From Artemia franciscana (lineage: Eukaryota; Arthropoda; Branchiopoda; Anostraca; Artemiidae): DNA of 64,000 bases. The notes under the pieces were generated by a model. That model worked only from the letters and a program-made list of their open reading frames with translations. It did no database searches and had not been told where the DNA came from. The DNA lies in NCBI RefSeq assembly GCF_032884065.1, contig NW_027062662.1, positions 1,542,552 to 1,606,551 of the forward strand. The letters run 5' to 3'. Numbering within the stretch: position 1 is the stretch's first letter; every line of letters begins with the position of its first letter. The position numbers and the translations under genes are program-made. Of this stretch, positions 1 to 64,000 are shown one piece after another.

Positions 1-290
1 GCACCTACGCCCTTTTAACAACTGGGATGCACATAGTTGTATGATGATTTAGTTGAACATCCTCCACAATCTTTCCCGAGAGTTTCAATGTAATACCCTT
101 GGCTATTCCTAAGATATTGTAGAGTGCCGTTTTGACAACCTGGATGCATATGGTGCCTTTTGATTCTGTTTAACATCCCCCGTAGCGTTCCATAAAAGTT
201 TCAACTTAATCTCCATAGTTATTCTTGAAATCAAAATAGATGAGCTCAGATACATTCCTTTGAAAGGTTAGATGCACCTGGAGTCTTTTG
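1..290. repeat. Diverged ~120-bp satellite-like monomers
   Basis: At least two monomers are recognisable by a shared order of motifs: 'gacaacctggatgcacat', then 'gatttagttgaacatc', then 'agtttcaa', then 'ggctattcctaagatattg'. The same order returns in the younger array to the right and again near 1930-2110, 2630-2760 and 3040-3180, so these are old members of one family. No coding frame is present. Confidence 0.6.
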
Positions 291-1030
291 ATTTAGTTCA
301 ACATCTCCCACAACATTAACTGAAATTAACAATTCAATAGATTTAGCCATTCACAAGATGTTGCAAAATAAGACCTTTTGACAACCTTGATGCACTATTC
401 TATTTTGAGAAGCAGGAAGCAACTAAACTCTTTTGATTTAATTCAACATCTCCCACAACATTAACTGAAATTAAAAATTCAATAGCTTTAGCCATTCACA
501 AGATGTTGCAAAATAAGACCTTTTGACAACCTTGATGCACAATTATTACATATTATATATTATTACATATAACATCTCCCACAACATTAACTGAAATTAA
601 CAATTCAAAATATTTAGCTATTCACAAGATGTTGCAAAATAAGACCTTTTGACAACCTTGATGCACTATTATATTTTGAGAAGCAGGAAGCAACTAAACT
701 CTTTTTATTTAATTCAACAGCTCCCACAACATTAAATGAAATTAAAAACTCAATAGCTTTACCCAATCACAAGATGTTGCAAAATAAGACCTTTTGCCAA
801 CTTTGATGCACTATTATATTTTGAGAAGAAATACACTATTATCTTTTGAGAAGCAGGAAGCAACTAAACTCTTGATTTAATTCAACATCTCCCACAACAT
901 TAATTGAAACTAACAATTCAATAGATTTAGCTATTCACAAGATGTTGCAAAATAAGACCTTTTAATAACCTTGATGCACTATTCTATTTTGAGAAGCAGG
1001 AAGCAACTAAACTCTTTTGATTTAATTCCC
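291..1030. repeat. Tandem repeat, five units of 126-168 bp
   Basis: The anchor 'gatgttgcaaaataagacc' occurs at about 357, 502, 628, 773 and 941. Around each anchor lie the same blocks: 'aacatctcccacaacatt', 'gaaattaa.aattcaatag', 'ccttgatgcacta' and 'gagaagcaggaagcaact'. Unit length varies because some units carry insertions, such as the AT stretch near 541-570 and a partial internal duplication near 800-850. Identity between units is high, so this array is much younger than its neighbours. Confidence 0.85.
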
Positions 1031-1039
1031 TAATTTTAA

Positions 1040-1890
1040 TTGTAATAATAGAGGTTGAAGTAGTATATATAGTCACAGTCACAATCACAAGAGCAGTAGC
1101 AATACTAATCATAGTAGTGACAGTCACAAACAGTAGCAGTTGGAGTGACGAGTTATTTCACTTGTAGTCGCAAGTTGTCGCACTTGCTGTTATGAGTAGT
1201 GGCAGTCGCAAAGTAGAAATAGTCACAATTAGCTGCAATTACATTCAAGTTAATTCACATTCGTATTCGCAAGCAGCCGCAGTCGCAGCAGTAAGTTTTC
1301 GTAGTCACAAATAGTCACAGTTGCAAGTATTTGTAGGCTTAAGTACTTGCAGTCCCGAGTAGTCATTGTCAGAAGTAATCAAGGTTGCAAGTAGTGGCAG
1401 TTGCAAACACACAGTCACAAGCAGTATTAGTCACAAATAGTCACAGTTGCTATCACAAGTAGGCTTAGTCACAGCCAAAAGCAATCATGTTTGCTAGTTT
1501 TTGCCATCATAAGTACTTATAGTCATAAATAGTCAAAGTTGCAAATAGTTGTATTGCAGATAAAAATAGTCACAGCCACAATGATAAGTAGACGCACTTG
1601 CAAGTAGTCCCAAGTAGTCATAGCTGTAGTTGCAAATAGTCACAGCCACAAGTACTGACAGTTGTAGTCGTGCAGATGGAGACAGTTGTAGCAGCAATAG
1701 TTGTCCTGAAAGTGTAAAATAATTGGTCTTACCTGTTCTGAAGATATTAAAAATACCCTTTTTAGGACCTGGATGCAGAAGTGGACACAGTTGTGGTCTC
1801 AAGTAGAGGCAGTCAAAGTCACAAGTAGTCACACTTGCAAGTAGTACAAGTGGTCATAGTCATAGTTGTAGGCTCAACCACAGTAGTAAT
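1040..1890. repeat. Degenerate agtcacag/agttgcaagt microsatellite
   Basis: About 850 bp of loosely repeated 'agtcacagt', 'gcaagtagt' and 'cacaagcagt' words with periods in multiples of three. The frames crossing it are low-complexity and carry no domain. Similar words recur near 2150-2270, inside the next block. Confidence 0.75.
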
Positions 1891-3440
1891 AGCAATAGTG
1901 GTTCTAAAGGTGTAAAGTTAATACCATTTCTACTCCTATGGAATTGTAGATACACCGTTTTGACAACTTTGATGCACACAGTATCTATGGGTTAAGTTTA
2001 GCATCCCCCCTGGCATGTTCAAGTGCTGTTCGACATGTTCTGAAAGTTTCAAATTAATGCCCCTGGCTGTTCCTGAGGTATTCCTGAAGTACTCTTTGAC
2101 AATCAGCAAGCACATACTTTATTTTGATTTTGTTCAACATTCCCTGAAAGCAGTCAAAAGTAGATGTAGTACTAGTTGCAGTCAAAACTGCAGGTTGTGG
2201 CTGTCTAAAGTAGTCACAGCTGCAACCAGTCACATTTGCGGCCACAAGACTAGCAGTAGTAGTGGCCCTGAAAGTTTCAAGTTGATACCTTTACCTGATC
2301 CTAAGATATAGTAGACACGTCTTTCGATAACATAGATACTAATAGTGTCTTAGAGTGACACCAACAGTGACACCCAGGATCAAACATTCCTGCCTTTTAC
2401 AGTGATATATCCTGCATGCTAGAAATGGACAAGTTGGATCATTTATATTTCTTAATCCAAGGGCTATGGGGCCATGACATCCCCAAAGCTATAGCCATTA
2501 GAACTTTTAACAATTTTGAATAAAATTACATTTTTAGATTGCTATCAGTATTAACAAAGTATCTAAAAAGGGGAGAAAAAGGGAAAGGACTGGCTACCTT
2601 ACTTTATTTTTTCAACATCCCTCTCAACATAGGCTACCTTTAAAATTTCAACTTGATACAACCATCCATTCCTCAGCTAGTGCAGTTGTGCCCTTTTGAC
2701 TACCCTCCTGCAGATAGGATGTTTTGATTTTGTTTGACACCCCCAAAACCTGTCCTAAAAGTATCAATTTGGTATTTATTGCCTTTTTGGAGACTCAAGA
2801 TCAAACATGCCCCCTTTTCCCAGTAACCAATCTTATATATAAACAATGGGCAACTTATATAATGTACAGCACTTCATACAGTAGCTGTGGGGGGTTTGGT
2901 CATCCCTGGAGGTACAGTTATTGAAATTTTCAACTATTTTGAACAAAACAGCTATTGCAAAATTTTTATCAGGTGTCTTTGGGGGATGGCAGATAAATAG
3001 AGCATGAGAGGAGGGTTGGTTGCCCTCCAACCACTTTTCAACATGCCCTTAGAAGTTTAAACATAATACCCTTGGCAGTTCTTGACAAACTTCAGATATA
3101 CCTTTTGCACAAATATATAGTATGTTTTGACTTAGTTTAACATGCCCTGCAGCATTCCGCAAAGTTTTGCCGTAATACACTAAGCCTTTTCGAACACACC
3201 CAGGATCAAACATTCCCTCTTTTGCAACAGATAAATCCTACATTTTAAAAAGGGCAAACTGCATAATTTAAAATCAATGCCTTGGGGCTGTGAGAGGCAT
3301 TGTGTCCCTGGAGGCATAGTTACTAGACCTTTTGACTAATTTGAACAAAATAACTTTTTAAAATTTTGATCAGTCTTTAGGGGAGGGGCATCTAAAAAGG
3401 GCCTTATTACAACTTACTTGACCTTACTTTACTATAAAGT
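1891..3440. repeat. Mosaic of old monomers and decayed family A pieces
   Basis: Alternates ~120-bp monomers (1925-2110, 2630-2760, 3040-3180) with two stretches (about 2760-3000 and 3190-3400) resembling family A read on the minus strand: the block that includes 'tgaacaaaa' preceded by a tract ending in 'atagttac' or 'acagttat'. No gene is supported; short frames here are chance openings. Confidence 0.45.
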
Positions 3441-3499
3441 AAGCATTTAATTGCTATACTGTTTTCTTTATACATCTTATAGTATACCTGGGACAACCG

Positions 3500-4830
3500 G
3501 GGAGTGGGGTGCATTGTCAGAGAAGTAGCTTTTATATTGAAGAGGAGCATAAAATAAGGAATCTATCAGTATTAATACTCCTTCCATTTTTTGAGACGTT
3601 TTCTTTAGAAGAGCCCCTGGTAAATTTATACATATTCACATAACTTAGCTTGTAAAAAAGTACATTAAATAATTTAGTGCCTTTCTTGTGCCCTTTCGAA
3701 ATGCAATTATCACTTCTGGAGAAAACTCCATTTTGAGACCTTAATGGGGACAAAAAAGGTGGATAATTACGTTATCTATAGTTTTTAGACTATGATGAAA
3801 AATTAAAAACACGTTAGATATATAATTTGCTTTTAAACAAGGCATTAAACAGCTCTCTATAAAGTTTCAGTGCCAATCTTTATCAAACTTAGTGCTTGAT
3901 AGCAATATAAATAATAAAAATAAAAGAAAAATAAAAATAGCAGATTGTCAAAAATACCTTAAAGAAGTAAAAGAAGCCTATGATCTGATATTCAAGAAGG
4001 AATGTTCTGATACTGAAAGAATGATTCAACAAAAGAAGAAGTGATTCTGATACTGAAAGACGCAATGATTTTCTATCAAACTTAGCTTGATAATAATTTT
4101 ATATAAAATCGTGTATAAAATTTTATACACAACTAATAGATAAAATTTTATTTTATTTGAAATAAAAACAAGAAGAGGACACATCAGTGTCATCAATGCA
4201 AAAATGTGATTTCCTTGTTCTTCAAGGTGGGTGATTTTTGATTGTCTATATAAGGTTTATGGTGATTCTAATGTTGTAGCTTACTTTTTGTGAAGCATTT
4301 TTCAAGGGGTTTCAGGCTCAATTCAAAATTCCTACAAACTTGTTTTCAAAATAGTATTTTATCCATAAGACTAATGAACTTAATTGATATCAAACAGCTA
4401 ATTTTTCTAGCCAGACCATATTTTTAAAAACATAATTTTAAAATTTTGGCTGTTACAAGCTGTTTTGAGCCCTTTTTAGGACTCAAAATTGAATTCACTC
4501 AATAAGTGGTTATTCAACTTGGAAAGAGCCTAAATAAAAAACATCAAGTGATGTATTCACTTTATCCCAAGCTAAACTATGTGAATATGTATGAACTTGC
4601 CAAGCCCCTCTCATACAATGCTACCCTTTCTTGTTGAGAAACCCAACATGGAATTTTGGAACCAAAAATTAGTAAATATCTTAATTAACAGAGCATTCAG
4701 ATAGCTAAGAAACAAACTTAGACCTATTTCCAAAATCAGAATTCCATCCTGAATCCAAATATGACATTTTTCCATCACAAATTAGATTTTAAGCTCTTTT
4801 TTAAGATTTCGATTGAAAGATGGCTTTTTA
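3500..4830. repeat. Interspersed repeat family C, copy 1
   Basis: Noncoding. The stretch around 4440-4600 ('gctgttttgagccc', 'gactcaaaattg', 'catcaagtgatgtattcac') matches in order, with many differences, the stretch at 34330-34460. The 'accttaatggggacaaaaaaggt' context near 3740 likewise parallels 33390. Two copies in the same orientation 30 kb apart indicate an old interspersed element of more than 1 kb; its ends are not visible. Confidence 0.5.
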
Positions 4831-4839
4831 TAGCATTGG

Positions 4840-5810
4840 TGTACATGATTTAGAACAACCTAAATAAAGTCATAATGATGACTTTTTACCTTGGATTAAG
4901 AGTAGCCTAAATATAGTCATAAAGCAAAATTAATAAAGTCATACAGATAATTTTTTACCTTGGATTACAAAAGATTAGCCTAAATATAGTCATAAAGCAA
5001 GATTAATAAAGTCTTACAGATGACTTTATTGGCAATAGACAAATTTTTCTGAATATCTGAGCAATAGAATATTGTTGATTACTACAATTTAGAATGAAGT
5101 ATAAAGTCAAACAGAGGACAATGTTATGGTTTCTCCAATTATTTAGAATGATAAAAACTCATACAGATGACTGTATGAATCACAGATGACAGATGATTTT
5201 ATGTCTCATTCTTTTAAAAAGCAAACATAAATAAAGTCTTACAGATGACTTTATAGACATTTTTTTCTGAATATCTAATAGACAAATTTTTCTGAATATC
5301 TGAGCAATAGAATATTGTCAATTACTATAATTTAGAATGAAGTATAAAGTCAAACAGAAGACAATATTATGGTTTCTCCAATTATTTAGAATGATAAAAA
5401 CTAATACAGATGATTTTTTATGTCTTACTCTTTTATAAAGCAAACATAAATAAAGTCTTACAGATGGCTTTATTGTCAATTATTACAAAATAGAATGCAG
5501 TATAAAGTCAAACAGAAGACAATATCATGGTTTCTCTAATTATTCAGAATGATAAAATTCATAAAGATGACGTTTTATGTCTCATTCTTTTATAGAACAA
5601 GCATAAATAAAGTCATAAAGATGACTTTTCATACCTCATGCTATTGTAGAGCAAACATAAATAAAGGCATGCAGATGACTTTCTACAACTCACACTATTA
5701 CAGAGAAAACATGAATAAAATCATACAGATGATTTTTTTATACTTCATACTATTATAAAGCCAACATGAATAAAGTCATACAAATGATTTTTTGTACCTT
5801 GTGTGTGTAA
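4840..5810 (+). repeat. Array of ~57-bp hairpin units, outer block
   Basis: Each unit carries a short inverted repeat near AAAGTCATACAGATGACTTT (8-bp stem, 4-base loop) followed by an AT-rich spacer of the form 'ttacctcatactattatagagcaaacatgaat'-like words. Units at about 5549, 5610, 5664, 5721 and 5776 are spaced 54-61 bp; earlier units are spaced more widely. One frame stays open through the array (5549-5758), but it only translates the repeat and is not a gene. Confidence 0.8.
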
Positions 5811-6229
5811 TTATATATTTCTATTTCTAGAGAAAAGTTGATCATTCCTTAAATACTTTTGAAAATTAAGCTGAGGCCAACAATGACCCCCTGATTCGAA
5901 TCGCTGTAAAGGATCTTACAAAAATGAACTTCATAAGCACAATAGTTTACAAAAGCAATGAAGTTTCATGGTGGGTGAATTTGGCAGTCAAATCAAACAA
6001 GCAATCAATTTTTGTGAAGATTTTATTGATTTTATTATATTTTATTTTTTTAAATTATTTTGATTTTATTATATTTTACTAAAAATTATATTTTATAAAA
6101 ATTATATTTTATTAAATATAGATGTTAGATTGTATTAAAAATTATTTAGAATTAATTAAAAATAGATAAAAAATTTTCTAATAAAAATTTATTAGATAAG
6201 ATTTTATTTTATGCCAACTTAGATAGTAT
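5811..6229. other. AT-rich spacer, no gene seen
   Basis: Separates the two hairpin-array blocks. It holds 'tattttatt' and 'aaaattatatttta' runs near 6030-6200 and nothing recognisable. Confidence 0.6.
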
Positions 6230-7210
6230 TCTGTTTTCAAGTAGGCTCTGCAGAATGTTTTTCAACAGGTGTCTGCACTTTATTAGATTCTAAACAAAAT
6301 AAAGTCTGGGTTATGTAGTTCAAAATGGTGGCAGATGTGTCAAAGATTTGTAATGTGAAAAATAATGTTAAAAATTAGACTTCAATACAAAGAGCAAGGG
6401 ATGATGCATTAGAAGACTGTCCTAGATAAAGCCATTCAGATGACTTTCTACCTTGAATTATAATAGAGTAGCCTTAAATTAAGTCATATGGATGACTTTT
6501 TAATATAGGCTATGATTCTATTACAGAGCAGTAGATGTATGAATCAAGTCTTAAAGATGACTTCTCAGGTTTTTTCCTTAAACCTAAATGATGCACTAAA
6601 ATGTCACACAGAAGACCTTATACTACCCTACTCTTACATTATAAAGACAACAGAAAGTCAAACACATGACTTTTTAATATAGACTATCAGTCAATTGTAG
6701 AGCATTATGAATAAAGTCTTACAGATGGCTTCTCAAGTTTTTTCCTTAAGCCTAAATGATGCAATAAAATGTCATACAGAAAACATTATACTACCCTACT
6801 CTTACATTAAAAAAAAAAAACACAAAAGTCATACAGATGACTTTTTAATACAGGACATGGGCCATCATTCTATAGTAGAGCAGTATGAATAAAGGTTAAC
6901 ATATAAGACTTCTTACTCATCATACTATAATGAAACATCATAAATAAAGTCATATAGATGACTTTTTACCTTGTATAATAATGGAGTAGCCTAAATAAAG
7001 TCATATGAATTTTTAATATATGCTATGATTCTATTATAGACAAATAGGTATAAAGTCTTACAAATGACTTTTTTTGTTTTCTCTTTAGACATATATGATG
7101 CTCTAAAATATCATTATACTACCCCGCTTATATAGAAAAAACAACAGATGTCATACAAATGATTTTTTAATACATCATTCTATTGTAAGGCATCATGAAT
7201 AAAGTTCTTG
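6230..7210 (+). repeat. Left inverted arm, hairpin-unit array
   Basis: Roughly ten more AGTCAT..ATGACT hairpin units with spacers such as 'ttttttccttaaacctaaatgatgca' and 'ctaccctactcttacatta'. Read on the opposite strand, the same features in the same order make up 11068-11935: the outer words 'agtgcagacacc' and 'agatgtgtcaaag', then 'caaagagcaag', then the array. The two blocks are therefore inverted copies ~0.9 kb long flanking 3.9 kb that includes the Gypsy remnant. Confidence 0.8.
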
Positions 7211-7722
7211 CTTTCTCTTTTCCATCCCAATTTTACATGCAGAGTGGTTAAGAGTAATTGTCTAGGGTAAATTTTCACCAGGATTAAACTGTCTAGAGGA
7301 TATTCCCATGGTGAGGGGGTTTCTCTGTGGAGGTAGGGTCAGATTTCCTAGCACTATTTAAAAAAACTGAAGAGAAATTAAATTTAAAAAAAAGTTTTTT
7401 TTTAACTGAAGTTAATGAGCAACATTAAAACTTAGAACAAACAGAAATTATCATATATATGAAGGAGGTTGCCTCCTCCTCAACACCTTGGTCTTTACTC
7501 TAAAGTTTGAATTTTGTCCCATTCTTTAAGAATGGCTCCTGAAACACAAGGGCTATTTAGTTAGAAAATAAAATGCTTCTTTAAAAGTACTAAAAATCTT
7601 TATTGTAAAGAGCAAAGTGTTGAGGAGAAAGTATTCCCCTTCATATATGTAACAATTTCTGTTTGTTTTAAGTCTTAATGTACCTCCTTACTTTCAGTTA
7701 AAAAAACTTGTTTTTTTATTTA
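7211..7722 (+). mobile_element. Family A foldback element, truncated copy
   Basis: The right part is an imperfect palindrome: one arm runs from 'gaagttaatgagcaacattaa' (~7403) and the other ends at 'cttactttcagttaaaaa' (~7705). The leader at 7211-7370 ('gagtaattgtctagggtaaattttcacc') matches 35140-35175. The copy lacks the 5' kilobase seen in the full element at 47289-49035. It sits between the left hairpin array and the Gypsy remnant. Confidence 0.75.
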
Positions 7723-7889
7723 ATGCAAGGTAATAAGTCATCTGTGAAATGAACTTATTGTTTGCTTTTGCTTATATATTAATGCTAATGCTTGTGTGCT
7801 TGCTTGCAGTTGCCTTATTATGCTTTTGTTACAGGTGCTTGGGTCAAATATACTCATGAACTGAATAGTACATCAAAGAAATCATTGCA
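7723..7889 (+). other. Possible remnant of Gypsy 5' LTR or leader
   Basis: Lies directly upstream of the primer-binding-site match and ends in CA, as LTRs do. Its first ~35 bases ('gcaaggtaataagtcatctgtg') resemble a hairpin-array unit in the orientation of the right arm. No second LTR exists in the window, because the element is cut off inside the integrase region, so the LTR boundary cannot be confirmed. Confidence 0.3.
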
Positions 7890-7902
7890 TGGTGTCAGAA
7901 GT
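7890..7902 (+). promoter_or_regulatory. Primer binding site matching tRNA-Leu 3' end
   Basis: TGGTGTCAGAAGT complements the 3' end of typical eukaryotic tRNA-Leu, including CCA. Reverse transcription of LTR elements is primed at such a site just inside the 5' LTR. The match is 13 bases and then decays; the gag start codon follows at 7908. Confidence 0.6.
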
Positions 7903-7907
7903 TCAAC

Positions 7908-8640
7908 ATGGATAGTACACCAGCTCCATCAATCAACTGGTCAAGCCTCAACCTAAAATCAGAATGGAGAAAATTTAAGAGACATTGTGAGCTCATGTTC
8001 TCTGGTCCACTAAGTGGAAAATCAGACGCAGTGAAATGCTCATACTTACTGATCTGGACAGGATGTGTTCTCCACTTGGACCTTAACTGATGCAGAGGCA
8101 AACAAGCCAAAAGTATATCTAGACAAGCTCAAGCATTATATTCAGCCAAGTGCTAACCCCATCTTTGCCAGATACACCTTTCATCAGAGAAACCAAGCAG
8201 ATGGAGAGACCATTGAGTCACTCAGTTGAAAGTACTTGCCAAGGATTGTGAATTTGATACCCTAGAAGACCAGCTAGTTCAAGATTGGTTGGTCTTTGGA
8301 GTCAAGAATGCAAGAATCCGTGAGCGGCTTCTCAGTGAGAGAGCCACACTTACCTTGGCTAGAGCAATTGAGTGCAGTCGAGCTATAGAAACTGTGCAAG
8401 AGACCCAAGCACTAATGCTTAACAAACAGGCGCAGATTCCAATTAAGCAGGAGGTGGAAGTGGTTCAAAGACAGAAAAATTCCCCTGTATGCTATTTCTG
8501 TGGTGGCTCATACTCAAGAAGCCATAAGTGCCCAGCAAAAGGGAAGCAGTGCAGCAAATGCAGGAAGATGAACCATTTTGGCAAAATGTGCAAGAGCAAA
8601 GTAGTACATGAACTTGAAACAAGAAGCGAAGTGGAAGATG
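7908..8640 (+). pseudogene. Ty3/Gypsy gag, frameshifted
   Basis: Capsid/nucleocapsid part of a Ty3/Gypsy polyprotein. It starts at the ATG at 7908, six bases after the primer binding site. The frame runs to 8090, where a shift truncates it; homology continues in other frames, and from 8226 in the frame that carries on into protease. The nucleocapsid end shows two Cys-rich knuckles: the first (near 8490-8530) is irregular, the second is a regular C-x2-C-x4-H-x4-C (near 8550-8590). Such knuckles bind the element's RNA. The at least one frameshift plus an in-frame stop just before 8226 (TGA at 8226-8228 in the other frame) show it is dead. Confidence 0.75.
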
Positions 8641-9391
8641 GGAGAGAATTCATGATTGAGTCCATTTCCACTGAAGAAAAGGTGGAAAAGCCTTATGCTC
8701 TGATAAAACTGACAGAAAACGATAGTGAACTGGCGTTCATGATAGACACTGGTGCCAAGGCCAATATTTTGCCACTCAAAGACTTCAACAAATTGGCAAG
8801 AAAGCCAGCACTGCTGCCAACTGCTGATGTGCTGACCAGCTACACTGGAGAACAGCTAAAGGTACTGGGGACAGCCAACCTAAAAGTTCAGTACAAGAAC
8901 CAAACCCCCCAGACCCATACCTTCCATGTGGTCTGCACAGATAGAGCACCCATCCTCAGCTGCCAGTCCAGCAAACGACTTCAGCTGATCAAGTTTGTTG
9001 TCAGTGTCAGCAATCCAGCCCCAATCAGACCAGTCATCCAAAAACTCTTAAACGAATTCAGTGATGTCTTTGAGGGCATAGGGACACTGCCTGGAACCTG
9101 CAAAATATACCTGAAAGAGGGTGCAATCCCTACTATACAACTGCCAAAACGGGTTCCTTTTGCACTACAAGCTAAGTTCAAAGAGGAGTTAGACAGACTG
9201 GAGTCACTTGGAGTCATAGAAAAAGTGACCAAGCCAACACAGTGGGTGAATTTCTTGGTTCTGGTGAGAAAGGCAGATGGGTCACTCAAGATCTGTTTGG
9301 ACCCTGTTGATTTAAACAGAGCAATTGAGAGACTGCATTACCCTATACCCTTATTTGATGAAGTAGCAGCAAAGTGCAAAGAAGTTCTTTA
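8641..9391 (+). pseudogene. Ty3/Gypsy protease and N-terminal reverse transcriptase
   Basis: Continues the frame from gag. An aspartic protease motif DTGA lies at 8745-8756 in a hydrophobic setting, as expected for the retropepsin-like enzyme that cuts the polyprotein. Reverse-transcriptase fingers follow (about 9170-9330: 'LESLGVIEKV', then 'KADGSLKICLDP'). The frame stops at 9389-9391. Downstream, the segment that should hold the first catalytic Asp region of RT is disrupted by a shift and by loss of roughly 15-20 codons before the IVDD motif. Order protease-RT is standard for the family. Confidence 0.8.
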
Positions 9392-11068
9392 ATATGGATG
9401 CCTGAAATGGATACTGGTTGATGGTGTTGGACAAACCAACCATCCTCTGAGTTGACAACATTCAACACCATGTATGGCCAGTATAAATGGAACCAATACC
9501 AGCAAAAGATGGAGGTCTTTACAGAACTGGATATTGGGCTGATTGTTGATGATATTGCAGGCATTGGTTGTAGTGATGCTGAACATGACACCAAGCTGAG
9601 GGCAGTACTCCAAGCCAAAAGAGACAAGGGAGTGTGGTTCAACAAAGAAAAATGTGTTTTTGACACTACTTCCATCACCTACTTTGGACACAGACTGACA
9701 ACAAGCAGCATCACCCAAGACCCAGAGAAAACCCAGGCATTAGAAAACATGCCCGCACCCCAAAATCAGGAGGAACTACAGACATTATTAGGAATGTACA
9801 ATTACTTGTCTAGATACATCCCCAACCTAGCTACGCTGAACAAACCCCTCAGAGACCTGTCCAAACAGCAGAAGTTCGAATGGAATACAAGCCACAAGGA
9901 GGCCAAGAGAGGGATTCAGAATGCAGTCTCCAAAAACCTCTCCTACTTTGATCCAGAGGCCAAGGAGATAGAGGTGATCACAGATGCTTCCCAGCATGGT
10001 CTGGGTGCCCAGCTATCAACAGACAGAGCAACCAATGCTTATGCATCTTGCTCTCTAAGTGAGACAGAGCAGCATTACTCCCAAATGGAAAAAGAGATGC
10101 TTGCAATAACCTTTGCTTGCAAAAGATTTCACCAGTATCTGTTCAGAAGAATGATATGCATGACCACAGACCACAAGCCTCTTGAGTTGATCTTTGGGAA
10201 GTCTATACAAAGGGCATCTCCAAGGCAGCAGCAAATGATGTTGGCTATTCAGCCATATGATATCAAGCTTAGATACAAACCTGGAAAGACTATCCCTGTA
10301 GCAGACACCCTATCCTGCCTGCACCTTGCAGATACAGACATTGAGTTGCAGGTAGACATGGAAATTCTGGTTCACTCAGTCCTTCAAACTGTACCCATAG
10401 CAAGCCAAAGGCTAGCACAAATACATAGAGAAACAACTAAAGACAAAAAACTGAACTCCCTGTTGGAAACAATACAAGTGGGTTGGCCAAACAATAAAAA
10501 GAGCCTAGACAGAAAACTTGGGCCCTTCTGGAATTATCATTATGAGTTGGCAGAACTTGATGGCCTTGTTGTTAAAGGGGAGCACATAGTCATCCCGAGA
10601 TGCATGAGAGCAGGCATATTAGGCCAATTACACTCTTCCCATCTAGGAGTGGCGAAGACCAAAGAGAGGGCAAGAACATCTGTATTCTGGCCAGGCATCA
10701 CTCAAGATATCAAGAGGCTGGTCAACCAGTGCAAGGTATGCACCAAGTTTGCCATGAACCAACAGAAGGAGCCAATGATCCTGCACAAAATACCTGACTA
10801 CCCACTCCAGCATGTAGCTGCTGACCTGTTCCAGCTCAATGGACAGGATTACATGGTCACTGTCAATTACATGAGTCATTTCTTTGAGGTTGATTGCCTG
10901 ACAAATACCATGTCATGGCAGGTTATCAACAAACTGAAATCTCATTTTGTCCAATATGGGATTCCCGAGCGACTTACAACTGACAATGGCCCCCAGTTCA
11001 GCGCAAAGGAATTTGAGCAATTCATGATTGTTGATGATATTGACTTTATTTATACTGCTTCATTATAG
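9392..11068 (+). pseudogene. Ty3/Gypsy RT C-terminus, RNase H and truncated integrase
   Basis: An open frame of about 538 codons. Domains in order: RT catalytic motif IVDD (9542-9553); RT thumb/connection with 'LLGMYNYLSRYIPNL'; RNase H with TDAS (9980-9991), a 'SQMEKEMLAI' segment and 'TTDHKPLELIF'; integrase zinc finger with paired His then C-x2-C (about 10625-10745); integrase core with the first Asp (10823) and the second Asp in a TDNGPQF motif (10982). The frame ends at 11068 before the third acidic residue (the Glu), right where the inverted hairpin array begins. Chromodomain, integrase C-terminus and 3' LTR are absent. RNase H-integrase order fits Ty3/Gypsy rather than Copia. Confidence 0.9.
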
Positions 11069-11935
11069 TATAATGAGTAAGAAGTCATATATGAGACTTT
11101 ATTCATATTGCTCTACACTAGATTGATGGCCTATGCCCTATATTAAAAAGTCATCTGTCCAACATTTTGTTGTTCTATTTTAATGTAAGAGTAGGGTAAT
11201 ATACTGTTTGCTATATGACATTTTAGTGTATTGTTTAGATTTAAGAAAAAAAACCTGAAAAGTGATCTGTAAACTTATTCTTACTGCTCTACAATAGAAT
11301 GATGGCCTATGCCCTATATTAAAAAGTTGTCTGCATTACTTTTCATTGTTTTTGAATGTAACAGTAAGGTAGTATAATGTCTTCTGTATGACATTTTTGT
11401 GCATCATTTAGGTTTAAGAAAAAAAAGACAAGTCATCTGTAAGACTTTGTTCATAGGCCTACAGTTCTATAATAGAATCACAGCCTATATTAAAAAGTCC
11501 TCTATATGACTTAATTTAGGCTACTCTATTATAATACAAGGTAAAAAGTCATCTGTATGACTTTTTTATGCTGTTTCATAATAGTATGATGAGTAGTCAT
11601 GGTACACTTTATTCATAGGCCAACTGCTCTAGGCTATAATGTAATGACAGCCTCTATTAAAAATCCTCTATATGACTTTATTTAAGCTACTCTATTATAA
11701 TACAAGGTAAAATTCATCTGCATGACTTTATTTAGGACAATAGTCTGACATATTATCCTTTGCTCTTGGTATTCAAGTTTAACTTTTATTGGAATTTTTT
11801 AACAAAATTTGTCATATCACAATTCTTTAACACATCTGACACCTTACTTGAACTGATTACCTAGATTTTCTGTAATTTAGAATCAAAGAAAGTGCAGACA
11901 CAGCTGAGCAGAAAGCTCAGAATTCTACTCAAATA
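11068..11935 (-). repeat. Right inverted arm, hairpin-unit array
   Basis: About ten hairpin units in the form AAGTCATCTGTATGACTTT, i.e. the reverse complement of the left-arm unit, with spacers 'aatgtaagagtagggta' and 'tttaggtttaagaaaaaa'. The outer edge (11740-11930) mirrors 6230-6440 word for word at several places. It starts exactly at the truncation point of the Gypsy frame. Confidence 0.8.
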
Positions 11936-12213
11936 AAAGGAATTGCATTTTCAGAACTCAAAGCAGAGAAAAAGCAACTGGTAGCTGAAAATTAAGGTAA
12001 AATGTTGTTTTGTCAAAATTTCAATAGGTATAGACCTGTCATGTCAGTGAATTTCAGGGCCCTCTAGAGGGAGAAGGAGTGGAGGTGGGTATTCTAAAAT
12101 ACCTTCCCAGGATATACTTTAGCCTGTAGACCCATCCCCAAAAGTTTCATTTTCCTAACCTAACCCTTTTCCGAGATAGCAAGAAGTCATTAAACTAGAA
12201 TTTTACCAAGGTT
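11914..12213 (+). mobile_element. Family B MITE, right half only
   Basis: From 'attctactcaaata' to the terminal 'aaactagaattttac' this matches one arm of the complete family B element at 26412-27401, including 'ggccctctagaggg', 'ataccttcccaggata' and 'cctgtagacccatccc'. The other half is missing. Confidence 0.75.
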
Positions 12214-14090
12214 AGAAAGGATAGGTTAGTTTAAAATTAAATTTTCAAAAACAAGTGCCATATTAGGATTCAAGTCTTCAGGGAGAAATTATGATTCTAA
12301 AGGTTGGTTTATTCCCTAACTATCTGTATTACGTGTTAATCAAGATGTATACTCAAACCTTGGATCCTGATTTCAGTGCTTAGCCTAGTGTATCCAAAGA
12401 TGGATGAATCAAAAGTGTAGTTTGAACGAGATGTTATACCAAGTATTTGTACAATGAACTCGAGGATTTGTTATTGTTTCCAATAGTGTATTTATTTAAT
12501 TACTTGCATTATCCTTCTCCTAGCTAATGCACAAGATTTGGCAAAGCTGCATTTGAATTTTTGGCGTCTCCATTACATTTAATGACGAATGTTGCCAACT
12601 CTTAAGTTTTCAGGGAGTAAAAATTAAGTCGCAAAAGAAGAATTTTCGCACGAAGAGTGAAGTCAAAAAATCTGCGTGCAACCCCTCTCACCATTCTGAT
12701 GGTCACTACAGTAATCAAGAACTACCATAAATTACGCTCTATCCATTGAAATACTGTCCTGGTTTTTTATAATATACTTAAAATAAAGAGTTATGAGCAG
12801 CTTTTAACAAATTTTGCCATTGTCACATGTTTCCTGTCAAATGTTACAGGTTTTTCCTACTACATAATAGAAAGTCACAGGTTTTGATATTAAAGGCTCT
12901 TAATATGACCTATTTATCAGCTAAATCTTGATTTTTTCATTCTTTGACATATCAATTAAATTCTTATGGGATTTTGAGATTATATGTTAGGCATATTTTG
13001 ATAATTTGTTATGGGTTCGAAAAAACTGGCCGTTGAAAAAAATGAATCAACCAAAGGAATTAGAGAACTTAATGGTATTTATATGGAATGACATGGCATT
13101 GCTGTGAATAATTTACTTAGTATTGGCTAAACAATGCCTAAAGTTAACTAAAGTGGACATCTCGGGCTTAGTGATCTTTTTAAAATCTAAATGCCGTTTA
13201 TTTCTGGATAGGGTTTACAAATCAAACCTAAGTATTACACTTTTATTCTGAAAAAAGATCATTATTTACATTCGAGTGTTTTTTTTTGTTTTTTTTTAAT
13301 GCTTCTGGGAGGCAATGCAACAGTTAAAAAACGAAATTGATAAAGCATTGACCTTCAGCTCTGGTTAACCAACCGTCTGCTTTTTACGAAAGTATTATGT
13401 ATCTAAAGACTAGCATTGGTGAAAGAGAGTTAACGCCCAAACGCCTTTTGGTCGAGGAACTTTCTGGACCGTTTCAAGTGGTCTGCTGGATGTTGTTTTC
13501 AAATAGAAAAAGGTCGATTTCAACAAACAAGATCCCTGTTTTTCTAAACCTGACAACTCAGACTAAAACTTTTACACTGAGTAGGATACTGACTTTGACG
13601 AGTTGAGTATCCCGCTGCTCCTGTGCAGTCCAGCAAAAATGCAAAGAGTCAGCTTATAATTCTCCCTCCTACGAACGATACTACCTTATTTACATGGTTT
13701 TCAAATTGGACAATTTTCTTTTTATTTAATCAAGGAAAGATGAGAGTGAATTATTACCGAGTGATAACATATGAATTATTCTGTGGAAGGTATTATCTTA
13801 AAACGTAGGAACGAGCTTCAAGAACGGTTTAAATCAAAATAACTTTGTTTTGAAATTCGGTTTAATGATATACTTTAAGGACCAAAACGATAGAGGTTTT
13901 TTGAAAGGGTGAGAGAACGTTTGAATTTTTTCAATTCGATCTTATAAGGCTGATAGAAATTTCAGTATTGGGAAAAGAATCACCATGTTTTCTCAGGAAG
14001 ACTAATAAAACAACATTAGACTATCAAGATTTTAGAAATAAGTGAGAAAAGCTAAGAACCTTGAATAGACCTAGGAATTTCGGTGCTAGT
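12214..14090. other. No gene or clear repeat seen
   Basis: AT-rich. Short frames at 13397-13606 and 13623-13808 have no recognisable motif and no coding-like features. The stretch 12540-12700 is slightly richer in CpG than its surroundings. Confidence 0.5.
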
Positions 14091-14719
14091 AACTTTAGTT
14101 GTTTTGCTTCAAAACCAGCTTTGCTAAGGATAATCTCAATGTTTTTAAGCTTTTCGCTGCAGGATTCGCCATAAGATTTCAATCAAAAGTTCAAGGGATG
14201 GGGGAAAGGTTTCCTGGTGATAGGAGAAGAAGAAAAATTAGGAGTGTTCTTTATAGGGGGGGGGATAGTAAGGCAAGATGATGCTCGGAAGGGATGTAGA
14301 GGGTGTCTCAGAGGGGAGGGATTAAGTTTATTTTGGCAAAAGACGGACGGAGGCAAGAACCAATCATTAAATTCTTGGACGCACGGAGAGGATATATGTC
14401 TATGAGATTTTGATTTATCGGAGAGATGTGAGCAAGGATAATTTTGGGGATAGTCCAAATTGGGTAGCCTGAGCTGAGGGGTTGATTTGACCGGGCACGC
14501 GTACGTACCTGGGACGAAGAAGAATTTTGAAGGAGGATTTCCTGGGGTATGCTTCTCTGTATCGGGTACGCAGGGGGATAAGACTGGAATTCGACTGGAA
14601 CACGACCCGAATGCGTTTGGTGCAGCCCTAAAAAAGCTTGGGTTTTAAACCTACTTTCCACCCCTGATGATGCATGAGCAAAATTACACGACTTAAAATG
14701 ATTGCTAAAATTAGCAGAA
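14091..14719. other. Unassigned, locally GC-richer stretch
   Basis: Contains G-runs (14256-14266) and overlapping frames on both strands (14217-14405 plus, 14308-14661 minus). None shows a domain; overlap on both strands argues that they are chance openings in GC-richer DNA. Confidence 0.4.
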
Positions 14720-14953
14720 TTAAGCTGGCTTCTGGGCAGCCCAGTTTTGCGGACCTAATACGACCCACGCTAGGCAATTCAATATGAGCTTTTGCTCAGC
14801 CGAAGCATCTTCCACTTGATTTTTTTTACAAATATCAGCATTGGGGTATGTACACAGATTATTTGTACGACGGCTAAAAACACAAAATTGATAGATGTGT
14901 AGATATTTACAATTACTAGACATACATCTACTGTCTAAAAAGCTAAAGTACAC
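14720..14953 (-). pseudogene. LINE ORF1 C-terminal part with CCCH-type finger remnant
   Basis: The minus-strand frame shows C-x4-C-x3-H preceded, seven residues before the first Cys, by Tyr where a CCCH finger would have its first Cys ('SFLDSRCMSSNCKYLH'), then a further Cys-rich stretch (C-x9-C-x7-C). CCCH fingers usually bind RNA, which fits an ORF1 nucleic-acid-binding role. It lies 150 bp downstream, on the same strand, of the PHD/coiled-coil frame and is probably the same protein after a frameshift. The link is inferred from order and strand. Confidence 0.45.
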
Positions 14954-15104
14954 ATTAGGTTGATTACACTTAAAATCACTGAACTCATTTTTTTTTGAAT
15001 ATTTGACTGCACTGGGTGAGAATTTCCGCTTGCAAGTTTGACTGCATTGTCACTTTTTAAAGATGTGTCATTAACACTGGATTTCAAGAATAAATTATCT
15101 TCAG

Positions 15105-15998
15105 TTAAAACAAGGTCAGTAGGATTAGTTTGTGTAACCTTTTTAATCTATGAGAAAATTCTGACGAGGGAGGTTCACTAGCACTTGCTTGATTACATTT
15201 ATTGACATTTACTGGTTCAAGGGGTTTGACAGTAGTTTTTACGCAGCTTGAAGAATTTTGATCATGAATATTTGGAGAAGAAATATCAGCCAAAAGAGGA
15301 ACTCTGGGCGGTGTTGGGGATTTTGATGTATGTATAGCTTCAAAAATTGCGAGCTGAAAACCAATTTTCAACATTTTGATTTCATTTTCCTTGAAGAGAT
15401 CACTATTCTGGCGCTCGTAAAGATCAGACAAGCTATCATAAAGATATTGGAGATTAATAATCCGTTTCTTGAGATTGGCAATTTCTGCATCTTTTTTAAG
15501 GCAATTTTCACAGGTATGGGACTCAAACAAGCTAACCGCTTTTGCATTGCACGTCGATTCATCTTTACCGGAACAAGAAATTTGTGGGGAATTTTGGGAT
15601 TGATGGTAGGTGATTATTTGTGCAGAATCAATCGATCCAAGAGAATTATTGTTGTCATTATTCAAAACACAAGGTACTGAAGGGGAAGTTACAATACCAG
15701 TTGCAACGATCGTCTCAAGCTGATTATCGTTAGAATTAGTTTGATTTTATTCATTAGAAATAAGTAGGGATTTTACAGCCTCGAGTGGTTAGACCACTTC
15801 TGGTTGATTATCGATGATGTTAATCTCGTCAATTACAACCATTGACGATCGGCACTGTAAGCATAACCAATTAGGGTTTTTGAGGTGACTACTTTTTGTG
15901 ATGCCAGCTCAATCTGGGAGTAACCAAACATTGCACTTGGAACACTGGAATGACCCAGCTCCGCATTTTCTGTAGCATTCGTTACAAGGATGGGACAT
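15105..15998 (-). pseudogene. CR1-group LINE ORF1 with PHD finger and coiled coil
   Basis: The minus strand from an ATG at 15996-15998 gives a Cys4-His-Cys3 PHD spacing: CNEC, ten residues, CSKC, then after four residues Leu at the His position and after two more a stop at the next Cys position, then a final WLCLQC. After two further stops the frame opens for 186 codons (15105-15665) with an acidic/Ser-rich start, a C-x2-C pair, and a heptad-like coiled coil ('LKKRIINLQYLYDSL'). PHD fingers in ORF1 are known for CR1 LINEs. No matching ORF2 follows on this strand, so only the 5' part of the element remains. Confidence 0.6.
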
Positions 15999-17559
15999 TC
16001 TAGGCTAAGGAGCAAAAACGAGACACAGACCTTGACTTGGAAGCTATATCTTCAACTAAAACCTGGTTGCCTAAGCCAGATTTGACACTGGTACTTCCTA
16101 GAGAAAAGTTCACAAGGCAGATTTTGCGGGTTCACTGAAAAATCACAAGCGTCATTTATTTAAAAACAAGACGTCTCGACAGGTCAAGATCTAAATGAAG
16201 ACTAGACCTTCTACTAGACATTAAAAAACAAAACTAAAACTAAGGTGAAATGGTTTTTGCCAAAATTTAGATGGGATATAGACTTTTTATACATGCATAC
16301 TTCTAAGACCCAGAAAAACGGGTCGACATAGTACCTATCTTTGAGGCCCTGGATTCATTCCTGAAAGTTTAATTCATCTGACTCAGATTCTTTCCAAGGT
16401 TACAAACAGCCCTTTACGAGAATTTTATTGCAAAAAAATTTGAGTAAAATTTTCATTAAGATTATTTATAATAATCTATAATTTACAATAGTGTATAATA
16501 TTATATAAAAATATAAAATATTATAATAATATAAGAAAAGTTGTCATTAGGTTATTTACTCAGTGCTTTTTTATAATTGTGCAAGGTTTAATCCTCTCAT
16601 GGAAAATTCCCCTATAGAAAATCCCCCTCCGAAACTTTCATCTGAAAAATTCCCCTACAGGCAAAATTGGGCAAACAAATGGAAAAGTATGACAACTAGA
16701 ACTTATGAAGAAAACGAGGAATTTTGGAGTATTCCCCATATTTTCCAAAATTCTAACATAATAAATGGTGTAGAATTTCCTAAATTACTTTTTTTTGTAT
16801 TTTGTTTCTTTAAAAAAATTTTGTGTTTTGTGGAGATGAGTTACCATAGCAGGGTAAGATAAAGATTCAAGGAAAGGCCTGAAAATATGAAACTATAGGG
16901 TAATTTAGAAGGGGTGTCTTATAATGGCAAAGAAATGCTGGCTGGGACTTTCCATGGACTTAACCTGGTTCTAACGACTACAGCACAAGATACCAGCTCA
17001 CTTCCTGCAATCAAGAATATGTCCACTAGAAGTAACCAGAAGGTTATCCTATTTGAAGTACCATAACTTTAAGAGGATTTTTTTTTATTAATTTAATTAT
17101 TATGGGGTTAAACTCCATGTCAAAGCTAAGAAGTTTAAAATTGAAAGAACTACTTATTTCAGAAAAGAAAGCAAATTAATTTTTGTAACTTTTATGTCAC
17201 CCTGCTGTTCTAAATCAACTACATGCCCAATAAACACAAACAGAAAAATTAAAAGAAATAAAAACAAAATAAATCCTGTCTGTATCTTATATATTTTAAT
17301 TGTAATAGGAAATATAATTGGAATATTTTAAAATTCGTCTTTTCTTCATCCTTCTTTCTGTATCTTAATTACCCTTTGGGGGCTTTGGCTGCTTAATTTT
17401 ATACGCAAGGAAAAATTTTATAGGGGGATTTATTTTTGTTACTTTTTTGGGGGTAGGGGTCTTGGGTCATGATATTTTAGACCCCATTCCCTTTTTTTAT
17501 TAATATAGTAGGTTAGTTGCATCTACAAGAATGCACCCCAACCCCCTAATGGCCCATAT
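15999..17559. other. No gene seen; AT-rich with one weak family A-like patch
   Basis: The patch near 16590-16680 ('catggaaaattcccc', 'aaaatccccct') loosely resembles family A wording near 41880. 16440-16530 is nearly pure A/T. Frame 16563-16862 has no domain. Confidence 0.45.
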
Positions 17560-17890
17560 TGGTAGATAGATAGATAACTTTATTGCCCATTGACAAACAG
17601 TAAAAGACCACAAACAGAGTAAATAAATAAACAAAAAGGAACAGAAACTTAGGCACTATAAAAAAATACCAAAAGACACTCAAGGACAAATTACGATAGC
17701 AAGACTACTGGACTAAATTGGCTTTAAAAATTCTGTCTGACACCTAATGAGAGCTGCAATAGGATTTGCAATATCGACGCATTCCTTGTCCACGGTCTTA
17801 AATTGAGTAGGAATTTTGCATATTTATAATAATCTGAGCGCAGCAGTCTTTTGGTTGCCACATAAATGTCCTTTTCTTTTGTTTCAATCA
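17560..17890 (-). mobile_element. LINE 3' tail ending in (tatc)n
   Basis: Read on the minus strand it ends 'gtcaatgggcaataaag' followed by ttatctatctatctacc, a typical LINE 3' end: polyadenylation-like AATAAA and a short tandem tail instead of poly(A). Upstream on that strand a short conceptual peptide ('[14 protein letters not shown]') may be the ORF2 C-terminus. The element is 5'-truncated at the TA tract to its right. Confidence 0.5.
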
Positions 17891-17896
17891 ATCAAT

Positions 17897-18703
<807 letters not shown>

Positions 18704-18770
<67 letters not shown>
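18704..18770. repeat. (TA)n microsatellite between Penelope-like copies
   Basis: Uninterrupted TA tract of about 66 bp separating the 3' end of copy 1 from the 5'-truncated start of copy 2. Confidence 0.95.
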
Positions 18771-18772
<2 letters not shown>

Positions 18773-19486
18773 TTTAATACCACAGTTAACTTGAGATGTT
18801 ACAGCTTGGATATGATTTTTGAGTTATTAGAATTTGTTTTATACAATACTTATATAAGATTTGGTGGTGATTTGTACAAGCAAATCGTGCGAATTTCCAT
18901 GGGGGTGAATGCCAGCCCATTTATAGCTGACTTGTTTTTAAGTCAACTAGAATATAAATATATGATGGATAAGAATAATCCAAATAATTTAAAACATGTT
19001 TTGTCAAATAATAAAAGATATTTAGATGATATTTTGGTCTTAAATTGTAAGGATTTCATTGATATTTCTAAAATGTATATCCATCAGAGCTTACTCTTGA
19101 ACCTAGTCATGGTGCTGGTCATGAAGATCATTTCTTAGATTTAAATGTTAATATTTGTGATAATAATAAATTAAGTTTTAAAATGTATAATAAAAACGGA
19201 TGATTTTGATTTTGAAGTGATTAGTTTCCCATTTCCTGAAAGTAATATACACTCAAATATCACATATTCTGCGTTTTTCTCACAGTTACTTCGTTATGCA
19301 AGGATTTGTAGTAATTATATTGATTTTAAAAATAGATGTAAAATCTTAAGCCAAAAATTGATATCAAGAGGTTTTTCTGCAAATAAACTAACTTGGCAAT
19401 TTAAAAAATTTAGTTTTCATTATAACGAACTTTTAAATAAATATCAAAAGAATTATCTGGAAATACTTAAAGAAATTTTCAACTAA
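18771..19486 (+). pseudogene. Penelope-like reverse transcriptase, C-terminal part
   Basis: The reverse transcriptase copies element RNA at the target site. Visible blocks: 'FGGDLYKQIV', 'GVNASPFIADLF', the catalytic YLDD (19019-19030), then after a frameshift near 19100 'DHFLDLNVNI' and, from 19217, 'LLRYARICSNYIDF' and a C-terminal thumb-like helix rich in Lys, Phe and Tyr, ending at the stop 19484-19486. The RT is 5'-truncated and lacks its N-terminal fingers; no GIY-YIG endonuclease is seen. The RT block pattern plus tandem repeated tails fit Penelope-like elements better than LINEs, but clade assignment is from memory of the family. Confidence 0.65.
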
Positions 19487-20201
19487 TTTCGGGGGTTCGA
19501 CAAATGATGATGCAGCGCCATTTATTTTGAATTGTGTTTCTAATAGAGCGGATTTTTTTTTAAAAATAGCCACATGGTAAAGATGAATTCTATAATTGTT
19601 TAGTTCATTAATTTTTTTTTTTTTTGCAATGTGTTAATACTTGTGATTTGGTAAATTTTATCATATTTAGTTTACCTATTGTTGCTAAAAAGAGGGATAT
19701 ATTAACAGGATAAGCTTGTTTTTGGTGTTACTTGGTTGTTTTACATTTGCTGTTTTTTTTTCATAGGTATGTATTTTGGGGGTAATACCTGACACGGGGA
19801 GGCCATGGATATTCTGTGGTAGCCACAACACTTGGCTGGGTAGAGAATTTAAAGTGGCGAAACCCTATAGGTCAGTGTATTCTCCTGATGAGCCCTTGTG
19901 TTGGGTTGTTGCCTCTGAATTATTTGTCTTTATTATTTTTTCTATTGTTTGGTAAATGATGACTTATACTTATTGACGACATGACTGCCTGTCCATGGAT
20001 TATTCTTTATGGTTGATTGTGTTTGGCTATGCTGTTTGACCTATGTGATTGTATGGATGAGTAGGGTTAAGGCCTCATTCAAGTGCTGGTCTATATTAAT
20101 CACTAATTTAGTAAAACAGTCTTCCTTTTTTCCTTCTGTCTATTTTTTTTTTTTTTTTTGTGTGTGTGTTTGTGCTGTTGCATTGGTAATTTCTCTTTTC
20201 A

Positions 20202-20203
<2 letters not shown>
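19487..20203 (+). mobile_element. Penelope-like 3' tail / pseudo-LTR (copy 2)
   Basis: Direct repeat of 18016-18703 with a few per cent difference, mostly in T-runs. It contains GAAAC (19859-19863), a short stem ending in GTC (19871-19873), and CTGATGAG (19885-19892). It ends on a TA tract, as copy 1 does. Confidence 0.75.
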
Positions 20204-20286
<83 letters not shown>

Positions 20287-20290
20287 TATA
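20204..20290. repeat. (TA)n microsatellite
   Basis: TA tract shared as a boundary by the Penelope-like tail on its left and the 3' end of the minus-strand CR1-like LINE on its right. Confidence 0.95.
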
Positions 20291-22560
20291 GGACTATCCA
20301 ATAAATTAAAAAAACTCCAAATATATATATTTGAAACCAAACCACAAGAAATATTAAACGAACTCAACACCTGCCGCAGTACAAATATCAAACCCAGGCT
20401 AGGGTCACCTGTCCCCCTCTCCCATTAAAAAAAAATTCTAAACATAAATATAAAGACATGAAAAAAAATCATTTAAATTCTTTTGAAAATACGAAACGAG
20501 TGAAATTTTTAAGCTGACTCAGGTAGGATATTCCAAACGATATGACAAGCAATTAATGGATTAAAGCCAAACCGCACCCATGGAGTAAATAAAATATTAA
20601 TACTCCTTGAATTGTGTAGATGATGCGTAGACCTATCAGTGATAGTAGTTTGAAGGGCTGTTTTGAAGGGCTGTTGAAGGACTGTGTAATTTGAAGAAGG
20701 AGTAGTTTGAAGGGCTGTGAGAACGTCACCATGAAGTTGACGAAAAGTGAATTATGCGCACGAAAAAATGTAGAGAAACTGCAAATCAAGTAACGGGCTA
20801 ATTGGGTTAGTTGTAAAATATTTTGTCTCCTGTATAAGCCTTCTTGCCTTATCATATAACTTAGATAGTGGTTTAAAAAAAAACGTTGAAATCCATACAG
20901 TAGGGCAATAAGAGACGTAGGATCAAACTAAGCAATGGAAGGGAATTTTTAAAACTGATCCAGGAAAAACGTGTGTTTTTTCCTCAAAATTCCAAGACTT
21001 CTTGAGATCTTTACATTAATTTAGTTGAATATGATGCTTGAATGGAAGGTTTTCATCGAGAAGAATGCCAAGATATCGGACATACCGACCCTTAGGCCTG
21101 CTGAAAGAGCCCCTTGAAAGCTGGATATCAGTTAACTCATGGCACGCTAGAGAAATAAGAGACAGAAAAAAACTTGACTTGGCAACATTTAGGGCGCGGC
21201 AATTAGCATTGAACCAAAGAACCACTAATTTAATTAAAGTTAATTAATTTAACTAATTGAATTTAATTAAAAAAGGTCCACTAATTTGGCAAGCATTTCA
21301 GACTCAGTTCCTACTACAGTATCAATGGTACTGTCATCAGCAAAAGTAACGAGAGTGTCCTTATCTTGCGAAAGCGATGGATTTTTTTAGCATTAGAAGA
21401 TTCAGGATGATATAGGCGACAGCAGACTGTAAGTTTCTGTCTCTTAACCACAACTATAAGGTCATTAACATAAATCAAAAACAGAAACAGTCTAATTACA
21501 GAGGCTTTAGGAGCACCAAAACTCGAATTCAGAAGAAAAGCTGGAAAGGGAATCTACGGAAATAGTTCTACCTGACAAATAGGAATCAAAACAAGCCTGT
21601 CCTCTTACAGCACTGTGTCACAGCTTATAGAACAGAATCTCATGCGTCGAAGAATCAAAAGCCTGGCGGACATCCAGGATATAGCAGCAGGAATCAAGCC
21701 AAAGTTAAGTGCGGTGTGGAGAAAATTTAAAAGAGTTAAGCACACATGCTCATTAGAATGTTCAGCACGGAACCCAAACTGAAAATCATGATAAGAGTGT
21801 CTTAGCCTCTAGAAAAGCAAGTAGACGGGAAAGCATGGTCATTTCTAAAGTTTTGCTAAAAACAGACAGCAAAGATATAAAGCGATAATTAGCTGGATAT
21901 TCTCGTGGTCCTCCTTTATATAAAACATTTTTTCTAGCTCGCTTAAGAAAATTGGGGAAAATCCCATTTTCATAAAAAAGATTTATAAGCTTCGTCAATG
22001 GAGAAATAATTGAAGGAAGAATGAACTTAACTACCATAATTGGAATGCAGTCAGGGCCAAACAACAAAAGAACCTTTCAAGTTATTTACAATCCTGCCTA
22101 CTTCAGCATCAGAAGCAGGATACCACACCATCGGTTTGAGACAAGGTGGCCCAAGATAAGATTCGTAATCTGGTTGAGACTGCCAAGACCGGACTGAAGA
22201 AGCAGTAGTTTTCTCAATATTGCCAAAACATAATGAACAGATAGAACAGAATAGAACACCCTCAAAAACCACATCACCAACTACAAGACTTGGAGGGATA
22301 GAAGGAGCCGGAGAAGAATGTATGAGGACTGAATGCATCACTTGCCAAGTTTTTCGAATATACTTCCTACAATCTGAGAATTTTTTGGAATATGAAAGGA
22401 ATTTGGCCTTGCAGCCGAAAGAGTTAAAAACATTCCTATAGAGTTTGAATTGCTGAAGACATGCAGCATTCAAAGATGGCTTTTCTGACATAAAAGCTTT
22501 CCAAACATTATTTTTTCTTCTCCAGCTCTTTAGAAGGCCAAAGGTCATCCATGGATTAAG
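20291..22560 (-). pseudogene. CR1-like LINE ORF2, reverse transcriptase and C-terminus
   Basis: Minus-strand coding remnant with many stops and shifts. In order: post-endonuclease linker ('LKSWRRKNNVWKAF', ~22530); RT palm entry ('KLINLFYENGIFPNFL', ~21990; 'YPANYRFISLLSVFSKTLE', ~21880); the catalytic FADD motif (21330-21344); thumb ('WFNANCRALNVAKS', ~21200; 'RYVRYLGILLDENL', ~21060); and a C-terminal end with 'RSTHHLHNSRSINI' (~20620) typical of the CR1/L2 group. The 3' end reaches the TA tract at 20290. RT copies the LINE RNA at a nick made by the endonuclease encoded just upstream. No single frame exceeds about 165 codons. Confidence 0.8.
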
Positions 22561-22699
22561 AGGAATAGATCTTATAGACCTTGAAGTAGATGAGGACAGG
22601 GCAAGTACGTCAAAAATTGACTATTTCACATGCTCATAAAAGGAATCAAACTTTGAACAAAGATCATCCTCACCAAAAATATTCCATGTCTTCTCAGCT

Positions 22700-23460
22700 A
22701 AATGAAATCTGAGGCGGATCAATTCATTCAAACAAAGCTTAGGAGAAGCTTAAGCAGAGGCTGGAATATTCCTACTAGACGTTTTTTCAAGGTTAAAACT
22801 GGGAAGTACAGGAAAATGGTCTGAAATGTCACTCTTTTTAACAGAATTCTGAGCTTGATTAAGACACGAAAAAATATAATTAAATAAAGTCGCTGAATTA
22901 TCTGTTAAACCTGTTGGAATACACGTTGTTGGTAGAATACCAGCAGCAAGCATATTTAACAGAAATACCACCGTGGTAAAGGGCGCCATATCAATTAGGA
23001 TTACGTTAAAATAACTCGTTATTTCAAGTTTAGACTAACGTCTGCCTGTTAAATCCAAAACCTCAGCAGGGACCTGAAGAAAAGAAGGGACAGATCCACT
23101 CAGAGATCTATAAACATTACCAATTATCAAAATCTTATTCTGTAATTTGATTCCAATAAGCTGGGATTCAAAAACCCCTTCATCTTTCTTTGACAGATCA
23201 CTTTGAACATAATAGGGAAGAACATAAGAAAAATACATTACTACACCACCCTTTGCCACCCTTCTGCGATTTAGTCGCTCCGTTTCGTAACCGGGTATAT
23301 CTGAAAGCATTTCATTGCTAGAATTGAGAAAAGTCTCACATAATCCAATAACATCGGGTTTCCCATCAAAAACTATCTGCCTCAACTGATCAATCGATGA
23401 AAATTGACCCTGAGTATTAAGCTGAAGGAAAAAAAAAGATCATCCCGTCTACCCACTTTG
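22700..23460 (-). pseudogene. CR1-like LINE ORF2, AP-type endonuclease
   Basis: Minus-strand frames carry 'KPDVIGLCETFLNSSN' (~23355), 'RLNRRRVAKGGVVMYF' (~23270) and, after a break, the C-terminal 'SDISDHFPVLP' (~22825), i.e. the SDH signature of the apurinic-type endonuclease that nicks target DNA. The start of the domain ('LNTQGQFSSIDQLR') reaches about 23430. It lies directly upstream of the RT in the same strand, as in all CR1-type ORF2 proteins. Broken by a deletion or shift near 23030. Confidence 0.75.
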
Positions 23461-24194
23461 AATCTGTAACATACTTACTAGTAATTGATTGGGAAATATT
23501 TACAAAATTTCATTTAATTTGACCAATAGAGTTATTAACAATACTCAAAACTTCTAATGGATTACTTTGCAATTGAAGTAGACGCCTATCAAGGGAGTGA
23601 ACATCTCCAGAGCCTCAGGTGGAAAAATTCATAAAACTTAAAGAGATGGTGTATCAAACCTGCACCACAAAACACACAAAAATAAAATAAAATAAATTAA
23701 CTAAGAGGCTATAAACAAACAAAAAAACTAAAATCACAACAATCATATCAATAATTAAGATATATATATATATATATATATTTTATATTATTGAGCACAT
23801 TGATAATAGTCGTTTCAAATAAATTGAGTGACTTCCTTAAATCTGCGACACAGCTCCTGAAATTAAAAAAGAAAAAAAATATAACGTTTAATCCCCATTG
23901 CATTAACGTATCCATGAGACCACCAAGTAAAATTATTTTCAAATAAAAAAGGATTAAAATCCCAAACTGACACAATGGCTTGTGAAAACGTGCCAATAAC
24001 AAAAATACAAAGCAGATTACACATAAATCTCTTCAACGAACAAACATCATTCAACATATGTAAAATATAAATTTATTTCTTCTTCCTACGAAAAAAAGAA
24101 AGAGAAAAGAAAATTACGAAATTAAAACTGAAATACTGAAAAAAACAAGAAAAAAGTAAGAAGAAAAAACACAAAATCGCAAATAGACTTAAAA
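23461..24194 (-). other. LINE spacer between ORF1 and ORF2
   Basis: AT-rich DNA between the two LINE frames, with a short TA run (23759-23782). Frames at 23748-24057 (minus) are hydrophobic but show no domain. The spacer is longer than usual for CR1, so part of it may be inserted. Confidence 0.4.
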
Positions 24195-24825
24195 CTAAAT
24201 GGTTTCAACAAGCAAACGAATTCGTTTTGGGTAGTTATCAGCTTTCTCACACTTGTAAACACGGCCACGAACAGTCCACACGTTCTTTACACCATTTCGG
24301 TTTCTTGCACCTTCAAGAATCACTTTTTTTGCTTTCGTAAGATATTCAGTAACGAATATACCTGAATTAGCGAGCTTTGATTTTGCTTTGAAAACAGTAT
24401 GCTTTTTTCTCTATATCTTTAACTAGGCCAGCTTTAAGCTTTGTTACTTTCTCTTGTGCTAAAATAAGCTGATTTCGGATTGCAGAAGTTTCTATTGAAG
24501 CTATAACCGTCGGATCAGCTCCAAGGCCTTTTGCATCTTTCTTTTTCAAAAACTGGCGGTAAATATCAGGAGAAGATTCGCACTCGCGGAAAGCATGATT
24601 GACATCCTTAGCTTTTTTTGAAGCTTCTGAATAATTGTCATTATACGACAGACGATTCGCTTTTACCACATTTTGAAAGTCATGGGATAAATAGTAAAAT
24701 ACAGTGTATCGGCATAATATCGGCAAAGACTCATTCTGGCTAGTAATGCTAACAATCCGAGTTGCCCAAAGGGGATATCCCTTGAGTAGTGCTAACACCA
24801 AATCCGCCTTTTGGAACTGTACCAT
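24195..24825 (-). pseudogene. LINE ORF1 with N-terminal PWWP-like domain and FP/LINE-type C-terminus
   Basis: Starts at an ATG (24823-24825, minus). Residues ~3-83 read as a PWWP fold: 'KADLVLALLKGYPLWATRI' (P-L-W in place of P-W-W-P), a middle strand 'VFYYLSHDFQNVV', then 'RLSYNDN' and a closing helix with Ala-Lys repeats ending 'AFRECE'. PWWP domains read methylated histone tails and bind DNA. A Lys/Ala-rich helix follows to residue ~140. A one-base shift in the A-run near 24400 then gives a second frame to a stop at 24195-24197: 'FKAKSKLANSGIFVTEYLTK' and 'NVWTVRGRVYKCEK', the pattern of the C-terminal domain in LINE ORF1/FP-type proteins. It sits upstream of the CR1-like ORF2 on the same strand. 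A host gene remnant is the alternative. Confidence 0.6.
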
Positions 24826-25000
24826 GATTGAAATAACAATACAATGAAGCGAAAGTTTACCTATCTTTAGCAGACAGGGCCACGCTACGCGGAGTCAGAC
24901 ACCCTTATGGATGGGGGCCCGGTGGTACGTGAGATCCTGTAAATTTCTCCTACCGTGTTCAGACGTCCCAAACTGCTGCTATTCAAATTATCCAAATCAA
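24826..25000 (-). other. Probable LINE 5' UTR
   Basis: GC-richer than its surroundings (24880-24960) and immediately upstream of ORF1 on the minus strand, as expected for an internal-promoter 5' UTR of a CR1-type LINE. The exact 5' end is not visible. Confidence 0.4.
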
Positions 25001-25279
25001 ATGTATCCGTATCCAAAAATCACAGCTACTGTTATGACGTTAGCATCTAGCTAACAAACAAAGCATACCAGAGATATTCATTCAACGAGGAATGAAATGC
25101 TACTGAAGTTAATTTAATCTTGAAATGTTTCTTTAGTTAATTTAATGTAAGCCCTCTTTGAATCTCTAACATTATTGCCACTCCTGCTGTAAAGAGGTAA
25201 GTAAAGAGGTATGACAAAAATTTTTAGCATAAAGCAATTAAAATTTTCCTCAAACAATAATATGCGCTCTTGTATTATT

Positions 25280-25740
25280 TGAAAAAATTTCAGAAATTAA
25301 ATAAAAAACATGTTTTTTAACTGAAAGTAAGAAGCAAAATTAAAAATTAAAACGAACTGAAATTATTTCCTGTATGAAATGGGATGTCTCCTCCTCAGCG
25401 TTTCACTCTTTACGGGGTTGGTCACCCACTTTAAAAAGCACACTAGGACTTCATATTTCTAATAAAATGTATCACATCTGAAGTTTATAGGACATATGGC
25501 CACCCTTTCTGATAAACCTTAAATGTGAATAATTGGCAATTACATTTTAAATGCTAATAATGGAGAAATAATGAACATCGGGGACTTGTTGTCCTCCGAT
25601 AACTTTCGATTATTAAAATTCACACTAGGACTTGCAATTTCCAATTGAATGAGCCCCTTTTGAAGTTTCTACAACAACTCCTTTTATACGAAGTGGCATG
25701 GTGTAAAAAAAAAAAAAAAAAAAAAAACAAAAAACAATAC
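25280..25740 (+). mobile_element. Family A fragment with A-tract
   Basis: Begins 'aaataaaaaacatgttttttaa' then 'aactgaaagtaagaagc', the family A 3' module entry, continues with 'actgaaattatttcctgtatg', and ends near an A-run (25710-25733). The inverted partner arm is not present. Two short parallel segments (25425-25470 and 25600-25650, 'cacactaggactt') suggest an internal duplication. Confidence 0.55.
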
Positions 25741-26041
25741 CTTGTGCCCACATCACCATTAACTTGGGTAGCGCACGCTGCCTATGGTGAAAATAAGAAG
25801 CGATTTTGAAGTCAGGAATGAAAGATCTAATCAGAGAAGAAGGAAAGGTAAATTTTCCTTCGTTTTGGGAAGAAGAAAATTATTATTTTTCATAAAAAAA
25901 ATAAAAATGAAGAAAGGAAATAAAATTCATAGAAAACCTGTAGAAGGAAGAAAGTACTAAACACTTTTAAAAAAGAACAAAGATTTTCTGTCAGGAGAAG
26001 CAGCAAACCTATGAAGGATACAACCTGTGTTTGTAAAAACA
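25741..26041. other. No gene seen
   Basis: A-rich spacer between the family A fragment and the Jockey-like LINE; it may include that LINE's 5' end. Confidence 0.4.
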
Positions 26042-26069
26042 TTTTTGCCTTGTCTCTTGTTCATCATCT

Positions 26070-26411
26070 ATAGGGCCTATATATTTGAAGGGAGTTCCCT
26101 CATTGGAGGAAAAAATGGGGTATCCCCATGAAGATCCTAAGTTTAGAACTAATCTTGAAAAACTTGATAAGAAAAACATTGTACTGGCATGGATACAGTA
26201 CAAAAACCAAATCAAAGGAAGAATCACCCCAGGAGCTAAATTATTAGTTGCCAGACTCCTTAAAAAAGAATTAGGTAGCTATGGAACAATTATTGAGGGA
26301 TCTGGTCCTGGTGGCTCCATGATTATCGAAACAATAGCCCCAACCACTCCAGATAGCCTATGATCAGACTCATCAAGAAAATAAAATTTAATGGCAATAG
26401 GGTAAAATTTG
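26070..26411 (+). pseudogene. Jockey-like LINE ORF1, N-terminal part
   Basis: A basic frame (to the stop at 26361-26363) with 'YPHEDPKFRTNLEKLDKKNI' and 'KGRITPGAKLLVARLLKKEL', not assignable alone. After a shift the coding sense continues as 'IRLIKKIKFNGNRVKF' up to 26411 and resumes at 27402 ('DNKIIFEKYDQNN') beyond a 990-bp insertion, which ties it to the Gag-like ORF1 downstream. There is no clear ATG in the visible frame. Confidence 0.5.
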
Positions 26412-27401
26412 GTAAAATTATAGTTAATTGACTTCTTGCTATCTCAGAAAGAGATTCTTGCTATCTTGCTTGCTACAGACTAAAGTATGTCCTGGGAAGG
26501 TATTTTGAAGCAACTACCTCTACTACTTCTCTAGAGGGCCTTGACCTTTGATGTCCTTTAAAAATATGTGTGTTATAAAAGCGAAACTTTGCAAAATAGA
26601 TCTTCTGCTTAATTGAAGTACAACAAAATTATTTTCAGCTTCATAACTTTGCTCAATTCCATTTTATAAGGTTTTAAAGATATGCAAATACATTTCCTAA
26701 ATTTTGAAAAAAACATTGATATGGCTGAAAATTCTACTCAAATAACAGGAATTGCATTTTCAGAACTAAAAGCAGAGAAAAAGCAACAGTAAAATTCTAG
26801 TTAATTGACTTCTTGCTATCTTAGAAAGGGTTTAGGTTAAGAAAAGGAAACTGTCAGGGATGGGTCTACAGGCTAAAGTATGTCCTGGGAAGGTATTTTA
26901 AAGTACCCACTTCCACTCCTTCTCCCTCTAGAGGGCCCTGAAATTTGCCTACATGACAGGTCTATACCTATTGAAATTTTGACAAAAAAAAATTACCTTA
27001 ATTTTCAGTTAACAGTTGCCTTTTCTCTGCCTATAGTTCTGAAAATGCAATTCCTGTTATTAGATTAGAATTCTGAGCCATATCAATATTTTTTTTCCAA
27101 ATTTAGGAAATGTATTTGCATATCTTTAAAACCTTATAAATTGGGATTGAGCAAAGTTGTGAAGCTAAAAACAATTTTGTTATACTTCATTCAAGCATGA
27201 GATCTATTTTGAAAGGTTTCACTTATATAACACACCTATTTTTAAAGGTCAGAACCCTCTAGAGAGAGGGAGAGTGAAGGTAGGTACTTAAAAATACCTT
27301 CCCAGGACATACTCTAGCCTGTAGACCCATCCCTGAAAGTTTCATTTTCCTAACCTAACCCCTTTCCAAGATAGCAAGAAGTCACTAAACTAGAATTTTA
27401 C
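26412..27401. mobile_element. Family B palindromic MITE inserted in LINE ORF1
   Basis: Ends are inverted: 'gtaaaattatagttaattga' at the left and its counterpart '...actaaactagaattttac' at the right. The arms (about 26412-26788 and 27020-27401) match each other in reverse, including 'cttctgctta/taagc', 'gcaaatacatttcctaaatt' and 'aggaattgcattttcag'. A second set of terminal sequence at 26789 ('agtaaaattctagttaattg') shows a copy nested in a copy. No transposase is encoded. Flanks share a 2-base TG, a possible target duplication. Confidence 0.8.
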
Positions 27402-28330
27402 TGACAATAAAATTATTTTTGAAAAATATGACCAAAACAATGCAGACACCTTCACAAACAAGATAATTGGCAAAAAATGGATCTTATTTATTGAAAAAGA
27501 AACTGCAGACTTCTCCGAAATAGAAGCTGAACTCCAAGAAAATCCAGAAATGGAAAAACTACAAAAACTAGGTAATGATGAATCTTAAACAGTATGTACA
27601 ATTCTAGTGACTTACAAAAATCTGCAACAATTTCCAGCACCAATAAATTTTTGGAGGATAAACAAGAAAGTAAAACAATACATTCTTTCACAGCCAGTGC
27701 AATGCTTCAACTGCCAGAGACTTGGACACAAGTCCCAAGAATATAGATCAAAGCAGAGGTGCTTACTCTGTGCTGGGTTCCATGCCCATAGTGATTGTCC
27801 CAAGACAGAGCAGACTTGTGCTAATTGCAAAGGAAAACATTCTGCAAATGCTAGTATATGCCCATTCAAGAAAGAAAAAAAACTGAAATCTTAAAGATAT
27901 CTATCACATATAAGATACCCATCAGATAGGCACAACAAAAAATCAAACAGAATTCATCATAAATTGCAGAGAATTTCCTCCACTTCCAGCTCCCTCAATT
28001 TCCAATATACCTATCCCTGAAACATCCACCACCCTAAGGAGACTTGAAGAATCAATAAAAAAAACAAGAAAAAGTAATAAACAAGCTAACTGAAGCTATA
28101 ACTATGCTTTTGGACCTGATCCCCAAAACCAAAACTTTGCAACAAAACAAAGTGAAACAAATCAAGACATTCATAAGAAAAATCTCACAAAAAGATAGCA
28201 GAGACTCAGAAACAGAATCTGAGCTACCAAATGAAGGAACAGAAGATGAATTCATCACTAAAACCAATGAAGAAAAAAATCTGACAAGAAAAACACTTCA
28301 GAAAAATCAAAAATATGAAAATAATTCAAC
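27402..28330 (+). pseudogene. Jockey-like LINE ORF1, Gag-like with three CCHC knuckles
   Basis: The frame after the MITE reads 'DNKIIFEKYDQNN' to a stop at ~27588, then from 27607 'INFWRINKKVKQYIL' and three Cys-rich knuckles (about 27700-27870): CFNC..GHKSQEY (last Cys replaced by Tyr), CLLC..FHAHSDC and CANC..KHSANASIC. This triple-knuckle Gag-like ORF1 is a hallmark of Jockey/I-type LINEs; it packages the element RNA. A Lys/Glu-rich tail follows to ~28330 with several shifts. Confidence 0.75.
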
Positions 28331-29158
28331 TAAGCACAAACTGCTTGACCAACAGCAAAAAAACAGAGCTAAGAAATATTCTAATAAGAGAAAAACCAGA
28401 CATTGTGTACCTACAGGAAAATTCCTGGAAGAAAAAATGAAAATTTTATTCAATGGTTATAAATGCTACAGATAGGACAGATATTATTTGAAGGGTGGAG
28501 GGTTATGTACTCTGATAAGGAACCACCTTGTTAGTGAGCAAATCCCTACCACCTTTGGTGAACAAAATGAAATTGGCATAATAAAACTAAACAATATTAA
28601 TGCGAATACACTCTCAAATGTAAACTACTGTAATAACAAAACTAACAACTTTGATAAAAAACCAACTATAGAGCACTCAAAAACATTCAAAGGCCCAAAA
28701 TAATTATGGATGACTTCAACCTACACCATCAGACATGGAACACACAGACAAAAAATCACCAAAATGCTAACTGCCTCTTAGAAATAATAAATGATCTAAA
28801 CCTCCACATAGCTACCCCCTGCAATCTTGAAACTCACTTACACAAGCAAACTGGAAAAATCACAACAATAGATCTAACCATAATCTCAAGGGACCTACAA
28901 CTCTAAACAACTATGCACTCCTCCCATGATTTTGATAGTGACCACTACACAATCTACATAGAAACAAATACCAATTACACAAACAACAGATTTTTTAACC
29001 CCAATAAATGGTCATTCAATGAAAGAAGGATCAAAAAGTGGCAAAATGAACTAGAACTAACTAACCTAGACCATATTGACCGACTCCCAACAAATGATAC
29101 CATAGAAAAAATCACAAAAACTGTTTATGGAACTGCAAAAAAAAACATCTGCAAATAA
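28331..29158 (+). pseudogene. Jockey-like LINE ORF2, AP endonuclease only
   Basis: Endonuclease blocks appear in order but in different frames: 'NCLTNSKKTELRNILI' followed by 'KPDIVYLQE' (28335-28420), 'GGGLCTLIRN' (28490), 'DDFNLHHQTWNT' (28708), 'TIDLTI' (28867) and 'SSHDFDSDHYTI' (28918), the last holding the catalytic SDH. The remnant stops at 29158 after a short linker; no RT follows. It continues directly from the Gag-like ORF1, so the element is 3'-truncated here. Confidence 0.75.
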
Positions 29159-31099
29159 TGGACACAACATGCTTGATGCACAAGAAATGCATCAATTAAA
29201 CCCTATTGCTCCCAATAATATCTAAGCCATCAGAACTTGGAGGATATAACAATACAGGAGAATTAAGAGGTCATCTCCTGTGTATTATAATATCCTGTCC
29301 CTAAAGTAAAAAAAAGTTGCTGATGTATATTGGTTGAAAGCGGTGACACAATATGTTGTGTTTCTATTAGACATAATCATGCATCCAAAATATTAAATAT
29401 TTGGCAAAAAATATTGTATGTAAAATTAAGATCTCTAACCTTTACCAAGTATTTAATCATTTTTTTTTAGAACAGTACTCTTATATTCACAGCCATGATA
29501 TGTAGTTAATGATATAGTTTTAGATATTACTCATTACTGAATGTTATATACATTGTTGTTATAATAATATTACATATTATTTTGTATCATTTTGCTTATT
29601 TAGAATGTGATTCTGCCAAGAAGTTTTTATTATAGGAATTGGCATGCTCTGGCACTGACCAACAATGCATCATGGTCAAAAATCAAGGAACAAGTAACAC
29701 CTACTGTCATGATTTATCAACCACCAAAGACTGCCCAAAAGATCACACATCTGATTCCACCCAACAACTATCAACATAGGGAGAACACCTCAATAATACT
29801 AGTTGTGTAGAAGAAAGTGCCAACTGCTATCCTACAATCATCTATAATCCAATCAACTAAACCATGTAAACCAAGGAAGGAAACACATACAGTTGAGAAG
29901 ATTTACCAATCACACATTATGAAGAACACCAACAAGAACTACGAACATCAACAGATCACACGTAACAAACTATATAGGAACCCTACATTGGCAACATTAT
30001 GAACACTTATGAAGATTGCAAAAGAACAACATAATTCCCAATTTTATAACTTGTGAATTGACTTACCAAGTAAGGTTTTGAGAACTATCTAAGTCAAACA
30101 ACTCTTAAGACACTTTAACTAATGTTTAAAAAACGTTGAAAATTTAACAACTTGTGAAGATTTCAAATAGTAGAAGTATTTTGAGGTGAAAGACTAAAAA
30201 CTAACATTAATTTGCAAGAACAATAATATACCAACTCAGTTAGTGAAATGGGCAGAGACATGAAAATTATGGCATAGGTGTGAAAGAAAACAGTATAAAC
30301 TTAGTGAAGAATGATAAATGAATGTGCCAACAGTGATTTAGAAAAATTAACCTAGTGAAAAATTATGACAAATGTAGAAATATTGATTTAATATGATATA
30401 ATTTTAATCCAATTGTGCACTTTAATGTTTTTGAAAACCTGGAATCAATTGGAAATCACAGTTAAATTATACTAAAGTAATATTGATTACAATTAAAAAA
30501 AAAACAAAAAAAAAACAATTGAAATCAGGTATTCACGTGTAAACTCATTTGTTGTTCAAGTACTTTATATTAATGTGAGGTGTAGGAGTATAATTTAAAA
30601 AAAAAATCTAGGGACAAGAACAAAAATATAAAAACAAAATATATATACAATGTAATCCTATAGATGTAGTCAAGTAGTCATTTTGTGGTGAAGGAATTAT
30701 AAAAATAACCTATAATAAACAATAATTTTTTTTAAGGAAACATAAAATTTAAAGGAGATTAGTCTGAATGATGTGGACATCATTTTACAGTGGGAAGGGG
30801 GATATGTGACATGAAGGCCTACAATTCCCCCCCCCCCCTCCCCATAAAATTCAAGACAAAATTCCTTATTCCTTTTCCTATTTTCAAAATAAGATTCTTT
30901 ATTTTGTAAAATACAAAGTCTGAGCATGGTTTTGATTTGTTTGTTTTTCTTGTGACAGCAAACAAGAGTGTTCCTCTTTGCACTAGCCAATGAGATTCTA
31001 GTTCCTATTAAAAAAAAAATCAACCAGTTTATATGACTCAACACACTGAATAAGAAAATTCTTGCTAATCCCATAAAGGGACAATTGGTTATGAGTGGA
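29159..31099. other. Unassigned AT-rich DNA
   Basis: Frames at 29607-29810 and 29817-30002 look hydrophilic but show no domain. A C-run (30829-30841) and A-runs are present. I see no repeat shared with the rest of the window. Confidence 0.45.
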
Positions 31100-31215
31100 A
31101 AATACTAGTTGTATTGCAAAAGTGTAATGCCTCTTTTAGAGGAGGTCAAACAAACATTGTATTGTTGAAAATACCAGTTGTATTGCGAAAGTGCAATACC
31201 TCTTTTAGAAGAAGT
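31100..31215. repeat. Two tandem ~69-bp units with internal hairpin
   Basis: 'agttgtattgcaaaagtg' (31108) and 'agttgtattgcgaaagtg' (31177) start two parallel units, each followed by 'aatrcctcttttagargargtcaaa'. Each contains the small inverted repeat gtattgc..gcaatac. Confidence 0.75.
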
Positions 31216-33299
31216 CAAATAACGATTTAGAAATCTTTTCTTGATATAATAAATTTTTGTGGCAAGGTGTTTGAAGTTAGTTCTGTACCAGCACTTATGC
31301 AGTATAGACAATCAAAGCTTAAATTGAAGTGTGATATAATTTATCTGAATTTGTATGTAAGTACTGAAATAAAACTATTCTTCATTAAATCGTCTTTGTT
31401 TATGAAGTCAGGCACCAGGCACAGTTCCCATGGTCTTTAGGTATGCTCTCAAGGGAATCTACACGACTTAGGTGATCCAAACATTACTAAGATGATTTTG
31501 TCCCCAAAAACCATGGGGATTATTAACTGTTTCCTTCTATTCTAATTCCTCAATTATTTAACTCCCATAGTATACTCTTAATTTGAATGTCCCATATATT
31601 ATATTGACGTTAAGCTCCTTATAATGAATTGCTTAAAATTCAACCAAGAAAGACATTCTTTTGAAAAATGTAAAAAATAATGCAAGTGGAAAATTTTGTT
31701 ATAATGAGATTATTGGTATAACAGAAACAGGAAAACAAGAGAGTATTACTAGAATACTAGGATACTTTTTAAGAGATACAAAACTATTAGATTACACTTA
31801 ACCACAGTTCTCCCTGGTGATTTTTTTTATATATTGGCAACAACAACAACATTGCAATAGCGCAATAAAAATAGTAATCAGATATAATGGTAATTAGTAA
31901 ATAGTAGTAATAGTAATATTTTTTTTTATTGGTAACAACAGTGCAATAGCATGTAAAACCAGCATATCTGGAGTGAAGAGAGTCAAGCTGTTTACTCCAT
32001 CATCCCTGTCACAGCAACAACCTTCGTTTTGTTTAAACTAGTCATTTTTCTTATCTGCCTAATATATGATCTTATTAATATATGGTGTAATTTATGATGT
32101 TTGATATTTAATTGATTGATTAATGCCAGATTTGCCTCTCACGCAATCAGACTATCTGTCTTGGCTTTTTCTACAATTAGCCATGGTTTGATGCTCACAA
32201 CTAGGCTACATTCGATTTTAATTTAAAATCAATGGGGGCTGCCCCCCCCCCCCAGAACTTCAAATTTTCACTAGATATGGCTAAATAAGCAGATGGTTTA
32301 AAAAGCAGTTGAAAAAAGTTAGATCACCAAAAAAGCAGTTGAAAAAAGGTAGATGGTTGAAAAAGCTGGAATGACAGAATAAAAGTCAAACAAAATGAAA
32401 TTATCAATAATGTATGAGAGATTTAGCTCTAATGCATGAATATTAATGCTGAGCTTTATCAATGATTTTTGATTTTGGTGATTACTTATTAGGCTAATAA
32501 AGATTTCATAGATAGCCTATGTTAGAACTTGCTGGCAATGCAAGGTTTTGTGAACTGCCAATATAACTTCACCCCCCTGCCCTTCAATACAGAATCAGCT
32601 GCCCCCCCCCCTATAGAAGAAGCTATCTATGCCAATGGTTGTGGATTAACCTAAAGCAGGATAATGCAAGTAATTATATAAATAGGCCAATAGATATCAA
32701 TAACAGACCCTCAAATTCATTGTATAAATACTTGGCATTGGCCTACCATCTTGTCCAAATTGTACTCTTTAAATTCATCCGTCATTGGACAGACTAATTG
32801 TAGTAGCCTCAGCTAAGCAATTAAGTCAGGACCTGCTTTGTGAAAAGTGTATTAGCAGCATAGCAATGCTACTTGGCAGTTTTTATATATTTGTTGGCAA
32901 ATTTTATCTGAAAATAACATTCTTACATACAAAAAAAAACTTTTTGGGCAAAGAAAAGCTGTTAAAACACAAGTTGCAGCTAAAGTGTTGGCAGCCTTTG
33001 GAATTCTTTTGAGTTCTGCCACTTGTAGCTTTGGAACTTTTTCTATATCTGGCCAGGACCCTAGATTTGTTGCCCCAAAATTCAATGCTGGGTGTCCAAA
33101 ATAGGAAGGGTAACATTGTATAAGAGGAAACTTCATAAATTAATACATACTGGCATAATTTAGCCAGGAAAAAAGTGAAAAGGAATACATTGCTGGATGC
33201 CTTTTATTTAGGCTATACTCTTTCCAAATTAATTGATCTCTCATGAGGCAAGTTTCATTTGAGCCAAATTTGCAGTTTACAACTGAATTTAGGTAGGAT
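31216..33299. other. No gene seen
   Basis: AT-rich with C-runs at 32239-32252 and 32603-32612 and no domain-bearing frame. A short direct repeat with 'aaaaagcagttgaaaaaa' lies at 32300-32360. Confidence 0.45.
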
Positions 33300-34689
33300 A
33301 GTAGTGAATACATCATTTGATTGCTTTTCCTATGCTCTTTTGTAGTGTGATAATTTTGTCTAGGGTAAGTTCCATTTCAAGGCCTTAATGGGGCTCCAAA
33401 AGGTAAAGCACTCCATAGTTGCTAAGTGTTTTTAAAAATACCTAGTGAGGAAAATCGGCATTTGCAGCTGGTTCAGGAATGGCAATTATCATTTCCATTG
33501 TCTTAATAGGGTTAAAAAAAAACAGTATACAGTTGTTCAAAACTGTGTAAAACTAAAATCCTCAAATCTTGTTACCAAATAGGATTTGAGAAAAATTGTA
33601 TATATTAATGAATAGCCAAAAATCTAAGCTTTGCATCAATATTGTTATTTTTAAAATTATTTAAGATCAACACTTGAAATTATTAGCTTATTGACTTGCC
33701 TAGAAGGACCTGTGTTTAGGAATACCAATTATCCTGTTTTGATGTATATATCCTTTCAGTGTTTCACATATTAATAGAAAGCTGATTGTCTTCTGATTCT
33801 AAAAATGTAACTTTTATTGCTTGATATTTATCCTATAAATCATAAACAGTAAACTTAATTTACTCTTTTCAATTGCTTGTCAAAACAGATCCCAGTTTTA
33901 ATTTATGCTGACAAATTGGTAAAAATTTCACCAGCAAGGCAGATAAAAGATAGTATCTTGTTACTACCCTCACATTGCATCATGCTGTAGTAAAATAGTG
34001 GCAGTCCAAAAACCCATCTCTATTTTTTTCAGAATGCCAAAGAAAAGTGGTCTATACCCAAAAGATGTCTTTTACCATAGTAAAATGTTATTTGAAAATG
34101 AATTTGCTGAATTTTTTTTTGAGCTTGAAACCCCTAAAAAATTTCATTGTTATAAAAGTTATGTCATTTTGAGGGTTTCTAGCTCTTTTTAAAAATTTCT
34201 GCAATGTTGTTTTCAAAATAACTTTTCACAATTAAGACTAAGGAAAATAATAATTAAAATTCCCAAATCACCTACCAATAGCAATTTTTTCTCACTTGCC
34301 AGTTTTTTAGAAACATTCTTTTAAACTTTTGGTGACTATGGGCTGTTTTGAGTCCTTTAAGACCTTTGAGGGCTCAAAATGGGATTTGCCCCAGAAGCAA
34401 CCACCGAATTAGAAAAGAGCATAAAAATAGGCTCCAAGTAATACATTCACTTGTATCCTAGTAAACTACTAATTTACTGTAAACTACAAATTTACCATAT
34501 TTTTAACCCTATAAAGGGCTCATAACACCCCACACTAACCAAAAGTTTAAAAATATGTTTTTAAAAACTGTCTATCAAGAAAACTGTCATTTGTAGGTAA
34601 TTATTATTTTCATTAGTCTTAATTGTAAAAGGTTATTCTGAAAAAAATTGCAGGAATTTTGAAATGAGTCTGAAACCTCTTGAAAAAAG
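33300..34689. repeat. Interspersed repeat family C, copy 2
   Basis: Parallels 3690-4700 in the same orientation, e.g. 'gggctgttttgagtcc' (34331) against 'agctgttttgagccc' (4450), then 'aatacattcacttgtatcc' against 'gtattcactttatccc'. Very diverged; no coding sense. It abuts a family A copy. Confidence 0.5.
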
Positions 34690-35625
34690 CCTTATAAGGA
34701 AAAGTTATAGTGCCCCTTTTAAGTGACCGAAAAATGTGGGGCAACTTGGCCTCCTCCCACACCCCTTTTTTCTCAAAATTGTCCAATCAAAATTTTGAGA
34801 TAGCCATTTTGTTCAGCATAGTTGAAAGGCCAAATAACTATGCCTTTGGAGGTATGATTACCCCCCATAGCCCATGGGGAAAGGTCTTCAAGTTACAAAA
34901 TTTGCTCTTTGTTAACTTATAGTATTTGTTTTTTAAAAGTTTGCATACATTTTATGGGTGGGGATGGGGGCAAATTTTCTGCTGGTGGGATTATCAACAG
35001 GATTTTTTTCCATGGACACAGAAGTTTCCAGGGAGTGAACTTTTCAGGGGAAATTTTACACTGAAGAATCTGCCACAATTTCTATATGAAATTTGTCTTA
35101 TGTCTTGCTTTCTCTTTGCCAACTCAATTTTACATGTGAAGATGTTAAGAGTAATTGTCTGGTAAATTTTCACCAAGATTGAATTGTCTAGAGAATAAAT
35201 CCGTGGGGAGGAGGGATTTTTCCATTGAGGTGTATCCAGATTTCCTGGCATTATTTAAAAACAGCATTATATAAAAAGTTAAATAAATAAAAACAAGTTT
35301 TTTTCAACTGAGAGTAAGGAGCGAATTAAAACTTTTGAACAAGCAGAAACTGTTATGTATATGAGGGGAGGGATGCTCTTGCTCAACACTTGACTCCTTA
35401 TGCTAAAGTTTGAATTATGTCCCAATCATTTAAGAACTACTCCTGAAACACTATGTTTAATTAGAACAATAATAAAAAAGAAACTTTTTTTTAAGTACTT
35501 AAGAACTTTAACATAAGGAGCAAGGTGTTCAGGAAGAGCAACCCCCCTCATATGTAATAATTTCTGTTTGTTTTACGTTTTAATGTTGTTCCTTATTTTC
35601 AGTTGAAAAACCTTGTTTTTTTATT
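34690..35625 (+). mobile_element. Family A copy, diverged
   Basis: Matches 47740-49035 block by block: 'agtgccccttttaagtgacc', 'atagccattttgttcagcata', 'ggtcttcaagttacaaa', then the leader shared with 7211-7370, then an imperfect palindrome with arms at about 35310-35410 and 35505-35610. Noncoding. The 5' half is missing or too diverged. Confidence 0.75.
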
Positions 35626-35639
35626 TGACCATTTGAACC

Positions 35640-37810
35640 TTGTTATTTTACTATGGATTAACTATGTATCACAATGTACAAACAACTATAGCATGTATTT
35701 TTAGTATTTTGTTTCCTTTCTGTGGTAGATGAGCTGAGGCTTTTTACTTTGGTATTACTTTCATTAAATATTTCATAAAAGAAACATAATATATATTTCA
35801 TTACTAGAGCCATTCAGATATTGTCTTGCCTAGTCTAGGAATGGAGGATGCCCTGGCCTAGCTACTTTGGAGCACCATAAGTTAAATCTCATCAACAGAT
35901 TTTGGTGCCATATTCCGGAAACTGTACCAATGAAGACTGATAGTTTATTGATGGATGTGTCAAAAAATGGCTGGACTGGTCTTCATTGGTCAAAATTATG
36001 GAATCTTTCAATGAAAACTAAACCAAAATTAAACTGTATTAAGATGGAATGAACGAGCTCTAAAATTGATCCCAGGTTTTGACGAATTTCCCAGGTATTT
36101 ATAAACTATTTTCACAGGTGTTGAGAATTGATGGTGGCAACATTGCTTCCAACTTAAATGAACATCTAAGTAATGAGTTAGATTGTAAAGGGACCACTCT
36201 GATAGAAATTCGCATCTGTTAGTTTTATTGTTTCGACCATTAAATGAACTACATTGGTAACTTGGATGACTTCATAATAGGAAGTTCAAATACCAGGGTC
36301 CAAATGTGCTCCCAGGTTTTCACCACATTTTCTTTTTGACAACCTGGAACGAAAATATTAGGAAAATTAACATTTTTTCGTGAATATGAAGTGCAAAAAG
36401 TTAAGGAAAGTAAATTTTTGTTTACTTTTCAGCAGACCTGAACCAAAACATTAGCTGCACAAGACAATGTATTGCTTTTTCTCTACAGGACTTTCTCTTT
36501 GTTCCTCTTTCTTGGAAATTTCTTTCTGATAGCAACATTTTAAGGGTAGCTATCAGGGCGCAGTTCAAGAAACAGGTAAGCTAATTGAATCGTGAAAGCG
36601 CTGTTTGGGGTATTTTAAGTCTTGCACTGTTTTGGTCAACAGTCTGTTTAAGACTTAGGTTGTTGAGCTTGGAAAATTTCTGTTCAACACTGGCAGTGCC
36701 GTAAAGCACACAAATTAAGATATAAAGTCAGACAGCTCTTTAAACAAAGTTTCTTTATCCTCATAGAATTTTTTTGCAGATGAACAAAAAAGAAATGGCT
36801 CTTAACATTCCTGTTAACCATTATCTCAATATATTGTTATTTTTCTGGAAGCATGAACTACTTATAACCAATTGAATTGGGCATTTTGCCACGTTCTACC
36901 TCAGTGTCGCCAGGAGATTCGAAAACCGATGAAGCCAAGGCATAAGGACATCTAGTTATTCTGGTAAGAAACGTACGGGTTCAAGCATTTAATGTTTTTT
37001 TTTAAAATTGCGTTGATCTGACCCAACTGCTTGCATATTTGTCAGATAAACCTTACCAAAACGTTAGGGCAGCTCATTTGGATATTGTAACCCTTTTGAG
37101 CACTCAATCTAGGGTTTTGCAAGTTTTTCAAGTGAGAAGGTGTATTTGGCCCCATCTTTATACAATCATGCGCAAAAACTGAGCAAAAGCTAACCAAACT
37201 TTGAATGGACCTTGTGTGTGAGCTATTTCTCTTTGTTTAGTAAAACATTTGAGAAGCGACTGAAAGCCTGTGGATTCATATTTAAGCTACCTAACAATCT
37301 TTTTTCAGTATATTGACCTTGTGTGGGACAAAAAAAAAGAAAGTACAAAGTAAATCTCCCTGAGGGGTCACGTATAAAGGCAAGAATTTTTGAAGCCTTC
37401 TCTTTTCCTCATAAATCTCCAGCTGAGTTTTCCACCTGACATAAACCCTAATATCCTTTTAGCTCACCTTCTCTCTTTAGATTATTTCCAACATATGCTA
37501 CTACATCCCATGTAAGAAGAAGGTCAATTCTTTTTTACATTTTTTAGCTACTAATGCAAGGGAGAGATCAAGGGAATGGGTAGTATAGTCTAGCAGAGAT
37601 AGGTCTGGCGTTTGCTTTCTCAACTGCACACAGAGCTATTTTTGCTGTCTGACATTAACAGTTTTTTAACACTTTTTCCTTTTTCAGAGGTAGCTACAAT
37701 TCCTTGACCTATATAATACATATTATTTGCGTGATCTATAGAAGTTTAAGCAACTCTTAAAAAGACAGACATTAAGTTTACCTTCAATACTCACATCAAA
37801 ACTGTTGCCT

Positions 37811-37811
<1 letters not shown>
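35640..37811. other. No gene seen
   Basis: The frame 35867-36052 includes 'LLMDVSKNGWTGLHW', faintly like an RNase H beta-strand in DIRS/LTR elements, but nothing around it supports that. Otherwise unremarkable AT-rich DNA. Confidence 0.4.

Positions 37812-37858
<47 letters not shown>
37812..37858. repeat. Poly(T) tract
   Basis: About 47 consecutive T. It could be the poly(A) tail of a minus-strand retrocopy, but no coding body follows on that strand. Confidence 0.9.
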
Positions 37859-37860
<2 letters not shown>

Positions 37861-40058
37861 CAATACTCATTTCCTAAATCAATTTTAGACCAGTTTCAGG
37901 GACACCAATTCGGTAAAATGTAAAGAGGACGGGCGAGTTCCTTCTATTCAGATTTTTGAACTCAGCAGACCTCGTATCGCCAAATTCCTCTCATACATAA
38001 AGACGACTTTTTTTTTCTTTTTCCTTTTTTTTATTATAAAACCCTCCTCCTTTCTTTTCAGTGATGACAGAACTAAAAGGAGAAACAAAAATGTCTTTAA
38101 ATGTCGCTACATTTAATACATTTTATAACAACCAAACTGGACACACTTGAAGTCGATATAACCTAATAAAACCTATTCAGAAAAAAAAATATTAATGGAC
38201 CAAGAGATATAAAAATCGATTCAGATTTGTTAATATCTTGTGTTGTCTTTCTGAGTCATTTGTTTTGTTAAACATACATAATGTGAGCTGCTGAAGTGGA
38301 AATTTTCCAACCTCTTTCAAGTGTTTATGTGAATGAAAACAGAATACTCAAGAATACAAACATGAAAGGGTTTCCAAGTTAATATGAAACAGCTTAATAA
38401 TCATTCTTATAAAACACTCAAACTTGACAGAAGGCTGAATGGGAAAATCTTGATTAACAGCAAAATGTCCTTTTAGGTCAGAAACTTTTGTCACTTTCAT
38501 AAGGCAAGTTCTTGGCAACCCTAGAAGTATATTTTTCTCAAATGTTTTTTTTTTTTTAATAAAGCTTGTATTCAAGAATTTCTGCCAACTCAACTTAATG
38601 TTACAATGCAAACGCATAAAACATTAAGGACATTTTTTACATACAGAAGACACGTTTCACTCTGTTGAAAATCAGTCTTGCAAATGATTTATTCTACCGT
38701 ATTGTAAAAACGAATAAGTGCTTCTCTTTACTCTTCCTGCCACCCTCTGCTCTGCAGACAAAAAAAAAGATAAAAAAAATCTGGACAATTTTCAGCTGGT
38801 GAAAGAAAAAGACAAAAAAAGCAGATATCACAGTAAGGACTTTACAGTACAATAAAGATACGACAAAAACGGGTAGACCTTTAACGAATTGCAACAAGAA
38901 TAATCTTTAAAACTATCGGATAAAGAAAAACATGCTTATTAACAATTCCAAAATAGGCATCGCTACCTCTAGGTAGAACTTTGTCTTAATTAACCATCTC
39001 TGTGAATTGCCTTTGTTTAATCTACTCATTTTACTGATTTAATATACGGTTTTTTATTATTTAAAATATAATGACTACTGTATTTAATATCCCGTGACTT
39101 TTGACATGACTTCTTAGAATACGGTATTTACCATCATTCTACTCCCTCAACTTATTTGATACAGTGGAGAAGAAAAAGTAGATGTTCCAATTTCTTGAAA
39201 TCTGTAAAATGTTCCCTTTTGAATTCGAATCATAGAAAAAGACAAAGTCTCAATGTGTTATTGGGCTAGATTGGGTTTAAAGGGTTTAACGCAAACAAAC
39301 CAATCGAAACATCGGTAATTTTGCTAATTTTCAGATCTGAGATATTGGAAATTTTTAATCTAAATACTAAAACTATCCGTATACTAGTCGTAAAATTTCA
39401 TTTTCAATGGAGTGAATTTTGCTTAGGTTTAGTAACTTATTTAAAATATTCCAACTGAATCATTGGAAAACGAATTCGTTAAGAAAAAAGAAGGAAACAG
39501 CTTTCTGTCCGATCCCTTGTTTTTAATTTTGGCATTTGCTTTCAAACTAATGAACCCTTTCAATAAGGACAGTTGTATATAGAATGACAGAAGACAGCTG
39601 CCGCGTGTTGGCCGTTTTCTATTAGGGCAATTTTGTGAAGTTAAGGTGCCGCAGCTTCAAGCGTATAATAATTTAGAGCTATCTATTTTAATATTAACTA
39701 GGTGTCGCTAAGTTAGACAAGCTACCAAACTCCTGTCTTCATTTTCAACTATAACCCTACTCCATTGGACAATTTATGACTTCATAAGTCAATGGCTACC
39801 TCACCTTAGTTTGAGCATATATCTTTATTTAACCACGTGGTCTAATGATTCAAAACTTTTTCTTTGTGCCAAGTTCAAACGCATTGTGATTTTGACAAAA
39901 TCCTTGGTTTTTAGAGGGTGGTAAAAAAATTCTTGCGATTGTTTTTTAGGGGTTTTTCCTTATCCGTCCCATCATATCAAGGTATTTGTATGATATACGC
40001 CCTACCTAATGTTCTTCTGATATGTTTCTCTGACGCTTAGTCCTAATGAAATATATCA
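37859..40058. other. No gene seen
   Basis: Minus-strand frames at 38348-38617 and 38694-38897 are low-complexity. No shared repeat noticed. Confidence 0.45.
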
Positions 40059-40205
40059 ATGTAAGATAAAGATCTAATACTTTAGAAGCTATATATTTGC
40101 ACATTAGGGGAGGGAGGTAAAGTAAAGTGGGTCTGCATGCCTTATGTGCTAGGTGAAATTATTCTCCATATTATGTAGTAAGAATTGTTTTCTAATTTCA
40201 CAACG
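40059..40205 (+). mobile_element. Family D foldback fragment
   Basis: 'gggaggtaaagtaaagtg', 'tctgcatgccttatgt' and 'ccatattatgtagtaag..ttgttttct' match in order the right arm of the foldback at 45627-46215 (46101-46210). Only one arm is present. Confidence 0.55.
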
Positions 40206-40984
40206 TCCAAATGCTTTGGTTAAAAATTGAGCTAAAATCACATAAAAATATATTGTACCAACAGGTGGGTTAACTATCTTGAAAAATCTGCATATTGTTA
40301 TTATTTTGAATTTTTATGCACAAAAAGTATTGACAAATTTTACTAATTAGTTTTAGTTAATTATTTTCAAAACTTAACGTGGCAATCTGCTCCACAAACC
40401 TACGGACATTCAAGAAGGAAGTTGATGAATATTATTCAAGTGACATTTTCTCCTTATGCAAATTTATTAGAAGAAATGCAAATTAAGATTTTTGTTTTGT
40501 AGAGGCTTAACGGCCTGCCATCAAATTTGCGAATATATTTATTTATTTATTAACACTGACACAATATGGCACCGCCTTAGCAGCTCCATAGTTTTGAAAT
40601 AATCAAAGCAGAAATCTTAGAAAATATAAATTCTCAGGGAGGAATGGACTTACGATGGGCACAGTGGCCAAAATATTTTTCGTTACGATGTCCTTTGTAC
40701 TTTCAGGAATGAAGCTAAGTAAAGCATAACCTGCTGCATCATTTTATTATGTTCTAACTATTTTGCAATTTTCAGAAGCCATGATGCCGCACGGTGGTCC
40801 ATTTGTCATCAAACATCCATGCAGTCCAGATAAAACAAAGGATGTTTTAGACTAATAATTTGCACGTTCGGTTGACTAATTTAATAAATTTCATATATTA
40901 ATTAAATTAAAGAGAATCTTGCTTCCATTGGCTAGTCTAGAAATACTGACAATTCCACTTTAGTCAAGTGCATTCCTAAAAAAA

Positions 40985-42510
40985 GTTAAATAAAAAAACA
41001 AGCTTTTTTTAACTGAAAGTAAGGAGCGACATTAAAACTTAAAACGAACAGAAATTACTTCGTGTATTAAAGGGGCTGTTCCCTCGCCAACGTCCCGCTC
41101 TTTACGGTAAAGTTTGACTCTTCCTCTCAATTCTACATTATAAAACAGTAAATAACTTTAAAGTAAAGAGCGGGACGTTGACGAGGGAACAGCCCCTTTA
41201 ATACACGGAGTAATTTTTGTTTGTTTTAAGTTTTAATGTCGCCCCTTACTTTCAGTTAAAAAACTTGTTTTTTTTTTAAATTTCTGAACGTTTTTGAATT
41301 AATACATGTTAGATTTTGGCTCTCCGAAAATGAATAATTAAAACGAAGTTTGCGTATTAATTTTTTGCTAAATGGATTTTTCTTACTTTTGACGGGACGA
41401 TTTTGAGAAAAAGGGGTGGGGGAGGAGACCTAGTTGTCCTCCAATGTTTCGGTTACTTAAAAAGGCAACTAGAACTTTTAATTTTAGCGAACGTTTTTAT
41501 TAGTAAAGGTTATACATACCTTACGATATAACTTACGTAACGAACTTCTACATTCGTATATTTTTATTTTGTATATTTGGCGGTTTGCCCCTCGTTAATA
41601 CCTCGCTCTTTAAACTAAAGCTTTAATTTTGTCCTAATTCTTTAAGAATGACCCCTGAATCACAAAGGCCGTAAAATAAATAGTTGAAATTACTAACAAT
41701 ACTTTTGCGTAATGAGCCAGGTATATAGGAGGAGATGGATCCCCCATATAAGTAATAATCTCTGTTCTTTTTAAGTTTTAATGCTGCTGCTTACTTTCAG
41801 TTGAAAAAAAAACTTTCATAATTATTTTTTCATTGTTTTTTTTAATAATGTTAGAAAATCCTTCGCCCCTTCATGGAATTTCTCTTCCCCCGTGACAAAT
41901 TCCTCTAAGGGAAGATCCTCTCATGTAGCGCCCTCCCCTAACCCCCTCCCCAACCAAAAAATCCCCCTCAAAACGTCTCTACACTTCCCAATAACCATTA
42001 CTGTATGTAAACACTGGTCAAAGTTTGTAACTTGCAGCCTTCGGGGGACTGTGAGGAAGTAAGTCAGCCCCAAAGACATAGTTATTATGTTTTTCGACTA
42101 TGCTGAACAAAATGACTATCAAAGTTTTGGTCCTTTGACTCTGGGAAAAAATGAGCGTGGAGAGGGCCTTGGCACCCTCCAATTTTTTTGGTCACTTAAA
42201 ATTTCCGTTATAATGAGCCCTTTCGTGAAATTCTAGGACCACTTGGTCGATACGATCATCCCTGGGGAAAAAAACAACAAAAAAACAAACAAATAAACAT
42301 GCACCCGTGATCGGTCTTCTGGCTAAAAATACGAAGTTCCGAATTTTTGTAGTTAGGAGCTCGAAACTGCTACAATGGGTTTTCTGATCCGCCGAATGTG
42401 GCGGTGTAATATTCGTTAAGATTCTATAAATTTTAGGGGGTGTTTCCCCCTATTTTCCAAAATAATACAAATTTTTTTAGGCTCGTAACTTTTGGTTAGT
42501 AAGGAAGAAT
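40985..42510 (-). mobile_element. Family A element, near-complete, minus orientation
   Basis: The reverse complement aligns almost throughout with 47420-49035. The module that is 3' in the element's own orientation lies at 40997-41272 and is a near-perfect palindrome. Upstream blocks include 'gatacgatcatccctgg' and 'aacaccccctaaaa' (as minus strand). At its far end it is cut by a TA tract. No protein is encoded. Confidence 0.85.
40997..41272. repeat. Near-perfect 116-bp inverted repeat of family A
   Basis: Arms 40997-41112 and 41154-41272 are reverse complements with few mismatches, joined by about 41 bases. It can form a long hairpin in RNA or cruciform in DNA. The arms contain 'gtaaggagcgacattaaaac' and 'gcccctttaatacac'. 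Confidence 0.9.
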
Positions 42511-42511
42511 T

Positions 42512-42639
<128 letters not shown>

Positions 42640-42740
42640 ATAAAATATAAAATGAAAAACGGAAATGCGACGTCCTGATCACAAGCGTATCAGGGATGAA
42701 GGCCTGACCCGCCGACTGTTGCGTTTAAAGGTTGGCGGCA

Positions 42741-42769
42741 AAAAGGTGGGTTCGCCACCTTTTGCTAGT
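42741..42769 (+). mobile_element. Helitron-like 3' terminus
   Basis: A 9-bp stem (aaaaggtgg / ccacctttt) around a five-base loop is followed one base later by CTAGT. A GC-rich hairpin just before CTRR-T is the known Helitron 3' signature. The duplicate copy is at 43522-43550. No matching 5' end was found, so this is a candidate. Confidence 0.5.
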
Positions 42770-42909
42770 GGAAGAACCGATTGTTTTGCCATTACTTTGT
42801 AGAGTATTTTTAAATATTTTATTAGTTTTCAATATTCAGTAAACTGTACACAAATATAGTTCGGTTTAATTTTTTAGGGCTATGACTATAAGTCAGCTGT
42901 GGTTGTGGT

Positions 42910-43363
42910 GTAAGTCAGCCCCAAAGACATAGTTATTATGTTTTTCGACTATGCTGAACAAAATGACTATCAAAGTTTTGGTCCTTTGACTCTGGGAAAA
43001 AATGAGCGTGGAGAGGGCCTTGGCGCCCTCCAATTTTTTTGGTCACTTAAAATTTCCGTTATAATGAGCCCTTTCGTGAAATTCTAGGACCACTTGGTCG
43101 ATACGATCATCCCTGGGGAAAAAAACAACAAAAAAACAAACAAATAAACATGCACCCGTGATCGGTCTTCTGGCAAAAAATACGAAGTTCCGAATTTTTG
43201 TAGTTAGGAGCTCGAAACTGCTACAATGGGTTTTCTGATCCGCCGAATGTGGCGGTGTAATATTCGTTAAGATTCTATAAATTTTAGGGGGTGTTTCCCC
43301 CTATTTTCCAAAATAATACAAATTTTTTTAGGCTCGTAACTTTTGGTTAGTAAGGAAGAATTA

Positions 43364-43423
<60 letters not shown>

Positions 43424-43686
43424 AAATATAAAATGAAAAACGGAAATGCGACGTCCTGATCACAAGCGTATCAGGGATGAAGGCCTGACCCGCCGACTGT
43501 TGCGTTTAAAGGTTGGCGGCAAAAAGGTGGGTTCGCCACCTTTTGCTAGTTGAAGAACCGATTGTTTTGCCATTACTTTGTAGAGTATTTTTAAATATTT
43601 TATTAGTCAATATTCAGTAAACTGTACACAAATATAGTTCGGTTTAATTTTTTAGGGCTATGACTATAAGTCAGCTGTGGTTGTGG
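42910..43686. repeat. Tandem duplication, unit 2 (777 bp)
   Basis: Same content as unit 1. It is shorter because the TA tract is about half as long and five bases (gtttt) are missing near 43606. I see only a few substitutions (for example 'ggcaccc' against 'ggcgccc'). Confidence 0.95.
43365..43421. repeat. (TA)n microsatellite in unit 2
   Basis: The shorter allele-like counterpart of the tract at 42512-42632. Confidence 0.95.
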
Positions 43687-45439
43687 TTTTTCACGTTAAA
43701 CCGCCAAAGATTCAACCTTTAGAAGTTTCCCATTCCCTCTCTACAACTTGGTTAAGAATGTCCGTGTTCCCTAATCACGTGGTGGGGGATATTCAAATAC
43801 CCATTATGCTTTTTCTCATATACGCCTCCCATCAGCAAAATTGGTGAAACAGTGGTTATGCATTAATATGAAAAAACCGTGACTCTGGCCGCTTCAATTC
43901 TAATTATGGTTACTGAACAATCTTTATGCAATTATAGTTCTGGAAAAGAGCCATCTGTGGATATAGCCAATTGCAAATATAGTGTTTTTGTTGCGATGAA
44001 TTTTTTTTGTATATCAGCCTTTTTTTTTAAAGTTGTTATTTCAAGGCGCTTTTTTCTATGTTTTGCAAAACTTTACTACCTGACTTAGAAGGTTGGACCT
44101 CAATTTGATTTCCGACCGGGAGCAAGGGCAGGATTCTTTTCCGGAGGAGGGGATGGAGCAAATTAAAAAAAAGGAATCAGGCTAATTACGAAAAATAAAG
44201 CGAAATGTGAGAGAAATCGTAAATATTTTGATATTTTGGGGATGTATGTTAAATCTAATGCTTCACTTCCCCTTCCCTTTGATTCCGTGCCTAAGGTGAG
44301 TTCTCTGAAAATATTTTCTCACATTTTGATTAAACATTCTCGATTATGAAGGGCTCTGACGAACTCAGCCCATCATCTGTAATAAATTGATGCTTACACA
44401 CTTGGATCCTCCTCCTGGTACTTAAGTAGGGTTTTTATCGGGGAAGGAGCAGAATATTAAAAAAAATTGGAGGAGGGGTATTGCAGCCCAAACATTACGC
44501 GAGTTATACTCCAACGCAAAAAAAAGGAATAAAAGAAAAACTCATTAAAATATTTAGCTTTTCAAAGAGAGAAACGGTGACCAAGGACAGGCAGGCACAT
44601 AGAACCCCCCTCCCCATAAAAGTATTTCGTAGATGTCTGATATTAGACCCACATACAAAGGGGTACTTTTCAAAATATAGGTGAGGGGGGGGCAAACAAT
44701 CTTGGACGGCTAACGCTCTTTTCTGCCTCTCCCCAATTAGTGCCGCCTCAGCCACTTCCAAATAGAGGGGGGGGGTCAATTTTGTGTTGAGACTACTCAA
44801 TGAAATTACCAAAAAAGGCATTTTTAAGAAATTTAGATGACAAACCTATTGCGTTTTTTTTTTTATAAAATTAGCGTCACCATTCACATTTCTGGGCACA
44901 CGGTTAGTCCCTACCCTGGTCCTTATTAGTTACACATGAATAGCACATTGATCAATTGGCTATGGACTTGGCTGATTTCAACAAAAGATAAATAATAGCC
45001 TAAACAGTGTTTTCGTGATTAGTTTTTGGAAAGGAGTTGGCGGAGAGCAAAGCGGGCGTTCATGCGTGGAAATGCCTTGAAGCGAAGCCAGCAATAGCAA
45101 TATACAGTTCCTCGTCTCTCGCTGAAAAGTGGTGAATAGCTTATTGATTTGGCTAAATTTTAGTTTATTTTGGATCTATAACTTCAGTTCCTGGTCATTT
45201 TTATTCGATTTGGTGAGCTAGTTTTTAACATAAATTATGTTTTAAGTTGAGGTTTGGATAGACTGGTTGAGGTAGCGGCTCTCCATAAGCGGATATTTTT
45301 TAGACTGCTAATTTTATGTTCTTTTTTTATGGTTTTGCTCAGGTTTTTCCAATTCATCCTCAGCCCACCTAGAGTAGTCCTAGGCTATATAAAAACCAAG
45401 GTAAATTGAGCAGTTCATAATTCTGACCTTAGAATAAAG
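43687..45439. other. No gene seen
   Basis: Contains G/C-run-rich patches (44680-44780) and short frames on both strands with no domain. Confidence 0.45.
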
Positions 45440-45525
45440 TGAACATAAAAATTGCTGGTAAAATTCTAGTTGATTGACTTCTTGCTATTTTGGAAAGTTG
45501 TTGGGTTAGGAAATTAAAACTTTTA
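45440..45525 (-). mobile_element. Family B terminal fragment
   Basis: 'ggtaaaattctagttgattg' followed by 'acttcttgctattttggaaag' matches the terminus of the family B element. Only about 80 bp of it remains. Confidence 0.6.
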
Positions 45526-45626
45526 GGGGTACCCTCCTCTATATAATGCAGCTTTTTGTGCATTACAGCTTATATTTTGGTCAAATTTGATCCTATATTA
45601 CTATTACAAGTGTACATCCTTGCTTG

Positions 45627-46215
45627 CAGCCTTGCTATACTTTACCCCCCCCCCCCCTCTTAATGTGCAAATATATAGCCCAAGTTATATATTTCCTATT
45701 TTAAGAAAACAATCCTTCCTTCATAATATGTAGAATAATTGATAAATCTTTACTTTCGTTCCAAGTGCTCTAAAGTGCGTATTACTGCATATAAGAAGAT
45801 TCTGACTATCACATACTGTTTCCTTGTCTTTATTAGAGAGGCGCATCCATCTCTGGTTGACCCTCCTCCTAAATGGGTCTAACTAAAAATGTATAAATCA
45901 GGATTGCTTACAGGTAACATTACCTGTAGACCGAAGCGTATTAGTCCATGAGCCCCACGGGCAGTGGGGACAGGTCTGTATTCTATGTTTATTTAATAAA
46001 GAGTGATAAAACTAAAAAAAAATCCAACGAGCTTTATTAAATAAATATAGAATACAGACCTGTCCCCACTGCCCGTGGGGCTCATGGACTAATACGCTTC
46101 GCTCTATAAAGTATAGCATAGCAGGTAAAGTATAGCAAGGCTGCATGCAAAATGTTTTATGTTAACTATGATTATTCTGCATATTATGAAGTACAAATTG
46201 TTTTCTTAACATGTT
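45627..46215. mobile_element. Family D foldback element
   Basis: The outer arms pair (45627-45646 with 46124-46143; 'cttcataatatgtagaata' near 45719 with its reverse near 46170). In the centre, 45933-46002 and 46031-46100 are almost perfect inverted copies of ~69 bp around a 28-base loop, with 'ccccacgggcagtggggaca'. Noncoding. The centre is much better conserved than the outer arms, so it may be a younger hairpin inside an older one. Confidence 0.75.
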
Positions 46216-46220
46216 TCCTT

Positions 46221-47162
46221 CTCTCCAGATAGCTCTCTAGGGCCTAGGCAAATACCTATATATGCAATAAATTTTCCATGCATTGGGAATTCACACCTAC
46301 TTTTGTCTGTATGTTACCTTTGGAAATGACCAAACGCTAATAGCAAAGAATAGTACCATTCATTCTTGTTTTCAAATGTGAGTTGTTACCTGCAATTGCG
46401 TCCCAGCCCCACCCCCCTTTCTGGTGGGCCAGATGTGGCCCTAGACTTTATGCTATACAAATCACATCTCGATTTGTTGTTCTTTTTTCAAATTTGTATT
46501 ATTACACACTTGTTGTTAACTGTTGTTGAGAAAAACGCATGAAAATGATGAAAATTTAGATAATCAACAAAATATTGTATTTAGCCTAGGGCTATATGTT
46601 GCTCCATAAGAGGGAGGGGACGCAACTGCGTAGAAAGGAATGAGGGAATAAATGGCACTTCTAGCGTGGGTAAATATTATATATTTACAGAATGTCCAGA
46701 TTGCCCAGAAACAAACCCCGTCGCTTTTGTGCAAGGATATTACCTCAAAGAGTTTTAAGTTTATTTTGGATATAAATTTGCTTTTTAATCCTTTTGAACT
46801 GATGGTGGTTTTTCAGAATTTTGGCAAGGTCAAAAGTAAAAAAAAAAATCTATACTGATCTCCTGATTCATTATCTTCGGCCGGGAGTACAGTGCATGGC
46901 TGGGGGCAATTCATCCGACGGGGCAATTCGATTTTAGATCGAGAGCTATATTCAATGACATCACCAGCGCAAGATTGAGAAAACTAGCGAGTGCTAGGGT
47001 AGGTGTATACCCAGTATAAGGGGGAACAAGTTACAAAAATCGGGGATGACGTACCATTGGCCTTGTTAGCCTAGAAGTTTATAAATATTTTTACGATATT
47101 CTCTTTCATTTCTTTTATTTCTTGTTCAATTTGCGTATTTTTTTAATTGTTTTTTTTTTTAA
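46221..47162. other. No gene seen; possibly the 5' part of the RTE-like LINE
   Basis: The endonuclease expected upstream of the RTE-type RT is not recognisable here. The short frame 46652-46858 has no domain. Confidence 0.4.
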
Positions 47163-47288
47163 GTGGAGGCCGTGGATAAAATTGTCGAGGATTTAGAAGA
47201 TGCAGCTAGACTGCATAATAGTAAAATATTGCACTGGAATGTTAATAAATTGAGAGGGAGTAGTTTATATGGACTTGTCCCAGTCAAA
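47163..47288 (+). pseudogene. RTE-like LINE ORF, linker before RT (5' piece)
   Basis: The frame reads 'IVEDLEDAARLHNSKI' then 'NKLRGSSLYGLVPVK', the linker between endonuclease and RT in this LINE type. At 47288 the frame is interrupted by a 1747-bp family A element. Coding sense resumes at 49036 with a peptide of the same linker (starting Asp-Arg-Asn-Glu). The endonuclease itself is not recognised upstream. Confidence 0.7.
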
Positions 47289-49035
47289 CAGTTCGTGGTA
47301 ACGAACTGTAGTAAGGAGCGACCCGGCTCAATAGTAAACGAAACTCTAAAAAACGGAATTTCGATGCTAAAAGATATATCAAAAGAATCGGATTTTTATG
47401 CTGATTTCAAATATATAAGTTTCATCAAATTTAGTCTTTGTCATCAAAAGTTACGAGCCTGAGAAAATTTGCCTTATTTTGGAAAATAAGGGGTAACACC
47501 CCCTAAAAGTCATAGGATCTTAACGAAAATTACACCATCGCATTCAGCGTATCAGAGAACCCTATAGAAAAAATTTCAAGGTCCAATCTACAAAAATGTG
47601 GAATTTCGTATTTTTTGCCAGAAGACAAATCACGGGTGCGTGTTTATTTGTTTTTTTTGTTTTTTTTTTTTTTCCCCAGGGGTCATCGTATCGACCAAGT
47701 GGTCCTAGAGTGTTGCAAGAGGGCTCATTCTAACGGAAATGAAAAGTTCTAGTGCCCTTTTTAAGTGACCAAAAAAATTGGAGGGCACCTAGGCCCCCTC
47801 CCACGCTCATTTTTTTCCCAAAGTCAACGGATCAAAATTTTGAGATAGCCATTTTGTTCCGCATAGTCGAAAACCATAATAACTATGTCTTTGGGGATGA
47901 CTTACCCCCCACAGTCCCTGGGGGAGGGGCTGCAAGTTACAAACTTTGACCAATGTTTACATACAGTAATGGTTACTGGGAAGTGTACCGACGTTATCAG
48001 GGGGATTTTTTTGGTTTGGGTGTGGGGTTCAGGGGAGGGGGATATATGGGAGGATCTTTCCTTGGAGGAATATTTCATGGGGGAAGAGAAATTCAATGAA
48101 AAGGGCGCAGGACTTTCTAGCATTACTATAAAAAAAAAAAACAATGAAAACATAAACATAAAAAAGTTTTTTCAATTGAAAGTAAGGAGAAGCACTAAAA
48201 CTTAAAAGGAACAGAGATTATTACGCATATGAGGGGTTCTAAAAATACTTTAGCATAAAGAGCGAGGTATTTAGGAGGAGATAAACACTTCACTCTTTAT
48301 GCTAAAAAATTTTTAAATAATTTCAACTATTTATTCTACGGCCTTTCTGATTCAGGGGTCATTCTTAAAGAATTGGGATAAAACAAGATTTAGTGTGAAG
48401 AGCGAGGTATTAACGAGGGGACCAACCCCGTCATATATATAATCAAAAATATAAGAATATAAAAGTTTGTTACGTAAGTTAATTCTTAAGTTACGTATTT
48501 TTTTTTTTACTAATAAAAACGTTCTTTAAAAATAAAAGATCTAGTTGCCTTTTTAAGTAACCGAAAAATTGGAGGGCAACAAGACCTCCTTCCCCAACCC
48601 TTATTTCTCAAAATCGTCTGATCAAAACTAAGAGAAAGCCATTTAGCCAAAAAAAGAATTAATATGCAAATTTCATTTTAATAATTTATGTACGGAGAGC
48701 CAAAATCAGACATGCATTAATTAAAAAACTTTCAGAAATTAAATAAAAAAACAAGTTTTTTTAAATGAAAGTAAGGAGCGACATTAAAACTTAAAACGAA
48801 CAGAAATTACTCCGTATATGAAAGGGGCTTTTCCTCCTCGACACCCCGCTCCTTGCGCTAAAGTTTGATTCTTTCTCGCAACTCTACTTTTTAAAACAAT
48901 AAAAAACTTTAGCGTAAGGAGCGGGGTGTCGAGGAGGAGAAGCCCCTTTCATATATGGAGTAATTTCTGTTCGTTTTAAGTTTTAATGTCGCTCCTTACT
49001 TTCAGTTAAAAAAACTAGTTTTTTTTTATTTAATT
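47289..49035 (+). mobile_element. Family A foldback element, complete copy with target duplication
   Basis: The ends are set by interruption of the RTE-like frame: AAA at 47286-47288 is repeated at 49036-49038. The left end is the perfect hairpin CAGTTCGTGGTAACGAACTG (47289-47308), followed by 'agtaaggagcgac'. The right end is the large palindrome with arms 48745-48861 and 48909-49029, finishing in the reverse of 'gtaaggagcgac' plus T-rich sequence. So both ends carry the same ~20-base word in inverted orientation. The interior contains no ORF above about 110 codons and no transposase motif. It is a non-autonomous element; the class (TIR DNA element or foldback) is an inference. Confidence 0.85.
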
Positions 49036-50683
49036 AAAGACAGGAACGAGGCCATAGTTAGTGATAAAGAAAGTACTAAGGAGAGACGGGCCGACCATTC
49101 TGAGAATATGCTAAACCGAGATGGATTGCAGGAAAAGATATAGAGGAAAATGAAAAAGTTTATGATACCTTGAATGTGAAGTAAGATTTGTTTTGTGATG
49201 AAGAATTAGCGACAGTACTAAAAGGATTAAAAAATAATATGGCTCTAGATAATGATAGTGTGATAAATAAGTTCCTTAAGTATGGTGGCTCCGAGGTTAG
49301 AAATAAGTTACTGAAGATTATGTTTTTTGAAAAAGGGGAAGTACCTAGCGATTTTAGGAAAACCTTAATTAAACCACTATATAAGAAAGATGAGCAGAGT
49401 GAGTGTGGTTATTATCGAGGCATTAGTCTAGTCTCTTTAGGTAGCAAATTACTTAGTAATATGATACTTTTTAGACTGAGAGATGTTGTTGACAGTTTTA
49501 AGAGAAGAATAGTGCGATTTTAGAAGAGGTAGAGGATGTGTTGACCAAATGTTTACTCTTAGATTAATAATTGAGAAGTGCCTGAGTTATCAAACCCCTT
49601 TGGTCCTCAGTTTTATAGATCAGGAGCAAGCGTTCGGTTCAGTTAATAGAAGAGCTTTAGCAAAGGTCTTATCCTTGTATGATATACCAGACAAATACAT
49701 CAAAGTGATTAGTGCTGTGTACGAGAAGAACACTGCTGCGGTTAAGTTAGGAAATGAGGTTAGCAGCTGGTTTCGTATTAAATCAAGAGTTATGCAAGGT
49801 TGTGTTCTATCCCCCTTTATATGCATTATTTGATGTAGCCTATTTTGTCTTGGGAAGCACAGGAGACGCAACTGGAGACCTCGGAATCAAATAGAGAGGA
49901 AAAACTCTCCTGAACTTAGATTATGCGGATGATTTAAGCATCCTAGATGAAAGTGTGAATAAATTGAATGAACTTTTGGAGATTCTGCGAGTGCAAGGTG
50001 CTAGAATAGGCTTGAAAATAAATGTTAAGAAGACCAAGTCAATAAGATTAGGAATAAGTGAAGATGCAAAGGTGACGTTGGGTTGGTTCACTTACCTTGG
50101 TAGTATTATTAGTAAAGACGGTGGGAACAGTGGAGATGCTAAAAGTAAAATGGCCAAGGCCCAGGGTATTTTTTCACGGTCAAAAAAAGTTTGGAAGAAT
50201 AGGAAGATAAGTCTGCTAATCAAGATTAGAACATTCGAAGTTGCAGTGATGACACAGGTCAAATATCGCTCTGAAGCATGGGCGCTCCGAGAAGCAGATG
50301 AACATTTGCTAGATGTTTTCCAGAGAAATTGTCTATGGATTGCTCCGGGTACCCGGCTGACTGACCGCATTTCAAATAGTAGGCTGTGTGGTTCAATCCC
50401 GCTTTCTAGGGAGATAATGAGAGAAAGGTTGAGATGGCTAGGGCACGTTCTGTGGATGAAGGATGACATATTGCCAAAGACTGTTTTTTGCCAACTGTCA
50501 AGGGATAAACGGAAAGTAGGTCGTCGGTGGTTGGGATGGGGGGATGTCATAAAGAAAGATCTAAAGGAAATGGGAACTTCCTGGGAGGGTGTACAGTGGG
50601 AGGTTTTGAATACATTGGGATGGAGGAGGAGCGTGCGTAGCTGTTTTGGCCTCAGGTGCCTTGGTGCTGCGGCAAGTTGTTAG
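49036..50683 (+). pseudogene. RTE-like LINE reverse transcriptase and C-terminus
   Basis: After the insertion: linker with shifts to 49187, then RT: 'LATVLKGLKNNMALDNDSV' (fingers), 'LLKIMFFEKGEVPSDF', 'YRGISLVSLGSKLL', 'TPLVLSFIDQEQAFGSV' (palm motif A region with Asp), 'VMQGCVLSPF', the catalytic YADD (49922-49933), then 'FTYLGSIISKDGG' and a long C-terminal stretch with 'ALREADEHLLDVFQRN', 'LRWLGHVLWMKDD' and 'GRRWLGWGDVIKKDL' up to the stop at 50681-50683. Order and motifs fit RTE-clade LINEs. Frameshifts occur near 49505 and 49830, and a short deletion lies near 50080. Otherwise this is the best-preserved RT here. Confidence 0.85.
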
Positions 50684-53600
50684 TAGTTGTGCTAGTGGTT
50701 TTTTTACTTCACCTCACCGCGAAAAAATACATACAGAACTAGCAGGAGGGTGCCTTTTCTTGAGATGATTAAATTGCTTTAATTGAGTTGTCTATCAATG
50801 AGGAACCGATATTCGGTTCGTCTAAAAAGCTGTAAATAATCTGTGGGTTAGTGTCTGCTTTCAGCTGGATGAGAGGGTCAGAGGTGTTTATGCCTATGAG
50901 CCCTTGGGGCAGAGATAAGCCCTTGGTTTCTCTCTCAGTATTAGTTCCTACACATGAACTTATTTCTAGTGGAGAGAGGGGGAAGGGACAAATACACCAA
51001 AGCAGGAAAATTGTTCGGGGGAGTTTTTGAGGACTGAGCAAATAGCAAAGATGGTCTTTTTACAATTCAGCTTCATCCAGTATCAAATTCTGGTACAAAT
51101 ATTGTACCACCCTCCAGGAAAAGTTCCGTGTCCGCCCTTGCATCCTTAGGCCAAAACCATGGATGGAATACCCCCCTAAACCTCTATATGCAGAGAAGCT
51201 CATCCGACGTGTGCACAGGACTCTTTTCTGTGGAGAGGGAATTGTCAAAAGTGGTGAAAAAAATATGTTGAAAATCGAGCAGTCGCCCACTTTCCACCTC
51301 ATGGTGTATATCTCGGAGCATCGTATGTGCCGCAACGTTCCGCCACACGTGGCATAGCCCCTGCAACGCTTTGGTGACGTTGAGAGGTGCCTGGCATGCA
51401 CCACCTGGTGTACATTGTTTCTGAAAACTAGAAGCCGCTTCTCGAAAATCATGAAATAATTGCAAAAATAGTACTTAGGCTATTTATAATATAGCGATAA
51501 CACTGTTGTTCTTGATATGTTATAAAACTTGTTTCTATGCGTGCAGTTGGAGATAATCAGCTTAGTCTGAGTGAGACAAACTACTATGCACGTTAATTTT
51601 AATGAAATATTCAATATATAGAGTTGGTTAGGTTAGGTATGTAATATAATACGTTCTGGTCGGTCATCTTTCCACAATTCTCTGTTGTAGTTTCCATTAT
51701 TTTGTTACTAAAGTATTACATTTTCATCATATCTTGGTATATTTCAATAGGAATAACCTTATTTCACTTCTTGGGTGTGGTTGTTACAATACATAAGTGT
51801 CTTAAAAACTTGCAGGTTTTTAGGGATAGGGCAGTATCCTGGCTACCTCCACATTTCCCTGATCTCCATTATTACATGCATACGCTATTTATTATTTTTA
51901 ATTGAATCATTGGGGTAGTTATTTTTCAGTGCGTGAAAAACGTAATAAAAACAAGAAGTAATAAAAGGCAAGTAGAAAGGTAGGTAACAGGTAAGTAAAG
52001 TAATAAAAATAAGAAGGTAAGAAAAACAAGAAGAGAAACAGAATCTTGCGACTGCAGTAATTTATTGCCTCAATGGAAAGTTTCCTGGGAAAGCAACAGC
52101 TGATTCATTTAGGTTTATTATGTATACACGAACAATCAAATTACTTTACAAACAGTTTCGAAGTGGAATACATTTCACAGCAGAAAGGTGTCAAATATTG
52201 ACCGTTTTTGTTCCATCTTCCAACTCATCGGTAACTAGACTTTCCCCAAAATTTTACTCTAATCTGTGTTTCGGAGTGCATTTCCGTCGAAATGGTCGCA
52301 AGTTGGCAACCTCGCATGAAACAGAATGATGGAAATTAGTGGTGATAACAGATGAGAGATTTAAATAGCCGGTTTTGTGTGCTTCAAATACTTTAACTAA
52401 TGAAACTTTAACTGATGCCTTGGAAGAAAAAGTGTGGGTAGCTCCTGAAAATACATGTTGTCTGTTTATTAAATGTAAATATGTTTATGCATCCACCAGA
52501 AAGCTTTTTAGAAATATGCAAACAGTAAACTAACTACAAAAATACTTTGGTGATGATTTCGTGGTCGATAAATGCTGTATAAAAATGGACGCAAGGCAGA
52601 CAAGAAAGAAAAAAGTTCTCCCTTAGAAAGAGACTTATTTTCACGACTTACTTAATTCGAGGTTGAATTTCGAAGTTTTGATCCACTTTGTTCCAAGTTA
52701 AAGCTAATCTCTCCCCAAAGTGAAATTAAGTTGAAGTTCAAAGTTGCATCTGTACTGTGTCACTGGGGATTAGAGTGAATTAGGTTATGAAGGAATTTGA
52801 ATCAAGATGGCGATATCGGAAACAGAAGGGTCATTTAAAATAAAATTATTGATAATATATATAGTAAAGAGGTGTCACAACTCCGCCGTCGTAGGACTCT
52901 CCCTCTAAGAGCTTCAAAAATGATTTTGAGCGTTTTGTTGTCGCATTTGGAAAATATTTTAGATATTCAGCTTTGTCATTATTTTAAATTTTGTCTGAAT
53001 TTTAAATTTTGTGCGACGGTGAGTGTGTATATTGTATAGGCGAGTATATTATATAGGCGGTGAGTGTATATATTATAATAATTATTCTACGCCAACTTTT
53101 TTATGATGAATATTTTAAGAAACGCTGTACATCTTCTTTTATTTGGTGTAGGGAACAGAGCTGCCTCTTCTTAAAATTTCCGCCAAGACTTTGGAATTCC
53201 TGGTTTCACACTGCGTAGGTAATTTTCTATGATTTTAAAAGTTACCCATACTCTTGGACCTGCCATACATGCGCATGCGCATTGATAGTGCTCAAGGGCA
53301 CTAGTCCAAAATAGTGATAATTGAGTGCTATCCAAATAAGACATTTGGACCATTGAGAGACTACGTGGGCCACGTTCACATAAAGTATATGTGAAGTATA
53401 CATGATGTTATTTTTCAATATCTTGTGACTTGATTTCCTTTCAAACCTAGGTGTTTTCTACAAGTGAATCTTGAGAGATAGCTGAATTTTCAATGTCAAC
53501 CCTGTTCGGGGTTACAGTTTTATGCTGTTTGACCTATTCCTTAAAAACCCTTTTCATCACTCCTCTCACGCAAAACTGTTTTATTGGTAACTGAATTGCA

Positions 53601-53790
53601 AAAAAAATCATTATTATCATTTTAATTTGAAATTAGTTTACATCACATGCAGATTCAGAACTTCTATCCAGTCGGGATAAAGGACTAGAGGTGTGTCAGC
53701 CTCTCTCAAGTTGCAAGGGCTAGGTAGCACGAGTACCACGGTTAGGTACAACAAATTAGGTTATTACTATTGGTGCTAGGTGATTCCCCC
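50684..53790. other. Unassigned; includes a CpG-richer patch at 51060-51470
   Basis: The patch has overlapping frames on both strands (51163-51357 plus; 51060-51452 and 51184-51465 minus), none with a domain. The rest is AT-rich. A TATATAGGCG-type short repeat lies at 53030-53070. I could not assign any exon. Confidence 0.4.
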
Positions 53791-54775
53791 GTAAATTGCC
53801 ATTCCTAATCTGGCCCTTTATTCTTGAACCGCAAGACTGGTTTTGCGTTGCTCCAGTATTTCGTCCAGTTGTTCAATTTTTGGTAACATTCTATCTTTTG
53901 ACATTAATTGACGCTTGGAAAAAATTTCTTTACCTACCTAGCATTCTACAATCAACAATTTCTAATAAACCTCAAACTTTTGGGTTTCTGTTTTAAAGTT
54001 TTTGAATTACTTTCCATTGTAAAAATATATTGAAATGTTTGTGCAGTTACCAGTTTTTTACATTTTAAACAAATTAATAAAATTTGAAGAACCTCAATTT
54101 TTTTGAATAGTTATTGTTCAAAAAAAAGTATTATTGAATACTTGATAAAGATAAAGTGATAAAGAAAATAAAAAAGGACTGAAACCTCCTTTTTAGTTTT
54201 TAAATGATTATTTATTATAATTATAATTTAATTTTTTTCTTTTATTAGTTTTTTTCTTTTTAGGTTTTTACCTTTTTTTAGGTTTTTCTTTTTTCGTTTT
54301 TCTTAAACCTCTTTTTTAGTTTTTTAAATAATTATTTATTATAATTAAACTTTTTTTCTTTTTTTTAGTTTTTTTTTTGGTTTTTTCTTTATTTAGTTTT
54401 TTCTTTTGTTATTTTTTTTTCTTTTTTAGTTTTTTTCTTTTCTTTTAGTTTTTTAGCTTTTTTATTTTTATACATATATGTTTTCTCTTTTTTTTTAATT
54501 TTTTTCTTGTTTAGTTTATTTTTATTTTTTTAGGATTTTTAGTTTTTTTAGCTTTTTTTTGTTTTTAGTTTTTTACCTTTTTTTAGGTTTTATTTTTAGG
54601 TTTTTTCTTTTTTTAGGTTTTTCTTTTTTAATTTTTTTTTCTTTTTTATAGTTTTTTTCTTTTTCTTTTTTTTTTGGTTTTTTACCTTTTTTCTTTTTTC
54701 AGTTTTCTTTGTCTTCTTTATTTTTCACATGTCATATGCAAACCCTCAAACAAAAATATATACAACTTATTTTGA
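53791..54775 (-). repeat. Left ~0.98-kb direct repeat, T-rich; minus-strand Helitron-like
   Basis: Near-copy of 60318-61221. The first 330 bp are ordinary sequence; the rest (54230-54720) is 'ctttttttagttttt' low complexity. Just beyond its right edge, the minus strand reads TCTATATATATCAAAATAAG, the Helitron 5' signature used throughout this cluster, so the repeat is probably a minus-strand non-autonomous Helitron with its 5' end on the right. The A/T-rich part is then equivalent to the A-rich blocks at 55010-56490. Confidence 0.65.
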
Positions 54776-54828
54776 TATATATAGATAGTGTAACAGACGG
54801 ACATACATACAATTTATTTTTATAGATA

Positions 54829-54930
54829 TCTATATATATAAAAATAAGTTGTTTGTCTGTGTGTCTGTCTACTGACGTCATGTTTGTGTGTCGACTGACG
54901 TCATATTTGTCAACTGACGTATCTATATCT
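54829..54930 (+). mobile_element. Helitron 5' end, short fragment
   Basis: Starts TCTATATATATAAAAATAAG and continues 'ttgtttgtctgtgtgtctgt' with two TGACGTCA octamers (54873-54880, 54896-54903). It abuts head-to-head a minus-strand Helitron 5' end ending at 54828, joined at the small palindrome AGATATCT. It is cut after ~100 bp by the next plus-strand 5' end. Confidence 0.65.
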
Positions 54931-55679
54931 TCTATCTATATAAAAATAAGTTGTCTGTCTGTGGATGGATGGGTCAGGTGACGTCACCTGAAAAAACTGG
55001 ATCAGGTGACGTCAAAACTGAAAAAACTAAAAAAAGGCAAAAACTACAAAAAAAAACTAAACACTAATAAAAAAAAATAAAAAAGCTAAAAAACTAAAAA
55101 AACTAAAAAAAGGCAAAAACTACAAAAAAAACTAAAAACTAATAAAAAAGCTAAAAAACTAAAAAAAAACTAAAAAAAGGCAAAAACTACAAAAAAAACT
55201 AAAAACTAATAAAAAAAATAAAAAAGCTAAAAAACTAAAAAAAACTAAAAAAACTAAAAAAAGATAAAAAACTAAAAAAACTAAAAACTAAAAAAAACTA
55301 AAAAAAAAGGAAAAAACTGAAAAATAAGCTAAAATAAAGGTAAAAACCAATAAAAAACTAAAAAAAAACTGAAAAAACTAAAAAAAGGCAAAAACTACAA
55401 AAAAAAACTAAAAACTAATAAAAAAAGTAAAAAAGCTAAAAAACTAAAAAAACTAAAAAAACTAAAAAAAGGTAAAAAACTAAAAAAAATAAAAAAAAAA
55501 AAAAACTAAAAAAAAGGAAAAAACAGAAAAATAAGCTAAAATAAAGGTAAAAACCAATAAAAAACTAAAAAGAAAAAAAGGAAAAAACTAAAAAAAATTT
55601 TCATCTAAAAAACTTAAAAAAAAATAAAAAAGGTAAAAACTAAAAGAAGACCAGGACATAAGTAAAAAAAAAAAAACTA
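54931..55679 (+). mobile_element. Non-autonomous Helitron 5' portion with A-rich minisatellite
   Basis: Starts TCTATCTATATAAAAATAAG, then 'tgtctgtctgtgg', the 16-base palindrome CAGGTGACGTCACCTG (54975-54990), then ~650 bp of 'aaaaactaaaaaaggcaaaa' and 'ctacaaaaaaaactaaaaac' blocks in a ~75-80-bp higher-order pattern. No 3' hairpin precedes the next 5' end at 55680, so it is either truncated or the two form one rolling-circle concatemer. Confidence 0.6.
54975..54990. promoter_or_regulatory. Palindromic CRE-like site CAGGTGACGTCACCTG
   Basis: Perfect 16-base palindrome centred on the TGACGTCA octamer bound by CREB/ATF-type factors in animals. It is repeated in the next Helitron copy (55727-55742). 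Single octamers also occur in other Helitron 5' ends here. Function is inferred from the motif only. Confidence 0.4.
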
Positions 55680-56500
55680 TCTATATATATAAAAATAAGT
55701 TGTCTGTGGATCTGTGGATCGTGGATCAGGTGACGTCACCTGAAAAAACTGGATCAGGTGACGTCAAAACTGAAAAAACTAAAAAAAAGGCAAAAACTAC
55801 AAAAAAAACTAAAAACTAATAAAAAAAATAAAAAAGCTAAAAAACTAAAAAAACTAAAAAAAAGGCAAAAACTACAAAAAAAAACTAAAAACTAATAAAA
55901 TAGCTAAAAAACTAAAAAAACTAAAAAAAAGGCAAAAACTACAAAAAAACTAAAAACTAATAAAAAAAATAAAAAAACTAAAAAACTAAAAAAACTAAAA
56001 AAAAGTACAAAACTAAAAAAAACTAAAAACTAAAAAAAACTAAAAAAAGGAAAAAACTGAAAAATAAGCTAAAATAAAGGTAAAAACCAATAAAAAACTA
56101 AAAAAAAAAACTGAAAAAACTAAAAAAAGGCAAAAACTACAAAAAAACTAAAAACTAATAAAAAAAGTAAAAAAGCTAAAAAACTAAAAAAACTAAAAAA
56201 ACTAAAAAAACTAAAAAATCTAAAAATCTAAATAAACTAAAAAAGAAAAAAAAAGGAAAAAAATAAAGGAGAAAAACAAAACTAAAAAACGAATGTATAT
56301 ACAGACCGGTACACCGGGATACAAATGACGACCGGGACACAGGGAATATAAATGACGACCGGGACACAGGGACACAACTACAACGGGGACACCGGGGGAA
56401 ACAGGGGGATATAAATGACGACCGGGACAAAAAAACTAAAAAGAAAAAAAAACTAAAAACTAATAAAAAAACTAAAAAATCTAAAAATCTAATACTAGCT
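55680..56500 (+). mobile_element. Second A-rich non-autonomous Helitron
   Basis: Same structure as the previous one: TCTATATATATAAAAATAAG, then the palindrome CAGGTGACGTCACCTG (55727-55742), then the A-rich minisatellite. Near 56290-56430 it contains a GC-richer insert with 'aaatgacgaccgggacac' repeated about three times. It ends at the hairpin block beginning 56504. Confidence 0.6.
55727..55742. promoter_or_regulatory. Second palindromic CRE-like site
   Basis: Identical to 54975-54990 and at the same distance from its Helitron 5' end (~47 bases). Confidence 0.4.
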
Positions 56501-56503
56501 GTT

Positions 56504-56532
56504 GGGGTGGCGCTTCGCGCCACCCCAACAGT
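56504..56532 (-). mobile_element. Helitron 3' terminus, minus orientation
   Basis: The palindrome 'gttggggtggcgc ttc gcgccaccccaac' is flanked on its left by ACTAGCT, i.e. CTAGT on the minus strand. That is the Helitron 3' signature facing left. On its right the sequence switches directly to plus-strand helicase 3' sequence, so this marks a rearranged junction. Confidence 0.6.
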
Positions 56533-56740
56533 TCAAGAGTCAGTAAACCTGACAATCTATTTATATGCACAGACAATGGGACAGCGAAGAATGTTGTATA
56601 TTCGCATGTTTTACGTAGTTAAACATATATTTATATCTATCTCTATTCACAGGTGGGACACAGGGACACAACTACAATGGCGCGTAACGACTTACGCGCG
56701 CGGGGGGGCTTGGGGGGGCGCGAAGCGCCCCACCAACTAG
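56533..56740 (+). mobile_element. Helitron 3' end fragment with CTAG terminus
   Basis: 'agtaaacctgacaatctatt' to 'gttttacgtagtt' repeats the last codons of the helicase gene (compare 59813-59893), followed by 3' UTR and the hairpin 'ggggcgc gaa gcgcccc' with CTAG at 56737-56740. Confidence 0.65.
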
Positions 56741-56743
56741 GTG

Positions 56744-56778
56744 TTGGGGTGGCGCGAAGCGCCACCCCAACAGCTAGT
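56744..56778 (+). mobile_element. Second Helitron 3' terminus, in tandem
   Basis: Hairpin 'ttggggtggcgc gaa gcgccaccccaa' then 'cag' and CTAGT (56774-56778). It lies 37 bases after the previous CTAG end and directly before the 5' end of the protein-coding copy, so three Helitron ends meet within 45 bp. Confidence 0.75.
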
Positions 56779-56920
56779 ATATATATATATAAATAAGTTG
56801 TCTGTGTGTCTGTCGAGTGACGTCATGTCATCATGTCATGTCGTCATGAAGTTAGTTGTCGTCATGTTTGTTCTGACGATGACGTCATTAAAGGTATTTA
56901 AGACATTCTTTCACGGAAAA

Positions 56921-57916
56921 ATGTTTAATTGTAAAATGACTGAAGAGCCTACAATGGCAACAGCCGAGGAAGCTGCTCAAAGAGTCTATGCCAAAAAACT
57001 TGCTGCTGATAGAGAAAGTAAGAAAAGAAAGCGTGCCGAGGAATCACAAGAACAGGAAGAAAACAGGCTTGCGGCTGATAGAGAAAGCAAGAACAGAAAG
57101 CGTGCCGAGGAACTACCAGAGCAACGTGAAACCAGACTTACTGCTAAAAGAGAAAGTGAAAAAAGAATGCTTGCCGAGGAATCACAAGAACAGCAAGAAA
57201 ACAGGCTTGCGGCTGATAGACAAAGTAAGAAAAGAAAGCGTGCCGAGGAATTACAACAACAGCGTGAAATTAGGCTTGCGTCTCAAAGAAAAAAAAACAA
57301 AAGAAAGCATGCCGAGGAATCACAAGAGCAACATGGGTCAGTGCGATGCTGGATGTACTCAGTGGAATGGCAAAAACGAGGATTGCCACACGCACATATA
57401 CTAATCTGGCTACATTATAAAATTACTTCTAACGAAATTGATGATGTGATTTCCGCTGAAATACCTGATGAAAATGTCGATAAGGGGTTATATGATATTG
57501 TTGTAAAAAATATGATACATGGACCTTGCGGTGCACTGAACGAAAATTCACCATGCATGGCCAAAGGAAGGTGCACAAAGCAATATCCTCGACTTTTAGT
57601 ACCCAACACAATTACTGGCAATGATGGTTAACCACAATATAAAAGAAGATCTACTGAAGATGGCGGTAAAACAGCAATAATAAAGAAGCGTAACGGTACC
57701 ACCATCGAAGTAGATAACCAGTGGGTTGTTTCATATTCCCCATTATTATCAAAAACATTTAATGCACACATAAACGTTGAATACTGTAACTCCGTAAAGG
57801 CAATCAAATACATATGTAAATACGTCAACAAAGGCAGTGACATGGCAGTTTTTGGCTTGCAGTCCGAAATCAAAGATATCGATGAAATCGTACAATATAT
57901 GTGCGATTACATAACA
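56921..57916 (+). pseudogene. Helitron Rep (HUH) domain with N-terminal repeats
   Basis: ATG at 56921, another in frame at 56936. Residues ~25-140 are about five 23-24-residue repeats of the type 'RLAADRESKKRKRAEES', basic and nuclear-localisation-like, as in many arthropod Helitrons. Then, without the usual N-terminal zinc-finger region (an internal deletion), comes 'VEWQKRGLPHAHILIWL': the metal-binding HAH motif is at 57389-57397. Later, in the same frame but past a stop at 57629-57631, the tyrosine motif Y-x3-Y ('YICKY', 57809-57823) is kept. Rep nicks and joins DNA for rolling-circle transposition. Both catalytic motifs survive, but stops and the deletion make it inactive. Confidence 0.85.
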
Positions 57917-58560
57917 TAACAGCTGGAAGATACATAAGCAGTAATGAAGCTGTTTGGCGAATTCTTTCATTTCCGATACATGAACGTAGTCCAGTTGTTG
58001 TTCACTTAGCGGTACATTTACAGAATGGTCAACGTGTTTATTTTTCGGAATCCAACGTGCTACAAAGAGCCCTGATTCCACCGGATACAAAGTTAACTGT
58101 TTTCTTTTCGCTATGCAAAAATGATTCTTTTGCAAAAAAACTTCTGTATACTGAACTGCCTTCGTATTACACGTGGAATACTAAAAAATAAAGTATTTGA
58201 ACGTCGAAAACAGGGTAAGTCAGTCGATGGCCAACCTACCATCTTCAAAGATACCACGATAAGAAGACTCTACACCCTTCACCCCAATCAACATGAATGC
58301 TTCTTTCTACGCCTGCTTTTGGTGAATGTATCCGGTCCGACGTCCTTTGAGTATTTGAGAACTGTAAACGGTACTATACATGACACTTACCGTAGTGCAT
58401 GCCAAGCTCTGAATTTATCGGAGAATGACCAACACTGGGATAATTGCATCAATGACGCGTGCGAAACGTCAACTCCAAAGTCAAATTCGTGCATTGTTTG
58501 GACTCATTCTAACAACTTGCTCTCTTTCAGCTCCTACAGAGTTATGGGCAAAATATAAAT
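57917..58560 (+). pseudogene. Helitron linker between Rep and helicase
   Basis: Coding sense moves through three frames: 'RYISSNEAVWRIL' (57930), 'VHLAVHLQNGQRVYF' (58005), 'LRITRGILKNKVFERR' (58160) and 'NQHECFFLRLLLVNVSGPTS' (58290). These are conserved linker segments of Rep/helicase proteins of this Helitron type. At least two frameshifts. Confidence 0.75.
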
Positions 58561-58982
58561 CGAAAATGTCCGAAGATATACTCCATCGAAAACGGTTAGA
58601 GACATCAGATATGACTTTTGATTTCACATCAGAAATTTATAACTACACTTTAGTTATTATAGAAGATTTGTACGTATGTATGGCAAACAAACCTCTTAAG
58701 GATTTGGGAATGCCTTCACCTAATCGTCCCGCTGCTGTTTCGACATGTGTAGAATTGGATTATGAACAAAGTTACAGTACGAGTGATCTATTGTCGTATG
58801 TACAAAATAACATTTCCAAGTTAACGTCGGAACAAAAAGACATTTATGATACGATAATGCATTGTGTCGATAACAACGTTGGAGAAATTTTCTTTTTGGA
58901 TGCGCCAGGAGGTACTGGCAAAATATTTGTGATAAAACTGATTCTGGTATTGCGGCAGATTTCAGGCAAACATTACCTGTAA
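58425..58982 (+). pseudogene. Helitron helicase N-terminal part (Walker A)
   Basis: A 185-codon frame ending in 'IFFLDAPGGTGK' (Walker A, about 58887-58922) of the Pif1-like helicase that unwinds the transposing strand. The Lys is followed by Ile instead of the usual Thr/Ser, which should hurt nucleotide binding. Just after it the protein jumps to sequence belonging near motif III ('FRQTLPVIPRSTP' in another frame at ~58965), so roughly 150 residues with motifs Ia and II are deleted. Confidence 0.8.
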
Positions 58983-59074
58983 TACCTAGATCAACCCCTG
59001 CAGACGAAATGAATGCTTGCCTGAAAAATTCTAATTTATGGGCACACGTAAAAACATAAAAATTAACTACAAAT

Positions 59075-59893
59075 ATGCGTGTCCGATTGCAAAACGATGA
59101 CTCTGGTCAAACATTTTCAGATCAATTGCTGGCAATTGGAAACGGAAAGCTCCCAGTAGACTCAATTTCAGGACGTATACAACTACCTGCTGAATTCTGT
59201 AATTTAGTGACGTCCAAAAATGAATTGATTGAAAAAGTATTTCTGAATATTCTAAACAATTATAAAAATAATAAACGGCTAAGTGAAATAGCGATTCTTG
59301 CACCCAAAAATATAGACGTCCACGAAATCAACAATATTGTTTTAACCAAGATTCGAGACCAGGCAGTCCTTTACAAGTCAGTCGATACAGTTTTGGAACC
59401 AAATGAGGCGGTTAATTATCCATCTGAACTTTTAAATTCCGTGGATCTTTCAGGGTTTCCACCACACGTGCTACAACTAAAAATAGGCGTACCAATAATA
59501 CTGTTAAGAAATATCAACACACCAAAGCTTTGCAATGGCACGCGACTCGCCGTAAAAAAAAAAAACAATGGAAAACGTAAAAGAGGCCACAGTCTGACAG
59601 GGCCTTTTGAGGGTGAGGCTGTTCTTATTCCTCGCATTCCCATGGTTCCAACGGATCTGCCTTTTCAATTTAAAAGATTGCAATTCCCAATTCGATTAGC
59701 ATTTGCAATCACCATCAACAAAGCTCAAGGTCAATCATTAGAAAAATGTGGTATAGATCTCAATACTGATCGTTTTTCCCATGGACAATTTTACGTTGCA
59801 TGTTCAAGGGTCGGTAAACCTGACAATCTATTTATATGCAGCGACAATTGGACTGCGAAGAATGTTGTATATTCACAAGTTTTACGCAGTTAA
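59075..59893 (+). pseudogene. Helitron Pif1-like helicase, C-terminal part
   Basis: Open for 272 codons. It contains 'AILAPKNIDVHEINN' (motif IV region), 'IGVPIILLRNINTPKLCNGT', 'AITINKAQGQSLEKCG' (motif V) and 'GQFYVACSRVGKPDN' (motif VI), ending at the stop 59891-59893. This is the least damaged part of the Helitron. The last codons are re-used in the 3' fragments at 56533 and ~60030. Confidence 0.85.
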
Positions 59894-59925
59894 TTTGTAT
59901 TGTATCTATTTATCTATCTATCTAT

Positions 59926-60208
59926 CTATCTATATAAAAACGAGTTGTGTGTATACATGTTTGTTTGTTTTTAAAAAGAGTGTTTGCATATGACGTCATT
60001 ATAAGTACATAAGGCTTTGTATATGTACAGACAATGGGAAAGCCAAGAATGTTGTATATTCGCAAGTTTTACGTAGTTCAAAACACATATATAAATCTAT
60101 CTATATTCATAGGTGGTACACAGGGACACAACTACAATGGCGCGTAACGACTTACGCGCGCGGGGGGGCTTGGGGGGGGTGGCGCGAAGCGCCACCCCAA
60201 CAGCTAGT
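59926..60208 (+). mobile_element. Mini-Helitron of ~280 bp
   Basis: 5' end 'tctatctatctatctatata' then 'aaaaacgagttgtgtgt', TGACGTCA at 59991-59998, a piece of the helicase 3' end ('agaatgttgtatattcgcaa'), and a complete 3' end: stem ggggtggcgc (60176-60185), loop gaa, stem gcgccacccc (60189-60198), then aacag and CTAGT (60204-60208). Both termini are present, so it could be a mobilisable non-autonomous unit. Confidence 0.75.
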
Positions 60209-60317
60209 AGATAGATAGATATTAAGTTCATGAGTAACCTGGATACTCTTCCATTATCAATAACAAATGGGTGGATAAACACTAAAATAAGGCGTTCCTC
60301 GACACGCCTTCGTTGAC

Positions 60318-61221
60318 GTAAATTGCACATTCCTAATCTGGCCCTTTATCTTTGAACCGCAAGACTGGTTTTGCGTTGCTCCAGTGTTTCGTCCAGTTGT
60401 TAAATTTTTGGTAACATTCTATCTTTTGACATTAATTGACACTTGGAAAAATTTTCTTTACGTACAATCAACAATTCTACAATCAACAATTTCTAATAAA
60501 CCTCAAACTTTTTGGTTTCTGTTTTAAAGTTTTCGAATTACTTTCCATTGTAAAAATATATTGAAATATTTGTGCAATTACCAGTTTTTTACATTTTAAA
60601 CAAATTAATAAAATTGGAAGAGCCTCAATTTTTTTGAATAGTTATTATTCAAAAAAAGTATTATTGAATACTTGATTAAGATAAAGTGGTAAAGAAAATA
60701 AAAAAGAACTGAAACCTCTTTTTTAGTTTTTTTAAATGATTATTTATTATAATTATAATTTAATTCTTTTTCTTTTTTTAGTTTTTTTATTTTTAGGTTT
60801 TTTCTTTATTTAGTTTTTTCTTTTGTTATTTTTTTTTTATTTTTTAGTTTTTGTCTTTTCTTTTAGTTTTTTAGCTTTTTTATCTTTATACATATATGTT
60901 TTCTCTTTTTTTAAATTTTTTTCTTGTTTAGTTTATTTTTAGTTTTTTAGCATTTTAAGTTTTTTTAGCTTTTTTTTCTTTTTAGTTTTTTACCTTTTTT
61001 TTAGGTTTTTCTTTTTAGGTTTTTTCTTTTTTTAGGTTTTTCTTTTTTAATTTTTTTTCTTTTTATCTTTTTTATAGTTTTTTTCTTTTTCTTTTTTTTC
61101 TTTTTTATAGTTTTTTCTTTTTAGTTTTTTTTGGTTTTTTACCTTTTTTCTTTTTTAGTTTTCTTTGTCTTCTTTATTTTTCACATGTCATATGCAAACA
61201 CTCAAACAAAAATACATACAA
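60318..61221 (-). repeat. Right ~0.9-kb direct repeat, T-rich
   Basis: Counterpart of 53791-54775: 'ttgaaccgcaagactggttt' at 60352 against 53824, then a T-rich low-complexity part (60715-61170). It ends at 'aatacatacaa' without the Helitron 5' end that follows the left copy, so it is truncated on that side. Together the two repeats bracket 5.5 kb of Helitron sequence. Confidence 0.8.
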
Positions 61222-61239
61222 TCACAGGGTCGATTGAAG

Positions 61240-61650
61240 GTTGATTAAGGCTTCAACGTATTTTTTCTACCAGGGGCATTTCATATGAAAGGAGTGGTTG
61301 TATAAAGTTTGAGGGGGCTCATTCGATTGGAAATCGAAAGTTCTAGTGCCCTTTTAAAGAGTGAAAAGTGATCAGAAGGCATCCAGCCCCCTGGCATATT
61401 TATTGAACCTTTCAATTATGATGAACCAAATATCAATTTCAAGATTTCATTCGGATGTTTTGGGGAAAAGGGATATGGGAAGCAGCCTAGTCGCCCTCAA
61501 ATCTGTTTGGTAACTTAAAATGACACTTAAACGTTTAATTTTTCTTCAATGGCCCCTCTCCCAGTTTTCTAGAACCCTTCGTTCCATACGATCGTCCCGG
61601 GGATAAACAACGAAAAATCATCTGTGTTCTTTATGGCAAAAAAAAACAAC

Positions 61651-61680
<30 letters not shown>
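61240..61680. mobile_element. Family A-related fragment ending in an A-tract
   Basis: 'ggggctcattcgattgg' and 'aagttctagtgcccttttaaa' match family A in plus sense, while 'ccatacgatcgtcccggggata' and the following A-rich part match it in minus sense. So it looks like an inverted or fused relative. A-runs at 61639-61679 close it. Confidence 0.5.
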
Positions 61681-61681
<1 letters not shown>

Positions 61682-61747
61682 CCAAACTTTGTAGATGAGA
61701 GCTATAATCCTCTACAGAATGGTTCTTGGATCGTTTTTATGGCGTTT

Positions 61748-62480
61748 TTAAATCCCGCCTGGATCTGGTGACATTGGGGGGGGGGGGAAGTTGGGAGGGG
61801 GAAACCCAAAATCTTGGAAAACACTTATAGTGGAGGGATTGGGATGAAACTTGGTGGGAAAAATAAACACAAGTCCTAGATACATTATTGACGTAACCGG
61901 AATGGATCCGCTCTCTTTGGAGTAGTTGGGGGAAGGGTTAATTCTGAAAGATTAGAAAAAATTAGGTATTTTTAACTTACGAACGGGTGATCGGATCTCA
62001 ATGAAATTTGACATTTATAAGGATGTCGTGTCTCAAAGCTCTCATTTTAAATCCCGACTGGATCTGGTGACATTGGGGGGGGGACCTAAAATCACGGGAA
62101 ACGCTTAGAGTGGAGGGATCGGGATGAAACTTGGTGGGAAAAATAAGCAGAAGTCTTAGATACGTGATTGACATAATTGGAACGGATCCACTCTATTTGG
62201 GGGAATTGGGGGGGGGGGTGATTGGTAGTTCTGAAAAATTAGAAAAAATGACGTATTTTTAACTTGCGAAGGAGTGATCGGATCTTCATAAAACTTCATA
62301 TTTAGAAGGACCTCGTAACTCAGATCTCTTATTTTAAATCTCAACCGGATCCAGCGTCATTGGGGGTGGGGGCCGAAAATCTTAGAAAATACTTAAAGCG
62401 GAGAGATCAGGATGAAACTGGATGGGAAGAATAAAAAACAAGTCTAAGATACGTGACTGACATAACTGGACCGGATCTCT
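61748..62480 (+). repeat. Tandem repeat, ~290-300-bp unit, 2.5 copies
   Basis: 'atctggtgacattggggg' occurs at about 61762 and 62059 and, diverged, near 62350. Each is followed by 'gagtggagggatcgggatgaaactt', 'gggaaaaataa', 'gattgacataa' and 'gtgatcggatct'. G-runs of 8-12 bases start each unit. Noncoding. Confidence 0.85.
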
Positions 62481-62586
62481 CCGCAAGGAATTATTTTTCT
62501 TTTTCTTTTTTTCTTCTATTCCCGGTACGCCCCTAGGACAACTTGCCTTTGCAATTTCATGGGCAGGCTAGAAGATTTAGTTGAAT

Positions 62587-63189
<603 letters not shown>

Positions 63190-63382
63190 AATATAGTACG
63201 AAGAGGTTGCCGGTGGACCATTGTAGCTCGGTGGCTAAATTTAGTACGAAGACGTTGCCGGTGGACCATTGTAGCTCAGTGGTTAAATTTAGCACGAAGA
63301 GGTTGGCGGTGGACCATTGTAGCTCAGTGGTTAAATTTAGTACGAAAACGTTGCCGGTGGACCATTGGGTTCAACTTTTACA
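63190..63382 (+). repeat. 48-bp tandem repeat with Pol III A-box-like motif
   Basis: 'gttgccggtggaccattg' starts at 63206, 63254, 63302 (gttggcgg) and 63350: an exact 48-base period. The first three units continue 'tagctcagtggttaaattta' (first unit: 'tagctcggtggctaaattta'), which matches the tRNA A-box TRGCNNAGYNGG. The fourth unit instead ends in 'gggttcaacttt', close to a B-box (GGTTCRANNCC) for its first seven bases. One frame stays open through the array (16-residue repeat 'LPVDHCSSVVKFSTK'), but it is probably not coding. Confidence 0.8.
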
Positions 63383-64000
63383 AAATATATATTGTTATCC
63401 CAAGTTCCTCTTATTTCTAGTTTTCTAGTCTACTAGGCATTTTCGCCTTCATTCTGATATACAAACCGAAATATTGCCCTATCTTTTTCCCAAAATCTGA
63501 GTGTTTTTGCGCATTGTACTATAAACTCGTTTTCTATACATATTTCTGGCACTCTCCGAAGGAGTCACATGTTTTTAGGCTTCTTGTAATTGGCTTTCCT
63601 CAAATTGACTTATTCTAATTATTCTTTTTACCCCTGTGCTTTTGATAGAGAAGGACTTGATGGGTATGTGTTTGGTTTTTTTTTATGACCAAACCATTGA
63701 AGTCATCATTTTCTTAATTAGAATTTATGGAAGAATTGCATTGTACTGCGGGTTGTGCGAAATTAGCGAGTGTATGTTTTTGCCACCAACCTTTTTGCAA
63801 CCACAGACCCTATTTCAGAAAGCAGGCATTAATTCTGAAAAGGGCGGGGCGAAGCGGAGAAAGCTTAAACACTGACGAATTATGTGCAGAATAGCAAATG
63901 TTGGGTGAGTTTTAAGGTTTGGGAGAGTGGGTAAAAGTCTGAATTACTGTGGGAACAGGCATGAGTGGATCACCGAGCATCCATAGATTTTTCATAGCTA
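63383..64000. other. No gene seen
   Basis: The frame 63636-63875 has no domain and a biased composition. No repeat in common with the rest of the window. Confidence 0.4.

Follow-up and report, generated by a model that had tools for sequence, protein, structure and literature searches.

The PWWP-LINE copy in the window

The window, a stretch of 64,000 nucleotides from Artemia franciscana, carries on its minus strand the remnant of one copy of a LINE with a PWWP domain in its ORF1 (PWWP-LINE, 20476..25108). The 5' limit was taken from DNA homology with relatives, as the ORF1 block matches three other loci of the genome (L013, L031, and L032) in blastn up to 25107-25108, and the 3' limit from the end of the ORF2 similarity, which stops at 20476. 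A 3' tail was looked for in the window copy and not found. The outermost segment (24826..25108) is a 5' UTR common to other copies, with 81-82% DNA identity to the same three loci over 24402-25108. It is followed by the first part of ORF1 (24367..24825), a frame of 152 aa that runs from an ATG at 24825 to its stop at 24367 and comprises a PWWP domain (24577..24804, ORF1 residues 8-83 by Pfam PF00855), of HDGF/LEDGF type according to a profile against the PDB and to Foldseek, and the start of a coiled coil. An earlier note, made from the letters of this DNA, had described just such an ATG-started minus-strand frame with a PWWP pattern at its N-terminus. The LINE-ORF1/FP-type C-terminus that it had seen behind the PWWP is real as well, but it is not continuous with the PWWP frame and lies in another one (24401-24198). 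This segment, the RRM end and the CTD of ORF1 (24198..24401), was delimited by tblastn with residues 281-348 of the L038 ORF1 (51% identity), and ORF1 residues from about 136 to 280 are absent from the window copy through an internal deletion.

The ORF2 expected downstream on the same strand was found in three pieces within 23427-20476, but it is decayed and broken, with many stops and frame changes. The pieces are an endonuclease (EN) with linker and stops (22069..23427, 47% identity to L044 ORF2 residues 47-501), a decayed reverse transcriptase (RT) in another frame (21270..22058, 39% identity to residues 505-770), in which FADDST is still legible, and a C-terminal part (20476..21252, 47% identity to residues 764-1007), all on the minus strand. 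A Pfam match to Exo_endo_phos (E 2.1e-5) was obtained in the piece 23439-23035 of the same strand. Neither ORF1 nor ORF2 is complete here, and uninterrupted forms are present elsewhere in the same genome. With broken ORF1 frames, approximately 145 missing codons, and an ORF2 in decayed pieces, the window copy is therefore an old, broken, dead relic.

Further elements surround it. Two copies of one sequence, offset by about 1,475 bases and 91-97% identical where blocks of them match, lie at 18016-18786 and 19488-20293, each with a long (TA)n run, and the stretch at 18509-19486 resembles a Penelope-type RT by eye, for which Pfam listed nothing. A Ty3/gypsy-like polyprotein with RNase H, integrase zinc-binding, and (weak) core domains was found at 8217-11068, a broken Helitron-like element with Helitron_like_N, PIF1, and Pif1_2B in separate frames at 56741-59893, and a further LINE-like RT fragment, with a weak RVT_1 match below the cut-off, at 49185-50683. 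Inverted repeats, nested within one another, occupy 26552-27403; their arms measure 98-162 bases and are 85-90% complementary.

Identification of the PWWP domain

In a Pfam search, which the earlier note had proposed together with a structure prediction, the window ORF1 itself remained below the PWWP cut-off (E 9.1e-4 and 20.1 bits against 25.6 bits), but five of the six family ORF1s scanned exceeded it, with L047 below at 23.8. Since the less decayed ORF1s of the family reach 36 bits (E 9.9e-9), the window match is not a chance similarity. The phmmer matches of the window ORF1 were HDGF-family PWWPs (HDGFL3, E 1.3e-5), and a 14-row profile with the window protein as its first row matched HDGF (4.5e-13) and LEDGF (1.7e-12) in the PDB. 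The structure predicted for the window protein by AlphaFold2 has a modest mean pLDDT of 69.3; its best Foldseek matches were the PWWPs of HDGF (1.9e-5) and PSIP1 (7.3e-5), and the beta-barrel and C-terminal helices of a PWWP were found in the family models (AlphaFold2, Foldseek/VIA-align). Among solved PWWPs, the 18 top distinct sequences matched by the profile (E 2.8e-12 to 6.1e-10) were 17 members of the HDGF/LEDGF family and the fly protein LD23804p, and the next match followed at 4e-4. Profile and fold searches therefore put the domain with the HDGF/LEDGF branch, and the HDGF-like profile fits the suggestion that the PWWP was captured from a host gene.

With regards to selection, between-family dN/dS values were mostly saturated, and the sole between-family pair with a PWWP dS below 1, the window and L033, gave a dN/dS of 0.28 for the PWWP, a sign of constraint while both lineages were active. 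Near-identical pairs ranged from 0.12 to 1.18 over the PWWP or the rest, with both 1.18 and 0.91 obtained for the pair L039-L041.

The family in the genome

When the genome that contains the window (1.27 Gb, 6468 contigs) was searched at the protein level with the ORF1 peptide, at least 151 matches were obtained, a lower bound with 150 of 891 candidates scored. Outside this genome, 9 and 10 pattern matches in virus and prokaryote contig collections, respectively, yielded no confirmed relatives. Twenty loci of 10 kb were retrieved for examination of ORF1 and ORF2, whose joint occurrence in other copies the earlier note had wanted checked. Pairing was observed in 16 of them: there, ORF2 similarity sets in 136-690 bases downstream of a same-strand ORF1, and the match begins no later than ORF2 residue 43. 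Two loci have a partial ORF2, either from residue 272 only and joined to ORF1 (L048) or as a C-terminal piece 3.2 kb away (L036), and in two more (L034 and L035, 99.8% identical to each other) no ORF2 was found within the 10 kb. Both frames are uninterrupted in four of the 20 (L038, L044, L046, and L050), with ORF2s of 1014-1015 aa. A PWWP at the N-terminus of a LINE ORF1, as originally claimed for the window, hence holds in several families, where it adjoins EN-RT ORF2s.

Thirty loci were available with flanks of 1.5 kb only, eight of them overlapping the 10-kb loci or the window; ORF2 similarity was present in 16 and absent in 14, where ORF2 may lie beyond the reach of the flanks. Seven or more of the 14 represent the repeat seen in L034 and L035, with interrupted ORF1 frames. 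This repeat family (L034, L035, L005, L011, L012, L020, and L023), in which the PWWP-ORF1 is interrupted and no ORF2 was found, is possibly a non-autonomous derivative. Its L034 copy carries a minisatellite-like stretch downstream. Tandem repeats were met at other copies too. A tandem array containing a LINE (G000:C17:33243627-33263797) is formed by four PWWP-ORF1 matches that follow each other on one strand at intervals of 6,598-6,599 bases, with L050 covering its first unit and at least one full ORF1-ORF2 unit, and the uninterrupted L046 sits within a short-tandem-repeat array, whose unit borders the element at both ends (971-1196 and 6302-8160 of L046). The PWWP is not a part of every LINE here: L039 also contains an unrelated LINE whose ORF1 gave a weak CCHC match and whose ORF2 is 25% identical over 189 aa.

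Pfam placed RVT_1 and Exo_endo_phos in the ORF2s of L038, L044, and L046 and listed no RNase H family among the four ORF2 sequences scanned, while the RT matches in the PDB were LINE-1, R2, and related RTs. Judged by these domains, ORF2 is an APE-type endonuclease with a reverse transcriptase, and the element is a non-LTR retrotransposon (LINE). Of the 11 copies inspected at their 3' ends, 10 terminate in a short tandem repeat of the form (TTATC)n, (TC)n or (TAATC)n, which would suit the CR1/L2 group. Beyond the PWWP, which to our knowledge no LINE-1 ORF1p bears, ORF1 groups with human LINE-1 ORF1p in profile and fold searches and has the domain order and fold of a Type II LINE ORF1 (coiled coil, RRM, CTD). 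The human protein (2yko, 2ykq) shares these three parts, with a fold match over 171 residues, but is only 15% identical in sequence.

Conflicting trees of ORF1 and ORF2

The trees of ORF1 and EN disagree. In the first ORF1 tree (19 rows), clade I (L038, L040, L046, L039, L041, L044, L049, L047, and L048) was separated from clade II (L033, L019, L022, L031, the window, L007, L014, L016, L021, and L025) with a support of 100/100. The first EN tree (17 rows, without L007 and L048) was split at 99/97 into alpha (L031, the window, L016, L025, L044, and L049) and beta (the other 11). The EN piece of L021 was disregarded because it is located upstream of its ORF1, and in L007 the ORF1 meets ORF2 residue 261 at a deletion. 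The same splits were recovered with a strict set of 15 rows, without L007, L021, L025, and L048, at 100/100 for ORF1 and 99/95 for EN. A strict RT tree covered 12 of the 15 rows; the first-round RT pieces of L033 and L014, which belong to neighbouring elements, and that of L021, which is too short, were dropped. Within the strict set, clade I is paired with alpha in L044 and L049 and with beta in L038, L040, L046, L039, L041, and L047; clade II is paired with alpha in the window, L016, and L031 and with beta in L033, L014, L019, and L022, of which the last two are 98.5% identical.

Forcing alpha together on the ORF1 data cost 79.6 log-likelihood units (p-AU 1.5e-4), and forcing ORF1 clade II together on the EN data cost 135.9 units (p-AU 6e-78), with groups that were chosen after the trees were seen. 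The window copy shares 60% and 73% with L033 in two parts of ORF1 and 25% in EN, and it shares 33% and 42% with L044 in ORF1, 49% in EN, and 42% in RT. At the DNA level, the region around ORF1 shows 80% identity over 1.16 kb between L014 (beta) and L016 (alpha), a homology that ends before EN. The end alone is no proof of a swap, because the homology of L016 and L031, both alpha, ends there too. Taken together, the tree conflict suggests that the PWWP-ORF1 was probably exchanged between two deep ORF2 lineages.

Predicted cage and DNA-contact residues

The available text of the respective studies gives the methyl-lysine cage as M15, Y18, W21, and F44 in LEDGF (PMC3663649) and as Y18, W21, and F44 in HDGF2 (PMC3119473). 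Nucleosome binding was absent in LEDGF W21A and F44A, possibly via misfolding, and specificity was lost in M15A and Y18A (PMC3663649). For fly JASPer, the available text reports that specific binding to H3K36me3 was lost when Y23 and W26 of the cage were changed (PMC6877644).

The corresponding columns were counted over 43 non-duplicate loci including the window, with gaps excluded and near-identical and decayed rows included. Y18 is retained in 33 of 37 loci, W21 in 34 of 36, and H48 in 40 of 43. The M15 position is Phe in 24 of 37 loci, and the F44 position, which forms one cage wall, is occupied by Cys in 36 of 43 loci and by Tyr in two others (the window and L042). Among the DNA-contact columns, that of K75 is basic in 41 of 43 loci, while K73 is replaced by Thr in 33 of 41. 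As Y18, W21, and H48 are kept and F44 and M15 replaced, the pocket is conserved but altered. The domain agrees with those of LEDGF/PSIP1, HDGF, HRP2, and HRP3 in profile, fold, N-terminal position, and the three kept residues, whereas it differs in the mostly Cys and mostly Phe positions and is 26-31% identical in the PWWP rows aligned; furthermore, the LEDGF-type PWWP belongs to a host cofactor and the present one to a LINE ORF1p. We read the ORF1 PWWP as a conserved, predicted nucleosome-facing domain. That it selectively reads a methyl mark, be it H3K36me or another, is a less likely idea, for which the Cys at the F44 wall calls for caution.

Proposed role and alternative explanations

By analogy with LINE-1 ORF1p, the ORF1p would coat the LINE RNA via its RRM and CTD and multimerise through its coiled coil, so that several PWWP domains would be presented. 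These, if they behave as in LEDGF and HDGF, would contact DNA and histone tail and hold the RNP on nucleosomes, where ORF2 would nick the DNA and reverse-transcribe. Such a tether would be a built-in equivalent of the service that LEDGF provides for HIV integrase, and transfer of the PWWP-ORF1 from one deep ORF2 lineage to another would be in keeping with a useful module. We consider this whole explanation, a multimeric PWWP-ORF1p that tethers the RNP to chromatin for ORF2 and a module that moved between lineages, rather likely, and tethering by the PWWP in itself reasonably probable; the domain may thereby affect insertion sites. A bolder version is that the LINE encodes its own LEDGF, with PWWP-ORF1p docking the RNP on a specific chromatin state via a rebuilt cage (Phe15, Tyr18, Trp21, Cys44), and that the module was traded because it alters insertion sites. 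ORF1, besides the endonuclease, would then set the target choice of a LINE, as the module would change where ORF2 lineages insert, but we hold this version to be less likely than not.

Taken alone, the window copy would be compatible with a host HDGF-like gene or retrocopy that came to lie beside an unrelated LINE without any fusion, given its broken frames and the fact that HDGF genes form a host family. Against this stand the ORF1 matches that span from before residue 90 to past residue 280 in 34 of the 43 non-duplicate loci, the existence of uninterrupted ORF1-ORF2 pairs, and the divergence of the aligned rows, which are only 37-47% identical to L038 apart from L036 (84%, of the same family). 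Together with the matches across the genome and to the Pfam PWWP family, they led us to reject the views that the window ORF is a host gene, to which we assign a negligible probability, or a chance match. An artefact behind the tree conflict could stem from nested insertions or deletions that joined foreign ORF1s and ORF2s in dead copies, or from long branches. In its favour, many rows are decayed, the EN branch of L031 is long, the groups for the AU comparison were chosen post hoc, and two rows of the first trees (L021 and L007) were indeed bad. However, the conflict persists after removal of these two rows, and the window's greater share with L033 in ORF1 and with L044 in EN speaks against an artefact. 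So does family A, whose ORF1 is of clade I and whose ORF2 is alpha, represented by the uninterrupted L044, by L049 in the trees, and by L042 and L043 on the basis of similarity. We regard an artefact as improbable.

It is further conceivable that the PWWP serves the RNP internally, through RNA or DNA binding, multimer contacts or nuclear retention, with no choice of chromatin. The replacement of the third cage wall by Cys and the loss of the LEDGF K73 are in line with this, as are PDB titles that give the PWWP of HRP3 with TA-rich DNA and that of a fly protein with ssDNA. Extra domains of ORF1 can serve other roles, as in a different LINE ORF1 whose esterase binds phospholipids according to the available text of PMC3905857. 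Yet W21, Y18, and H48 are among the best-kept columns checked, and the nearest solved relatives are HDGF/LEDGF domains. A purely internal role thus appears possible to us but not likely.

Relation to known systems and significance

Retroelements with a chromatin reader of their own include the chromodomain Ty3/gypsy elements (chromoviruses), in which the reader sits on the integrase of an LTR element. For LINEs, our literature search agrees with the earlier note, whose author knew of no described ORF1 with a PWWP. None was found among the literature matches listed for PWWP with LINE or retrotransposon terms, a scope that excludes Repbase and most subscription journals, and a full-text search found no paper in which PWWP, CR1, ORF1, and LINE stand together as whole words. 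In one candidate (PMC3978060), PWWP denotes a host protein hit by a DNA transposon and not a LINE domain; other co-mentions with 'non-LTR retrotransposon' include, in the text available, a fly host reader (PMC6877644), a plant trait code, and plant SET proteins.

Metcalfe and Casane (2014) described ORF1s of PHD, RRM, CCHC, LINE-1-type, and esterase kinds, and the word PWWP is absent from the main text, as far as accessible, of this survey of 448 elements (PMC4120745). Its Type IIC ORF1 of the L2/CR1 lineages likewise places a domain of the histone-reader class ahead of the coiled coil, RRM, and CTD, in a LINE that encodes EN and RT, but the reader is a PHD finger there and an HDGF-type PWWP here. 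A PHD reader in a LINE ORF1 is already known, and with no published case found, the PWWP form of an ORF1 chromatin reader appears new. Exchange of whole ORF1s between ORF2 lineages was also proposed in that text for CR1 and L2 elements (PMC4120745); the present case concerns the PWWP form.

The same authors consider that PHD fingers in LINE ORF1s may join in general targeting, with no functional study known to them in the text available (PMC4120745). A PWWP, as a second and unrelated reader class in the same ORF1 position, would independently support this idea. LEDGF, which in the available text of PMC3485173 tethers HIV integration complexes to chromatin, has a PWWP of the same branch, and mutants and assays therefore exist. 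The families with uninterrupted copies make testing of tethering practical, and the apparent ORF1 swap offers natural chimaeras, in which the same ORF1 is combined with different ORF2s, and the reverse.
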